A DNA stretch of 64,000 bases, taken from NCBI GenBank assembly GCA_034231615.1, contig CM067314.1, positions 11,539,263-11,603,262 on the forward strand, read 5' to 3'. Numbering within the stretch: position 1 is the stretch's first letter; every line of letters starts with the position of its first letter. This stretch comes from Meghimatium bilineatum. Its lineage: Eukaryota > Mollusca > Gastropoda > Stylommatophora > Philomycidae. Positions 1-64,000 of the stretch are shown here, one piece after another. A program made the position numbers and the translations under genes. The notes under the pieces were generated by a model. It was not told the origin of the DNA. It was given only the letters and a program-made list of their open reading frames with translations, and did not search any database.

Positions 1-136
1 AAGATGACCGTGTGTACTCTACAATCAACATTCACCAGTTACAGAACGGGAACTTCAAATCAAGGCAGAAATTACGAGTCAGAACTGAACTATATCGTAC
101 GGCTTCTCATTCTCCTGAAGCTTTGAAGAGCCAGCA

Positions 137-208
137 CAGAGCAGTAAGGGGCTTGTGTCTGAAACCCAGGAAGGCTTACTACGCCATAATTTGCCGATAA
201 ATGATCTT
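137..208 (+). repeat. Dispersed repeat fragment, copy 1 (second copy at 779-861)
   Basis: The stretch from AGTAAGGGGCTTG to AAATGATCT recurs with few changes at 779-861. The family B element at 209-489 inserted into the end of this copy. Confidence 0.6.
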
Positions 209-489
209 CTTCTTCTTCTTCTGCGTTCGTTCTCTAACTCCTGCAGATTAGCAGGATGTAGTCCGGAGAACGGAATGCGTTGTGTCATGATTTACAGCAT
301 TGCTGCGATATATACGCCTTTCGGCCTGACACATCAGACTTCAGCATGGCTTTGGGTCACTGACCCTATATGGGATGGGACAGCCAACTCCATCCCATAA
401 CCTCCTTAGTCGCCTTTTACGACATGGGTGGAAGGTAAACAGTGTTGCTATTCTTTGCTTCCCTTTCGGACCCTGGCAACACACAGGCG
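209..489 (-). mobile_element. SINE-like family B copy (GAA-tailed), with target-site duplication
   Basis: Near full-length copy of a roughly 280-bp repeat also found at 16019, 48111, 59408 and elsewhere. Its 3' tail (TTC on the plus strand) is at the left. It is flanked by perfect 11-bp direct repeats TAAATGATCTT at 198-208 and 490-500. No protein is encoded. The tail and duplication show retroposition. Confidence 0.85.
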
Positions 490-544
490 TAAATGATCTT
501 ATATGAAGATATAGTAAGGGGCTTAAAGGTTTAAAAGCCGTAGA

Positions 545-778
545 AAATTGACTTCACTGTACTCAGTTTACTATATGTACTCCGTCACTTTCAACGAAGC
601 GGCTCGCCGTCTGCCGAGAGTACCACTCATAGCACGTAACTCCGTAGCTTCAAGTGATAATCCAAAGGAATATCTCCGAAAAAAAATCCACCTTATATAC
701 AAAATGACACGAGCCGGATTCGAACCCGTGACCCCCTTGAACACAAGGCGAACAGCTTAACCACTACGCCAGGGAGAT
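545..778 (-). mobile_element. tRNA-derived SINE, type T2
   Basis: On the minus strand the head has an A-box-like GGCGTAGTGGTTAAG and a B box GGGTTCGAATCC at 775-700. The body runs to about 545. Related copies are at 57050-57175, 42410-42655 (worn) and 62978-63045 (head only). Confidence 0.75.
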
Positions 779-861
779 CCCCCCATATAGTAAGGGGCTT
801 GAGTCTGAAACCCAGGAAGGCTTACTACGCCATAATGTGCCGCTAAATGATCTAATATGAC
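779..861 (+). repeat. Dispersed repeat fragment, copy 2
   Basis: Near-identical to 137-208 (about 70 bp). Together the two copies flank the family B insertion and the tRNA-type SINE, which suggests a local duplication. Confidence 0.55.
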
Positions 862-908
862 AACAGAGTACGCCGTAGAAAAAATTGTAGTCATTGAATA
901 TGACCTAC

Positions 909-997
909 CTGATTGATGATGCTGCTGAGGTTGCAGTGACTGAATGGGATGGCATCTTCACAATCGGAAGCTCTGACACAGCGGTCACCAATCACAC
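909..997 (-). CDS. Internal exon: first half of EB/EGF-like domain 15 (gene continues off the window)
   Basis: An acceptor with a strong polypyrimidine tract (T9 GATCTAG) ends at 998, and a donor GTAGGT starts at 908. The 89-bp exon starts in phase 1 and ends in phase 0. Joined to the previous exon it completes an Arg codon and reads VIGDRCVRASDCEDAIPFSHC, then NLSSIINQ. This is the first three cysteines of another domain with the same IGD.C opening. The second half of the domain must be on a following exon. I see no convincing one in 1-908, so the gene probably continues to the left of the window. Confidence 0.78.
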
Positions 998-1014
998 CTA
1001 GATCAAAAAAAAAC

Positions 1015-1760
1015 ATTAATGCTCATGCAATTTCAAAGTGTGTACGTTTGTAGGTGTGTCAAGTACTAATCATCAACAAGTAACGACTACGCAGCGAAGG
1101 TTAACTGCACCGGACATTTCAACATCCCCGGTCTCTTGCCGTATCCGTATTGGATACGCCAACTTGAATATCCACTCCTGCATATGGATAAAAAAGCTTT
1201 GAATACGGCTCCCCACTGCACACAGGACAAACATTTCAATAAATGTCGGGGAGAACATTGTTCAAATTTCTGACCGAAGCATTGTTGAGACTCGGACTCT
1301 GGGCGACGTAGACGGGGGAGCACATCTTTGTTATCGAGGACACCACAAATCTAGCCCAACTCGACTGTCGCCGTTGCCCAACACGGCTCATACAGAGAGA
1401 ATATGGTTCAGCACTCAAGGACCCACGAACACTGCGAAGCTCTTCGTTCGAGATAGGCGAAATCTACCCACGGCTTTGGGTTACATGCGCAATGGCGAAG
1501 AGTAAAAAACACAGGAAAAAAACCATAATGGGTGACTCAAGCAAACTATCAGCTCGTCTCGTGGCATGTACCCCCTCTGAATAAAAGACTCCTTCAATAG
1601 GCATTGCAGTAAGCCGAAAGCTGAAGCCTTATGGGTATGAAAATAAGCTTGGAGAACCATAGGAAGTACAGAACTCTATAGATAGGAAGTACGAGCTAAC
1701 CGCTCGAAATTCCTGACGTTTGCAACCCAAAGAAGAAGAAGAATAGTTATTTCTTAGTGA
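1015..1760. other. Unassigned sequence ending in a short (GAA)n tract
   Basis: No intact frame or known domain is recognised. The tract CAAAGAAGAAGAAGAA at about 1729-1744 resembles the tail of the GAA-tailed retroposons, so this may be an old plus-strand copy of one. That is only a suggestion. Confidence 0.3.
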
Positions 1761-1924
1761 TACCATTAGTTGTTGGAAGTTGTTGTTAGCTGACTGAATT
1801 GACAAGGTTCGAATCTTGTGTCACTTTAAGATTTTTGCAGTAATTCCCCAGTGTGTTTACCTATATTCAAATAACACAATTTGTAGTGGAAAAAATGTCA
1901 TTAAAAAACTCTTAGCTATCACTT

Positions 1925-2270
1925 CATAGTCTGCCTTACTCACACACACATTTTACAGTCTACATTACTTCACACACACACTCACACACACAATTCACAG
2001 TCTACATTACTTCACACACAAACACTCACACACACATTTCACAGTCTACATTACTTCACACACACACACATTTCACAGTCTACATTACTTCACACACACA
2101 TTTCACAGTCTACATTACTTTACACACACATTTCACAGTATACATTACTTCACACACACATTTCACAGTATACATTACTTCACACACACATTTCACTGTC
2201 TACATTACTTCACACACACACTCACACTCACTCACACTCATACACACACACTCACACACATATTTCATTT
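1925..2270. repeat. CA-rich minisatellite, about 28-30 bp unit
   Basis: Repeats of TTTCACAGTCTACATTACTT followed by a variable (CA)n run, about nine units. The right end passes into plain CACT/CA repeats. Confidence 0.9.
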
Positions 2271-2276
2271 ATCAAT

Positions 2277-2757
2277 ACACATAACCCATATCTCCCATAT
2301 TTGTGTGAGTCTACCCCACACATTACTATAGTTTCCCATATTTGAGAAGGTCTACCCAACACATTACTATAGTTTCCCATATATGAATACGCCTCTCCAC
2401 ACATTACTATAGTTACCCATATTTGAGTGCGTCTACCCCACACATTAATATATTCTCTTATATTTGAGTGCGCCTCCCCACACATTACTATAGTTTTCCA
2501 TATTTGAAAGGGTCTACCCAACACATTACTATAGTCTCCTATATTTGCGTACGTCTACCCCCACACATTAATATAATCTTCCATATTTGAGTACGTCTAC
2601 CCCCACACATTACTATAGTCTCCCATATTTGCGTACGTCTACCCCCACACATTACTATAGTCTCCCATATTTGCGTACGTCTACCCCCACACATTAATAT
2701 AATCTTCCATATTTGCGTACGTCTACCCCCACACATTACTTTAGTCTCCCACATGAG
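2277..2757. repeat. 42-bp minisatellite
   Basis: About 11 units built around CCCATATTTG, GTCTACCCC and ACACATTACTATAG. Open minus-strand frames here are periodic translations of the array. Confidence 0.9.
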
Positions 2758-3179
2758 TCCGTCCTGCCCTGGCATGAAATACAGCTTTTGATAACCACTA
2801 CTCTATCCCGTACACAAAACAATACAACATCTCTATTGCTCGCATTTCATACAGGATCCAAACAGACAAGCATTGCAACATAGACAACAAAAAGAAATCA
2901 CATCACCATCAACAAGTACAAAAACATTAACATGACCCACGACACTAATAATTTCAACAGTTTTGACAACGAAAATAGCAGAAACAACATTAGAAATGGT
3001 CACAATAAAAACAACCACATGAACTAAGATAACGAATTGTACAGCAAAAGAAACATGAGCGACATTAATAAAAGAAGAGAACATACATGAAACAAGAGCA
3101 GCATAAATGAAACAAGGGCAACATAAAATGATCGAGCACAATACAGAAGGAAGAAACACAAAACACAAGGCAAAAGAAA

Positions 3180-3300
3180 AAGACAGTAAAAGGAAGAAAG
3201 ACAATACAAAAGGAAGAAAGACAATACAAAAGGAAGAAAGACAATACAAAAGGAAGAAAACACACAAAAAGAAAGAAAGACAATACAAAAGAGAGAAATA
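3180..3300. repeat. 20-bp purine-rich array
   Basis: Copies of ACAATACAAAAGGAAGAAAG in a region of strong A/G bias on the plus strand. The open reading frames around 2833-3500 come from this compositional bias. Confidence 0.8.
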
Positions 3301-3383
3301 CAACGCACAAGGAAGAAGCACAACACTAAACAAAGAAAATACATCAGAATCTCACATCACGCATTTACTTGCTAACTACTTAC

Positions 3384-3539
3384 GTCTCCTACAAATGTTG
3401 TGCACATCTTCCTTGAATCCAGACTTACAGAAACAAACTTTTCTGCTTGTTAAGCAAACAGCGTTAGGGATGTTACCATTACAATCCTCATCGACCTGAC
3501 ACGGCTCCCGAAGCTTCCTGCCGACACACCTGCTTCCGT
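3384..3539 (-). CDS. Internal exon: end of domain 13 and complete EB/EGF-like domain 14
   Basis: The acceptor CAG ends at 3540 and the donor GTAAGT starts at 3383. The exon is 156 bp, phase 1-1. Joined to the previous exon, the split codon becomes Asp, giving ...GFVSNV-DGSRCVGRK. This provides the missing sixth cysteine of domain 13. A full domain follows: LREPC, then EDC, AVC, CFC and NIC, with the same spacing as those in the large exon. That independent fit strongly supports both splice calls. The exon sits between an A/G-rich array (3180-3300) and a LINE fragment on the other strand. Confidence 0.85.
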
Positions 3540-3774
3540 CTGAATGGCAAAGTCATCATAAAATGTAATTATAAACAATGACAGTCACAAAAAAGTGAAT
3601 ATTACAGCACTGATTCTCGACCTTTTTTCTGTAGTTTTTTATTGATGTAACTCTATATTTGTGGCCACTATTCAGGGATTAAAGTAAAACAATTTTGAAT
3701 CAAAATAAGAAATGAAGAGATCTGGAGACAAACAGGACAACATCAGGTGGACATACAGATTTGTAGGGACCTTT

Positions 3775-4500
3775 CCGTCTTACCAGACGATAGTGTTATT
3801 GTACTATAAGAAATATAGACCTTCGAGATTTAATGAATGTAGTAGTCTCAGAAAGTAAAGAGAAAGGTCTCTTCCTAAATATAAAGAAAACAGAAGTAAT
3901 GGTTATTTCAAAGAAGCAAAATACCACACCTTGCAAGATCAAAGTGAATGATATAGTATTAAAACAGGTCCACCAATTTAAATATTTAGGCACAACGATT
4001 ACAGCAGATGGAAGAAGTTCAACAGAAATAAGAAGCAGAATAGGGCAGGCAAAAACAACATTCAGAAAAACGAAAAATATATTGTGTAATATGACCTTGT
4101 CATTAGATGCGAGAAAGAGAGTTCTGCAGTGCTATATAACTCCTATACTAACATATGGGAGAGAGTCTAGGACAATAAACAAACTGGAAATTGGGAAATT
4201 AGAGGCAACAGAGATGTGGTTCTACAGAAGAATGCTGAGAATACCATGGACTGCCAGAAAAACTAATGTGGAGGTGTTGAAAGAGTCAAATGCGAAACTG
4301 ACTTTAATCAATAATATAAGAAAATGACAATCTTCATTTTTTTTGCCACTTTATGAGACAAAGATGTTTGGAGAACATAGGCCCAACAGTTAAGATTGAA
4401 GGCAACAGAGACAGAGGGCGATAACGTGAGAAAATATTAGTTTGACAACCTGCCACAGCAAGGAAACAGCTAGCTTGATACATAATACTGGTCATGGCGT
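3775..4500 (+). pseudogene. LINE (family E) reverse transcriptase C-terminal fragment
   Basis: Starts with a worn ADD-box (PDDSVIV). A clear frame (3833-4327) follows with the RT thumb pattern: NIKKTEVM, FKYLGTTI, then ILTYGRES and EMWFYRRMLRIPW. After 4327 the conserved tail (ENI, RDRGR, DNLPQQGN) continues with frameshifts to about 4500. It is 5'-truncated and dead. Related copies are at 35720-35985, 22725-22920 and 14350-15150. Confidence 0.85.
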
Positions 4501-4519
4501 TCTAAAATAAAAAAAGAGT

Positions 4520-4697
4520 GCATCATCTTATGAAAAGAAGAGAAATGCAGCAGCTCAACAGCGGAGAGCAGCTAGAAAGTCACGGATAGACCAAGATCCG
4601 TCTACAGTCATCATTCCATGTCCGAACTGTCCAAGGACATTTACAGCTCGAATAGGGCTCATTAGCCATCTACGAACTCATAATCAAGGACATAACT
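4520..4697 (+). pseudogene. LINE C-terminal zinc-finger tail, worn
   Basis: Reads CPNCPRTFTARIGLISHLRT followed by a stop. This is a C2H2-like finger seen at the C terminus of some non-LTR retrotransposon polymerases. A lysine/arginine-rich lead-in precedes it. It is a diverged relative of the family C tails at 34625 and 52435. Confidence 0.75.
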
Positions 4698-4777
4698 AAA
4701 ATTGAATTCTCAAAAGTGGGTGTAACAAATGGTCATCATCACTTGTGATGAACGAACAACAACATCCAAGGATGGAA

Positions 4778-4985
4778 ACAGGAATCACATAGAATTAAGC
4801 CAGGAATCACATAGAATTGAGACAGGAATCACATAGAATTAAGACAGGAATCACATAGAATTGAGACTGACAGCGTATTCAAGAATAGATACAGGAATCA
4901 CATAGAATTGAGACTCATAGCTTAACAAAGAATGGAGACAGAAATTACATAGAATTGAGACTGACTCCAAGAATGGAGACAAACA
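4778..4985. repeat. About 22-bp minisatellite
   Basis: Repeats of CAGGAATCACATAGAATTGA with spacing changes, about eight units. Confidence 0.85.
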
Positions 4986-5388
4986 GGAAAACCTCGTATG
5001 TGTTATGTGCAAGGCGCAAACATTTTCAAGGAGTGATTTTCAATGGTTATTTTTGCATATGGCCACCATGTTCTTGCATTTTCACTGTTGCCACTCTGTT
5101 GTAAAAAAAGGTACCGTAATTTTGTCACATATCATCAATGCTTTATAAGGTTTAATCTATGTACATATCTAATCCTAGTTATTTATTGTTCAAGTAGTTA
5201 CCTTGCCTAGTCGTCCCCATCGACATGCATGGCAGATAACAGTGTAATTATTCTTCCTCCTCTTTTTGGGCCCTGGATACACTTGGTCGAAGTTGTTTAC
5301 ATATCCTCTACTATCTACTACACTATCTAGTCTACCTTTTATGTGGGTTACCCGTGACTTTGCATCTGCTGTATTTGAATATTATTTC

Positions 5389-5547
5389 CCACCAAAGACG
5401 GAAGTGTCGGACATTGGCGCAAAAATAAAACGGCGACACAACACATTTCCATTCTCTGGACTACATCCTTCTGGAGATCTAATAGGACCATGGTCCTGCT
5501 ACAAGAGATATGCAGTGGGAGTTTGAGAATGAACGTTGAAGAAGAAG
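5389..5547 (+). mobile_element. SINE-like family A copy (GAA-tailed)
   Basis: About 160 bp, from CACCAAAGACGGAAGTGTCG to the tail AACGTTGAAGAAGAAG. Flanked by an 11-bp duplication AATATTATTTC (5378-5388) / AATATCATTTC (5548-5558), one mismatch. Confidence 0.85.
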
Positions 5548-5594
5548 AATATCATTTCTAGGAAAGAGAGCGTCTAGTGGTCACCACGTCCAAA

Positions 5595-5665
5595 AATCAT
5601 GACACATGATATTCAGTTTCCCGGAGTACATCCCCCGCTAGCCAACAGGAGTTTGAGAACGCAAC
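5595..5665 (+). mobile_element. Family B 3' fragment
   Basis: Short piece matching the family B end (CCGGAGTACATCC ... GGAGTTTGAGAACG) without a clear tail. Confidence 0.5.
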
Positions 5666-5754
5666 AAGGAACAAATAAAAGAACCCTGTTCATAGTTATT
5701 ATTAAATTCGTACAAAACCATATCGGAATAGTGGATATCGTTGTTAAAAGGTAA

Positions 5755-6057
5755 AGGTATGTCACATGGCAGCAACCTGTCGTCGGGGATGAAGTAAATT
5801 CTTCATGTACTAAGCCGCAGCAACTATTAGGTGGGGTGGCCAGTTCCCTTCCTTGCAGTCTTTACCTCCCCTAACTCATGCGTCAGGTACTCATTTACAG
5901 CTGAGTCGACTGGAGGAGTGGTCGTGTCAAGCGAGAAATCACAATACAACCCGAATTTTTCTTTTGTTCGGACGTGGTTTCGAACCTGGAACGCTGAAAC
6001 CCAGTGAGAGAAAGCAAGCTCACTATCAACTAGGCTACCACTCTCTTCATAGCGTTG
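5755..6057 (-). mobile_element. tRNA-derived SINE, type T1
   Basis: On the minus strand a tRNA-like head has A box TAGCCTAGTTGATAG and B box GGTTCGAAACC (6050-5975). The body contains the block complementary to GTACTCATTTACAGCTGAG. The same body block is present in the copy at 25781-26045, which has a different, Ala-type head. Confidence 0.7.
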
Positions 6058-6109
6058 TTACTGACTGAAAATAGGATCTCATTAGAAACAATATCTCGCT
6101 ATAAACATA

Positions 6110-6246
6110 ATTTATAGAAACATCATTTATAGAAACATCATCTCTTAAGATACAGCATTTCTTTAGAAACATCATCTTTCTAGATAAATATCTGTAGAAA
6201 TATGTATAATCTTCTCTTTAAAAGCATCATTTTTCTAGAAACAGTG
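6110..6246. repeat. About 17-20 bp minisatellite, left part
   Basis: Units of TAGAAACATCATCTCTCTT type. The same array resumes at 7520-8000. The block between carries LINE remnants. Confidence 0.8.
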
Positions 6247-6559
6247 ATCGCCAATCTTGGTTCGCGCACTGTAGTATTCATGACAGATGCAAGATTCAAG
6301 CACTCCAGTCCAGAAAACTAGCAGACCTGCAAATACTACTGACCAAACTAACCAATCACAGTAAAGAAGCTGTGCTGTAGATACCATCGTATTGTGGAAT
6401 ACGGTGAGAAAGTAAGGCACCCTGGTCATCTACTGCACCCCGACACACACTCAGTCGTCTTGACTCGTCTTGCCACTAAACCATATGTGTAGTGGCGAGA
6501 GAGTGAGGTTGACGACAGTGCGCACCTCTCCCTCACTTTAATCCAATTTTCATAGCGCA

Positions 6560-6756
6560 AGTCATGCTCCTGCATGTACAGCACTAGAACTGTCCGTGCA
6601 CGAATCGGACTCATCAGACATCTGCGGGCTCACAAGCCAAATTAGACAATTGCCAGTTTATTATTATTATTATTATTATTTTCATCGCATTCATTTGATT
6701 TTCATGTCATGCTCATCTTCGCTTGCGAAGGAGGAACATCATCATCATCATCATCG
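6560..6756 (+). mobile_element. LINE family C 3' end (finger tail plus 3' UTR)
   Basis: Reads RTVRARIGLIRHLRAHKPN and a stop at about 6580-6645. A T/A-rich 3' UTR follows, with the block CTTCGCTTGCGAAGGAGGAA and a terminal (ATC)n run. The same 3' end occurs at 34625-35155 and 52435-52804. Confidence 0.8.
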
Positions 6757-7430
6757 TGCAATACATGGAAACGAGAAAGCAGATCGTCTGACTAAGGAGA
6801 GTGCTGCTGATGATCAACCAGATGTGCCAATAGCGTACCACCAAAAGAAACAGATGATGTACCACCAAAACAAACAGATGATGTACTACCAAAACAAACA
6901 GATGATGTACCACCAAAAGAAACAGATAATCAACCAGATGTGCCAATAGCGTACCACAAAAACAAACAGATGATGTACCACCAAAAGAAACAGATAATCA
7001 ACCAGATGTGCCAATAGCGTACCACAAAAACAAACAGATGATGTACCACCAAAAGAAACAGATAATCAACCAGATGTGCCAATAGCGTACCACAAAAACA
7101 AACAGATGATGTACCACCAAAAGAAACAGATGATGTACCACCAAGACAAACAGATGATCAAGGCAATTAAAAAGATAACTCAAACACAAGATGACTACCA
7201 AATTATGAACAGACCAGAACAAGGTATTATTCTACGCCCCAAAACAAGACACAACGGACTCCGCAGCCAGATGTATACAAAATTCAAAATTGGATTTAAA
7301 AAAAGCCATGTGTACATATGGATATCTACTCAGTCAGTAGAGCATATTCTTGAAGAATGCCAGGAATATGAAATGATGAGGCAAATAGACTGTCACAGAG
7401 AAATAACAATGGAAGAAAAACTATAACGAT
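6755..7430 (+). pseudogene. RNase H LINE C-terminal fragment with an internal coding-derived array
   Basis: Opens with HGNEKADRLTKESAADDQ, the GNE.AD motif of LINE-type RNase H. Later it contains RHNGLRSQM and STQSVEHILEECQEYEMM, the cysteine/histidine region typical of Jockey/I-like elements. Between them (6835-7165) a 24-bp unit coding YHQ(K/N)KQMM is repeated about 10 times. It is interleaved with copies of a longer block carrying CCAGATGTGCCAATAGCG, and that longer block breaks the frame. Confidence 0.8.
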
Positions 7431-7519
7431 TTCTGTACAAGATACAAAACATAGTCAAGTTTATAGTCAAAACAAAACTACAGATATAAGCACGTTCTAG
7501 ATGAAAGGAAGAAGAAGAA

Positions 7520-8005
7520 ACAACATATTTCTAGAATAAACATATCTTTCGAAATATCTTTCTAGAACCATCATCCGTAGAAACATCATCTCTCTTTAGA
7601 AATATCATCTCTCTAGAAATATCATCTATATAAACATCATTTCTCTTTAGAAACATCATTTCTCTTTAGAAACATCATCTCTCTTTAGAAACATCATCTC
7701 TCTTTAGAAACATCATTTCTCTTTAGAAACATCATCTCTCTTTAGAAACATCATCTCTCTAGAAATATCATCTTTATAAACATCATTTCTCTTTAGAAAC
7801 ATCATTTCTCTTTAGGAACATCATTTCTCTTTAGGAACATCATCTCTCTTTAGAAACATCATCTCTCTAGAAATATCATCTTTATAAACATCATTTCTCT
7901 TTAGGAACATCATTTCTATTTAGAAACATCATCTCTCTTTATAAACATCATTTCTTTCTAGAAACATCTCTCTATAGAAACATCATCTCTATAGAAACAT
8001 CTGTT
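7520..8005. repeat. About 17-20 bp minisatellite, right part
   Basis: Roughly 25 units of TCTCTTTAGAAACATCAT and variants. Continuous in sequence type with 6110-6246. Confidence 0.9.
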
Positions 8006-8104
8006 TGAAACAGCACATTTACTAACATTTCCCAATCACCAACCATCATCATTTTCCATACTAAAATAACAATAATAATGACAAGGTATTACTCAAAATA
8101 ACAG

Positions 8105-8785
8105 CGTTTTTAACGAAGGAACAAACACATGCTTACCAACGTTACTTCGAATCCCGGAGGAACAGACACATGCTTACCAACGTTACTGACGAATCCCAAA
8201 GGAACACACACATGCTTACCAACGTTACTGACGAATCCCAAAGGAACACTCACATGCTTACCAACGTTACTGACGAATCCCAAAGGAACACACACATGCT
8301 TACCAACGTTACTGACGAATCCCAAAGGAACACACACATGCTTACCAACGTTACTGACGAATCCCAAAGGAACAAACACATGCTTACCAACGTTACTGAC
8401 GAATCTCAAAGGAACAAACACATGCTTACCAACGTTGCTGACGAATCCCAAAGGAACAAACACATGCTTACCAACGTTGCTGACGAATCCTAAAGGAACA
8501 AACACATGCTTACCAACGTTACTGACGAATCACGGAGGAATAAACACATGCTTACCAACGTTACTGATGAATCCCGGAGGAACAAACACATGCTTACCAA
8601 CGTTACTGACGAATCCCGGAGGAACAAACACATGTTTACCAACGTTGCTGACGAATCCCGGAGGAACAAACACATGCTTACCAACGTTACTGACGAATCC
8701 CGGAGGTACAAACACATGCTTACCAACGTTGCTGACGAATCCCGGAGGAACAAACACATGCTTACCAACGTTGCTGACGAATCCT
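8105..8785 (-). repeat. 42-bp minisatellite made from the exon-intron junction of the EB/EGF gene
   Basis: About 15-16 copies of a 42-bp unit. On the minus strand each copy carries the last codons of the large exon (GFVSNV), the splice donor GTTG|GTAAGC, and about 20 nt of the following intron. The true donor is the first one (8765). Copies of it recur every 42 bp at 8723, 8681, 8639 (there GTAAAC), 8597, 8555 and further left. The unit is 14 codons long and has no stop, so the gene frame stays open to 8530. There a single base change gives TGA (8532-8530), after which the same frame is open again to 8110. Complementary-strand frames are also open, so the long ORFs here are not evidence of coding. 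Confidence 0.93.
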
Positions 8786-10655
8786 TTCTTACAGAGACAT
8801 GTCCGCATTGAACACTCATCTGTAGAGTTCACAATGTCTAAAACTGGCAGTCTATCTATATCCTGATAGCTAGATGCCATGCAACGGAGATTACAAGGAC
8901 TTGTTTCTGATGATTCACTGCATAAACCGCATGTACTGTTTGCAATTACTGAAGAGCAATCTTCATTTGTATTGCACGAATGATCGCCGATACGTCTCAT
9001 GGAACACACCTGTTTTGAAGGTGCAGCAGAATACGGGGCTATTTTTAAATCGTTTCGGGATGTTGAAATAAATCCTAGGAGACATTCACAACGATGAGTT
9101 TTTGTTGAACAATACGAGTTGGGATTTGTTGCGTTACATTCCTCATCAACCGTGCAATCATCATGCAGATGTTTCTCCAGACAATCGTCGTAGTTTTCGT
9201 TGGGTATATAACCAGTATGACAAAAGCACTTATTGCTGCCATCAACTGCGCTGCTACACGAACTGTGAAACACAAAATTAGAACATTGCATATCATTCTC
9301 GCATTTCATTCCTTCAATTATTTTAAAAATACAATACATGTTTCTTATACCAGGAATATATCCGTCACCACATTGACAAATATTATCAACACATTGACTA
9401 TTGTTCACAGAATACTGGCATTCTCCATCGCTTCCACAGGAATCTCCTAAATGTCGAAAAACGCACATGTTTCTTTTCTCGTGGAGGTGATAAAATCGCC
9501 GACACTTACAAAATCCATTATTCATATCGCAGTCTGAATTGTTGAAATCCTCAAGACAGTCTTCTGGGCTCATACACTCCGTCTCTTCTAGAATTTTCTC
9601 GAAACACTGATCAGGTGCTTCATTCGAAGAACTGAACCCCATACCGCACGAGCATACATTGTTTTTACATATAGAGTTGTCAATAAGGCACTCGTTGTGT
9701 GATTTACAAGAATCCCCGATTAGGTTTGACCGGCAAGACGTTGACCCAACTGTTTCATCTTTTTGTAACTTAAACCCTATCCTGCACGAGCATTTTCCTT
9801 TGAGACATTTACTGTTTTCCACATTTTGACAATCCTTATCTTCTTCACATTTATCATTTAAATGAATTTCCTCACAAGTTGTATTGTCTTCGCTTGGTTT
9901 CAGACCTCGTCCAGATTTACAACGACATATCGTATCACTACACACACTTTGATTGATCAGCGCGCAGTCCCTAGCTCTGGCGCATGGATCGCCTAGTTTG
10001 CTTTTCACACACACAGAATCCACGGTGATGTCGACACTCGTAACTTGTCTGTATCCTTTAGCACAGACGCACGTTTTGTTATCACAGACTCTGGCTCCTT
10101 CTCTCACATTTCCACACTCGTTACTTCTTTCACATACATCACCAAGACGACGGCGTCTGCAAGTAAAGTTACCATCTTTGATAAAGTGACTCACGCATGC
10201 GCATTTGTTATCTAAACATCGGGTATTATTCATAACACTAAAGCAGTCATTAAGTTTGGTACAATCATCACCTAACATCCTTGCAACGCAAAGTGATCCT
10301 CTTGCCACATATCCCTCGCCACAGCGGCATGCTGATCTATCACACCTACTGTTCGCTATAGCATTCGAGCAATCATGATCATTCTGGCATCTGTCACCGA
10401 TATTTCTTAAAGCACACTCTTCCATCCCATTCTGTGGGATAAATCCAGACCTGCATTTACAAGTATCGTTGAGGCATTCGCTGTTAGATATTGCGATACA
10501 GTCAGTATCGTTTGAACATTCCTCCCCGATCTTCCGTTGTAGGCAGTCATGTCCGTTGTCTTTGAAGCCAGGATTACAAGAGCAGAGACCATCGTTGCAG
10601 TACGTGTGATTTGTGGATGTGCAGTTGTCAACTGTGCAGGGGGTCAGGCTGGATC
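8766..10655 (-). CDS. Large internal exon: 13 tandem EB/EGF-like domains
   Basis: This 1890-bp exon is open throughout and encodes 630 residues. It holds 13 repeats of about 43-50 residues. Each has six cysteines spaced roughly C-x5-C-x7-9-C-x4-6-C-x-C-x8-14-C, usually introduced by (I/L)GD.C and followed by NS.C and a C.C..G(F/Y) turn. This matches the EB module/EGF-like family of secreted or adhesion proteins; the ligand is unknown. Several N-x-S/T sites are present. The acceptor (TTCTCCAG) ends at 10656 and the donor GTAAGC starts at 8765, so the exon is symmetrical, phase 1-1, as is usual for EGF-type exons. The sixth cysteine of the last domain is missing here and is supplied by the next exon (3539-3384). 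The open frame continues past 8766, but that part is a junction-derived array and probably intronic. Exact symbol and orthologue not recognised. Confidence 0.88.
8786..8790. other. Transition from array to unique coding sequence of the large exon
   Basis: To the right of about 8785 the minus-strand sequence is unique coding sequence (CSMRTCLCKKGFVSN). This marks where the tandem copies stop. Confidence 0.6.
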
Positions 10656-10732
10656 CTGGAGAATAAATAGATTTCATGGAATTTATAGCTGTTCTCAGAA
10701 TAATTGGGAGAATAATTGTGCTAATGAAAGTA

Positions 10733-10962
10733 GATGTGATGGAAAGTAGATGATGTGAGTGACAGTAGATGATGTGAGTGAAAGTTGATGTGAGTGAAAG
10801 TAGATGTGAGTGAAAGTAGATGGAGTGACAGTAGATGATTTGAGTGAAAGTAGATGTGAGTGACAGTAGATGATGTGAGTGACAGTAGATGTGAGTGAAA
10901 GTAGATGCGAGTGAAAGTAGATGTGAGTGAAAGTAGATGTGAGTGAAAGTAGATGCTCAGTA
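10733..10962. repeat. About 16-18 bp minisatellite upstream of the large exon
   Basis: Units of GTGAGTGAAAGTAGAT and variants. It lies in the intron, about 80 bp from the acceptor of the large exon. Its right end abuts a reverse transcriptase fragment. Confidence 0.88.
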
Positions 10963-11192
10963 TAGCTTCTCTGGTTCCTTTGTTTTTCCTAAAACCGATT
11001 TGTTCTTCACCGACCTCTATCTTGTTTTTAATTCTTTCCTGTATTATCCTGAGAAGTATTTTAGTTAAATGACTCATTAGACTTATTGTTCTATATTCTG
11101 TACAGTCCACAGCCCTTGTCTTCTTAGGTAGTTGTATGAATATTGATGATGTTAGGTCTTTAGGTACGCCACTTTTAAAATAATGAAATTGA
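10963..11192 (-). pseudogene. LINE reverse transcriptase N-terminal fragment
   Basis: The minus strand reads KKTRAVDCTEYRTISLMSHL, then TKILLRIIQERIKNKI and GFRKNKGTREAI. These are the first conserved RT blocks of RTE-like/E-type elements. The frame runs directly into the neighbouring array at 10962. Confidence 0.82.
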
Positions 11193-11194
11193 CC

Positions 11195-11328
11195 GAGATA
11201 TGTCGAACTCGGATGTGTCTAGCAGAAAGGCGAAGATATCGAAGCCAAGTTGTCAACCATACCACATTGCATTTCGTTCTCTGCCTGTTAATCTACAGGA
11301 GTTTGAGAATGAATGCAGAAATAATATT
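11195..11328 (+). mobile_element. Worn family B fragment
   Basis: Matches the second half of family B (TCGGATGTGTC, AAGGCGAAGATATC, GGAGTTTGAGAATGAATGCAG). Confidence 0.6.
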
Positions 11329-11489
11329 GCATTCATGAATGAATGTCTTACAGTAAAGTGGGACATAAGCTTAGAAACATGTTTAGAACACAATAAATTG
11401 AGTTACCTCCCTTATCTCAGATCTGAAGTATAAATGTGTGGACACGTTATAAAGCAAGTTCTGTATATTAAGAGTGTTATGTGTGGACG

Positions 11490-11514
11490 TTATATATATA
11501 TATATATATATATA
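11490..11514. repeat. (TA)n microsatellite
   Basis: Uninterrupted TA dinucleotides. Confidence 0.95.
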
Positions 11515-11621
11515 GTGTACATATGCGTTAGTGAGGGGGTGGGGGAGGGGGTGAGGGGAAATAGCTCGGTAGCCGACCACGACCGGAGAAAATTGGGTTA
11601 GCTTCAATAATACAAAAACAG

Positions 11622-11925
11622 ATTGTGATGTGTATGAAGTGTGTGGTGTGCATGAAGTGTGTGGTGTGCATGAAGTGTGTGGAGTGCATGAAGTGTGTGA
11701 TGTGTATGAAGTGTGTGGTGTGCATGAAGTGTGTGATGTGTATGAAGTGTGTGGTGTGCATGAAGTGTGTGATGTGTATGAAGTGTGTGATGTGTATGAA
11801 GTGTGTGGTGTGCATGAACTGTGTGGTGTGCATGAAGTGTGTGGTGTGCATGAAGTGTGTGGTGTGCATGAAGTGTGTGGTGTGCATGAAGTGTGTGGTG
11901 TGCATGAAGTGTGTGGTAGAAAAAA
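11622..11925. repeat. 18-bp minisatellite
   Basis: About 17 units of GTGTGGTGTGCATGAAGT. The unit is a multiple of three, so frames stay open on both strands; not coding. Confidence 0.95.
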
Positions 11926-12049
11926 AGTAGTGAAGGATAGTGAAACTAGCTTAAAGTTCGTATGTTGGCAGTTCACTAAAAGATTGGGGGTGGGTAAAGA
12001 GAAGCAACAAAGTGGCATGTCATGCATGTTCACTGAAACTGCCTCCGTA

Positions 12050-12512
12050 GGATCATAATCATCCGTTGGGATAGGATGATCAACATCCGTTGGGATAGGA
12101 TTATAAACATCCGTTGGGATAGGATGATAAACATCCGTTGGGATAGGTTGATCAACATCCGTTGGGATAAGATGATAAACATCCGTTGGGATAGGATGAT
12201 CAACATCCGTTGGGATAGGATGATAATCATCCGTTGGGATAGGATGATAAACATCCGATGGGATAAGATGATAAACATCCGTTGGGATAAGATGATAAAC
12301 ATCCGTTGGGATAAGATGATAATCATCCGTTGGGATAGGATGATCAACATCCGTTGGGATATGATGATCAACATCCGTTGGGATAGGATGATAAACATCT
12401 GTTGGGATAGGATGATAAACATCCGTTGGGATAGGTTGGTCAACATCCGTTGGGATAGGATGATCAACACCCGTTGGGATAGGATGATAAACATCTGTTG
12501 GGATAAAATACT
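12050..12512. repeat. 24-bp minisatellite
   Basis: About 19 units of ATCCGTTGGGATAGGATGAT plus AAAC or CAAC. Open frames on both strands are periodic. Confidence 0.95.
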
Positions 12513-12749
12513 ATCTTGCAGATAATGAGGAATGATGAAATCTAAATCTCTAAGTATACATACACACAATGCTGATGAAAGCACAAACATTATAGGCAGG
12601 CAATGTGGTCCGAATGAATGCTCTCTGTCTTGTCAAAAGAATGTACTATATGGTGAAGAGAATATTGAATTCTTAGGTCAGAGGGTAGAAGAATCGTTTC
12701 AAAGACAGCTCAAAACTCCACTGACTCTCTTCAATGTAGACTAAATTCG

Positions 12750-13720
12750 TGAGAGTGTCGTGGTATAGATCTTAAGTAAGATTCCCCGATATTTTCAAAA
12801 ACAAATATGTGAATATCAACTCCAAAACTGCATTATATAAAACAATCATCGTACCATTACTATGCTACAAATGTCAAATAAGGATATTAACAATAGATTT
12901 TATGTTATGTTATGTTCCCCCAGGGCAATAGGCGGCACATAGGGCAGAAACCATAGCTTTCCATTTCTGTCTTTGTGTTGCCAGGTCTTTCAATTGTTGC
13001 GTGTTGTTTAGGTTCATTGACATGCCTTCTCTATTAATGGTTCTTCGTAGAGTTTCTCTAGGTCTCCCTCTTCTTCTTACTCCGGGTGGCACCCAATATA
13101 GTGACTGATGGGGAATTCTTAGGATGCTCATTCTGAACTATGGTTCTGGTTCATAAACAGTGGTAGGTTTTATGTTGGCAGTAGTTTACACAACCGAACA
13201 ACCGAGTAATCCAAGAACGAAAGAAAAATCTTCAAAAAACACCAGAACAATAGATGCCAGAAGACAAATTGTTACAACAGAAATAACTTCTCTACGCAGA
13301 ATCCTCTTAGTAACAATAAGAGATAACACCAGAAACGAAAACATCAGAAGATTAATAAACACAATGCTAATCCTGGATTACATCAGAAGACAACAGATTA
13401 AGTGGTTTTCGCATGATTTCAGATTACAATCAGTGTCCCTCAAAAGGTATTACTACAATGGCGCGATGGTTACAAATCAAGGGGCAGACCATGCAAACGA
13501 TGGATTACAGAAATAAAGGAGTCAACGAAAACAAACATATATGATAAACAAACAAAAAATATCATCACCAGAGAAAATTTCTGCCCCTGACGATGCAAGG
13601 CACAAATTGGTACAAAGAGAAAAGAAAAAATTCTGGACACAAGACAGGACCGACTGGAGTGGCAGCCTCAAGAAATGCGAAACTGCTGCAGAAAACTCCC
13701 AGACACGCTGCTAGTCAGTG
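12750..13720 (+). pseudogene. LINE family J C-terminal region, split by a second LINE
   Basis: Before 12898 it reads like the RT thumb (SKIPRYFQKQIC, then QLQNC). After 13168 it resumes with ITSLRRILLVTIRDNTRNE and RQQIKWF, and ends near 13710. The same family runs on the minus strand at 44951-46255. It has frameshifts and stops. The interruption (12907-13167) is a separate LINE tail with its own duplication. Confidence 0.7.
12907..13167 (-). mobile_element. LINE family H 3' fragment inserted in family J
   Basis: The minus-strand frame reads RRRGRPRETLRRTI, then KDLATQRQKWKAMVSALCAA. The 3' side ends in ATGTT repeats. Direct repeats TTTTATGTT at 12898-12906 and 13168-13176 mark the insertion. 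Other family H tails are at 17400-17715, 24780-25170 and 36445-36685. Confidence 0.8.
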
Positions 13721-13752
13721 AATAAAAACGTATCAGAAGAAATGGCTGAATG

Positions 13753-13828
13753 TCTCACAGACACGACCCACACATGTCTCACAGACACGACCCACACATG
13801 TCTCACAGACACGACCCACACATGTCTA
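13753..13828. repeat. 24-bp array, three units
   Basis: Three copies of GTCTCACAGACACGACCCAC plus ACAT. Confidence 0.9.
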
Positions 13829-13856
13829 AAAGTGTGGAATAAAATTCTAGGCATGC

Positions 13857-13926
13857 ATGAATCACACATCATTAATCACACATCATTAATCACACATCAT
13901 TAATCACACATCATTAATCACACATC
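13857..13926. repeat. 14-bp array
   Basis: About five units of TCACACATCATTAA. Confidence 0.9.
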
Positions 13927-14074
13927 CAGGACACACTTCCAGGGATTCAATATGAGCTATTTTATGGCCAAATATGGCAATTTTTAAAAGTTACTCGTCA
14001 TTACATTTACTTTTTCCTTATTTGAACTTTATTAAAAACACATTAACTTTCCTATATTTTCTTATTTACGCTTG

Positions 14075-14230
14075 GCTACAAATTATTCAAGTTTGGCTTC
14101 AAATTATTCAAGTTTGGTTACAAATTATTCAAGTTTGGCTACAAATTATTCAAGTTTGGCTTCAAATTATTCAAGTTTGGTTACAAATTATTCAAGTTTG
14201 GCTACAAATTATTCAAGTTTGGCTACAAAC
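14075..14230. repeat. 21-bp minisatellite
   Basis: Seven units of TACAAATTATTCAAGTTTGG with one variable base. Confidence 0.95.
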
Positions 14231-14349
14231 TGTGTGGCATGTTCCATTGTGGATATTACTAACTTATAAACACAGTATATAGTACTCATATATAAATCTA
14301 AACTAAACAGTACACATTACAAACAGTTATTTGATCAGACAGTTATTTA

Positions 14350-15150
14350 AACAACATTAGATATGCAGATAACACTGTTCTTTTAGCAGAAAGTGAACAT
14401 GAACTACAAAGACTAATAGATCAAGTCAATAAATCAAGTAATGAATATGGACTGGATATAAACATTCAAAAAACAAAAACCATGATAAATAGCAAAGACA
14501 CAGAAGAACAGGAGGTAAACATAAACATACAGGGAGAGAAACTACAACAAGTAAAACAGTATCAATATCTTGGACACATAGTCACAAATGATGGCAGATG
14601 TGAAACAGAAGTTAAAAGGAGAATAGGAATGGCTAAAAGTACCTTCAATGACATGAGGAAATTATTAATATCTAAACAAATTACAAACAAGTTAAAAATG
14701 AGAATTATAAAATGCTACATCTATTCCATATTAATGTATGGCTCAGAAACATGGACACTAAATAAACAATTAGAAGACAAAATTGATGCCTTTGAGATGT
14801 GGGTATATAGAAGAATAGGGAGAACATCATGGAAAGAGAAGAAAACAAATAAAGAGGTGCTAAAAACACTTAATATGAAGAAAGAACTACTAAGAGAAAT
14901 AAAGATCAGGCAAATAAAATACTTTGGACACATTAAAAGACATGACACCCTATTGAAGACCTTACTTGAGGGTAAAGTCAAAGGGAAGCGAGCAAGAGGT
15001 AGGCAGAGATACAAGTGGGAGAGTAACATTACACGATGGACAGGTTACAGTCTAGCAGAGTGCACCACCAAGACAAGAGACATGAGATGTTGGAGATACG
15101 TTGCAGCCAACCTTCGTTGCGGAGACGGCACTTGATGATGATGATTTGAT
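14350..15150 (+). pseudogene. LINE RT C-terminal half with intact long frame
   Basis: The frame runs from IRYADNTVLLAE (14356; an altered YADD box) without a stop to 15135. It contains FQYLGHI-type, ILMYGSETWTL, EMWVYRRIGRTSW and KYFGHIKRHDTLL motifs and ends at AANLRCGDGT and a stop. A (TGA)n tail follows (15133-15148). The element is 5'-truncated. The long undamaged frame suggests a recent insertion compared with other LINEs here. YADN instead of YADD would abolish polymerase activity. Confidence 0.88.
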
Positions 15151-15610
15151 CAAACGTTTCTCAGGATAGTCTAAGTAGAAGCTTTGTTACTATAGTGAAA
15201 TTTGATACAGCAAGCAATAGGAACTGACATTTTCTTGGTAGCAAAAAAAAAAGCACTAGATAATAGTTGGCACAATCGTTTAACTGAAAACTTACTTACA
15301 AAACAGTGAAAAGTAAGATGTGTAAATGTAATATATACACGATTTGTAAGTATTCTCATGCTTTCATGTCTGGACCCTGAAAATATCTTGACAAGAACTA
15401 AAATTAATTCTGAAAAAACATATTTGGCATTGTGAAATGAATGAATGTTGACAATTTTTCATGTTTTCAGTGGTTTATACACAATTTTGAAGTTTGCCGT
15501 GTTTTGACAACAATTTGGTCATAAACAGTTAAAACCATCTGGCAACCCTGGGCACACGGGTTATCATAAACTTCATCCCATCATAGATCAAATTGTGTTG
15601 GTCGACTTAG
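15151..15610. other. AT-rich interval, nothing recognised
   Basis: No repeat family, frame or RNA gene that I can support. Confidence 0.5.
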
Positions 15611-15624
15611 ACACATGAAATACA

Positions 15625-15990
15625 TGTCGCAAGAGGCGACTAAGGAGTGGTAGGGATGGAGTTATCTGTCCCTTCTCCCGGGTATAATTGACAATGAGGT
15701 TATGCTGAAGATAGCCTCGGAGGTTGTGGTGGCGACATCATTACCTGTACCACAACCTCATCTATTTGTTAATGGTAAAACTATGATATAATCGAATTTA
15801 ACTAGCGTCCGCGGTTGAAAGTGGCGTGCGTCACCATAAGAGGTAAACTTTACTTTAACAAACAACACAAATGATGTGGGATCTGTCCGATCAAAAAGCG
15901 CAGATATCGCAGTGTAGCTGAAAACCATGACAGCGATTTCAGTTTTCCTGATTACATGATGCTAACCAACAAGAGTGTGAGAAATTCCTG
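15625..15990 (+). mobile_element. Worn family B copy interrupted by another repeat
   Basis: Left part TCGCAAGAGGCGACTAAGGA and right part GCGCAGATATCGCAG ... GAGTGTGAGAAATTCC match family B. The middle (15708-15850) is the separate repeat V. Confidence 0.65.
15708..15850 (+). repeat. Dispersed repeat V, copy 1
   Basis: GGAGGTTGTGGT ... GTTAATGGTAAAAC ... GTCCGCGGTTGAAAG ... CACCATAAGA is shared with 32283-32420. It has no tRNA boxes that I can define. Confidence 0.65.
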
Positions 15991-16018
15991 TCTTGAACTG
16001 TTTGTTATCTAAAACTGC

Positions 16019-16303
16019 CTCTTCTTCTTCTTCTTCTGCGTTCGTTCTCAAACTCCTGCAGATTGGCAGGATGTAGTCCGGAGAACGGAATGCGCTGTCA
16101 TGGTTTACAGCACTGCTGCAATATCTGCGCCTTTCGGCCTGACACATCCGACATCAGCATGGCTTTGGGTCACTGACCCTATATGGAATGGGGCAGCCAA
16201 CTCCACACCATAACCTCCGTAGTCGCCTTTTACGACATGTCTGGAAGGTAAACAGTGTTGCTATTCTTTGCTCCCCTTTCGGGACCCGGCAACACACGGG
16301 CGT
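16019..16303 (-). mobile_element. SINE-like family B copy
   Basis: Near full-length, (TTC)n tail at the left, ending in the GGACCCGGCAACACACGGG block at the right. Highly similar to the copy at 209-489. Confidence 0.85.
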
Positions 16304-16582
16304 GGAACGTTCTATTACGTGGAAGAACAAAATAAGAGACTAACATTAAATGGCTGTGTTCTCTCCTTGTATCTCCAGGCTACCTTTCCATTGGCTCTTT
16401 CTGGATAATGAAAATGTCACTAATTGACATGTGTCAGATAAGCAGGTAGATGTATAGTCTGTCTGGGAAAACAGGCAGGAAATATCGATATGAAGATAAC
16501 ACACGCAGGTAAGTAAGAATACATGCGAACGATGTTGTTCGGGTGTATGAACCAAAGCAAGAAATAACAGGAACTTTGTATT

Positions 16583-16740
16583 ATTCTTCTTCAGCGTTCA
16601 TTCTCAAACTCCCGCTGGTTATCTCTTGTATCAGGACAATGATTGTGCTAGATTTCCAGTAGAGTGTAGTCCAGAGAGTGGAAATGTAGTGTGTCGGAAT
16701 TTTATGTGCGCCAATGGCTCGACACATCCATCTTCGGTGT
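16583..16740 (-). mobile_element. SINE-like family A copy
   Basis: TTCTTCTTCAGCGTTCATTC at the left and GACACATCCATCTTCGG at the right; about 158 bp, moderately diverged. Confidence 0.8.
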
Positions 16741-16789
16741 GTTGTATGTATTAAATTAAAACAGCGTGATTGTTCTTTTAACTAATTGT

Positions 16790-16950
16790 TTTCTTCTCCT
16801 TCTTCTTGTTGTCAAATTCTTGCAAATTAACAGGATTTAGTCTAGAAAACGGAATGAGTTGTTTTATGGTTTAAAGCTTAGCTGCGATATTTGCACCTTT
16901 CGGTCTGACACATTCGCCATCAGCATAAATTTTTTAATCACTGACCTGTA
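16790..16950 (-). mobile_element. Family B 3' part, worn
   Basis: TTCTTCTTG ... GAAAACGGAATGAG ... CTTTCGGTCTGACACATTC matches the 3' half of family B. Confidence 0.7.
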
Positions 16951-16984
16951 GGTGGAGGACAAACAATACCATACCTCAGGAAAA

Positions 16985-17155
16985 CCTTCTTTTATAAAAT
17001 TGGTAGCATTTTGTATTCAAGGTGTAACCTACAACACAATATATTTTGTACTCAGGGTGTAACCTCCAAGTCAACATAATTTGTACTCAGGGTGTAACCT
17101 CCAAGTCAACATAATTTGTACTCAGGGTGTAACCTCCAAGTGAACATATTTTTTT
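16985..17155. repeat. 35-bp array
   Basis: About four units of GTACTCAGGGTGTAACCTCC plus AAGTCAACATAATTT. Confidence 0.9.
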
Positions 17156-17399
17156 GCTGTAGTGGATTTAGTAGCAATATTTAAACTCTATCAATGTTCG
17201 TGCTGCCGAGATCGCTGGCAATGAAGATCTCTTTACAAAAAGTAAACAAGCCTTCATTCGATACTTTTTTTTACTACTGTTGTGTTTTCGTTGGTAACTT
17301 ATACACTTGGAGTCACGTGCCAAAAAAAGCCAAGACCGACCGAAAAAACGCACGGAAATAATTTTAAAAAATCAGCACTTCAGGTGATTTTTATTTTCT

Positions 17400-17715
17400 G
17401 TACACTGGTCATCACTGGAGTCTAGTCATGATTCAGAACCCAACACGATGCATATGACAGAAACCAAAAGCTCTCCATCTCGTGGGATGTGATGCTACCG
17501 TGTGTAATTCTTGTATGTTGTTGAGTCCCATAGTCTTACTCTCTTATTTTGTTGCTCTGCGAAGAGTTTCTATTGGTCTTGTTCTTTTTATATTTTGCAA
17601 TCTGGTACCAATTTCAATGCTCTATTTTCATTCATTCTAATTACATGTCCGATATGTCCATGTTTTTCTTCTTATTGTTGTAGAAACATATTGCTGTTTG
17701 TTGTCTTCTCTTAAT
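17400..17715 (-). pseudogene. LINE family H C-terminal fragment, worn
   Basis: The minus strand reads broken frames resembling family H (MESFWFLSYASC, compare WKAMVSALCAAYC at 12910). Many stops. Confidence 0.55.
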
Positions 17716-17784
17716 TGCATGTTTGAGAAAAGCTTAGAATTACATCAAGCTAGTTTGACTTGAGTTCTTCCCAACCAATAATTA

Positions 17785-18440
17785 ATAGTTATCTAAGCAT
17801 ATGCCACCATCCAGTGGTGTGTTCTAAGTATATGGCGCAATCCAGTAGTGTACTGTACCGACATATTTTCTACGTATATACTACCGTCCAGTAATGTGTA
17901 GTACCGACTGATATTCTAAGTATATGCCACCATCCAGTGGTGTGTTCTAAGTATATGGCGCAATCCAGTAGTGTACTGTACCGACATATTGTCTACGTAT
18001 ATACTACCGTCCAGTAATGTGTAGTACCGACTGATATTCTAAGTATATGCCACCATCCAGTAGTGTACTGTACCGACATATATTTTAAGTATATCCCACC
18101 ATCTAGTAGTGTACTGTACCGACATATATTTTAAGTATATGCCACCATCCAGTAGTGTACTGTACCGACATATATTTTAAGTATATCCCATCATCCAGTA
18201 GTGTACTGTACCGACAGATATTTTAAGTATATGCCACCATCTAGTAGTGTACTGTACCGACATATATTTTAAGTATATCCCACCATCTAGTAGTGTACTG
18301 TTCCGACATATATTGTAAGTATATGCCACCATCCAGTAGTGTGTTTTACTGACATATATTCTAAGTATGAACCACCATCCAGTAGTGTGTTGTACTGACA
18401 TATATTCTAAGTATGAACCACCATCTAGTAGTTCGGAGTA
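17785..18440. repeat. About 46-bp minisatellite with higher-order structure
   Basis: About 14 units of TATGCCACCATCCAGTAGTG, TACTGTACCGACATAT and TTTAAGTA. The first part has a longer compound period of about 120 bp that is repeated once. Confidence 0.92.
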
Positions 18441-19028
18441 CTGTCTGTTATTGAAGCTATAAGCTATCATCTAGGGGTTAGGAATACTGACAGTATAAAA
18501 ACATACTAGGACAAGGAAAAACACATCAAGAATCTGGCAAGCGTAAGAAACATGGCTGGCTACCAAAAATATCACATGCAAACTGTAGATAATTGTTATC
18601 TTCAGCGTATATCTCAAATCATACACATTGGAGAGATAGAAAATAGAGACTCGGGAAGAAAACTAAAACAGTAAGATATACAGGTGTAAATTTTTTTTTT
18701 GGAATGCGGGGGGAAGGGGTAGTAAAATATCCGCCATTCCAATCTGGTCTTCCCAGCAAAATTTTACTAGTTCAATACGTGTTCATAACGAACGGGAAAG
18801 CGACTGGGGAATAGCTCTTTTTTGAGGGGGGAAGGGGCACACATTAACTCGAATAAAGGAAATGGCGTCAGAAGCGTGTAATGTAATCATGGTTACCAAC
18901 TCATTTCATCATAAAAGCAATAGAGACGTCACTAAAAAGCACCAGAAAGCACACAAAAATGTTTTGAAGCAGTAGACAAAGCACCAAATATTTTCATAAA
19001 AATAACACATTATAATTTAGTAATATCA
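18441..19028. other. Interval without recognised genes
   Basis: It contains a GGGGGGAAGGGGT-like tract (about 18707). Nothing else could be assigned. Confidence 0.4.
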
Positions 19029-19029
19029 G

Positions 19030-19180
19030 TTGTCCGGTTTTGTTGGCAGAGTGGTACAGGGTCCGTCTGTGACGGCCAAGGTACCGAGTTCGATCCCCGC
19101 CACGGGCAATTGTGCATCCGGACTGTTCAGAAAGCATTGGAAAACTACTGAACGTATTTATATTGCCTAGAATATCACTA
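19030..19180 (+). mobile_element. tRNA-derived SINE, type T3
   Basis: A box TTGGCAGAGTGGTACAGGG and B box GAGTTCGATCCCC are followed by a body with CAATTGTGCATCCGGAC and GTATTTATATTGCCTAGAA. The same body is at 35562-35700 on the other strand, so this is a dispersed SINE and not a functional tRNA. Confidence 0.78.
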
Positions 19181-19734
19181 CAGTCAAAAAATTCTGGGTT
19201 GATAGCCACGTCCTGAATAGGATATGCTACCTACTCAATATCAGGTAATCTGATAAACAAATATTATTCCAGATTGCATAATAACAGTCAGACAAACATT
19301 TTTTTTCATTTTATGTGACTTTTTCCTGGTGGATTTAGTGTTGTCAACATATTTTTGCCAGAAGTCACTGTTCTCGTGCCAAGAATGCACACACAAAATA
19401 ATGAGAATATTAAAAAAAACAGCACCCTATTATTCACATGTTTCAAGTTTTGACATGCTAATTCTTGACTGTTTTCTTTGGGTCAAGATCTGCCAAATCC
19501 CCGTCAGACAAGTCTTCCTCAATTTCTGTTGCAATTTCTTGCTGCACTTGTGTATCAGATGATGATGATGATGATTGAAACACTTTTTTATAAACATCTT
19601 GATCCAATTTTTTGCAGGACATCCTTAGGTAGTTTATAATCAAAACAGCATTTACCATATCTTTTCATTCCATATTTAATCATCAGAACAGCTTTCAAAC
19701 TCATGATACTCAGTCTAGTTCGAATTTTTTGATT

Positions 19735-20145
19735 TTTAACTCCCATTTGACTGAAAACACTCCCATTTGACTGAAAACACTTCCATTTGACTGAAAACAC
19801 CCCCATTTGACTGAAAACACTCCCATTTGACTGAAAATACTCCCATTTGACTGAAAACACTCCCATTTGACTGAAAACACTCCCATTTGACTGAAAACAC
19901 TCCCATTTGACTGAAAACACTCCCATTTGACTGAAAACACTCCCATTTGACTGAAAACACTCCCATTTGACTGAAAACACTCCCATTTGACTGAAAATAC
20001 TCCCATTTGACTGGAAACACTCCCATTTGACTGAAAACACTCCCATTTGACTGAAAACACTCCCATTTGACTGAAAACACTCCAATTTGACTGAAAACAC
20101 TCCCATTTGACTGAAAACACTCCAATTTGACTGAAAACACGTTCT
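19735..20145 (-). repeat. 20-bp minisatellite grown inside hAT codons
   Basis: About 20 units of TCCCATTTGACTGAAAACAC. On the minus strand the unit is GTGTTTTCAGTCAAATGGGA, which is the transposase stretch VFSQMG. Flanking transposase sequence continues on both sides. The unit is not a multiple of three and has no stop in any minus frame, which creates three overlapping long ORFs. Confidence 0.93.
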
Positions 20146-20299
20146 ACATCAGCAATGGAGTGAGAATTAATACACGGAAACTGCGTGAAACGTAACAACA
20201 ATTAGACTTACGTAAAACACAGCTTTATATAACTGCTTCAATCAGACACAACAGACTATAAATAAAACTAGTGGGCAATGATGTACACACAAGAAAACA

Positions 20300-20972
20300 T
20301 ACAAATTATAATATACTAATCATATTCAACGTTTCAACAAAAAAGGTCTTTATCAAGATACACACCAAACATCAAATGACGAAGAATGGAAATATGGAAA
20401 TGAGATGCCGGAAGGTCAGAAAGTACATACAAAAATGTAAATATATGTGGAAAGGAAACGAACAAAAACATGAGTAAATGACGGAACAAAAAGAATAATA
20501 ACTAAGACCACACCAACCCAGTACTAGACATAAGAGTGGTCGGAATTTAGTTTAAAAAAAACTTGAGTATACAGAATTAAAAAATGAGACGATTTTCTAG
20601 AGCATACCTAGATCTATCATCGGTGGTGCAAGATCTGATGGCGGTGACCTGAATATCAAAAGCACCATCATGACCATCGCCGATGAAGTGTGTGGCTACA
20701 GGAGTGGGTGTTCTGTGCTTGATGTCATGAAGATGGTTACAAAAGCGATCGCTCACTCTTAAGCCGGTTTCCTCGATGTACTGTTTGCCACAGCGTTTAC
20801 ATACGATCACGTAAATGACATTACGGGACTTACATGTAAAGGCCTCATCGATGGAGAAAGTGATCTTGGGAAATAAAATGGAGCGCATCTGAATCACGTA
20901 AGGACATGTATAGCAATGGCCACGTGAGCAACGAACAGTGCCAAAATAGTTCTCAAAATAGTTTAGATTGGA
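20300..20972 (-). pseudogene. Penelope-like element 3' part: GIY-YIG endonuclease and tail
   Basis: The frame 20970-20577 reads CSRGHCYTCPYVIQMRS, then VIYVIVCKRCGKQYIEETGL and SDRFCNHLHDIKH, THFIGDGH. This is the cysteine motif and GIY-YIG domain of the Penelope C terminus. The catalytic Tyr-Ile, Arg and His residues are visible. In the core, ...QYIEETG replaces the usual YIGETG. The tail continues to a terminal motif at 20328-20357. It lies inside the hAT pseudogene. Confidence 0.87.
20328..20357 (-). ncRNA. Hammerhead-like terminal motif of a Penelope element
   Basis: The minus strand reads CTTGATAAAG ... GTTGAAACG. CUGAUGA-like and GAAAC boxes flank a short possible stem. Self-cleavage is not shown. 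Confidence 0.45.
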
Positions 20973-21418
20973 GTAAGGTAAAGTAAGCAGAATTATAAAG
21001 TAAAACTAAATCTGCAACTTTGGAAAGAATTTTCACCAGTTGCATCCCTGTATGAAGCTATTTCTGCCCACAATGCAAGTGTGACATTGTTATGTGTCCA
21101 CTGCATATGGTGAAGTTTTCTCAACTGGAAATCTATGCATGTGATAGTATCTGCGTCATCAATAAACATTTTAGCCAGATCTAATATGTAAGGCTTGATT
21201 GGCTGTAGGCATTCACTTCCACTAAAACATGACATGGGCTGCAATATATGAACGTTATCTGGCAAACGTAAACTCAGAGGTGTTAATAACTCCACTAAAA
21301 ACTGTACACATCTTCCACAAATTTCGTTCTCATCCGGAAATTTGTAGATTGCCATTTCTTTTTCAAACTCGTAACCCAGATAGGGATTAGGGTCTAAATA
21401 CTTTTCAATAGCATCAGT

Positions 21419-22029
21419 CTGCCAGCAGGTGGTATTTCTTACTGATGCTATGTCTGTCCTACAAGCTCTTGACAGCGATAAGCTGCCAGATCTGAAGAAA
21501 GCCATGCGAGAAGTGAGCATCCAAAGAAGGGCAGTACTACATTGATACCATTCCACTGTGGCATACCAGGAAATAAAGAGGCAGACAAGCTGGCAAAGGA
21601 TGGAGCAACACAGGAACAAAAAGACCAAGAAATCACCTACTAAGAAAAGAAGACCCCCATCAAAGCCATCAGGAAAGTCGACCACCCATAAGACAATTAC
21701 CACTATCTTATCTCGACAGAGCTAGCAGGAAACACGCAGGTTATTACCTTCCGCCTCAGAACAGGACACAACAGATTAAACAGCCACTTAAATAGACTAA
21801 GACTGGTCCCATCACCATTATGCCCTTGTGGGCAGGCAGCACAGACGCTGAACATATCCTGCAAGACTGCAATACACTAAACCAGTTAAGGGAAAAACAC
21901 TGGCCCACAGAGATGGATATTCACAGAAAGATGTATGGGAGCACTGAGGAGCTTCCAAATACAGCAGCATCTATTAAGAAAACAGGACTTGCTGTGTAGA
22001 CATGTCAAACTTCGAACGAGAAGAAGAAG
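21419..22029 (+). mobile_element. RNase H LINE (family G) 3' insertion in the hAT gene
   Basis: 611 bp with perfect 12-bp duplications AATAGCATCAGT at 21407-21418 and 22030-22041. It encodes, with frameshifts, TDAMSVLQALDSDKLPDLKK, then HCGIPGNKEADKLAKDGAT (RNase H, GN.EAD) and RLRTGHNRLNSHLNRL, SPLCPCGQA. The element ends in a (GAA)n tail. This fixes the 3' end structure of family G: RNase H, cysteine motif, short UTR, GAA tail. Confidence 0.92.
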
Positions 22030-22724
22030 AATAGCATCAGTTTCTGTTTAATGTTTTGTCCAGGAATAAGAATCTTTGAACTGATAGAATCAGTGAGATG
22101 GACAAGATCTTTGAGTAGTTTTGTTAGATCTTGTATTTCTGCTTCAAGCTTTACATTCACGCTTTGAACTTCTCCAAGAATATGTTTGGGAAATATGAGG
22201 AAAAGCAAAATTGTTCATGTCACAAACATAGATTATAGATGTTCTATTGTACAACAGTGCTAGCGCATTCTTGCTATATTAAAATGAGTTCTGAGCTCAA
22301 CCCATTGCTGCAATATTGTGACAATGACAGATTCAATCATCCATCGTGTTTGACTTGGTTGAATAAGCTTATGTGGGGGTTACCCATCATTTATTAATGC
22401 ACAAATCTCACTGTACTTTGCTTGACGAAATTGAGTGAGAAAACCAGTTGTATATTTCTCTAATCATGAACTCTAGACTCCTGGGAGGACACTCTGCTGT
22501 AGCATGTGGCACAGCTAGTTGAAGAGAATGGAACACACATCTAACTAGGATCAGATGAGGAATTTCAGACTTTAATTTTGTGTACACTCCATTGTTTACA
22601 CCTGTCATGACAGATGCATTATCAGTGCCTAGTTCTATCAGCCTTTGCAACTCAAGGTCATTATAGTTCAAACATTCTTTCAGAGCATTGCATATTGAAT
22701 CAGCGTTACAGTCGCACAGTTCTC

Positions 22725-22920
22725 ATCATCATCAGATGCCATGCCGGCTTTCGTAGGCGGTCATGGCTCTCCACAGCTCTCTGTCCACAGTATTATGTAT
22801 CAAAGTCGTTGATGTTTCCTTGCCGTGCCAGGTTGTCAAACTGTCTAATATTTTCTCACGTTGTCGCCATCTGTCTCTGTTGCCTTCAATTTTGCCAGCT
22901 ACAATTCTACTAAGTCTAAA
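22725..22920 (-). mobile_element. LINE family E 3' end inserted in the hAT gene
   Basis: The minus strand reads GNRDRWRQREKILDSLTTW-like text, then NTVDRELWRAMTAYESRHG and stop, with a (GAT)n end at about 22723-22735. The same end is at 35720-35985 and about 4340-4500. Confidence 0.78.
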
Positions 22921-23044
22921 AAAGTAACACTAAACTGTTGTTTTCTTTTCAAGGAAAAATATCTTATTGCTATACCAAATAGCTTAGTTGCAGTAATATC
23001 ATTGCTTTCATCAATTAATAAGCTGAATTTGCTCTGATGTCCAC

Positions 23045-23215
23045 CACGATAAGCAGACTCTAAGATAAGCAGACTCTAAGATAAGCAGACTCTAAGATAG
23101 GTAGACTATAAGATAGGCAGACCATAAGATGAGCAGACTCTAATATAAGCAGAATCTAAGATAGGCAGACTATAAGATAGGCAGACTCTAAGATAGGCAG
23201 ACTCTAAGAGCTGTA
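23045..23215 (-). repeat. 16-bp array grown from hAT codons
   Basis: Units of AGATAAGCAGACTCTA. The rightmost transposase codons ESAYRGGH are the same sequence on the minus strand, so the array starts inside the coding region. Confidence 0.85.
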
Positions 23216-23219
23216 ATTT

Positions 23220-23518
23220 TGGTTTAGTCTATGATATAGTCATTGTACTCAGTTTAGTTAATGTGTGCTACGAATACGAGTAGTAAAGTATATCTTTTGT
23301 ACCAGTTTAGTTTATGTGTGCTATAATACAAGTAGTAAAGTATAACTTTTGTACCAGTTTAGTTTATGTGTGCTATAATACAAGTAGTAAAGTATAACTT
23401 TTGTACCAGTTTAGTTTATGTGTGCTATAATACAAGTAGTAAAGTATAACTTTTGTACCAGTTTAGTTTATGTGTGCTATACTACAAGTAGTAAAGTATA
23501 ACTTTTGTACCAGTTATC
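23220..23518. repeat. 52-bp minisatellite
   Basis: Five units with GTTTATGTGTGCTATAATAC, AAGTAGTAAAGTATAAC and TTTTGTACCAGTTTA. Confidence 0.93.
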
Positions 23519-23649
23519 AATTCCTGAAAGGCCATATTATGTAATCAAGAAGAGAACATGGAACAATAATGGTACATTGAAATAGACTTATACAAAATAT
23601 TAAAGACAATAAGAAATCAGACAAGTCAAGGAGTTGGAATAATAGATAC

Positions 23650-23827
23650 AACCGAAGACGGATGTGTCGGACCATTGTGCAAATAAAACGGCAATACAAC
23701 ATTTGTAGTCGGAAAATGTAGTCCAATTTCCATTCTTTGGACTACTCCCTGCTGGAAATTTAGTAGGATCATTTTGTCTGCTACAAGAGAGATCCAGCGG
23801 GAGTTTGAGAATGAACGACGAAGAAAG
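23650..23827 (+). mobile_element. SINE-like family A copy with small internal insertion
   Basis: CCGAAGACGGATGTGTCGGA to GAATGAACGACGAAGAAAG, with about 20 extra bases near 23690-23720. Confidence 0.78.
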
Positions 23828-23867
23828 ATAACTATTTTGAGTTTATAGGGAAGAAAATTTTCCAAAC

Positions 23868-24678
23868 AATGAATGCAAACGCACTCAATAAACTATCAAA
23901 TATCTGGCATTCAATAAACTATTACAAATCTGGCATTCAATAAACTATCAAATATCTGGCATTCAATAAACTATCCCATATCTGGCATTCAATAAACTAT
24001 CACATACCTGTCATTCAATAAACTATAAACAGATTTGGCATTCAATAAACTATCAAATATCTGGCATTCAATAAACTATCAAATATCTGGCATTCAATAA
24101 ACTATCACATACCTGGCATTCAATAAACTATAAACAAAATTGGCATTCAATAAACTATCAAATATCTGGCATTCATTAAACTATCAAATATCTGGCATTC
24201 AATAGACTATCACATACCTGGCATTCAATAAACTATAAACAAAATTGGCATTCAATAAACTATCAAATATCTGGCATTCATTAAACTATCAAATATCTGG
24301 CATTCATTAAACTATCAAATATCTGGCATTCATTAAACTATCAAATATCTGGCATTCATTAAAGTATCAAATATCTGGCATTCATTAAACTATCAAATAT
24401 CTGGCATTCAATAAACAATCAAATATCTGGCATTCAATAAACTATAAACAAAATTGGCATTCAATAAACTATCAAATATCTGGCATTCATTAAACTATCA
24501 AATATCTGGCATTCATTAAACTATCAAATATCTGGCATTCATTAAACTATCAAATATCTGGCATTCATTAAACTATCAAATATCTGGCATTTAATAAACA
24601 ATCAAATACCTGGCATTCAATAAACTATAAACAAAATTGGCATTCAATAAACAATCAAATACCTGGCATTCAAAAACA
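23868..24678. repeat. About 26-bp minisatellite
   Basis: About 30 units of CTGGCATTCAATAAACTATC plus AAATAT. Variants with AAACAAAATTGG form a higher-order pattern. Confidence 0.95.
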
Positions 24679-24779
24679 AAAAGAAACAACACAAAAATAA
24701 AAATCTTCAACTTCTACATAATTCCAATATATTGATGCGAATGATGGAAAACAACAACAAACTTAGGGCAAAGACTAAA

Positions 24780-25170
24780 CAACTTTTGAAAACATATGTC
24801 TTAGACGACTACTGAACATCCATTTGTCAGACTTTAAATCAAACACAGTTGTCAGGCAAGAAGCAAAACAAGAATATGTATCCACCTATATTAGAAAACG
24901 TCGCTGGAATTACATCGGACACGCGATGCCGAATAGATACCAAAAGACTGTGCTATCAAGCTTTGATGTGGTCACCAAGGGACAAGAGAAAACGAGGAAG
25001 ACCAAGAGAGACCTTACGTACAACTATTATAAGAGAGCGCTTCACCATCGGTATCAGAAACAATGAAGATCTAAGACAAATTGAAAAAAAAACACCAAAA
25101 AAGAGAGACATGGAAATCTTTTACATCCGCCCTATGTGCCGTCTTTGGCGCAAGAGGAATAACTAACTAA
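24780..25170 (+). pseudogene. LINE family H C-terminal fragment
   Basis: Contains RWNYIGHAMPNRYQK in one frame and LCYQALMWSPRDKRKRGRPR, ETLRTTIIRE in another. One frameshift separates them near 24930. Ends at about 25166 (MCRLWRKRNN). Confidence 0.8.
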
Positions 25171-25184
25171 TTAGTGGCTTAGTC

Positions 25185-25330
25185 CCGCCGAAGACGGATG
25201 TGTCGGGCCATTGGCGCTTATAAACGGCGACACAACGCATTTCCATTCTCTGGACTACATCCTGCTGTCAATCTAGTAGGACAGTGGTCTTGCTACAAGG
25301 GAGTTTGAGAATGAACGATGAAGAAGAAGA
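25185..25330 (+). mobile_element. SINE-like family A copy with duplication
   Basis: Flanked by AGTGGCTTAGTC (25173-25184) and AGTGACTTAGTC (25331-25342), 12 bp with one mismatch. Ends in (GAA)n. Confidence 0.88.
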
Positions 25331-25599
25331 AGTGACTTAGTCTTGGGTAGTAAAATGTTTGATAATCTTGATCAAATCGCCGCCAGCATTCTTCTCGTTT
25401 TCACCCCTTAAAATAAATAAATTTAAGCTGTACTTTTTGCACACGCAATTTAGTTGAAGTTACCAGTGCTAAAACCTGCCAAAATCTACTTATTTTAATC
25501 AAATACTCTTTGATGTTCTACCTGCAGACAGGTGAGACATACATGCATTTTGATGCTTCATGTGCTCTGATGGGAGTGTTTAAAACCCCTATTTCCGGG

Positions 25600-25780
25600 C
25601 GCTATTAAAATATGCATGGTATGGAAAGAGTGTTGTTGGAAGGGGTGATAGAATGCTCTTAGAGGCAGAGGCCGACCAAGACGTTGTTGAACAGGAGATA
25701 CTCAGGAATGCATTCACAAGTCGCTAGATGAAGCGGGGAAACTTGCCAGAGACCGCGGGGATTTCAGGAGTTTTATAAGG
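25600..25780 (+). pseudogene. LINE C-terminal fragment (RGRGRP / DEAGKLARDR type)
   Basis: Reads RGRGRPRRCW in one frame and SLDEAGKLARDRGDFR downstream. This is the standard C-terminal signature of several non-LTR polymerases. Interrupted at 25781 by a SINE. Confidence 0.7.
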
Positions 25781-26045
25781 TAAGTAAAGTAAGTAAAGTA
25801 ACCCATAGCATTTATTAATGCCGTAGGGGTGTGAGATGTTAGCGATCTCACATTTCACAGGCTCTGCAAATGAGGGCGGTAGCCATCTCCTCTCCCTCTT
25901 TACTTCCCGGATTAATCCGGTACCCATTTAAGGCTGGGTCGACCTGGGAGCCGTTGCGATCTGAAAACATTTCCGCCTCAGCTGGGGAATGAACCCAGGA
26001 CCACTCATATGCGAAGCCAGTGCGCTAACCACTGCGCTAACGCGG
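25781..26045 (-). mobile_element. tRNA-Ala-like SINE, type T1, with duplication
   Basis: The minus-strand head TTAGCGCAGTGGTTAGCGCA, CTTCGCATA, then GGTTCATTCCCCAG resembles tRNA-Ala with a CGC anticodon. The body contains the conserved block GTACCCATTTAAGGCTGGG (plus strand). The 3' tail is TTAC-type repeats (25781-25802). Flanks TTTTATAAGG (25771-25780) / TTTCATAAGG (26046-26055). Confidence 0.85.
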
Positions 26046-26287
26046 TTTCATAAGGACTGCCTTATGAATAAGTGTCACATGACACACACATAAAGATATG
26101 CGGAGATGCATAGTAGTTTTTCAGCAATCTTGTGAGAGCACAACACATTAAAATAATGAAATGACTATAATTATTTGATTTATTGAATTTGATTCCCAGG
26201 AATTACGAGAAATAAAGCTCTTATATACTTGTGTTCAATAGAGAAGTTGCTTCGGAACTTTATTTCATAACAAGAGGATCCCAAAAC

Positions 26288-26706
26288 TCAACGTTGTGCA
26301 ACTTAGCGGTGTGCAGCTTAGCGGTGTGCAACTTAGCGGTGTGCAACTTAGCGTTGTGCAACTTAGCGTTGTGCAACTTAGCATTGTGTAAATTAGCGTT
26401 GTGCAACTTAGCGGTGTGCAACTTAGCGGTGTGCAGCTTAGCGGTGTGCAACTTAGCGGTGTGCAACTTTACGTTGTTCAACTTTGTAGTGTACAACTTA
26501 GCGTTGTGCAACTTAGCGTTGTGCAACTTAGCGGTGTGCAACTTAGCGGTGTGCAACTTTGCGTTGTTCAACTTTGTAGTGTACAACTTTGTAGTGTACA
26601 ACTTAGCGTTGTGCAACTTAGCGTTGTGCAACTTAGCGGTGTGCAACTTAGCGGTGTGCAACTTAGCGGTGTGCAACTTAGCGGTGTGCAACTTAGCGGT
26701 GTGCAA
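26288..26706. repeat. 15-bp minisatellite
   Basis: About 27 units of GTGCAACTTAGCGGT with GCGTT and TTGTAGT variants. The unit is a multiple of three, so both strands have long frames. Confidence 0.96.
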
Positions 26707-26779
26707 TGATTTAAGAAGAAGCTGCCTACTTAAAGTGAATAGATAAATTATTGGGATTTTGTGGATAATCTATCTTTTC

Positions 26780-27640
26780 ATGGATGGTGATATGATTGTG
26801 CATACAGATGGATCGTTTGAGAGACACATCGTGAGTGCCTGGACCTTCACGGCTCAAAGATTTTGGGGGGGGGGGAGACTGGAATCAGATAGGAATGTGG
26901 TGCATTCGCTCAGATGACAAGCAACATGACTATGGAGATTTTGGCAGTAACCAAATGTTTGATATAGTGTGCTCGCAGACAATCTGCCAGCATGCCTGCA
27001 TACTCAATGACCATGATTGTAAAAGTTCAGGTGGGATACATTCGGGAACAGTGACTGGATGCAGTGAAGAATTCCTGTATTCGTAAAGTGACTGTAATTA
27101 TTGTGCCGGGATATGCGGGAGTTCGGGGTAATGAGAGAGCAGATAGGTTGGCCGCACGCTCTGCTACTAAGGCTGTTGGTGGAGTGATGGATAGAGCAGA
27201 CATTTTGAACGCTCTACGGGAAAACGCACGAGCAAATGACTGTATAAGCGACGATGACTCTTGTTCCATGACTAGAATAAAGGAATTTAGTTTGAAATGT
27301 GATGTCGCTAGAACGGGGCGGTTTTGTGGGCAAGAAAGAATGATGGTCAATCAACTGCGTACTGGGACCGTCAGTCAACGTGTAATGGTGGTTACACTCA
27401 AAGAGAGATCTGAGCACATATGGACTTGTCTGGAGAGCAGTGACGATGAACTAACTAACTAGCCAATAGTGAGACGTTTAGACCTGCATCGTGTTGTTAA
27501 GTATCATTAGTACTGTATAAAGTCTGCATTGAAAATACAAGGACGTCCAAGATGCAGACGGATTACTTCGATCTCTAGGACTCAGGAGCGATGAAGCTCT
27601 ATATGAATGTTTTGGGGAAGAGTATTCAGTAGAGCTTTCT
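26780..27640 (+). pseudogene. RNase H LINE fragment, frameshifted
   Basis: MIVHTDGSFERHIVSAW (RNase H opening D) comes first. Frameshifted text follows after a G10 run, then VPGYAGVRGNERADRLAARS (GNE.AD) and VNQLRTGTV near 27340. No cysteine motif was clear. The G run at about 26865-26874 is the obvious break. Confidence 0.78.
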
Positions 27641-27663
27641 TTCACACCCAGAAGACTCTATCG

Positions 27664-27874
27664 CATAGTTTCCCAACCTGGGGCCAACGCCCCACAGGGG
27701 GGAAATTTGACTGTTCTGGGGAAGGGGGTAATGCGAACAAAATGTAAGTAGGCTTCATTTAGGGAATAAATACATTGTTTAAAAATAAATATGTAAACGT
27801 TACATAGTGGGATAATCAGAATTTTAAAAAGACCTAGGTGAGGCATGTTAAAAAAAAAAGGTTAGGAAACACTG
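27664..27874. mobile_element. hAT-like MITE
   Basis: Terminal inverted repeats of the CAGTGTTTCCCAACC type: left CATAGTTTCCCAACC, right GGTTAGGAAACACTG. Flanks CTCTATCG / CTCTAGCA form an imperfect 8-bp duplication. Contains a G/C-rich block GGGGCCAACGCCCC. Confidence 0.78.
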
Positions 27875-27887
27875 CTCTAGCATATGA

Positions 27888-28715
27888 ATGTTAAGTGTGA
27901 AAATTCCAACTCTCGTATAAGTGTTAAAACCGCAACTTTCGTATGAATATTAAAACTGCAACTCTCGTATGAGTATTAAAACTGCAACTCTCGTATGAGT
28001 ATTAAAACTGCAACTCTCGTATGAATATTAAAACTGCAACTCTCGTATGAATATTAAAACTGCAACTCTCGTATGAATATTAAAACTGCAACTCTCGTAT
28101 GAATATTAAAACTGCAATTCTCGTATGAGTATTAAAACTGCAACTCTCGTATGAATATTAAAACTGCAACTCTGGTATGAGTATTAAAACTGCAACTCTC
28201 GTATGAGTATTAAAACTGCAACTCTCGTATGCATATTAAAACTGCAACTTTCGTATGAATATTAAAACTGCAACTCTCGTATGAGTATTAAAACTGCAAC
28301 TCTCGTATGAGTATTAAAACTGCAACTCTCGTATGAGTATTAAAACTACAACTCTCGTATGAGTATTAAAACTCCAACTCTCGTATGAGTATTAAAACTG
28401 CAACTCTCGTATGCATATTAAAACTGCAACTTTCGTATGAATATTAAAACTGCAACTCTCGTATGAGTATTAAAACTCCAACTCTCGTATGAGTATTAAA
28501 ACTACAACTCTCGTATGAGTATTAAAACTCCAACTCTCGTATGAATATTAAAACTGCAACTCTCGTATGAATGTTAAAAACTGCAACTCTCGTATGAATG
28601 TTAAAAACTGCAACTCTCGTATGAATGTTAAAAACTGCAACTCTCGTATGAATGTTAAAAACTGCAACTCTCGTATGTGTGTTAAGACACCAACTCCCGT
28701 ATGAATGATGAGTGT
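27888..28715. repeat. 26-bp minisatellite
   Basis: About 32 units of CTCTCGTATGAGTATTAAAA plus CTGCAA, with GAATA and GCATA variants. Confidence 0.96.
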
Positions 28716-29169
28716 TGAGACTACCTCTGATATGAATGATGAGTGTTAAGGTCAATGAGCAACATAAGATCATATGTTTGTTAGTTTATTTATGTGTTCA
28801 CTTGTTTTCTTGTTGTTGTTTTTTTTTGGGTATGTTTCCAACTTCGAGAATTTCGAGCAATATATCTCTTGCTTCATTTCGTGAATTTGAAATATTTCTC
28901 CAGTTTTATACCTTTGTGGCAATCGGGGCCGGAACATTTAGTTGAGGGTGCAAATAATAGGACCACTGTCTTCTTTAAAGGCATGTCGTTGGAGGCGACT
29001 AACTCCTATCTCCTATCAAATGGACGGCGAAGAGGTGTAGGCTAGCGGACATTGCATCTATGTCCTTTTGTGGCCGACTCAAAGGTGACGTGGAATGCTA
29101 GATGTGTCATCACTATGGATGGGTCAACACATTTAACAGAAGAATGATCAGACAGTTGGCCTAGAAGTT

Positions 29170-29285
29170 AAAATCCTGGGATAATGGTGTCTCTGACAGG
29201 AAGGGATAATCCTGGGATAATGGTGTCTCTGACAGGAAGGGATAATCCTGGGATAATGGTGTCTCTGACAGAAAGTGTTAATTCT
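29170..29285. repeat. 36-bp array, three units
   Basis: CCTGGGATAATGGTGTCTCT plus GACAGGAAGGGATAAT. Confidence 0.92.
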
Positions 29286-29405
29286 GGGACAGCGCCTTTT
29301 CAGCGAGATTCAGCGACTGAGACAGCGCCGCTTCAGCGACGTGTTTGCCCAGAGTGCGCCGACATCGATTCATAGAACTAAACATAGATATACTTTTATA
29401 ACACT

Positions 29406-29564
29406 GCCGGAGACGGATGTGTCGGGCCATTGGCGCAAATAAAACGGCGACACAACGCATTTCCATTCTCCGGACTACATCCTGCTGGATATCTTATTAG
29501 GACCATGGTCCTGCTACAAGAGAGATCCAGCGGGAGTATGAGAATGAACGCTGAAGAAGAAGAA
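29406..29564 (+). mobile_element. SINE-like family A copy
   Basis: CCGGAGACGGATGTGTCGGG to GAATGAACGCTGAAGAAG; close to consensus. No clear duplication. Confidence 0.85.
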
Positions 29565-30175
29565 TGCCTTTATAAATACCTTTATAACGATTCGCTTGTG
29601 CAAATGGCAGGGATGGCCTCATCGATCAACAGGACCTGTCGTCCTGTTATAATCTTTCCATTTCATAATATAAGCAGATGAATTATTATATCTATAATGT
29701 TATATATATAATGTTATGTGTTATTGTTAATAATTATCGTTTACCTGACCCGATGTCAAAAGTGCACTATAACACTTTTCATGTTAACTCTTAAGGGATG
29801 CAACTCCTGTTCATCGTTCCGTCGAATAAAGAGATGAACGATATCAGATGTCGCCAGCACTTCTGATTTATAAACATCTGTACACCGTCGCTTCCAAACC
29901 AGTGTTTCTCAGAAATATATCAGCTAGTGTCCCTTTGTCAAAACTTATACAGTGTAACCCCTCTATAGCGCATCCTTTTATAACAATGTTCCATCTACTT
30001 AACAAAACTTTTCAAAATCCTAAATTATATTGATTTTATAGTGTTTATACTGCATCTTATATAGCGAATTTCTCTTATTACGTAGATATTGCGTTTGCGC
30101 GGACCGCGTTTATATAATGGGATTTCACTGTAACATATTTAACACCCCACATTCCTCCCAGAAAACTTGTACCCT

Positions 30176-30284
<109 letters not shown>

Positions 30285-30949
30285 TACATACAGGGCTGCA
30301 AATATGCCTCAAGATTGGGCGGAGGGGGGAGAGAGGATGTTACCTTTAAAAAAGGTCATTCGTCGCATTTCATTGCAATTTTAACTTTTGTTTGTGACCC
30401 TTTTACAGAAAATCATTGTTTTGTTTTTTTTGGAGCGTACATTTTGGCTACATTCCAACTACTAAACGCCCGGCTTAATTTTTTGAGCGCACATTTTGAC
30501 TACGTATTAAACATTCAACTCTAATTTTGTGAACCCTTATTTTGGCTATATTCCTAGTACTAAACGTCTGGGTCTAATTTTCTAGGTGCGGGTGTGGAAA
30601 CTCCTTCCCCTCTCCCCCCCCCTCGATTTACAAGCTTGATTACATAGAGTATGAAATGTATTTTCAAGGTTAGATTTCAGGTCTATCACAAATTTTCCTG
30701 GCTATCACAAGTTATGGATAAAACCAAATATTTTCTTGGCTATCACAAGTTATGGTTAACACCAGTAATTTCCATGCATAAACACTCAGATAAACATAAA
30801 AACCATTGAAATACAACTCCAATATCTTAAAACAACCCAATACTGGAAATGCTAGGGCTGTGGTAACACAGACACATGTAAAAATCGGATGGATTATCAC
30901 CTCGGCAGATATTTCAAATTGCGCAACATTTATATTCTGTGTAATTAGG

Positions 30950-31640
30950 ATTATGACACCATTTCTCTCATCTAATTTCTCTTGGTGGGATTTAGAATTA
31001 TAACACTAATCCACTCATTTAACTTCTATTGATGGGATTTAAGATTATGACACTATTCCTCTCATCAAACTTCTCTTGGTGGGATTTAAGATTATGACAC
31101 TATTCCTCTCATCTAACTTCTCTTGGTGGGATTTAAAATTATGACACTATTCTTCTCATCTAACTTCTCTTGACGGGATTTAAGATTATGACACTATTCC
31201 TCTCATCTAACTTCTCTTGGTGGGATTTAAGATTATGACACTATTCTTCTCATCTAACTTCTCTTGACGGGTTTAAGATTATGACACTATTCTTCTCATC
31301 TAACTTCTCTTGACGGGATTTAAGATTATGACACTATTCCTCTCATCTAACTTCTCTTGGTGGGATTTAAGATTATGACACTATTCTTCTCATCTAACTT
31401 CTCTTGGTGGGATTTAAGATTATGACACTATTCTTCTCATCTAACTTCTCTTGACGGGTTTAAGATTATGACACTATTCCTCTCATCTAACTTCTCTTGA
31501 CGGGATTTAAGATTATGACACTATTCCTCTCATCTAACTTCTCTTGGTGGGATTTAAGATTATGACACTATTCTTCTCATCTAACTTCTCTTGACGGGTT
31601 TAAGATTATGACACTATTCCTCTCATCTAACTTCTCTTTC
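30950..31640. repeat. 47-bp minisatellite
   Basis: About 14 units with TTAAGATTATGACACTATTC, CTCTCATCTAACTTCTCTTG and GTGGGAT or ACGGG. Confidence 0.95.
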
Positions 31641-31763
31641 CATCTCTAGATTGGATTTAGGATTATGACACTATTCCATTCATCAAACATCTTTGAAACT
31701 AGAAGCCTCGATTGTCCCACGTGCGATTAATGAGTGTAAGATGATCAGAAGTGGAACGGAAAC

Positions 31764-31985
31764 ACATTAATGGAGATAGAATGTTGTAGCAAAATAAGAT
31801 AATTTATTCCAGCCTGCATGGCACATATTGATGATACATTAATGGAGATAGAATGTTGTAGCAAAATAAGATAATTTATTCCAGCCTGCATGGCACATAT
31901 TGATGATACATTAATGGAGATAGAATGTTGTAGCAAAATAAGATAATTTATTCCAGCCTGCATGGCACATATTGATGATACATTA
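31764..31985. repeat. 72-bp array, three nearly identical units
   Basis: Each unit starts ACATTAATGGAGATAGAATG and ends CATGGCACATATTGATGAT. Near-zero divergence between units points to recent amplification. Confidence 0.95.
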
Positions 31986-32282
31986 CGAAGAACCTTCCAC
32001 ATTACATTTGATCCCATTCAACGGTTCCTATCAAGCTGTACTTATTTATTTACCAGACACTTATTGTAGTACTATCACGTGGTCAAACGTGTTCCCAGGC
32101 TTTTGTTTTTTCACCTGGTCTGACCCGAATTACCTGCACTGAACTCAGAGGTCTAGTTCCAGAGGTTCAAAGTATGATTCACTTATACGGAATGTGTGAA
32201 CATTATGTCGGAAAAGAGGGAAGGGTAGAGAGGAGAATGATAGAAAGATGGCGTGACTAAAGAAGATATCGAGTTACACTAT

Positions 32283-32420
32283 ATACCTTGGAGGTTGTGG
32301 TTCTCCGAGTTACGCCCTTACAGTTAAGTATTGTTTATGGTAAAAAAACGGATATAAACAAAAATTGGACTAACGTTTGCGGTTGAAATGAGCGTACCTC
32401 ACCATAAGATGTCATTATGT
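32283..32420 (+). repeat. Dispersed repeat V, copy 2
   Basis: Shares GGAGGTTGTGGT, GTTTGCGGTTGAAA and CACCATAAGA with 15708-15850. Confidence 0.6.
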
Positions 32421-32474
32421 ATTTTAATAGTAATCCTTTTAAACTTGGAAAATATACAGAGATATACATGACGA

Positions 32475-32775
32475 TGTAATCTCTTTAGCTCGTGAGCAGT
32501 TAGCTCTTGCCACATGATGATGATGATAAAGTAATCTCTTTAACTCTTGACCAGTTAGCTCGTGTCACATGATGATGATTAGGTAATCTCTTTAACTGTG
32601 AGCAGGTAGCTCTTGTCACATGATGATGATTAAGTAATCTCTTTAACTGTGAGCAGGTAGCTCTTGTCACATGACGATGATTAAGTAATCTCTTTTAACT
32701 GTGAGCAAGTATTTCGTGTCACATGATGATGATGATGAAGCAACCAATTTAGCTGTGAGCAGGAAGATCTTGACA
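32475..32775. repeat. About 51-bp minisatellite
   Basis: Five to six units with TAATCTCTTTAACTGTGAGC, AGGTAGCTC and TGTCACATGATGATGATT. Confidence 0.92.
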
Positions 32776-32879
32776 GCCAATATGTCTGACAGAAGCACAT
32801 GTCCTGATCAGTAATCTTAACCCATGGATTCATATAAGGTTTGGTGTCTCAAAGTTATATGTGCTGCTGAAAGTGTGGT

Positions 32880-33200
32880 CATGAATGCATGTTTAATTTA
32901 GTTCCCGAAGGGAGGAATTCCGAAGTGAGGCATTCTTGATTAGAAACTGGCCTCACAGCACGTGAGGCATTCCCATAAGTGCTCCGCCCTCCGTTCCAGC
33001 AGACATCCGACTCGATGGTGTTTCGAGTCCAATGTCGCAAAACAGAGGTCGACATCAGGGCACAACTCTCGCCCTTGCGACAGGTTTCTTTGTTGTTCCG
33101 CCCACTCACGCCGTGCCCGCAACCAGTTCAAGCACAATGTCGGCCAGTCGGAACAACATGGTAACTGTCATCGAAGGTTAAAACTACGGGTGTGACATGG
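32880..33200. other. GC-richer interval, unassigned
   Basis: Both strands are open for 60-77 codons and base composition differs from the neighbours. A minus-strand frame has histidine/cysteine residues (WECLTCCEA) faintly like a LINE cysteine motif. Not enough to name. Confidence 0.3.
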
Positions 33201-33482
33201 TAACTGTTATGGAAGGATACGACTACCAAATTAGGCATTCAGTGCTGCATTATGCCATGATCATCAAATCTTGCCAGGATGTCTTGTGCCATTGTGCCAA
33301 TTATTTCATCATTCTTCTGTCAGATTTGTTTACTCGCCTCCAGTGATCTAGCTTCCCTGTGAGTCTGCCGCAAAAGTGCAGACTGAACCAGACTGAACTA
33401 CAAGTATGCCTGAACTAGTCCAGGTCCTGTTACCACACTTGCTGAATTAAAGGTCCAGGACCCTAACGGGCAAGGAATACGA

Positions 33483-33948
33483 GTGGGAAAGAAATCAGAC
33501 GAGAATAATACACGCACAGAAAGAAATCACACGGAAATAATACACGCACAGAAAGAAAACAGACGAGAATAATACACGCACAGAAAGAAATCAGACGAGA
33601 ATAATACACGCACAGAAAGAAATCAGACGAGAATAATACACGCACAGAAAGAAATCACACGAGAATAATACACGCACAGAAAGAAATCACACGAGAATAA
33701 TACACGCACAGAAAGAAATCAGACGAGTATAATACACGCACAGAAAGAAATCAGACGGGAATAATACACGCACAGAAAGAAATCAGACGAGAATAATACA
33801 CGCACAGAAAGAAATCAGACGAGAATAATACACGCACAGAAAGAAAACAGACGAGAATAATACACGCACAGAACGAAATCAGACTAGAATAATACACGCA
33901 CAGAAAGAAATCAGACGAGAATAATATACGCACAGAAAGAAAGACAGA
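33483..33948. repeat. 32-bp minisatellite
   Basis: About 14 units of CGAGAATAATACACGCACAG plus AAAGAAATCAGA. Confidence 0.96.
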
Positions 33949-34299
33949 TCACGATAGTATGGAAGCAACTCCGTAATAAAGGTTGGCTTTAAACCCTCCC
34001 CCATGCCGCCACCCCCCCCCCCCCATATGAAATTAGAATTACTTTTAGAACTATGAACTTAACCAACAGGTAGGTAAAGACCATCTCTTAACGATTTTTC
34101 ATTTATAAAAAGGTTATAACATATATCGAATATAGGGAATCACATACAGAATTGTGCAAAAGGTAAAAGACACTCCTTATCGAGAACGGATCTACGCCCC
34201 TGTATTTAAGAGAATTTGCCCATGTGCTGCCATGTCCCCAAAAGGAGCGCAGAATAACAAAGATGTGCCATGCCATGCATCTTGCAGAAGGCAAATAAA

Positions 34300-34400
34300 G
34301 AAGTTTGATGGCGGTGTAGGCTGTTCCCACCAGAAGGTCAAAGATACTCTAAGCCATAAGATAGATGTTTCGAGCAGAAATACACAGATATCACAGTCCA
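34300..34400 (+). mobile_element. Worn family B fragment
   Basis: CTGTTCCCACCAGAAGGTCA ... CACAGATATCACAG ... CTGTAAAC follows the middle of family B. Confidence 0.5.
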
Positions 34401-34624
34401 GCTGTAAACTAGAGGCGGGCAAACCTTCTTGGGTCATTCATACTCATTATAAATCATTTTATGACGGCAGGATGGCTGCGAATTTCTCTTCTCTCGCCAA
34501 ATTGTGTTTAAATACACTGAACTATGCCTTCCAACATGTGTTATACCGTGTGATGTATTTTCAAGTCATGGATGTTACTTCTATTCGCTAAGGATTACAA
34601 TATTAACTTATATCCCGTATGCAA

Positions 34625-35155
34625 AGCATCCTAGCAATGCTGACTACGTCCCAACTCCGCTGGACTGACCACATCGTCCGTATGCCAGACAAGCGCCTTC
34701 CAAAAGAGATTATTCTATGGGTAGCTCTGCGAAGGTAAACGTTCAAGTGGAGGGCAGAAAAAGCGCTTCAAGGATCACATAAAAAGATCTCTCAAGAACT
34801 GCAGCATCGATCCTAGCTCCTGGGTGACTACAGCATTTGATCGCTCAGCCTGGCACACCCAGATCACTGCTGGCATCACGAAATTTGAAAAAGAAAGAAC
34901 ACTGCGGGCAATCAACAAGCGCAAGAAGCGAAAGGACAAATCCGTAAATTCTACCCCGAAGCTTCAGCACTCCTGCATACACTGCAATAGAACTTTCCGT
35001 GCACGAATCGGATACCTACGAACTCACAAACCAAATTAGTTAATTACCAATTTTAATAATTATTATTATATTTTTTCCCTATCGCATTTAATGTTTTTCA
35101 TGCCATGCTCATCTTCGCTTGCGAAGGAGGAACACCATCATATCACCATCATCAT
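34625..35155 (+). mobile_element. LINE family C 3' end (polymerase C terminus and 3' UTR)
   Basis: QLRWTDHIVRMPDKRLPKEI is followed by a frameshift near 34735. A frame from 34824 then reads FDRSAWHTQITAGITKFEKE and a basic stretch, and CNRTFRARIGYLRTHKPN then stop at 35039. The 3' UTR has CTTCGCTTGCGAAGGAGGAA and ends in (ATC)n. The most complete of three copies. Confidence 0.88.
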
Positions 35156-35252
35156 CAGAAACCATTACTATTTTCTGAATCAACGTATGTATCCAAGCGT
35201 TTTGTGAAGTAGACGCATGGAGATCTTGAGGTAATACACAGTCGGCCTAGAT

Positions 35253-35423
35253 CAGTGAGTCACAACGCAGAGCCCACAGGCGGGAAATGTGATTATTCAA
35301 AGGGGGGGGGGGGATTTTAGAATGTAAAAAGTATGTATATGTTACATGGGGCGGGGGGGGGGTCATACATTTTTGAAAAGAATTAGGTGGGGCATGGTTA
35401 AAAGAAAGGTTTGGCAAACACTG
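35253..35423. mobile_element. hAT-like MITE
   Basis: Ends CAGTGAGTCACAAC and GTTTGGCAAACACTG with 8-bp flanks GCCTAGAT / GCCTAGTT. Internal G runs (about 35301, 35350). Confidence 0.78.
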
Positions 35424-35561
35424 GCCTAGTTAGTCTTATTCTAGTTTAGTTTTGTAATCAGTCAAATTGATTGTACGGCTATGTTTAGAAGAGTAATGAG
35501 AAAAAAATGGTAGCATATCTTTTACAGAGCTATCAACCCATCATTTGTTGGCTGTGGTGTT

Positions 35562-35700
35562 TTTCTAGGCAATATAAATACGTGTAGTAGTTTGCGATTG
35601 CTTTATTAACGGTCCGGATGCACAATTGTCTGTGGCGGAGATTGAACTGGGTACACCTTGGCGGTCACAGACTGCTGGTGTATCAGTCAGATACATATAT
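35562..35700 (-). mobile_element. tRNA-derived SINE, type T3, copy 2
   Basis: The minus strand has GTCTGTGACCGCCAAGG, B box CAGTTCAATCTCC and body CAATTGTGCATCCGGAC, as at 19030-19180. Confidence 0.75.
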
Positions 35701-35719
35701 ATAGGTATTGAGAGAGTCA

Positions 35720-35985
35720 ACTGCGAAACGGACCTTAATCAACAATATAAGAAAAAGGCAATCTTCTTTTTTTTGACCACTTCATGAGACAGGCAGGTTT
35801 GGAGAACATAGTCACAACAGGCAAAAGTGAAGGCAACAGAGACAGAGGGCGACAAAGTGATAAAATATTAGTTTGACAACCTGGGACGGCAAGGAAACAA
35901 CAACGACCTTGATACATAATACTGTGGACAGAGAGCTGTGGAGAGCCATGGCTGCCTACGCCAGTCTGCATGGCACCTGATTTTA
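35720..35985 (+). pseudogene. LINE family E 3' end
   Basis: RTLINNIRKRQSSFF then the GRQRDK-type stretch and TTTLIHNTVDRELWRAMAAY. Joins AT repeats at 35985. Confidence 0.75.
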
Positions 35986-35999
35986 TATATATATATATA

Positions 36000-36445
36000 T
36001 AGTGCCATATTCTTTCCAGAACGTTGCATTCGTCGTGGATTATATGAATGCCTTTCTGTCCCGGGCAAGCGTTGGTCAGTGACATGTGCATAAATTCGTC
36101 GATGTCGCTGGTCGATAGTCTTCCTCTTCTTCTCTCGCCTGGCACTCTGCCCTATACAATCAGCTTTTCGGTACCTTATATATTCTTGTGGATATTGTCT
36201 TGTTTATTTAAAGTCCACGTCTGGCATCCATATGTTGCCACTTGGAAAACATGATCTCAAAATGTTTACTTTTAGTGTCGTTATTACTGCTTTGCCACAA
36301 CTTTCTCATTTGTGTTAATTTGAATGTTCCAATTACGAGTCTTCTTCTAATCTCGACTGAACAATCTCTGGAACTGTTTATATTTGCTCCCATATATTCG
36401 AACTTTAGGTATATAAACCATATATAACCCTTACCAAACATGTTT
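36000..36445 (-). pseudogene. LINE (family F) RT C-terminal fragment
   Basis: The minus strand reads KFEYMGANINSSRDCSVEIR and LTQMRKLWQSSNNDT, then VPGERRRGRLSTSDIDEF after a frameshift, and GTERHSYN near the end. Opposite in orientation to its neighbours. Confidence 0.8.
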
Positions 36446-36685
36446 CCTACGCGCAGACACCAACAGAATACACCACCAATCTCTTGAATGGATACCTACA
36501 GGCAAAAGAGCCAGGGGTATACCAAAAGAAACACTCAGAAGAACAATACTTAGAGAAAGTAAAACAACCAATATTCATGCTATTCAATAACTGCACAGAA
36601 TAGCTTTGAACAGACAGAATTGGAGAGATCTGCCCTATGCGCTAACCTCAGTGCAAAAGGAAAATGAATGAATGAATGAAACATG
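36445..36685 (+). pseudogene. LINE family H 3' end
   Basis: SLEWIPTGKRARGIPKETLR, RTILRESKTT and later NRQNWRDLPYAL. Ends in (ATGA)n at about 36666-36678. Confidence 0.8.
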
Positions 36686-36843
36686 TTTATGTATGATAGG
36701 ATAAATACTGAGTGTTAGGGACCAACCCAATGTACTAAAGATGTGAGGGCTGGTGCAACACTGAGTAATGAGGGGGGAAAATAGATGAGTAAGGAGAGTT
36801 TCAACAAAATGCAAAGCACACTAACGACATCAATAGGAACAAA

Positions 36844-36873
36844 CGACGTTTCGACTAAAAAAGACTTCATCAA
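36844..36873 (-). ncRNA. Hammerhead-like Penelope motif
   Basis: The minus strand reads CTTGATGAAG ... AGTCGAAACGTCG. Boxes are present; the predicted stem II is poor. Confidence 0.35.
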
Positions 36874-37225
36874 GAGACACACACACACACACACAGAAAT
36901 TATTATTACAAAAAGAAAATCATAATATAAGAAAGGAACAAATAAAATGTCTAGGGAGATAATATAAAAGAAAAAAAAGAAGATGGAGACAAATGTGGCA
37001 AGAACAGAAGAGAGGGTACAAGAAAAAATCAACAGATCAAGTATTATGTAAACTAAATTATTTATACTGTGCTTGTTCTGTTGCTTTTCCTTTTACCTGT
37101 ACTTGCCATATTTGTATTCTACCTCTAGTTTTTTCTTTAATATTATCTCTCTTAAATTATTCTTTTCTTCCTCTCGTACATTATGATTCTTGGCTTGTAA
37201 TATTCACTGCTTGCTGTTTTTTTTT

Positions 37226-37256
37226 CCTGATGAAGACGATTTAGTAGAAACGTCAT
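37226..37256 (+). ncRNA. Hammerhead-like Penelope motif
   Basis: CCTGATGAAGACG ... TAGAAACGTC has an exact CTGATGA box and a GAAAC box. Confidence 0.45.
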
Positions 37257-37399
37257 TTCTTTCTGTTGATGTCTCGTGTTTTGTATTTTGCTGTAACACT
37301 CTTTAAATATCTTTGTTCTCTCCTCCCCCCCCCCCCCACGTACGAGTTAATTCATTAATTATGCTACTTTAGAAATATAATTCAATTAAAAAAACTTAC

Positions 37400-37475
37400 C
37401 TTCTGCTGCAGTTAACCAGTGAAGTAATACCAATGATAACACGAGAATTGATGCCTTTGCAAACTTTGCAGCCAT
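37400..37475 (-). CDS. First coding exon (signal peptide) of a secreted EB/EGF-repeat protein
   Basis: The ATG is at 37475-37473. It opens 25 codons plus one base that read as a classical secretion signal: two lysines near the start, a hydrophobic core ILVLSLVLLHWL, then small residues TAAE. A consensus donor (GTAAGT) begins at 37399, so the exon ends in phase 1. A plausible acceptor (TTTCAG) ends at 37501, giving about 25 nt of 5' UTR in this exon and implying a further upstream non-coding exon. The large exon at 10655 also starts in phase 1. Joining them gives a Gly codon and runs straight into the first cysteine-rich domain. The assignment to that gene is inferred from strand, phase and protein logic; no transcript was available. 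Extra exons inside the 26.7 kb intron cannot be excluded, but I saw none. Confidence 0.72.
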
Positions 37476-37654
37476 ATCTTTGCTTTTCTCGTTGCTTGAA
37501 CTGAAACACCAGCAGTCAATCAATCAGTGCGAATTTGAATTACTAACTAGAGTAGGATGTTTAGATCCAGGTACAATCGATTCTGAATTCACCATTTTGA
37601 AGAAATAAAACTGACTTTGTTAGCTAGGAAAATGTTAGCATCCTTGCAACTGGT

Positions 37655-37880
37655 ACATTCAGTTTACTGTAAGGCGACAATCTCTTCTGGCACATTCACT
37701 TTACTGTAAGGGACCAATCTCTTCTGGTACATTCAGTTTACTGTAAGGGACCAATCTCTTTTGGCACATTCAGTTTACTGTAAGGGACCAATCTCTTCTG
37801 ATACATTCAGTTTACTGTAAGGGGCCAATTTCTTTTGGCACATTCAGTTTACTGTAAGGGACCAATCTCTTCTGTAGACG
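37655..37880. repeat. 37-bp array
   Basis: Six units of CACATTCAGTTTACTGTAAG plus GGACCAATCTCTTCTGG, close to the signal-peptide exon on its upstream side. Confidence 0.93.
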
Positions 37881-38164
37881 CCATGAGTAAAAGTATGTCT
37901 GTTCCATCCGTATATACAGATATACCTAAAGAATGTGAACTACATCGCTGATATTGTTTGGTCATCTGACAGTGTTCATTAGCAAGGCAGGATTGATAAT
38001 CAGACTAGGAACATGGCGTGTTGTCTTGTTCAATTTGTGTGGATAAGCTGATGACTCCATCTGTAAAGGAAATATGTACACATGATGTCACGCAGATACA
38101 TTATGCAATACGGAGTCATTATATAAAATAGAGTCATTGTGCAGTAAGTGATAACACGTACTAT

Positions 38165-38745
38165 GAATGTAAGACTATGTTAAAAGCAGAATATAAGAAA
38201 AACTGGAAGCAGATGCACCCAACTGCAAAACCAAATGACCCCTACCATCAAATGTCAAGCGAGGAACAAATCATCATCTGCAGACTACGAACTAGGGACC
38301 AAAACGAAATAAAAGGAATGACGAAAACGGATGTGCTGGACATCGAACGTCCAGACCACCGAGTGGCGAGCCGAGGTGCAAATAACACATTTCTACTGTG
38401 GAACATGCAGAACAAAGTACTTCACGCTCCCCGGCGGAAATCACACGAAATATTCGTCGTGGTTATATGAGAGCGAATGCTGAAGAAGAAGAAGACTACG
38501 AACTGGTCACAACAGACTGAGAAGTCACATGTTCCGAAAGCTAAAGATTGGCGAGACAGACCTGTGCAACTGTGGACTGAGCCCAGAGACTGCTGAACAC
38601 ATTCAACATGCCTGTCAACTCTACGCAGAAGAGAGGGAGAAAATATGGCTTACTGAGACGGAACTGCTTCCAGACATGAGGGGTTCCATTGATGACCTGA
38701 AGCGAATCACACAATTCATTGAAGCTATTGGCTCTGTAACCTGAT
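38165..38745 (+). pseudogene. RNase H LINE (family G-like) C-terminal fragment
   Basis: EYKKNWKQMHPTAKPNDPYH ... EEQIIICRLRT is split by a SINE insertion (38294-38492). It resumes with NRLRSH-type text, then GETDLCNCGLSPETAEHIQH (cysteine motif) and a conserved end TQFIEAIGSVT and stop at 38744. Confidence 0.85.
38294..38492 (+). mobile_element. GAA-tailed SINE (diverged family A relative) inserted in the LINE
   Basis: Flanked by perfect 12-bp duplications AGACTACGAACT (38282-38293 and 38493-38504). It keeps AACGGATGTG and the tail GAGCGAATGCTGAAGAAG of family A, but its centre differs. Confidence 0.88.
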
Positions 38746-40010
38746 ATCTGACTGAAGCTATTGGCGCTGTAACCTGATATCTAACTGAAGCTATTGGTGC
38801 TATAACCTGATATCTGACTGAAGCTATTGGTGCTGTAACCTGTTATCTGACTGAAGCTATTGGTGCTGTGACCTGATATCTGACAGAAGCTATTGGTGCT
38901 GTGACCTGATATCTGACTGAAGCTATTGGTGCTGTGACCTGATATCTGACTGAAGCTATTGGTGCTGTAACCTGATATCTGACTGAAGCTATTGGTGCTG
39001 TAACCTGATATCTGACTGAAGCTATTGGTGCTGTAACCTGATATCCGACTGAAGCTATTGGTGATGTAACCTGATATCTGACTGAAGCTATTGGTGCTGT
39101 AACCTGATATCTGACTGAAGCTATTGGTGCTGTAACCTGATATCTGACTGAAGCTATTGGTGCTGTAACCTGATATCTGACTGAAGCTATTGGTGCTGTA
39201 ACCTGATATCTGACTGAAGCTATTGGTGCTGTAACCTGATATCTGACTGAAGCTATTGGTGCTGTAACCTGATATCTGACTGAAGCTATTGGTGCTGTAA
39301 TCTGATATCTGACTGAAGCTATTGGTGCTGTAATCTGATATCTGAATGAAGCTATTGGTGCTGTAACCTGATATCTGACTGAAGCTATTGGTGCTGTAAC
39401 CTGATATCTGACTGAAGCTATTGGTGCTGTAACCTGATATCTGACTGAAGCTATTGGTCCTGTAACCTGATATCTGACTGAAGCTATTGGTGATGTAACC
39501 TGATATCTGACTGAAGCTATTGGTGCTGTAACCTTTATATCTGACTGAAGCTATTGGTGCTGTAACCTGATATCTGACTGAAGCTATTGATGCTGTAACC
39601 TGATATCTGACTGAAGCTATTGGTGCTGTAACCTGATATCTGACTGAAGCTATTGGTGCTGTAACCTGATATCTGACTGAAGCTATTGGTGCTGTAACCT
39701 TTATATCTGACTGAAGCTATTGGTGCTGTAACCTGATATCTGACTGAAGCTATTGGTGCTGTAACCTGATATCTGACTGAAGCTATTGGTGCTGTAACCT
39801 GATATCTGACTGAAGCTATTGGTGCTGTAACCTGATATCTGACTGAAGCTATTGGTGCGGTAACCTGATATCTGACTGAAGCTATTGGTGCTGTAACCTG
39901 ATATCTGAAGCTATTGGTGCTGTAACCTGATATCTGACTGAAGCTATTGGTGCTGTAACCTGATATCTGACTGAAGCTATTGGTACTGTAACCTGATATC
40001 TGACTGAAGA
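38719..40010 (+). repeat. 33-bp minisatellite grown from the LINE stop region
   Basis: About 39 units of GAAGCTATTGGTGCTGTAAC plus CTGATATCTGACT. The first unit is the last codons and stop of the LINE above (IEAIGSVT*). The array ends in GAACGATGAAGAAGAAGAGG, the LINE's GAA tail. So the array sits between the stop codon and the tail. Confidence 0.95.
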
Positions 40011-40034
40011 ACGATGAAGAAGAAGAGGAAGTAT

Positions 40035-40680
40035 GGAGTAACTTTATTACGAAGTCATTATTCAATATGGAGTCATTATACAATATGGAGTCATTATACA
40101 ATATGGAGTCATTATACAATATGGAGTCATTATACAATATGGAGTCATTATACAATATGGAGTCATTATACAACATGGAGTCATTCTTAATTCTGCAATA
40201 TATATTCATTATACAATATGGAGTCATTATACAATATGGAGTCATCGTGCACTATTGACTCATTTTGAAATATGAATACTATACAATATGGAGTCATTAT
40301 GTAGTTTGAAGCCATTATGCATTACGGATTCATTGTACAATATGGAGTCATTATACAATATGGAGTCATTATACAATATGGAGTCATTATACAATATGGA
40401 GTCATTATACAACATGGAGTCATTCTTAATTCTGCAATATGGATTCATTATACAATATGGAGTCATTATACAATATGGAGTCATCGTGCACTATTGACTC
40501 ATTTTGAAATATGAATACTATACAATATGGAGTCATTATGTAGTTTGAAGCCATTATGCATTACGGATTCATTGTACAATATGGAGTTATTGTGCAATGC
40601 GGAGTCATGCAATATAGAGTTATTGTGTACCAATGAGTCATTATGCAAAATGACGTCATTATAAAATATGGAGTGTTTAT
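40035..40680. repeat. 18-bp minisatellite with a 239-bp higher-order repeat
   Basis: Units of GAGTCATTATACAATATG. A compound block containing TTGACTCATTTTGAAATATG occurs twice, offset 239 bp (about 40254 and 40493). Confidence 0.93.
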
Positions 40681-40696
40681 GTAATACATATTAATT

Positions 40697-41296
40697 ATTC
40701 CGTCGAATACGAATGTGTCGGGTTATTGATGGAAATAAAACGACGACACAACGCATTTTCATTCTCTGGATTATATCCTGCTGGAAATCTAGCAGGACCA
40801 TTGTCCTGCTATAAGAGAGATCCAGCGGGAGTTTGAGAATGTGTCCTGCTGCAAGAGAGATCCAATGGGAGTTTGAGAATGTGTCCTGCTGCAAGAGAGA
40901 TCCAGCGGGAGTTTGAGAATGTTGTCCTGCTGCAAGAGAGATCCAATGGGAGTTTGAGAATGTTGTCCTGCTGCAAGAGAGCTCCAATGGGAGTTTGAGA
41001 ATGTGTCCTGCTGCAAGAGAGCTCCAATGGGAGTTTGAGAATGTGTCCTGCTGCAAGAGAGATCCAATGGGAGTTTGAGAATGTGTCTGCTGCAAGAGAG
41101 ATCCAATGGGAGTTTGAGAATGTGTCCTGCTGCAAGAGAGATCCAATGGGAGTTTGAGAATGTGTCTGCTGCAAGAGAGATCCAATGGGAGTTTGAGAAT
41201 GTGTCTGCTGCAAGAGAGATCCAATGGGAGTTTGAGAATGTGTCCTGCTGCAAGAGAGCTCCAATGGAAGTTTGAGAATGAACGCTGAAGAAGAAG
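40697..41296 (+). mobile_element. Family A copy with a 40-bp array before its tail
   Basis: The 5' part is normal for family A. The segment GTCCTGCTGCAAGAGAGATC plus CAATGGGAGTTTGAGAATGT, which is once-only in other copies, is repeated about 12 times (40800-41280). The normal end AACGCTGAAGAAGAAG follows. Confidence 0.93.
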
Positions 41297-41344
41297 ATAG
41301 TAATTATAAAATATGGAGTCATCATTCAATATTGAGTAAGTAAT

Positions 41345-41482
41345 GGATTCCGTATTCTATATACCATGGATATTGAAGACCTTCTGAACATGAAACTGGA
41401 AGAGGCCGTGCAGCTTGCACAGAACTCAGAAGCTTACAGAGAAGCAGTGACGATAGCGTTCTGTAAGGGACACGTCACATAG
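41345..41482 (+). pseudogene. Short LINE C-terminal remnant
   Basis: MDIEDLLNMKLEEAVQLAQN, SEAYREAVTIAF then CKGHVT and a stop. The style is that of a LINE polymerase C terminus; the family was not otherwise seen in this window. Confidence 0.45.
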
Positions 41483-41649
41483 ATAGGTATACCGTGACCC
41501 CGCTTAGACATGTCAGTAAATATTTGCTAAAATGTTTGTGAAGCGGATAAGACCTAATGTGGAACCACTGCTTAGCCCTTATCCATATATAATATGGAGT
41601 CATTTTGTCACATGGAGTCATAATGTAATATGGTTTTATTACATAATGT

Positions 41650-42075
41650 AATATGGTTTTATTATACTCTTTCGAGTATAAATGCTACAGAAGAATTCTA
41701 CGAATTTCCTATAGGGAACATAAGACCAATGTGTACGTAAGAAATAAAGTAGAGATGTGTGCAGGTGTCCAGGAGCCATTGCTTTCAATAGTGAAACGAC
41801 GAAAACTAGCATGGTTCGGACATGTATGCAGGCACGATTCCTTGTCAAAAACAATACTGCAGGGAACTGTCGAGGGTGGAAGAAGCAGAGGAGGGCAAAT
41901 AAAGACATGGACAGACAACATCAAGGAATGGATAGGGCTAGATATTTCCACACTCATCCGCATCGCTGACGATAGAATTCGCTGGAGGACTCTGTGTGCT
42001 GAAGCATCCAATGTGGTACCCCTACGACCCTGAAGGGTTATGGGTTTATTGATTGATTGATTGATGGTTTTATTA
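41650..42075 (+). pseudogene. LINE family D C-terminal fragment
   Basis: KCYRRILRISYREHKTNVYV, RRKLAWFGHVCRHDSLSKTI and RSRGGQIKTWTDNIKEWIGL in one open frame (41653-42033), ending at SNVVPLRP. A (TGAT)n tail follows at about 42045-42065. Confidence 0.87.
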
Positions 42076-42229
42076 TGTGATGGCAAAGTCATTATGTGGT
42101 ATATCATTCATATATAGTAATTATAATAGATAATTGCATGATATGATGCAGGGGACGTCGCGTTAAAATTTTTTGCTGAACTTATAGTAATCCACTTTCA
42201 CACTTAATTAACTAAACTTATACAAATTC

Positions 42230-42393
42230 CCGCCGAAGACGGATGTATCGGGCCATTGGCGCAAATAAAACGGCGACACAGCGCATTTCCATTCTCTGGA
42301 CTACATTCTACTGGAAATCTAGTAGGACCGTGGTCCTGCTGTAAGGGAGATCCAGCGGGAGTTTGAGAATGAACGCTGAAGAAGAAGAAGAAG
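42230..42393 (+). mobile_element. SINE-like family A copy with duplication
   Basis: Near consensus, 164 bp. Perfect 10-bp flanks ATACAAATTC (42220-42229 and 42394-42403). Confidence 0.9.
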
Positions 42394-42409
42394 ATACAAA
42401 TTCAAAAGT

Positions 42410-42655
42410 AGGAGTTGATTGACCTTATTGTACCCCGGGTGCCGCACATATACTCCGTCCCTCTCAAGTAATCGACAGACAGCATACCCAGAACATCGCC
42501 CAAATCACATGTCTCCGTAGCTTCAATCGATTGTCCCTGTAGGAATCTTTTCAAAAAAAATATATTTATAAAATAAGACCTTCCTAATCGTATTAGAACC
42601 AACGATATTTTGAGTGCACAAGACAAAACGGCTTAATAATTACGACAGTGAAATC
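42410..42655 (-). mobile_element. Worn tRNA-type SINE, T2
   Basis: Shares TACTCCGTC, CCGTAGCTTCAA and the remnant head region (GCACAAGACAAAACGGCTTA) with 545-778. Confidence 0.5.
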
Positions 42656-42699
42656 GATGACGTTGTTGAGCTTAGTCACATGTCTACAGGAAGAGTATT

Positions 42700-43350
42700 A
42701 TATCACCCGCCAGTCGTTCTACACTTAAAATATTCTATCACCCGCCAGTCGTTCTACACTTAAAATATTCTATCACACGCCAGTCGTTATATACTTAAAA
42801 TATTCTATCACACGCAAGTTGTCCTACATTAAAAATATTATATCACACGCAAGTTGTCCTACATTAAAAATATTATATCACACGCCAGTTTTCCTACACT
42901 TAAAATGTTCTATCACCCGCCAGTCGTTCTACGTTAAAAATATTCTATCACACGCCAGCTGTCCTACGTTAAAAATATTCTATCACACGCCAGCCGTCCT
43001 ACGTTAAAAATATTCTATCACACGCCAGCTGTCCTACGTTAAAAATATTCTATCACACGCCAGCCGTCCTACGTTAAAAATAATCTATCATACGCCAGCC
43101 GTCCTACGTTAAAAATATTCTATCACACGCCAGTGTCCTACACATAAAATATTCTATCACACGCCAGTGTCCTACGTTAAAAATATTCTATCACACGCCA
43201 GTGTCCTACGTTAAAAATATTCTATCACACGCAAGTTGTCCTACACTTAAAATATTCTATCACACGCAAGTTGTCCTACATGTTAAGTATTATTTCAAAC
43301 GCTAATAGTCCCATATTAAAAATATTCTATCACACGCCAGTGCTTATACA
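42700..43350. repeat. About 36-39 bp minisatellite
   Basis: About 17 units of TATCACACGCCAGTCGTCCT plus ACGTTAAAAATATTC. Confidence 0.94.
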
Positions 43351-43765
43351 TTGAGATATTATCCAGTGATTTTCATTGGCTATTGTAAAAGTATTATATC
43401 ACAATATACTTACAAAATATGTTTGTAACCAAATTGTCAAAATTCCTGAACTGTATGGTTAGTTAATTAGCTAAGTATAAAACGTTTGAAAACACCGTAC
43501 GTTCAACCATTATAGTTCAAGGAACTTTCACCCTGTGAACTTTCTGCTCAAACCAACACACGTTCGGTTATGACTATTTGTAACTGACAGCATCTGCAGA
43601 CTGCAAGCACATCATATGGTGCGCATTAAAAGCTGAAGATGTGTTGCAGATGTGAAGTATCGACGGGACGTAAGTGAACGCAGACGCTGAATGAGATGAA
43701 CAGATATTGAAGCAGAACCAGAAAAATGGTACATGTGTGATGGTTGTTCATTAGTGGTTGCAGTG
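43351..43765. other. Interval without recognised features
   Basis: No repeat family, frame or RNA gene that I can support. Confidence 0.4.
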
Positions 43766-43769
43766 GAAG

Positions 43770-44345
43770 ATGGAAATAATCGGAAGATAGATAAGTAAAG
43801 AAATAATCGGAAGGTAGAGAAGTAAGGAAATTATAGAAAGATAGAGATATAAGGAAATTATCGGAAGATAGAGAAGTAAGGAAATAATAGGAAGATAGAG
43901 AAGTAAGGAAATAATAGGAAGATAGAGAAGTAAGGAAATTATCGGAAGATAGAGATATAAGGAAATTATCGGAAGATAGAGATATAAGGAAATTATCGGA
44001 AGATAGAGAAGTAAGGAAATTATCGGAAGATAGAGAAGTAAGGAAATTATAGGAAGATAGAGAAAAAGGAAATTATCGGAAGATAGAGAAGTAAGGAAAT
44101 TATCGGAAGATAGAGATATAAGGAAATTATCGGAAGATAGAGAAGTAAAGAAATTATAGAAAGATAGAGAAGTAAAGAAATTATAGGAAGATAGAGAAGT
44201 AAGGAAATTATAGGAAGATAGAGATATAAGGAAATTATCGGAAGATAGAGAAGTAAAGAAATTATAGAAAGAGATATAAGGAAATTATAGGAAGATAGAT
44301 AAGAAAATTATAGGAAGATAGATATGTAAGGAAATTATCAAAGAG
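43770..44345. repeat. 27-bp purine-rich minisatellite
   Basis: About 21 units of AAGGAAATTATCGGAAGATA plus GAGAAGT; almost pure A/G/T strand bias. Confidence 0.95.
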
Positions 44346-44398
44346 ATAACGCATCAAACCAATGAAGAAAGAAAATGAATAGAGAAAAGAAATAATTT

Positions 44399-44950
44399 AC
44401 CGAGGAAGGATGTGTCGGGTCGCTGACGCAAATAAAATGGCGACACAACGCATTTTCATTTCTCGACTACATCCTGCTGGAAATCTAGTAGGTCCACATT
44501 CTCGTCCTACAAGAGAGATCCAGCGGGAGTTTGAGAATGTGTCCTGCTACAAGAGAGATCCAGCGGGAGTTTGAGAATGTGTCCTGCTACAAGAGAGATC
44601 CAGCGGGAGTTTGAGAATGTGTCCTGCTACAAGAGAGATCCAGCGGGAGTTTGAGAATGTGTCCTGCTACAAGAGAGATCCAGCGGGAGTTTGAGAATGT
44701 GTCCTGCTACAAGAGAGATCCAGCTGGAGTTTGAGAATGTGTCCTGCTACAAGAGAGATCCAGCGGGAGTTTGAGAATGTGTCCTGCTACAAGAGAGATC
44801 CAGCGGGAGTTTGAGAATTTGTCCTGCTACAAGAGAGATCCAGCGGGAGTTTGAGAATGTGTCCTGCTACAAGAGAGATCCAGCGGGAGTTTGAGAATGT
44901 GTCCTGCTACAAGAGAGATCCAGCGGGAGTTTGAGAATGAACGCTGAAGA
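44399..44950 (+). mobile_element. Family A copy with a 40-bp array before its tail
   Basis: Same architecture as 40697-41296, but with unit GTCCTGCTACAAGAGAGATC plus CAGCGGGAGTTTGAGAATGT, about 11 nearly identical copies (44510-44940). The sequence of the unit matches this copy's own body, not that of the other array. Confidence 0.93.
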
Positions 44951-46255
44951 TTTTATACCCTGAGTTATACCCCTTTATGCCTTGCAGTGTCAGGGGTAGA
45001 AGATTTCTCTGGACATAACCCTTTTGTGTGCCGCATAAACGTTTGTTTTCGTTGATTCCTTTATTTCTGTGATTCATCTTTTGCATGGTCTGCCCCTGGT
45101 CTTGTATCCTTCGTGTTTGTATAGCAATTATTTTTGAGGTGCACTATCTGATGGTAGTCTGGAAGTGTATGAGAACCACTTGATCTGATTTCTTCTGATG
45201 TAATCCATGAATGACATTGTGTTTGTTAGTCTTTCTGCTGTTTTCATTTCTGATTCTGTCTCTTATTGTTACTTCGAGAATTCTACGTAGACAAGTCATT
45301 TCTCCTGTAACAAGTTTTCTTTTTTCTTTTGTTTAAGTGTCCACCTTTGACGTTTGTAGCATTGTGATGGTACGATGATCGTTTTATATAATGCAGTTTT
45401 GGTGTTCATGCTCACATAATTGTTTTCGGAAACTAGGAGACATCTGCCCCAAGATTTGGTATGCTATGTTGCATCTATGTTGGATTTCTTTGGTGTTTTC
45501 CCCATTCGATGACATGACGCTTCCAAGATAAGTGAATTCTTTCACATTTTTAAAGTGATCATCTATTAGAATAGTGATGTTTCTTTCTATTTTTGATATT
45601 AATATTACATCTATTTTTGCTATTAATATTACATCTATTTTTGATATTAATATTACATCTATTTTTGATATTAATATTACATCTATTTTTGATATTAATA
45701 TTACATCTATTTTTGATATTAATATTACATCTATTTTTTTCTGTGTTTATCTTCATGTTAAAGTCCCTACATGTTGTGTACAGTCTATTTATATGCTGTT
45801 GTTGTTGTTGTCCTTTTCATTTTAATATTATTTCTTGATCGTCTGCAAAAAGAAGTTCGCTCAAGAGGTTGTTTAGGTTGTCTCCTTCGTCGGTGTTGGC
45901 AATTTGACATATACAATCGATATATGTTATGAATAACAAGTGAGATTTTGTTTAAACATCCTTGTCGCACTCCAGAGTGTAAGTGAAATTTATCTGAAAG
46001 CCATACGCTCGTTCTAATTCCACATTGACTGCATGTGTAACTACTCCTGCACAAGTTGATTAGGTATTGTGGAATCCCATATTTCGATAGTATTTTCCAC
46101 AATTCCTGTCTGTCTACTCTGTCGAAGACTTTTGCTTGGTCGATATACACTTATGTTGTTGTTTTCAATTGGTTTTTTCTGCCAATTTAATGGCATCTTT
46201 CCAGCTCTTATTCTTACGGATAGTGCTTACGTAGAACACATGTTTGAGAACTTTC
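44951..46255 (-). pseudogene. LINE family J reverse transcriptase, minus strand
   Basis: Minus-strand order: IRKNKSWKDAIKLAEK, DQAKVFDRVDRQELWKIL and HSGVRQGCL (46255-45960). Then KMKINTE and an array, KNVKEFTYLGSVMSSNGE (about 45560-45500) and the C-terminal text shared with 12750-13720, ending near 44960. Frameshifts and stops throughout. Confidence 0.82.
45585..45745 (-). repeat. 24-bp array grown inside RT codons
   Basis: Six to seven units of TTTTTGATATTAATATTACA plus TCTA. On the minus strand each is eight codons, KNRCNINI, at the position between the KTEVM-like and YLG motifs of family J. The frame is preserved. Confidence 0.9.
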
Positions 46256-46299
46256 ACTTGACGATGACTAACAAACTATGACTTTATGACTAGGGGTGA

Positions 46300-46490
46300 C
46301 ATGTTATTTCCAGAACGTTGTCTTTGCAATGGATGTTCTGAATCCGACTCTATCCTGTGCCAATCTGCCTGCCTCCTCCTCCGACTTCTTCATGTAGTTT
46401 TTAATGTTATCTGTCCATCTCCTTCTATGTCCACCTCTTCTTCTACTACCCGGAATTCTGCCCTCTAATTTGTCTTTCCATGCCATTGTG
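46300..46490 (-). pseudogene. LINE C-terminal fragment
   Basis: MAWKDKLEGRIPGSRRRGGH, RRRWTDNIKNYMKKSEEEAG and RLAQDRVGFR, the usual C-terminal block of an RT. Confidence 0.82.
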
Positions 46491-46550
46491 TCTTTTTATA
46501 TGTCCGAGATATTTCAGTTTTCTATGTAAAATTGTATTCACCAGTCATCC

Positions 46551-46554
<4 letters not shown>

Positions 46555-46646
<92 letters not shown>
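46555..46646. repeat. (TC)n(TA)n compound microsatellite
   Basis: TC run to about 46583, then TA run. Confidence 0.96.
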
Positions 46647-46649
<3 letters not shown>

Positions 46650-47140
46650 GGTATTGTTTTTAAAAGTTGCATATATCGTTAAAAAAAACTAGAACAAATG
46701 AACATTGTAAAATATATTTTTCGTTTTCAGCACCCCAAAATTAGTCAAGATAACCTTTTTTCCATTACTGGTACAATTTTGATATTGAATAGTGTGGTCA
46801 CTTCACGTATACTTTTTTATAGCAGGCAAATGAAAAGCATGGAAAAAGTTGGATTAGCCAAGATAAGTATCGCTGTTTGAGACCAACGCGCAGAACCATC
46901 TTATAGGACGGATTTTTATTTAGCGTACAATCTCAATCTCCCATCGAAAATGTCTTGTCCAAATGACCCGACACTTCCGACTTCAGCGTTAGAGAAGGGA
47001 GTGAATCAGTTAAAACCCCGAGAACGGGAATTTCAGTTAAATAATTAGGCCTGTAATTTCCCATGATTCACGCTTAATTAGAGCACAAGATATGTTGACC
47101 CTTGCTTCTATCCACACAAATCAACTCGTAGAACAGAATA
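46647..47140. other. Interval without recognised features
   Basis: One 60-codon frame only, no motif. Confidence 0.4.
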
Positions 47141-47151
47141 ATAAGTTAGAC

Positions 47152-47350
47152 CAGTGTTTCCCAACCTTTTTTTTAACCATGCCCCACATAAGTCTTTTTA
47201 AATTTCTGATGCTTCCCTATGTAACATAACATATTTTTTATATTCAAAAACTGAATAATTCGCCAAACGTTTATTTGTAATTGCCCCCCCCTGAACAATG
47301 AAATTGCCCCCCCCCCCTGTGGGGCGTGCACCCCATGTTGGGAAACACTG
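47152..47350. mobile_element. hAT-like MITE, best-preserved copy
   Basis: Ends CAGTGTTTCCCAAC and GTTGGGAAACACTG are perfect inverted repeats. Flanks AGTTAGAC / TATTAGAC (8 bp, two mismatches). Length 199 bp. Confidence 0.85.
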
Positions 47351-47714
47351 TATTAGACAAAACAAGTAACGTCATTCACATTCTAGTTTCGACTTCGGAA
47401 AATCCCGAAAAAATCCCATTATTTTTAAAATACGAAACCAAAGCATACCAGTAAAAAAAAAAAGAAACAATTTTATGAAGAAAAGAGTATTTTGGCTCCA
47501 GAAATGCACTGTAGTAGGTTAAAACACATCTAGAAGCAGTTAAATATCTTGATATATGAAACACGTGTGCTATACAATTAAATAAAATATGTTTTATCCG
47601 CATCTGTGTGTAAGCGAAGGTGTTATGTTTCCATGAGCTTGTGTTTTTATATAATTATTTTACAATTCCTGCAGTAATACATTTAGTGTTAATTAATTAT
47701 AAAGTCAAATGTTT

Positions 47715-47900
47715 GGGTGGAAATGCGGTTAGTCAAGCACGGAAGAACGCGTGTGCAATAGTTGCTAGGCGATTTGGTGCCGTTGAACGGACTGGTTCAA
47801 TTCCCGTTAGTCTCAAGAATTGGTGTAGTTATAGGCGAATCCTTTGCTCGCATGCTGAAAGTCTAAATGTCTCACGAATTTGCACGTCACACAATCGATT
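47715..47900 (+). mobile_element. Possible tRNA-type SINE
   Basis: Contains GTTGCTAGGCGATTTGG and a B-box-like GGTTCAATTCCC. Only one copy was seen here. Confidence 0.35.
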
Positions 47901-48110
47901 AGGCAACCGTAAACTCTGAGTATATTATACTTTTGTGGAAGAAAACTCATCAGTAGAAATACGGTTTCCTTTGTGGTTCAGCATTCAGAGACGCCACCGT
48001 CGGCAGTATAGGGAACCTGTTCGCTAAAACGTAAACATGAACTAGTCTTCGAGTTGCGTGAAATATTTTGCATGCGATTCAACGTATGTCAATAACGATC
48101 AATAAAAAGA

Positions 48111-48394
48111 CCCGCCCGTGTGTTGCCGGGGCCCGAAAGGGGAGCAAATAATAGTAACACTGTTTATCTTCCACGCATGTCGTAAACGGCGAATAAGCAG
48201 GTTATGGGATGGAGTTGGCTGTCCCATCCCATATAGGGTCAGTGACCCAAAGCCATGCTAAAGTCGAATGTGTCAGTCCGAAAGGCGCAGATATCGCACA
48301 ATGCTGTAAACCATGACACAACGCATTCTGTTCTCCGGACTACATCCTGCTAATCTGCGGGAGTCTGAGAACGAACGCAGAAGAAGAAAAAGAA
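48111..48394 (+). mobile_element. SINE-like family B copy
   Basis: Full length from CCCGTGTGTTGCCGGGGCCC to GAACGAACGCAGAAGAAG. Confidence 0.88.
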
Positions 48395-48613
48395 ATTAAA
48401 TGACCAATAATAATCAAAAACGTAACAAACGGGGTCCACATAAATTCAGCTAAGAGGCATGTATTGTCAACAGATGCCTCGTTTAGAGAGCTCATAATGG
48501 CACATCACAATGTGGAAATCAGTTGATTTTCTGACTAGACTATTGTTATGTCTATGAGTAGGGAAATAAAGTTTTGATAATACTTAATAACACACATAAC
48601 GACACACACAAAT

Positions 48614-48643
48614 CGACGTTTCGACAAAAAGGCCTTTATCAAG
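48614..48643 (-). ncRNA. Hammerhead-like Penelope motif
   Basis: The minus strand reads CTTGATAAAGGCC ... GTCGAAACGTCG. Confidence 0.45.
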
Positions 48644-48820
48644 ACAAACAATTGAAATAAAATTAAAACATATAAAAGAAAGCGTACAATGATGACATCG
48701 ACGGTCACATTGGTATGAGTCATAAGGTATTGGACTGAAGTCAGTCCAATAGGTAAAGCTTGAAACAAGGTAATAAAGTTGTGCTAATTGTATGAAACAC
48801 ACATAGGCACACACAGAACT

Positions 48821-48850
48821 CGACGTTTCGATCGAAATGCCTTTATCAAG
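48821..48850 (-). ncRNA. Hammerhead-like Penelope motif
   Basis: The minus strand reads CTTGATAAAGGC ... ATCGAAACGTCG; about 207 bp from the previous one, in the same orientation. Confidence 0.45.
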
Positions 48851-49280
48851 GATCACAAACACATATAAATCAAAAACAACAAGTAGGGACGACACAACTT
48901 GCGTTCACATGTAGTAAGTTGGTCGAAGTGATAGAAATGAGTTCAAAGGTGACACAAACAGGAAATTAACAGAAATAGGAAGTATAAAAAAACAAAGTTG
49001 AATACATGTTTTAAAAAAACCGAGAGATGACGGAACAACCCGATATTATACATATGTCAAGCGCTCATTCATACCCAAGGGTTTCAGAGTGCCGAATTCA
49101 TATGTATAGCGGTTCTCATGCGCCAGACGGGTTCGGTCATCGGAGAAGCCTGCTTTGATGGCCGTCACCTGAATATCCTGGGCGCCCTGATGGCCTGTGC
49201 TGTTGAAATGAACATCCACAGGATAGCCCGAATGGTGTTTAATACTGTGTAGGTGCTCGCAGAAACGGTCAGCAAGCCAA

Positions 49281-50150
49281 CCTTCCCATTCTCCAGTCTG
49301 ATCCGGAGACACGGGAAGTGTTCTGTGGCCTCCCTGGTTGCGTACAAACGGGACAAGAACCTCATGGATTTATTTGTTCGGAGTCATCTCAGGCCTGACG
49401 TCCCCCCCCCTTCATTCTGGTACTATCAGCTGCAGCGCCCTAGATGCTACACCTGTCCGTATGTTACCCAGACCCGGTCCGTCACATTCCCCAAGGCCAC
49501 CTTCTCCATTGTGGAAAGTTTATCTTGTGTGTCCCGTAAAGTCATCTATGCGATCATCTGCAAGCGCTGCACCATGACATACATAGGTGAGACTGGTAGG
49601 AGGCTTGCTGACCGTTTCTGCGAGCACCTACACAGTATCAGACACCATTCGGGCTATCCTGTGGATGTTCATTTCAACAGCACAGGCCATCGGGGCGCCC
49701 AGGATATTCAGGTGACGGCCATCAAAGCATGCTTCTCCGACGACCGAACCCGTCTGGCGCTTGAGAACCGCTATATATATATATGAATTCGGCACTCTGA
49801 TGCCCTTGGGTAACCTTGGGAATGAGCGCTTGACATATGTATAATATCAGGTTGTTCCGTCATCTCTCGGTTTTTTTAAAAACATGTATTCAGCTTTGTT
49901 TTTGTATACTTTCTATTTCTGTTAATTTCCTGTTTGTGTCACCCTTGAACTCATTTCTATCACTTCGACCAACTTACTAGACATGTGAACGTAAGTTGTG
50001 TCGTCCCTGCTTGTTGTCTTTTATTTATATGTATTTGTGATCCTTGATAAAGGCCTTTCGGTCGAAACGTCGATTTGTGTGTGTGCCTATGTGTGTTTCA
50101 TACAATTAGCAAAACTTTGTTACCTTGTTTCAAGCTTTACCTTATGAAGA
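49281..50150 (+). pseudogene. Penelope-like element, right arm with GIY-YIG endonuclease
   Basis: The frame 49285-49786 reads RRHGKCSVASLVAYKRDKNL, RPRCYTCPYVTQTRS, RKVIYAIICKRCTMTYIGET and GRRLADRFCEHLHSIRHHSG. The endonuclease core is complete: CPY motif, YIGETG, R, and STGH. It is truncated before the reverse transcriptase. The tail runs to about 50150 and carries the motif at 50042-50072. The segment after about 49598 is repeated in reverse in the left arm. Confidence 0.9.
50042..50072 (+). ncRNA. Hammerhead-like Penelope motif, best stem
   Basis: CTTGATAAAGGCC TTTC GGTCGAAACG: GGCC and GGTC can pair as a stem II (one G-U) closed by TTTC, with the GAAAC box directly after. Confidence 0.5.
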
Positions 50151-50525
50151 ATATGGGGGATAGTACATACCCCTGTCTCACTCCGAGTGAATATGGGAAT
50201 TATCGAATATACCTGTGCTCGTTCTTACTGCGCATTGACTATTGGCGTATATGCTCTGAAATAAGCTTATCAGATGTTGGGATCTCCGTTTGTCTGCAGT
50301 ATTATCCAAAGTTGTGCTCTATCCACTCTGTCAAAAGCTTTCTCTTGGTCCACGAAAGCCAAATTTAAGTCTTGATTATGTTCTGTCGCTCTTTCTGAGA
50401 GTTGTTTGACGGCGAAGATTGCATCTGTACATCTTTTATTTTTCCGAAAGCCCAATTGTGTGTTCTTGAGTTGTGGTTCTATATATGCGCGCATCATTTC
50501 CTCTTGTATCTTGCTACAGATTTAT
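50151..50525 (-). pseudogene. LINE reverse transcriptase fragment
   Basis: The minus strand reads IEPQLKNTQLGFRKNKRCTD, AIFAVKQLSER, LAFVDQEKAFDRVDRAQLW and continues with frameshifts to about 50155. It abuts the Penelope tail. Confidence 0.85.
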
Positions 50526-50589
50526 TCCTTTTACTACGAACCATTTTGTTCTTACTGACGGTTTGTTTTATTCTGTCTCAATGAAGTAT

Positions 50590-50885
50590 CAAAAAAATTC
50601 ACATGGCTACACCGCGATCTCTTAACTAACACATACAGGAAGAAACCACACGGAAACCACATGGCTACACTGTATGTGATATCTTAACTAACACATACAG
50701 AAAGAAACCATATGGCTACACTGTATATGATATCTTAACTAACACATACAGAAAGAAACCATATGGCTACACTGTATATGATATCTTAACTAACACATAC
50801 AGGAAGAAACCACATGGAAACCACATGGCTACACTGTATGTGATATCTTAACTAACACATACAGGAAGAAACCACATATCCCATG
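50590..50885. repeat. About 51-62 bp minisatellite
   Basis: Five units with CACATGGCTACACTGTATGT, GATATCTTAACTAACACATA and CAGGAAGAAAC. Confidence 0.92.
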
Positions 50886-51060
50886 CGAATAGTCCTGAAA
50901 CATTGAACATTCCATTTGTGGTCACAAAAAATAAAGTCGAACGCTGATATAATACTAGTAATATAATAAGTAGGAGATCACATAGACAAGATACACATAT
51001 TAAAGACACCTTGATAATGTATAAATAAATCAGAATAGTGTCTCAAGTATTAATAAAATC

Positions 51061-51735
51061 CATAACTCGTCAGGGTCGTAGGGGTGTCACATTGAGACAT
51101 TTGCTGCAGAAATATCTCCATCCGGTCACGGTCGTAGGGGTGTCACATTGAGACATTTGATGCAGAAATATCTCCATCCGGTCACGGTCGTAGGGGTGTC
51201 ACATTGAGACATTTGATGCAGAAATATCTCCATCCGGTCACGGTCGTAGGGGTGTCACATTGAGACATTTGATGCAGAAATATCTCCATCCGGTCACGGT
51301 CGTAGGGGTGTCACATTGAGACATTTGATGCAGAAATATCTCCATCCGGTCACGGTCGTAGGGGTGTCACATTGAGACATTTGATGCAGAAATATCTCCA
51401 TCCGGTCACGGTCGTAGGGGTGTCACATTGAGACATTTGATGCAGAAATATCTCCATCCGGTCACGGTCGTAGGGGTGTCACATTGAGACATTTGATGCA
51501 GAAATATCTCCATCCGGTCACGGTCGTAGGGGTGTCACATTGAGACATTTGATGCAGAAATATCTCCATCCGGTCACGGTCGTAGGGGTGTCACATTGAG
51601 ACATTTGATGCAGAAATATCTCCATCCGGTCACGGTCGTAGGGGTGTCACATTGAGACATTTGATGCAGAAATATCTCCATCCGGTCACGGTCGTAGGGG
51701 TGTCACATTGAGACATTTGATGCAGAAAGATCTCC
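51061..51735 (-). repeat. 60-bp-class minisatellite grown from the LINE D stop region
   Basis: About 12 nearly identical units of CGGTCGTAGGGGTGTCACAT, TGAGACATTTGATGCAGAAA and TATCTCCATCCGGTCA. On the minus strand the left edge reads on into CCCTACGACCCTGACGAGTT, matching the family D end (CCCTACGACCCTGAAGGGTT at 42019). The array is therefore amplified 3' LINE sequence around its stop. Confidence 0.9.
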
Positions 51736-51799
51736 AAGTATCTCTATCTCATCCTGATCAGTGTGGACACTTCACACCATGTGCATGCTTGATATTATC

Positions 51800-52240
51800 G
51801 AACCATACTTTCTTCTTCCCACCGTATCTTCTTGCACCTTCCGCCGTGCCTTGATGAACATTTTTTTTTTCATCGAGTAATTAGCATCACATGATTGTAC
51901 CACTGATGTTTACCAAGTTTTACGATAACGGAATCTGTAAGAAAGTTATTGTCTCGTGTAGACATCTCAACGTGTAATCTTCCATCGTGTAGACATCTCA
52001 ACGTATAATCTTCAATCATGTAGACTTCTCAACGTGTAATCTTCAATCATATAGACATCTCAACGTGTAATCTTCAATCATGTAGATATCTCAACGTGTA
52101 ATCTTCAATCATGTAGACATCTCAACGTGTAATCTTCAATCATGTAGACATCTCATCGTGTAATCTTCAATCATGTAGACATCTCATCGTGTAATCTTCA
52201 ATCATCGTGTAGCACATTCTGAATAAGAAATTTAGGAAAC
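51800..52240 (+). repeat. Duplicated segment carrying a 31-bp array, copy 1
   Basis: TCTTCTTCCCACC, CATCGAGTAAT, TTTTACGATAACGGAATCTG, then about nine units of GTAGACATCTCAACGTGTAA plus TCTTCAATCAT, then GTAGCACATTCTGAATAAGA. Copy 2 is at 54868-55135. Confidence 0.85.
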
Positions 52241-52434
52241 TGATATCTTCCAGCAAACTGAAAACAAACATTAACATCGTTCGGTCGGCTACCATGAAGC
52301 AGCATAGGGGTCTGGGATTTGAACTGCGCATTTCTCACGCACTCGCCTCGTTCGCTTATGATTGTATTCTAATCTATCACCAGAAGCGGCTTGTCTATCT
52401 CTTCGCCATTGCATTTACTACCTAAATAAGGATC

Positions 52435-52804
52435 ACCTAAAAAAACCTCTCTCAAGCACTGCAGCATCGAACCTAGCTCATAGGAGACTATAGCACATGA
52501 CCTATCAGCCTGGCACACCCACATCACTGCTGTCACGAAATATGAAACGGAAAGAACACTGCGGGAAATTCACAAGCGCAAGAAGCGGAAGGACAGATCC
52601 GAAGGTTCTCCTACCCCTAACCTTCCGCACTCCTACATACACTGCAATAGAACTTTCCGTGCACGAATCGGACTCATCGGACATCTACGAACTCACAAAC
52701 CAAATTTGACAATTGCCAGTTTTTTTTATCTTTTCAATGCATTCATTTGTTTTTCATGCCATGCTAATCTTTGCTTGCGAAGGAGGAACAACATCATCAT
52801 CACC
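52435..52804 (+). mobile_element. LINE family C 3' end
   Basis: Frameshifted C terminus (basic stretch, RTFRARIGLIGHLRTHKPN in frame near 52650-52705). The 3' UTR follows with CTTGCGAAGGAGGAA and (ATC)n. 5'-truncated at about 52435. Confidence 0.82.
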
Positions 52805-52809
52805 TAAAT

Positions 52810-52971
52810 TCTTCTTCTTCTTCAGGGTTCATTCTCAAACTCCCGCTGATCTCCCTTACAGCAGGACCATGGTCTTACTAGATTTCCAGCAGGATGTAGT
52901 CCAGAGAATGAAAATGTGTTGTGTCGCCGTTTATTTGCGCCAATGGCCCGACACATCCGTCTTCGGCGGGA
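52810..52971 (-). mobile_element. SINE-like family A copy, inserted at a LINE C tail
   Basis: TTCTTCTTCTTCAGGGTTCA to CACATCCGTCTTCGGCGGG. Flanks ACCTAAAT at 52802-52809 and 52974-52981. Confidence 0.87.
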
Positions 52972-52981
52972 TAACCTAAAT

Positions 52982-53665
52982 AATTAGGTATATGGCACAT
53001 AATCTTATAATGTTGTAAATGAGGTATTATTATTATAAGCGTACATAACCATAATTCAACAATACAGTAATCAATACACATTATATTACATATAGGATCT
53101 TCGCCATGCTACGATGTTCGTGTACTGCTGTTGAGATATCCCTGCGTCAAAAAAAATAGGGAAAATCACATTTTGTTGTTAGTTGAAGCGGACAGAAGAT
53201 TATCCTTACACAGAATGTGTAGAATAAATTTCTTCCTGAAACCCTTCCAACTTTGAAAACTACAATTTTTGCGTTATGATTACCTAGCTAGCAGTAGACA
53301 TAAGCAGGTGCCAAGTTGCACAGTGCAGTTTATTTAGTTTTTAGTGAAGTGGGGAGAAAAATCTGCATGTTCTCTTCTTCCGATTTTGTGAGCCCCCCCC
53401 CCCCCCCCCCCCCCCGCTCACAAAATTGACTTTCTCATTTAAAAAATCAAAAAGAAAAAAAAAAGCAACACTTGGTAACGAAAGAAGAGAAAAGAAAATA
53501 TGTTTCTATTACGGAGAAGTGTTTGCTGGTATAATTACGCCAACGCGTAGAAGTTGAGTGAATATTATCATCATCAAGTTCCGTGCAGACTGACATAGGC
53601 GCTCATAGAACTTATAACATCTCCAGTATCAGGATCAGTTTTGTTTGTCGCCAATGTGAAGCTTG
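52982..53665. other. Interval without genes; holds a poly-C tract
   Basis: About 22 consecutive C at 53394-53415, otherwise AT-rich and unassigned. Confidence 0.5.
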
Positions 53666-53666
53666 T

Positions 53667-53831
53667 TTCTTCTTCTTGAGGGTTCATTCTCAAACTCCCG
53701 CTGGATATCTCTTATATCAGGACCATGATCCTACTAGATTTCATATCCAGCAGGATTTCGTCCAGAGAATGGTAATGCGTTGTGTCGCCGTTTTATTTGC
53801 ACCAATGGCCCGACACATCTGTCGTCGGCGG
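53667..53831 (-). mobile_element. SINE-like family A copy
   Basis: TTCTTCTTGAGGGTTCATTC to CACATCTGTCGTCGGCGG. Confidence 0.85.
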
Positions 53832-53872
53832 TTGAAATGGAACAAAGTATTAATGACACTATAACCTGTTAT

Positions 53873-54093
53873 GCATGTCGTAGGAAAGGACTAAGGAAGT
53901 ATTTGGGGGCACGATTAACGGTCTCAACATATAAATGTTCAAAGTGATCCAGACGCCATTCTGATGCTGGATTATCGTACCGTAAGGCGCAGATATCACA
54001 GCTCAGATGTAAACCATGAAACACTATAATTGGGTTATTTGGACTATATCCTGCTATAGGCAGGAGTTTGAGAACGACCGCAGAAGAAGAAGA
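53873..54093 (+). mobile_element. Family B copy, 5'-truncated and worn
   Basis: ATGTCGTAGGAAAGGACTAA ... AAGGCGCAGATATCACAG ... GAACGACCGCAGAAGAAG. Confidence 0.75.
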
Positions 54094-54129
54094 TTTGTTG
54101 CCATGTCACTATGTTAAACTATCCACTAT

Positions 54130-54865
54130 TTTCTTATACATCGTTCTGTCTCTTTTTTTGTCACACCTTCAATCTTTCCTTCAATCTTACTTTCACTCAT
54201 TCATTCTATCATAGTTTCAATCTTTCCTTCAATCTTACTTTCACTCATTCATTCTATCTTACTTTAAATCTTTCCTTCAATCTTACTTTCACTCATTCAT
54301 TCTATCATACTTTCAATCGTTCCTTCAATCTTACTTTCACTCATTCATTCTATCTTACTTTCAATCTTTCCTTTAATCTTACTTTCACTCATTCATTCTA
54401 CCATACTTTCAATCTTTCTTTCAATCTTACTTTCACTCATTCATTCTATCTTACTTTCAATCTTTCCTTCAATCTTACTTTCACTCATTCATTCTATCTT
54501 ACTTTCAATCTTTCCTTCAATCTTACTTTCACTCATTCATTCTATCTTACTTTCAATCTTTCCTTCAATCTTACTTTCACTCATTCATTTAAACTTACAT
54601 TCAATCTTTCCTTCAATCTTACTTTCACTCATTCATTCTATCTTACTTTCAATCTTTCCTTCAATCTTACTTTCACTCATTCATTTAAACTTACTTTCAA
54701 TCTTTCCTTCAATCTTACTTTCAATCTGTTCTTCAACCGTTCCTTCAGTCGTACTTTAAATCTTTCCTTCAATTGTACTCGCAATCTTTCCTTCATTCTT
54801 ACTAGCAAACTTTCCATAAATCTTATTTGCAATCTTACTTTCAATCTTTCCTTCAATCTAAGCCT
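54130..54865. repeat. 48-bp pyrimidine-rich minisatellite
   Basis: About 13 units of TTTCAATCTTTCCTTCAATC, TTACTTTCACTCATTCATTC, TATCTTAC. Confidence 0.95.
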
Positions 54866-54867
54866 TA

Positions 54868-55135
54868 TTTTCTTCTTCCCACCTAATCTTCATGCACCCT
54901 CCACCGTACCCTTAAGAACATCTTTTGTCATCGAGTAATGTCTCTTCACGTACACGTACCACCGATATTTACAAAGTTTTACGATAACGGAATCTGTAAG
55001 CAAGCTATTGCCTCTTGTAGACATCTCAACGTGTAATCTTCAATCATGTAGACATCTCAACGTGTAATCTTCAATCATGTAGACATCTCAACGTGTAATC
55101 TTCAATCATGTAGCACATTCTGAATAAGACAATTA
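54868..55135 (+). repeat. Duplicated segment carrying a 31-bp array, copy 2
   Basis: Same order as 51800-52240, but with three array units. Sits between two related pyrimidine-rich arrays. Confidence 0.85.
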
Positions 55136-55147
55136 TAGGGAAGTGCT

Positions 55148-55485
55148 ATGTTTCAGCAATCTTTCCTTCAATCTTTCCTGCAATCTTACTTGCAATCTCA
55201 CTTTCAATCTTTCATTCAATCTTACTTGCAATCTCACTTTCAATCTTACTTGCAATCTCACTTTCAATCTTACTCGCAATCTCACTTTCAACCTTTCCTC
55301 CAATCTTACTTGCAATCTCACTTTCAATCTTTCCTTCAATCTTACTTGTAATCTCACTTTCAATCTTACTTGCAATCTCACTTTCAATCTTACTTGCAAT
55401 CTCACTTTCAACCTTTACTTCAATCTTACTTGCAATGTCACTTTCAATCGTTCTTTCAATCCTACCTTCAATCTTACCCGATGTA
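55148..55485. repeat. Pyrimidine-rich array, about 26-28 bp and compound
   Basis: CAATCTTACTTGCAATCTCA plus CTTT, related to 54130-54865. Confidence 0.93.
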
Positions 55486-55549
55486 ATTATGTCTCCAAAC
55501 ACCAATTTTCTCATAAAATTATTAGAAATAGAGTATCTATTTTCGACAT

Positions 55550-56050
55550 AGTTCCCGGCTCTCAGAGACAGTTATGAAAGATAGTGACAAGTCATTAGTT
55601 CCCGGCTCTCAGAGACAGTTATGAAAGTTAGTGACAAGTCATTAGTTCCCGGCTCTCAGAGACAGTTATGAAAGTTAGTGACAAGTCATTAGTTCCCGGC
55701 TCTCAGAGACAGTTATGAAAGTTAGTGACAAGCCATTAGTTCCCGGCTCTCAGAGACAGTTATGAAAGTTAGTGACAAGTCATTAGTTCCCGGCTCTCAG
55801 AGACAGTTATGAAAGTTAGTGACAAGCCATTAGTTCCCGGCTCTCAGAGACAGTTATGAAAGTTAGTGACAAGTCATTAGTTCCCGGCTCTCAGAGACAG
55901 TTATGAAAGTTAGTGACAAGTCATTAGTTCCCGGCTCTCAGAGACAGTTATGAAAGTTAGTGACAAGTCATTAGTTCCCGGCTCTCAGAGACAGTTATGA
56001 AAGTTAGTGACAAGCCATTAGTTCCCGGCTCTCAGAGACAGTTATGAAAG
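55550..56050. repeat. 47-bp minisatellite
   Basis: About ten to eleven almost identical units of GTTCCCGGCTCTCAGAGACA, GTTATGAAAGTTAGTGACAA, GTCATTA. Confidence 0.96.
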
Positions 56051-56139
56051 TTAATAAAAAAATCGTTCAAATTAAGTAGCCGTATAATGATCGATGGTTG
56101 TATGAATAGATTATACAGTGCAAATATGTTTATATAGAT

Positions 56140-56435
56140 CTGCGAGTAGTTTATTTAGTTGTGTGAATAGTGTATATAGTTGTGTGAGTAATTTATATAT
56201 TTGTGTGAGTAATTTATATAATTGTGTGAGTAGCTTATTCAGTTGTGTGAATAGTTTATATAGTTGTGTGAGTAATTTATATAGTTGTGTGAGTAATTTA
56301 TATAATTGTGTGAGTAATTTATATAATTGTGTTAGTAGATTATTTAGTTGTGTGAATAGTTTATATAGTTAAGCGAATAGTTTATATAATTATGTGAATA
56401 GTTGTGAGAATAATTTATATAACTGTGTGATTAAT
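56140..56435. repeat. About 21-24 bp minisatellite
   Basis: Units of TTGTGTGAGTAATTTATATA with TTCAG/TTTAG variants. Confidence 0.92.
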
Positions 56436-56449
56436 CTACAACAAATCTT

Positions 56450-56640
56450 TTATTTAAACCACAAACACCTCACTTTTACAATCTCGATCAACTACACACA
56501 AACACCTCACTTTTACAATCTTGATCAACTACACACAAACACCTCACTTTTACAATCTTGATCATATACACACAAACATCTGAATTTTACAATCTCGACC
56601 AACTACACACAAACACCTCACTTTTACAATCTACAACAAC
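56450..56640. repeat. About 40-bp array
   Basis: Five units of CACAAACACCTCACTTTTAC plus AATCTCGATCAACTACA. Confidence 0.9.
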
Positions 56641-57049
56641 ATTTTCTGAGTGTGTAAAAAGAACTCACTCAAATCCTCAGCAACGTCAAACATTTTTCCA
56701 GTGTCTACCTGTAAATTCAAATCATATTGCACACATCCGTTTTTTCCCACCTGTCCTGTTTTCTTTCCGAATTAGTGAAGATTCTGAAAACTTGTAAAAT
56801 GTATGCATTTCTATATCCTAAAATATGTTGTGACTTGGAAAAGCACTTGTTTACCCAGGTGCTAAACATGGTTTTACGTATGGCTTAAACTGCCTAGAGA
56901 TTGTTGTTTCTGGAAAATGGAATATGCATTAGAGAAGTAACACATAAATTTATATAAATTTTGCTATCAACACAAGGCAGTATACGTGACAATTTCATGG
57001 TAATTAAGACTTTCATCTGTAAAAATAGCTGTTTCCTAAATCTGAGTAA

Positions 57050-57175
57050 GAGGATTGACTTCACTATACTCGGTTTCCCATAGGTACTCCAAAGCTTCAC
57101 GCAATAATCAATCGATTCCATGAACTCTTGAACACAAGGCGAACAACTTAACCAGTACACTAGTGAGATCTCCGT
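57050..57175 (-). mobile_element. tRNA-type SINE T2, partial
   Basis: TTGACTTCACTATACTCGGT and CTTGAACACAAGGCGAACAA match 545-778. Confidence 0.65.
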
Positions 57176-57433
57176 CCTAAAGAATCAACCCTTCACTTAG
57201 ACATTCTTTACCAGGGAAGAATTATTTAAATGTAAAAACTCGTTGCTGCAGTAATAGATAAACAAGGAGCGGAATATGACACTTTGACAAAAGACAGCAA
57301 CTAGAAAAAGGTGAGAATATTGTAAACATTTATCTGTTCACGATTTGTTTACCTGTGTTCTCAACTGAACTTTTTTATTCTCAATTTTCTTACGATATGT
57401 ATGTTAGATTATATTACTACCATGCTGATAGCC

Positions 57434-57928
57434 GGGAGCAAATAATAGCAAAGCTGTTTACTTTCCATGCATGTGGTAAGATGCAAATAAGATGGTTTTG
57501 GGGTTGAATTGGCTGTCCCAGCTCATGAAGCGTTCAAGTGATCTAAAAGGTATGCTGAAATCGGATGTGTTAAGCTGAAAGGCGCAAAATTCGCAGTTAA
57601 TCAGTAAAGCTTGACACAGCTTATTTCATTCTGCAGAATATATCCGACCAATCTGATGGAGTTGAGGAATGGCAGAATACATCCTACTAATCTGCATGAC
57701 TTGAGGAACGGCAGAATACATCCGACCAATCTGATGGAGTTGAGGAACGGCAGAATACATCTTATCAATCTGATGGAGTTGAGGAACGGCAGAATACATC
57801 CTACCAATCTGATGGAGTTGAGGAACGGCAGAATACATCCTACCAATCTGCATGACTTGAGGAACGGCAGAATACATCCTACCAATCTGAAGGAGTTTAA
57901 AACAAACGCAGCAGAAGAAGTATTGTAA
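57434..57928 (+). mobile_element. Family B copy with a 39-bp array before its tail
   Basis: The 5' and middle parts are worn family B (GGGAGCAAATAATAGC, AAAGGCGCAAAATTCGCAG). The 3' segment CAGAATACATCCTACCAATC plus TGATGGAGTTGAGGAACGG is repeated seven times (about 57630-57900). AACAAACGCAGCAGAAGAAG follows. Other B copies carry the segment once. Confidence 0.88.
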
Positions 57929-58389
57929 ATATTTATCAGATCAAATTCTGTGTACCTGTATTCTAAACTAACATTTCATTCTTAATCTTCTTACGATTTC
58001 TTTGTTCACACTGCTAATTTGTACTTATTTCTATGTTCACACCACTAATTTGTACCAGCAATAAACAAAGACTTCAATGTAGCTCTTTTTTCAAAATTAT
58101 TCTTTTAAAATTGTGAACGTAATTAAAATCTGAATTGGCATAAGCATTATGTTTTGCCTTAGATGCGCATCAAAACGACTTTCTTCATTGATTCGTTGGT
58201 CAAGCATTGCTGGCATAACAGACAAAAAAGTGACCTTTGATTGCGGACAGCGGGTATAAACCAAAGTTTAAGTATTCCTCTTCATACTGACGAACTAATT
58301 TTTTTGCTTGCCCTAAACATTTACTGTGCGACGGAAAGTAATAAATATAAGATAAATAAAAAACTAAACATAAACTATGTAATAATGAT

Positions 58390-58665
58390 GTTCTTCTTCT
58401 TCTTTCCATCCTCTTTTGCCCTTTAAGGGTGTCGAGGGAAATACAATGTTCCTGTTCTAGCTTTTCTGGCGGCTTCAGATAATGTTATTTAGTGTTCGTG
58501 TAATGTCTCTTTGATGTTGTCGATCCAGCGTACTCTAGGTCTACCCTTGACTCTTCTTTCTGCTTCTCCTCTCTTCGTATATGCTCTATAAACTAATGTA
58601 TCACACGGCATTCTTTCCAGATGACCAAACTATTGTATCTGTAGGTTTTGTATGTATTGTAGAAT
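58390..58665 (-). pseudogene. LINE C-terminal fragment
   Basis: Minus-strand frames read VYRAYTKRGEAERRVKGRPR-like text and VRWIDNIKETL-like text, with frameshifts. (GAA)-like sequence lies at the left end. Confidence 0.55.
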
Positions 58666-58750
58666 TGATATAACATCGACTAATAATGTTAATTTCATTT
58701 AATTTTTATATATGAAAATTAATTATTAGTATTTTGTGAATGAATAAATC

Positions 58751-58908
58751 CCACCGAAGACGGATGTGTCGGGCCATTGGCGCAAATAAAACGGTGACAC
58801 AACGCATTTCCATTCTCTGGACTACATCCTTCTGGAAATCTAGTAGGACCATTGTCCTGCTGAAAGACATATCCAATGGGAGGTTGAGACTGAACGCTGA
58901 AGAAGAAG
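58751..58908 (+). mobile_element. SINE-like family A copy with duplication
   Basis: Flanks AATGAATAAATC (58739-58750) and AATGAATAATTC (58909-58920), 12 bp with one mismatch. Confidence 0.88.
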
Positions 58909-58924
58909 AATGAATAATTCACAA

Positions 58925-59180
58925 AATTAATTCTGCTTCTTATTCTTCTGCTCGTCCGAAGTGTAACATGCCTACACAGCACACAGCAAGTCCGGTTTTC
59001 TTAATGAATGCTGCTGTATTTGAAAGCTCCTCAGTGCTCCCATACACATTTCTGTGGATAACCGTCTCTGTGGATCAGTGTTCCTCCCTTAGCTGGTTTA
59101 ATGTAAGGAACTCTTTGCTGGATATGTTCAGCGGTCTCTGCTCGCTGTTCACACGGACACAGAGGTGATGGAACCAGTCT
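58925..59180 (-). mobile_element. RNase H LINE (family G) 3' end, minus strand
   Basis: Reverse complement of the end of the element at 21419-22029: GAACATATCC-type text, CAGAGA(C/T)GG, CACTGAGGAGCTTTCAAATA and GCTGTGTAGGCATGTTACAC with a worn (GAA)n. It lies beside a family A copy. Confidence 0.8.
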
Positions 59181-59204
59181 TAGTCTATTTAAGAGGATGT
59201 TTAG

Positions 59205-59335
59205 TAACAATAAAGTATTTATTATTTACTATTAGGTAAAAAAAAACAATCATTGCAAGAATTAACAGCAAAGTTGGAAAAAGTTACCAGCAAGTACGAC
59301 CCTGACGGGTTACGGGTTTATGGATTGATTGATTT
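59205..59335 (+). mobile_element. LINE family D 3' end
   Basis: GTACGACCCTGACGGGTTAC then GGTTTATGGATTGATTGATT, as at 42019-42065. Confidence 0.7.
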
Positions 59336-59407
59336 ATTAGGTAAAGATGCTGATATCTTGTTTATTGTTGTTTTTGCCACGTGTAATTTATTATAAACAA
59401 AGTCACC

Positions 59408-59683
59408 CTTGTGTTGCCGGGGCCCGAAAGGGGAGCAAGGAATAGCAATACTGTTTACCTTCCACGCATGTCGTAAAAGGCGACTAAGGAGGTTATGGGA
59501 TGGAGTTGGCTGTCCCATACTATATAGGGCCAGTGACCCAAAGCCATGCTGAAGTCGGATGTGTCAAGCCGAAAGGCGCAGATATCGCAGCAATTCTGTA
59601 AACCATGATACAACGCATTCCATTCTCCAGACTGCATCCTGCTACTCTGCGGGAGTTTGAGAACGAACGCAGAAGAAGAAGAA
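59408..59683 (+). mobile_element. SINE-like family B copy
   Basis: Full length; GTGTTGCCGGGGCCCGAAAG to GAACGAACGCAGAAGAAG. Confidence 0.88.
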
Positions 59684-59814
59684 GACAGTTACGGAGATGA
59701 CAGTCCTTGTCAACTGCCCTAGACAATTGGCTATCTCTGACGGTGGGTCACACATTCGGTGCCATTGATCAACGATCGCCCATTTCAAACTGGACAGCCA
59801 CCAGCCAATAAGGT

Positions 59815-60118
59815 GTTGAACCGCCACAGCATGTAACCGCCACATCATGTAACCGCCACATCATGTAACCGCCACATCATGTAACCGTAGCATGTTTGCT
59901 TCAATGGGTGCTTGGAGCTTGAACAAAATTCAGCGGTTTTCAAATGTGTGAAAGAAACCTCTGGAGACACTTCATTCAAAAAATAATTGTACACAGGAGA
60001 TAACAGCTTCATCGCTAGAAATTCCTGGAGATGGAAGCAAACAAAGAAATAATTTAAGATTACACATCATGTAACCGCCACATCATGTAACCGCCACATC
60101 GTGTAACCGTAACATATT
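59815..60118. repeat. 16-bp array split by a short unique segment
   Basis: CGCCACATCATGTAAC at 59820-59890 and 60060-60110. Both blocks are followed by CGTA(G/A)CAT(G/A)TTTGCTTCA, so the whole block is duplicated. Confidence 0.85.
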
Positions 60119-60559
60119 TGCTTCAGGAAATAAAATAATGCGATATCCTTGTCATAAGCATTGATAAGGAATCAAGGAAACATGATGCCTGTGTCGTATT
60201 GCATGGAGGGAAAAATCACTAAGGGCGTAAAGACAAAAGAGAGATTAATAACAGTTTACTCAAGGGCCGCACGTATAAGATTATACACTGCAACAAACAT
60301 GGTACAACCGGGCCTGTGTTTCCTCGTACATATTGTGGAAGACTCGCAGAGACCCGGATTGGTCTTGTGAGTTACATCCACCATATCCATGGATTATAGA
60401 TTACATTTCCTACATCACAACCATAATACTATTATCTGGAATGACGTCATCTGCCTACTACGTAAGAGGTGTGTTGTACGTCATCGAGTTCATGGAAGGT
60501 TAATTATATGTCTTATTGCGCAACAATAATACTATAGTCTGGAATGACCGAAAAATGAC

Positions 60560-60760
60560 TAGAAATAAAAGGTGTAGGCTCCAGTAACTGATATTAAATC
60601 AAAGGACGGGAACAATAGTAACTTTAAAAAATACAACGCATGTACAGTGACATATAACGTTTCAAACAAAACGTTTTTATCAGAAATAGAACGTATATTT
60701 AAGACTAGGATTACAACATTATAATCATGCAGCATTATTGATTGTTTGATCAAAGATGGC
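60560..60760 (-). mobile_element. Penelope-like element tail fragment
   Basis: Contains the terminal motif at 60657-60682 (minus: CTGATAAAAACG ... TGTTTGAAACG) and T-rich flanks. No protein frame. Confidence 0.65.
60657..60682 (-). ncRNA. Hammerhead-like Penelope motif
   Basis: AAACG and TGTTT can pair around TTT between a CTGATA box and GAAAC. Confidence 0.45.
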
Positions 60761-60764
60761 CACC

Positions 60765-61020
60765 ATTAATAGCATCAAAGGTAGCTTGCAGTAATACCAC
60801 CAAAGGTGGTCATCATTAATACCACCAAAGGTGGTCATCATTAATACCACCAAAGGTGGTCATCATTAATACCACCAAAGGTGGTCATTATTAATACCAA
60901 CAAAGGTGGCCAACATTGATACCAACTAGGTGGTCATTATTAATACCAACAAAGGTGGCCAACATTGATATCAACTAGGTGGTCATTATTAATACCAACA
61001 AAGGTGGCCAACATTAATAC
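60765..61020. repeat. About 28-bp palindromic minisatellite
   Basis: Units of ACCACCAAAGGTGGTCATCA plus TTAATACC. ACCACC/GGTGGT in each unit is self-complementary. Confidence 0.93.
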
Positions 61021-61117
61021 CATTAATTTTGTTCTTAGAAATATCAGGTTTATTACTACGATTTAATTGTAGTTTTACTGTATATAAGCTGTGTGTTCTT
61101 GCCTATAAATGATATCA

Positions 61118-62795
61118 CCAGTGTGATAACCAGGGCCTGGACGTCTAGTTCAGCCAGTGTGATAACCAGGGCCCGGACCTCTAGTTAAGCCAGTGTGATA
61201 ACCAGGGCCTGGACGTCTAGTTCAGCCAGTGTGATAACCAGGTCCTGGACTTCTAGTTCAGCCAGTGTAATAACCAGGACCTGGACTTCTAGTTCAGCCA
61301 GTGTGGTAACCAGGGCCTGGACTTCTAGTTCATCCAGTGTGGTAACCAGGGCCTGGACTTCTAGTTCAGCCAGTGTGATAACCAGGGCCTGGACGTCTAG
61401 TTCAGCCAGTGTGGTAACCAGGGCCCGGACTTCTAGTTCAGCCAGTGTGATAACCAGGGCCTGGACGTCTAGTTCAGCCAGTGTGGTAACCAGGGCCCGG
61501 ACTTCTAGTTTAGCCAGTGTGGTAACCAGGGCCTGGACTTCTAGTTCAGCCAGTGTGGTAACCAGGGCCTGGACTTCTAGTTCAGCCAGTGTGATAACCA
61601 GGGCCCGGACGTCTAGTTCAGCCAGTGTGATAACCAGGGCCCGGACGTCTAGTTCAGCCAGTGTGGTAACCAGGGCCCGGACTTCTAGTTCAGTCAGTGT
61701 GATAACCAGGGCCTGGACTTCTAGTTCAGCCAGTGTGGTAACCAGGGCCTGGACTTCTAGTTTAGCCAGTGTGATAACCAGGGCCTGGTCTTCTAGTTCA
61801 GCCAGTGTGATATGCCCAGGGCATGGACGTCTAGATCAGCAAGTGTGGTAACCAGGGCCCGGACTTCTAGTTCAGCCAGTGTGATAACCAGGGCCTGGAC
61901 GTCTAGTTCAGCCAGTGTGGTAACCAGGGCCCGGACTTCTAGTTTAGCCAGTGTGGTAACCAGGGCCTGGACTTCTAGTTCAGCCAGTGTGGTAACCAGG
62001 GCCTGGACTTCTAGTTTAGCCAGTGTAGTAACCAGGGCCTGGACTTCTAGTTCAGCCAGTGTGGTAACCAGGGCCTGGACTTCTTGTTCAGCCAGTGTGG
62101 TAACCAGGACCTGGACTTCTAGTTTAGCCAGTGTAGTAACCAGGTCCCGGACTTCTAGTTCAGCCAGTGTGATAACCAGGGCCTGGACTTCTAGTTCAGC
62201 CAGTGTGGTAACCAGGGCCTGGACTTCTAGTTTAGCCAGTGTGATAACCAGGGCCTGGTCTTCTAGTTCAGCCAGTGTGATATGCCCAGGGCATGGACGT
62301 CTAGATCAGCAAGTGTGGTAACCAGGGCCCGGACTTCTAGTTCAGCCAGTGTGATAACCAGGGCCTGGACGTCTAGTTCAGCCAGTGTGGTAACCAGGGC
62401 CCGGACTTCTAGTTTAGCCAGTGTGGTAACCAGGGCCTGGACTTCTAGTTCAGCCAGTGTGGTAACCAGGGCCTGGACTTCTAGTTTAGCCAGTGTAGTA
62501 ACCAGGGCCTGGACTTCTAGTTCAGCCAGTGTGGTAACCAGGGCCTGGACTTCTTGTTCAGCCAGTGTGGTAACCAGGACCTGGACTTCTAGTTTAGCCA
62601 GTGTAGTAACCAGGTCCCGGACTTCTAGTTCAGCCAGTGTGGTAACCAGGGCCTGGACTTCTAGTTCAGCCAGTGTGGTAACCAAGGCCTGGACTTCTAG
62701 TTTAGCCAGTGTAGTAACCAGGGCCTGGACTTCTAGTTTAGCCAGTGTAGTAACCAGGGCCTGGACTTCTAGTTTAGCCAGTGTAGTATGGGTGT
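61118..62795. repeat. 36-bp minisatellite, about 46 units, with a 470-bp higher-order duplication
   Basis: The unit is GCCAGTGTGGTAACCAGGGC plus CTGGACTTCTAGTTCA. A marked variant with ATATGCCCAGGGCATGGACG is present at 61810 and again at 62280. The 470 bp that follows each is nearly the same, unit variant by unit variant. The 12-codon periodic frames on both strands are products of the array. Confidence 0.96.
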
Positions 62796-62977
62796 AAGAT
62801 GGTAAAGTACTCTTAAATACGACACTACAGAAGCATCGCTGATAGCACGCTAGCAGGCACATCCTCATAACCATCATAGTCATCGTCGGCACCGCGGCAG
62901 CCGAATATATCTTCAACATAGTCGTTGTCATCATAATCCTCCTCTTCAGCATCATCATGTTCATCATCAGAATTATC

Positions 62978-63048
62978 CTTGGTATAGTGATTAAGCCGCT
63001 CGTTTTGTGCTCAAGAGATTGCGGGTTTGAATCTGGCTCACGTACTTT
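62978..63048 (+). mobile_element. tRNA-like head of a T2-type SINE
   Basis: GGTATAGTGATTAAGCCGCT, then GCGGGTTTGAATCTGGCTCA. The layout is that of the T2 head at 700-775. No acceptor-stem pairing good enough for a working tRNA. Confidence 0.6.
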
Positions 63049-63170
63049 TTTTTATAACGCGGATATGTTTTTAGATCAATTGGTATTATCGCTTGAAACT
63101 ACGTGTCGCTTCGCTGAAAGTAGCGGAGTACATATGATGGTACAGTACAAGTAGACGCCATCACATGTTT

Positions 63171-63363
63171 AATTATTTCCCTTGTCTATGTTTGTAAATT
63201 TCATGTTCATCATTAAATAATTGAAATATGTATTTATTTAGGGTTGAGGTTAGTGTCAGTTATGTAAAACCCAAATATTCTAACCCTAACCCAAACTCTA
63301 AAATTAAATATTTAAATTATTAAGTGATGATCATGAAATTTACATAGACAAGGGAAATAACTA
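63171..63363. mobile_element. Foldback (palindromic) element
   Basis: TTATTTCCCTTGTCTATG at the left is the exact reverse of CATAGACAAGGGAAATAA at the right. The arms continue inward imperfectly for about 80 bp, with AGGGTTGAGGTTAG facing CTAACCCTAACCC near the centre. Confidence 0.75.
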
Positions 63364-63494
63364 TGCGGCCGTGCCTACTAGTACTGTATCCATATGAGAT
63401 AACCCAAACACAATGAAGTCAATCCGAATTGGCTTCCGGGTGCTCTTTTTATCAAAGGGATAACCTTGAAGAGTTGCTGCGGTGGCACTATTAA

Positions 63495-63630
63495 AAAAAC
63501 ATTATCACTTCACAGTTTCTCTGTTTTCAAACTTTTGAAACAACACGATCAATTCACAGTTTCTCTGTTTTCAAACTTTTGAAACAACACGATCACTTCA
63601 CAGTTTCTCTGTTTTCAAACTTTTGAATGA
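63495..63630. repeat. 44-bp array, three units
   Basis: CACTTCACAGTTTCTCTGTT plus TTCAAACTTTTGAAACAACACGAT-type sequence (shown in two parts here). Confidence 0.92.
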
Positions 63631-63778
63631 GTGTGGAGAATCGTAATCCTGACCAATACCATACTATGAATAGCCCATACTTTCATGTGTTTGTCTCATC
63701 CCCTACCCTCTCATCTGACAAACAACTAGTCAATGAGATAACATTCTGAGATTAAAAGAATAAACTAATATACATGCA

Positions 63779-63995
63779 TTTTGTAAGAGGCGACTAAGGT
63801 GGTTATGTGGTGGAGTTGGTTGTCCCATCACATTTAGGGTCAGTGACTCAAAGCCATGCTAAAGTTGGATGCGTTAGATCGAAAGGCCGTTATCGCAGCA
63901 ATGCTGTAAAATATGACACAACGCATTCCGGACTACACCCTGTTAGTCTGCAGGAGTTTGAGAATGAACAGAGAAGAAAAAGAAGAAGAAGAAAT
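63779..63995 (+). mobile_element. Family B copy, 5'-truncated
   Basis: TTTGTAAGAGGCGACTAAGG ... AAAGCCATGCTAAAG ... GAGTTTGAGAATGAACAGAG with (GAA)n at the window edge. Confidence 0.82.
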
Positions 63996-64000
63996 TAATA

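Follow-up and report, generated by a model that had tools for sequence, protein, structure and literature searches.

The choice among near-identical competing splice donors is an old question of splicing, and one gene of the mollusc Meghimatium bilineatum raises it in a natural setting: a large exon coding for EB modules runs into a minisatellite of which every unit carries a donor, nearly all of them in the same phase. Is this array a device by which the gene makes proteins of different lengths, or is it a by-product that splicing tolerates? We examined a stretch of 64,000 nucleotides, called here the window, and searched the species' own assembly (1.61 Gb, 32 contigs). We put at about 80% the probability that the array is a mirage, that is, a local tandem amplification across the EB donor, with the first donor (8765) mostly used and the array near-neutral; the dominance of this donor, the neutrality and an origin by slippage or unequal exchange are what we infer from the evidence discussed below.

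The gene is read from the minus strand, and its exons within the window, with two neighbouring minisatellites, are as follows.

10725..10955, no strand assigned: neighbouring 16-bp minisatellite, 70 nt upstream of the large-exon acceptor and outside the mirage
8766..10655, minus strand: large EB-module exon, 1890 nt, phase 1 at both ends (Pfam EB, E 1.6e-48)
3384..3539, minus strand: next exon, 156 nt, phase 1 at both ends, an EB module (Pfam score just below the curated cut-off)
3137..3343, no strand assigned: neighbouring minisatellite, which lies 41 nt past the 3384 end of the exon
909..997, minus strand: third exon, 89 nt, the start of an EB module, after which the gene continues past the window

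The further exons were found by a model built from the large exon's own EB modules. Three more lie in the downstream flank beyond the window, the last of them, about 42 kb on, being based on a weak match (E 0.017) and on the frame. Joined at canonical sites through the first donor of the array, the six exons give a predicted frame of 3021 nt, or 1006 codons, with no stop; the putative exon 10655-8766 and its join to 3539, already proposed in the preliminary description of this DNA, are thereby well supported at sequence level. A stronger donor-like site, CAG|GTGTGT at 9009, was discarded, as it is in phase 0 and incompatible with the exon at 3539. Arrays overlap 19 of the 3021 exonic bases of the gene and contain one of its 12 exon ends. 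The predicted protein finds three matches in its own genome, namely itself and two overlapping matches within its own downstream exon. In the set of genome contigs searched for relatives, seven stretches matched the protein pattern and none passed tblastn; the same pattern had zero matches in viral contigs, and a comparison with the PDB gave nothing at E 0.001.

The array itself and the landmarks within it can be listed in the same way.

8116..8784, minus strand: minisatellite ("mirage") of 16 units of 42 bp, with a donor within every unit
8760..8765, minus strand: donor 1, GTAAGC, the presumed true donor, which completes an EB module with an 8-residue loop
8550..8723, minus strand: donors 2 to 6 (GT at 8723, 8681, 8639, 8597 and 8555), in phase and ahead of the stop
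8530..8532, minus strand: TGA, the sole in-frame stop of copies 1 to 15
8131..8513, minus strand: donors 7 to 16 (GT from 8513 to 8177 and 8136), past the stop, with donor 16 off phase by a single base

With a period of 42, 16.0 copies and 95% matches (8784-8116), the array is a tandem amplification of an exon-intron junction, as the preliminary description had held: each of the 16 units joins 19 bp of exon end (GGATTCGTCAGCAACGTTG or a variant) to 23 bp of intron start (GTAAGCATGTGTTTGTTCCTCCG or a variant). A scripted count returned 16 GTTG|GTAA sites, 15 of them spaced by exact 42-nt steps, with GT at 8765, 8723, 8681, 8639, 8597, 8555, 8513, 8471, 8429, 8387, 8345, 8303, 8261, 8219, 8177 and 8136. 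The description of these donors as near-equal and sharing one phase also stands, since GT is kept in all 16 units and GTAAGC in 15 (the copy at 8639 reads GTAAAC and has lost the +5 G), and 15 of the 16 donors are in phase; the exception is the donor at 8136, because the step that precedes it is 41 nt. When the array was examined for homogenised inner and diverged edge copies, the last copy (8136) proved diverged and one base short, and the first showed no divergence. The copies bear distinct, ordered variants. The authentic exon part sits at the edge of the cluster, where unit 1 would continue the 1890-nt exon and complete its EB module.

Chance falls far short of explaining the repetition, but could explain its phase and openness. 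With at most three mismatches, a 21-base core taken from the unit matches at 15 places in the window, all inside the array, and nowhere in 100 shuffles. As a query against the own genome, the array hits one place, the window, by a method that passes over very common words. No exact match of the unit was found in viral contigs, and no Rfam family matched at gathering scores. The units also carry an acceptor-like pyrimidine stretch and a CAG 8 nt before the donor, which score about as high as the three gene acceptors that were scored, and a further acceptor-like site lies directly past the array (8062, score 3.1); the matrices used for splice sites are approximate frequencies rather than a trained model. 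Given the acceptor-like CAG, the units could in principle act as tiny exons; splicing within the array would, however, join a phase 1 donor to a phase 2 acceptor and shift the frame.

What, then, would the use of these donors mean for the protein? Because the only in-frame stop in copies 1 to 15 is the TGA at 8532-8530, donors 1 to 6 (8765 to 8555) precede it, in agreement with the preliminary description. As computed, their use adds 0 to 5 copies of GKHVFVPPGFVSNV, the sixth ending GFISNV, and each step adds 14 residues to a loop of the EB module at the junction. In 20 modules, that of the junction included, this loop, measured between the C.C..GF motif and the Cys that follows it, spans 6 to 21 residues. 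Use of donor 1 makes the junction loop 8 residues long, the commonest length, found in 9 of the 19 other modules; it would be 22 residues long with donor 2, 36 with donor 3 and 14 more with each donor thereafter. The junction module scores 19.8 bits with donor 1, against 13.5 to 15.0 bits with the 15 other donors. On loop length and module score, donor 1 is probably the ancestral and main donor. One extra unit could perhaps be tolerated, since the loop is where EB modules vary.

The array lies in DNA that is rich in such repeats. Arrays with a period of at least 10 make up 31% of the window, at 55 loci, and between 4 and 49% per locus of the flanking DNA. Big arrays in the window include 46 copies of 36 bp at 61118-62788 and 39 copies of 33 bp at 38720-40009. 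There are also RVT_1 (the second below the curated cut-off) and GIY-YIG matches at 14335-15135, 45785-46150 and 49253-49786, which are probably retroelement remains.

Further donor mirages occur in the same genome at kinase loci. We obtained 135 kinase-domain matches and examined 70 loci, 30 of them the best-scoring and 40 chosen for having no internal stop; they are not independent, as several paralogues are among them, and their exon ends were placed by homology and a GT. Arrays lie within the match or at most 60 nt away at 12 of the 70, and 3 of the 70 (L017, L080 and L081) bear donor mirages. At L017 (L017:2145-3639 together with L045; approximately G000 C13:18748204-18751522), a CaM-kinase-like exon ends GATGAG|GTAAAC, and with the adjoining stretch the locus holds 100 donors over 3.3 kb, 34 of them in phase, the first included. 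Its units, mostly of 30 and 34 bp, repeat exon end and donor alike. Donor 2 keeps the phase and an open frame, and the first in-frame stop lies between donors 2 and 3. The nearest PDB match of this kinase domain is CaM kinase 1, and PSKH1 is a possible name for the kinase. The exon of the paralogue L016 ends in a similar way, at a GTAAAC donor, with no repeat of the exon end and a separate intronic array instead.

The other two mirages, at L080 (706-1216, with L086) and L081 (686-801), belong to paralogous GRK2/3-like exons ending ...YRDLK|GTATGT, identified by a PDB match for the former and a near-identical protein for the latter. L080 has 30 donors, nine in phase, and its frame is open past all nine; L081 has four, two in phase (first donor included), with a stop soon after donor 1. 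Their units differ, being of about 33/40 bp and 25 bp respectively. These two mirages may reflect shared ancestry or parallel origin. The RDLK motif is conserved in kinases; residues inserted behind it should damage the enzyme, as should the frameshifts that the other donors would cause. Since the majority of later donors would shift the frame and the others would insert residues, the first donor probably dominates at the kinase mirages and carries most of their splicing. Of the four mirages, only the EB array is phased throughout, its last copy excepted.

All four mirages identified are donor-side, acceptor sides having been checked in part. The arrays of L016, L042, L062, L064 and L079 and of the 3′ side of L060 look purely intronic on reading; for those of L066, L069 and L070, and for L060 and L080 on their 5′ sides, the judgement is from coordinates alone, and for that reason acceptor-side mirages are possible there. 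An intronic array right after the kinase exon of L042 (L042:1812-1950) repeats TTTTTACAG, which is acceptor-like. Matches of similar score recur on the contig pairs C7/C12, C11/C13, C15/C22, C18/C19 and C20/C6 (G000; most pairs unaligned), which hints at an old whole-genome duplication. The haemocyanin beta-sandwich family, a marker of molluscs, has 50 matches in the same genome, on two contigs. None of 14 controls matched it; those with a name are prokaryotes, which makes them no guide to the animal phylum.

Structures of this kind have been described before. The preliminary description knew of no named class for a minisatellite of splice donors, a view that is unsupported, because tandem repeats of exon-intron boundaries are named "mirages" in two amphioxus papers (PMC3087553, PMC3902484), with Adh3, the globins BflGb6 and BflGb9 and TnC as hosts and PGBD5 added by the second. 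There, amphioxus mirages reportedly leave splicing undisturbed, with aberrant mRNAs not generated from those of Adh and TnC (PMC3902484), and PMC3087553 allows that mirage sites could serve as cryptic sites. The likeness to our arrays is that the unit spans the exon-intron boundary and carries copies of the splice signal, seen here in sequence alone; the differences are a molluscan host, a 42-bp unit that keeps the phase, and the size, as BflGb6 haplotypes are given there with 6 and 3 units, against 16 in the EB array and 100 at L017. Human internal tandem repeats at exon-intron boundaries are likewise minisatellites able to alter splicing and, according to PMC2812944, can produce alternative splicing; unlike ours, they are transcript-backed, with units averaging 30 bp repeated 4 times in segmentally duplicated recent paralogues. 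Because 66% of the intron modifications there also have a transcript that keeps the repeat, neutrality is less safe to assume. The Rogers model of intron gain by tandem duplication of AG/GT sites, as cited in PMC3087553, shares with our case duplicated splice signals as raw material; it differs in that no new intron is evident here and the copies lie inside an existing one. No molluscan mirage was found among titles and abstract starts of the open-licence literature, in a search of which only a small part was specific to molluscs. The class is thus already known, and several mirages in a mollusc are probably new, as far as searched.

Taken together, these observations allow a mechanism to be proposed. 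A segment straddling the donor, whose copies we observe, would have been duplicated in tandem and expanded, with the new copies placed between the original donor and the acceptor; downstream of the one and upstream of the other, they would be intronic, as follows from the gene model. The first donor, which adjoins the real exon and is transcribed first, would be chosen, as the kinase mirages and the amphioxus reports suggest. With 8765 preferred, later copies would depart with the intron, leaving the array close to neutral, and it would then drift under little constraint, which is consistent with the substitution pattern. Leaky use of donors 2 to 6, each step adding 14 residues to a variable loop, is possible as a last step. 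Against a neutral mirage stand the EB array itself, which unlike the kinase ones is phased in 15 of 16 donors with five extra units open, as well as L080, open past nine in-phase donors, and the open, in-phase donor 2 of L017. In classical work on duplicated donors, too, the intron-proximal donor can reportedly be favoured.

Could the donors nevertheless be in use, as the preliminary description suggested in proposing length isoforms or a donor decoy? An in-frame isoform ladder would have donors 1 to 6, regulated or leaky, insert 0 to 5 copies of GKHVFVPPGFVSNV into the variable loop; the phase held over 15 donors, the five open extra units and a point of insertion where one natural loop reaches 21 residues all speak for it, as do the human boundary repeats just discussed. 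However, 16 of the 36 long arrays of the window, the EB array counted among them, have a period divisible by three, and in 72% of trials a random intronic part did not close the frame, which means that about a quarter to a third of such arrays should have a unit that is both phased and open; an equally strong consensus donor, whichever the strand, is found in 2 of the 36. Substitutions, counted in the first 15 copies after the diverged sixteenth had been dropped, show no third-position bias (4 of 13 states, a count of low power), donors 3 to 6 would give loops of 36 to 78 residues, outside the 20 modules measured, and at the three kinase loci the mirages are for the most part out of phase. We consider such a ladder unlikely; leaky use of donors 2 to 6 is possible.

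A switch in which splicing of some transcripts at donors 7 to 16 retains the TGA at 8532 in their mRNA, so that NMD lowers output, with copy number as the dose, could draw on ten donors behind the stop in nearly identical local sequence, and on the acceptor-like CAG of the units. It appears highly improbable, as selection keeping GT was not detected (13 substitution states over 15 copies would miss GT with a probability of 0.53, and in the same copies the nine columns of the donor are not significantly quiet, P = 0.20, again with low power) and one kinase gene bears 100 such donors. RNA structure hiding the later donors was also rejected: folding is no stronger than in shuffles for the whole array (z 0.05, 20 shuffles), and short pieces give z from -0.59 to 0.78. 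Sequence evidence for either proposed use was accordingly not found. An assembly error in array length, or in the repeat itself, seems even less probable, given the distinct, ordered variants among the copies, the abundance of arrays in the window and the mirage pattern at three other loci, although an amphioxus mirage was once aberrantly assembled in a draft, according to a supplementary legend of PMC3087553.

The neutral mirage remains our preferred account. The fit of donor 1, the minisatellite load and the out-of-phase kinase mirages of the same genome suggest that the in-frame ladder is probably luck, and the donor copies tolerated by-products rather than a device. A broader reading, which we regard as rather doubtful, is that minisatellites of the mollusc lineage recur at junctions and that those at 5′ splice sites persist, since the first donor is already committed when its copies come to be transcribed, while copies ahead of an acceptor would be competitors; the EB array would then be a rare phased member, and if this were true, leaky donors 2 to 6 would make the loop length tunable by copy number.

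Whatever the answer for the EB gene, this genome supplies natural arrays in which 4, 16, 30 or 100 nearly identical donors follow an exon of a recognisable gene, and for one of these genes there is a paralogue lacking the repeat. They lend themselves to testing how a single donor is picked from many near-equal ones. Caution is also needed in annotation, as gene finders may put the donor anywhere within such an array. Mirages probably extend past amphioxus and into molluscs, and their presence in this genome suggests that minisatellites, like transposons, can reshape the ends of exons.
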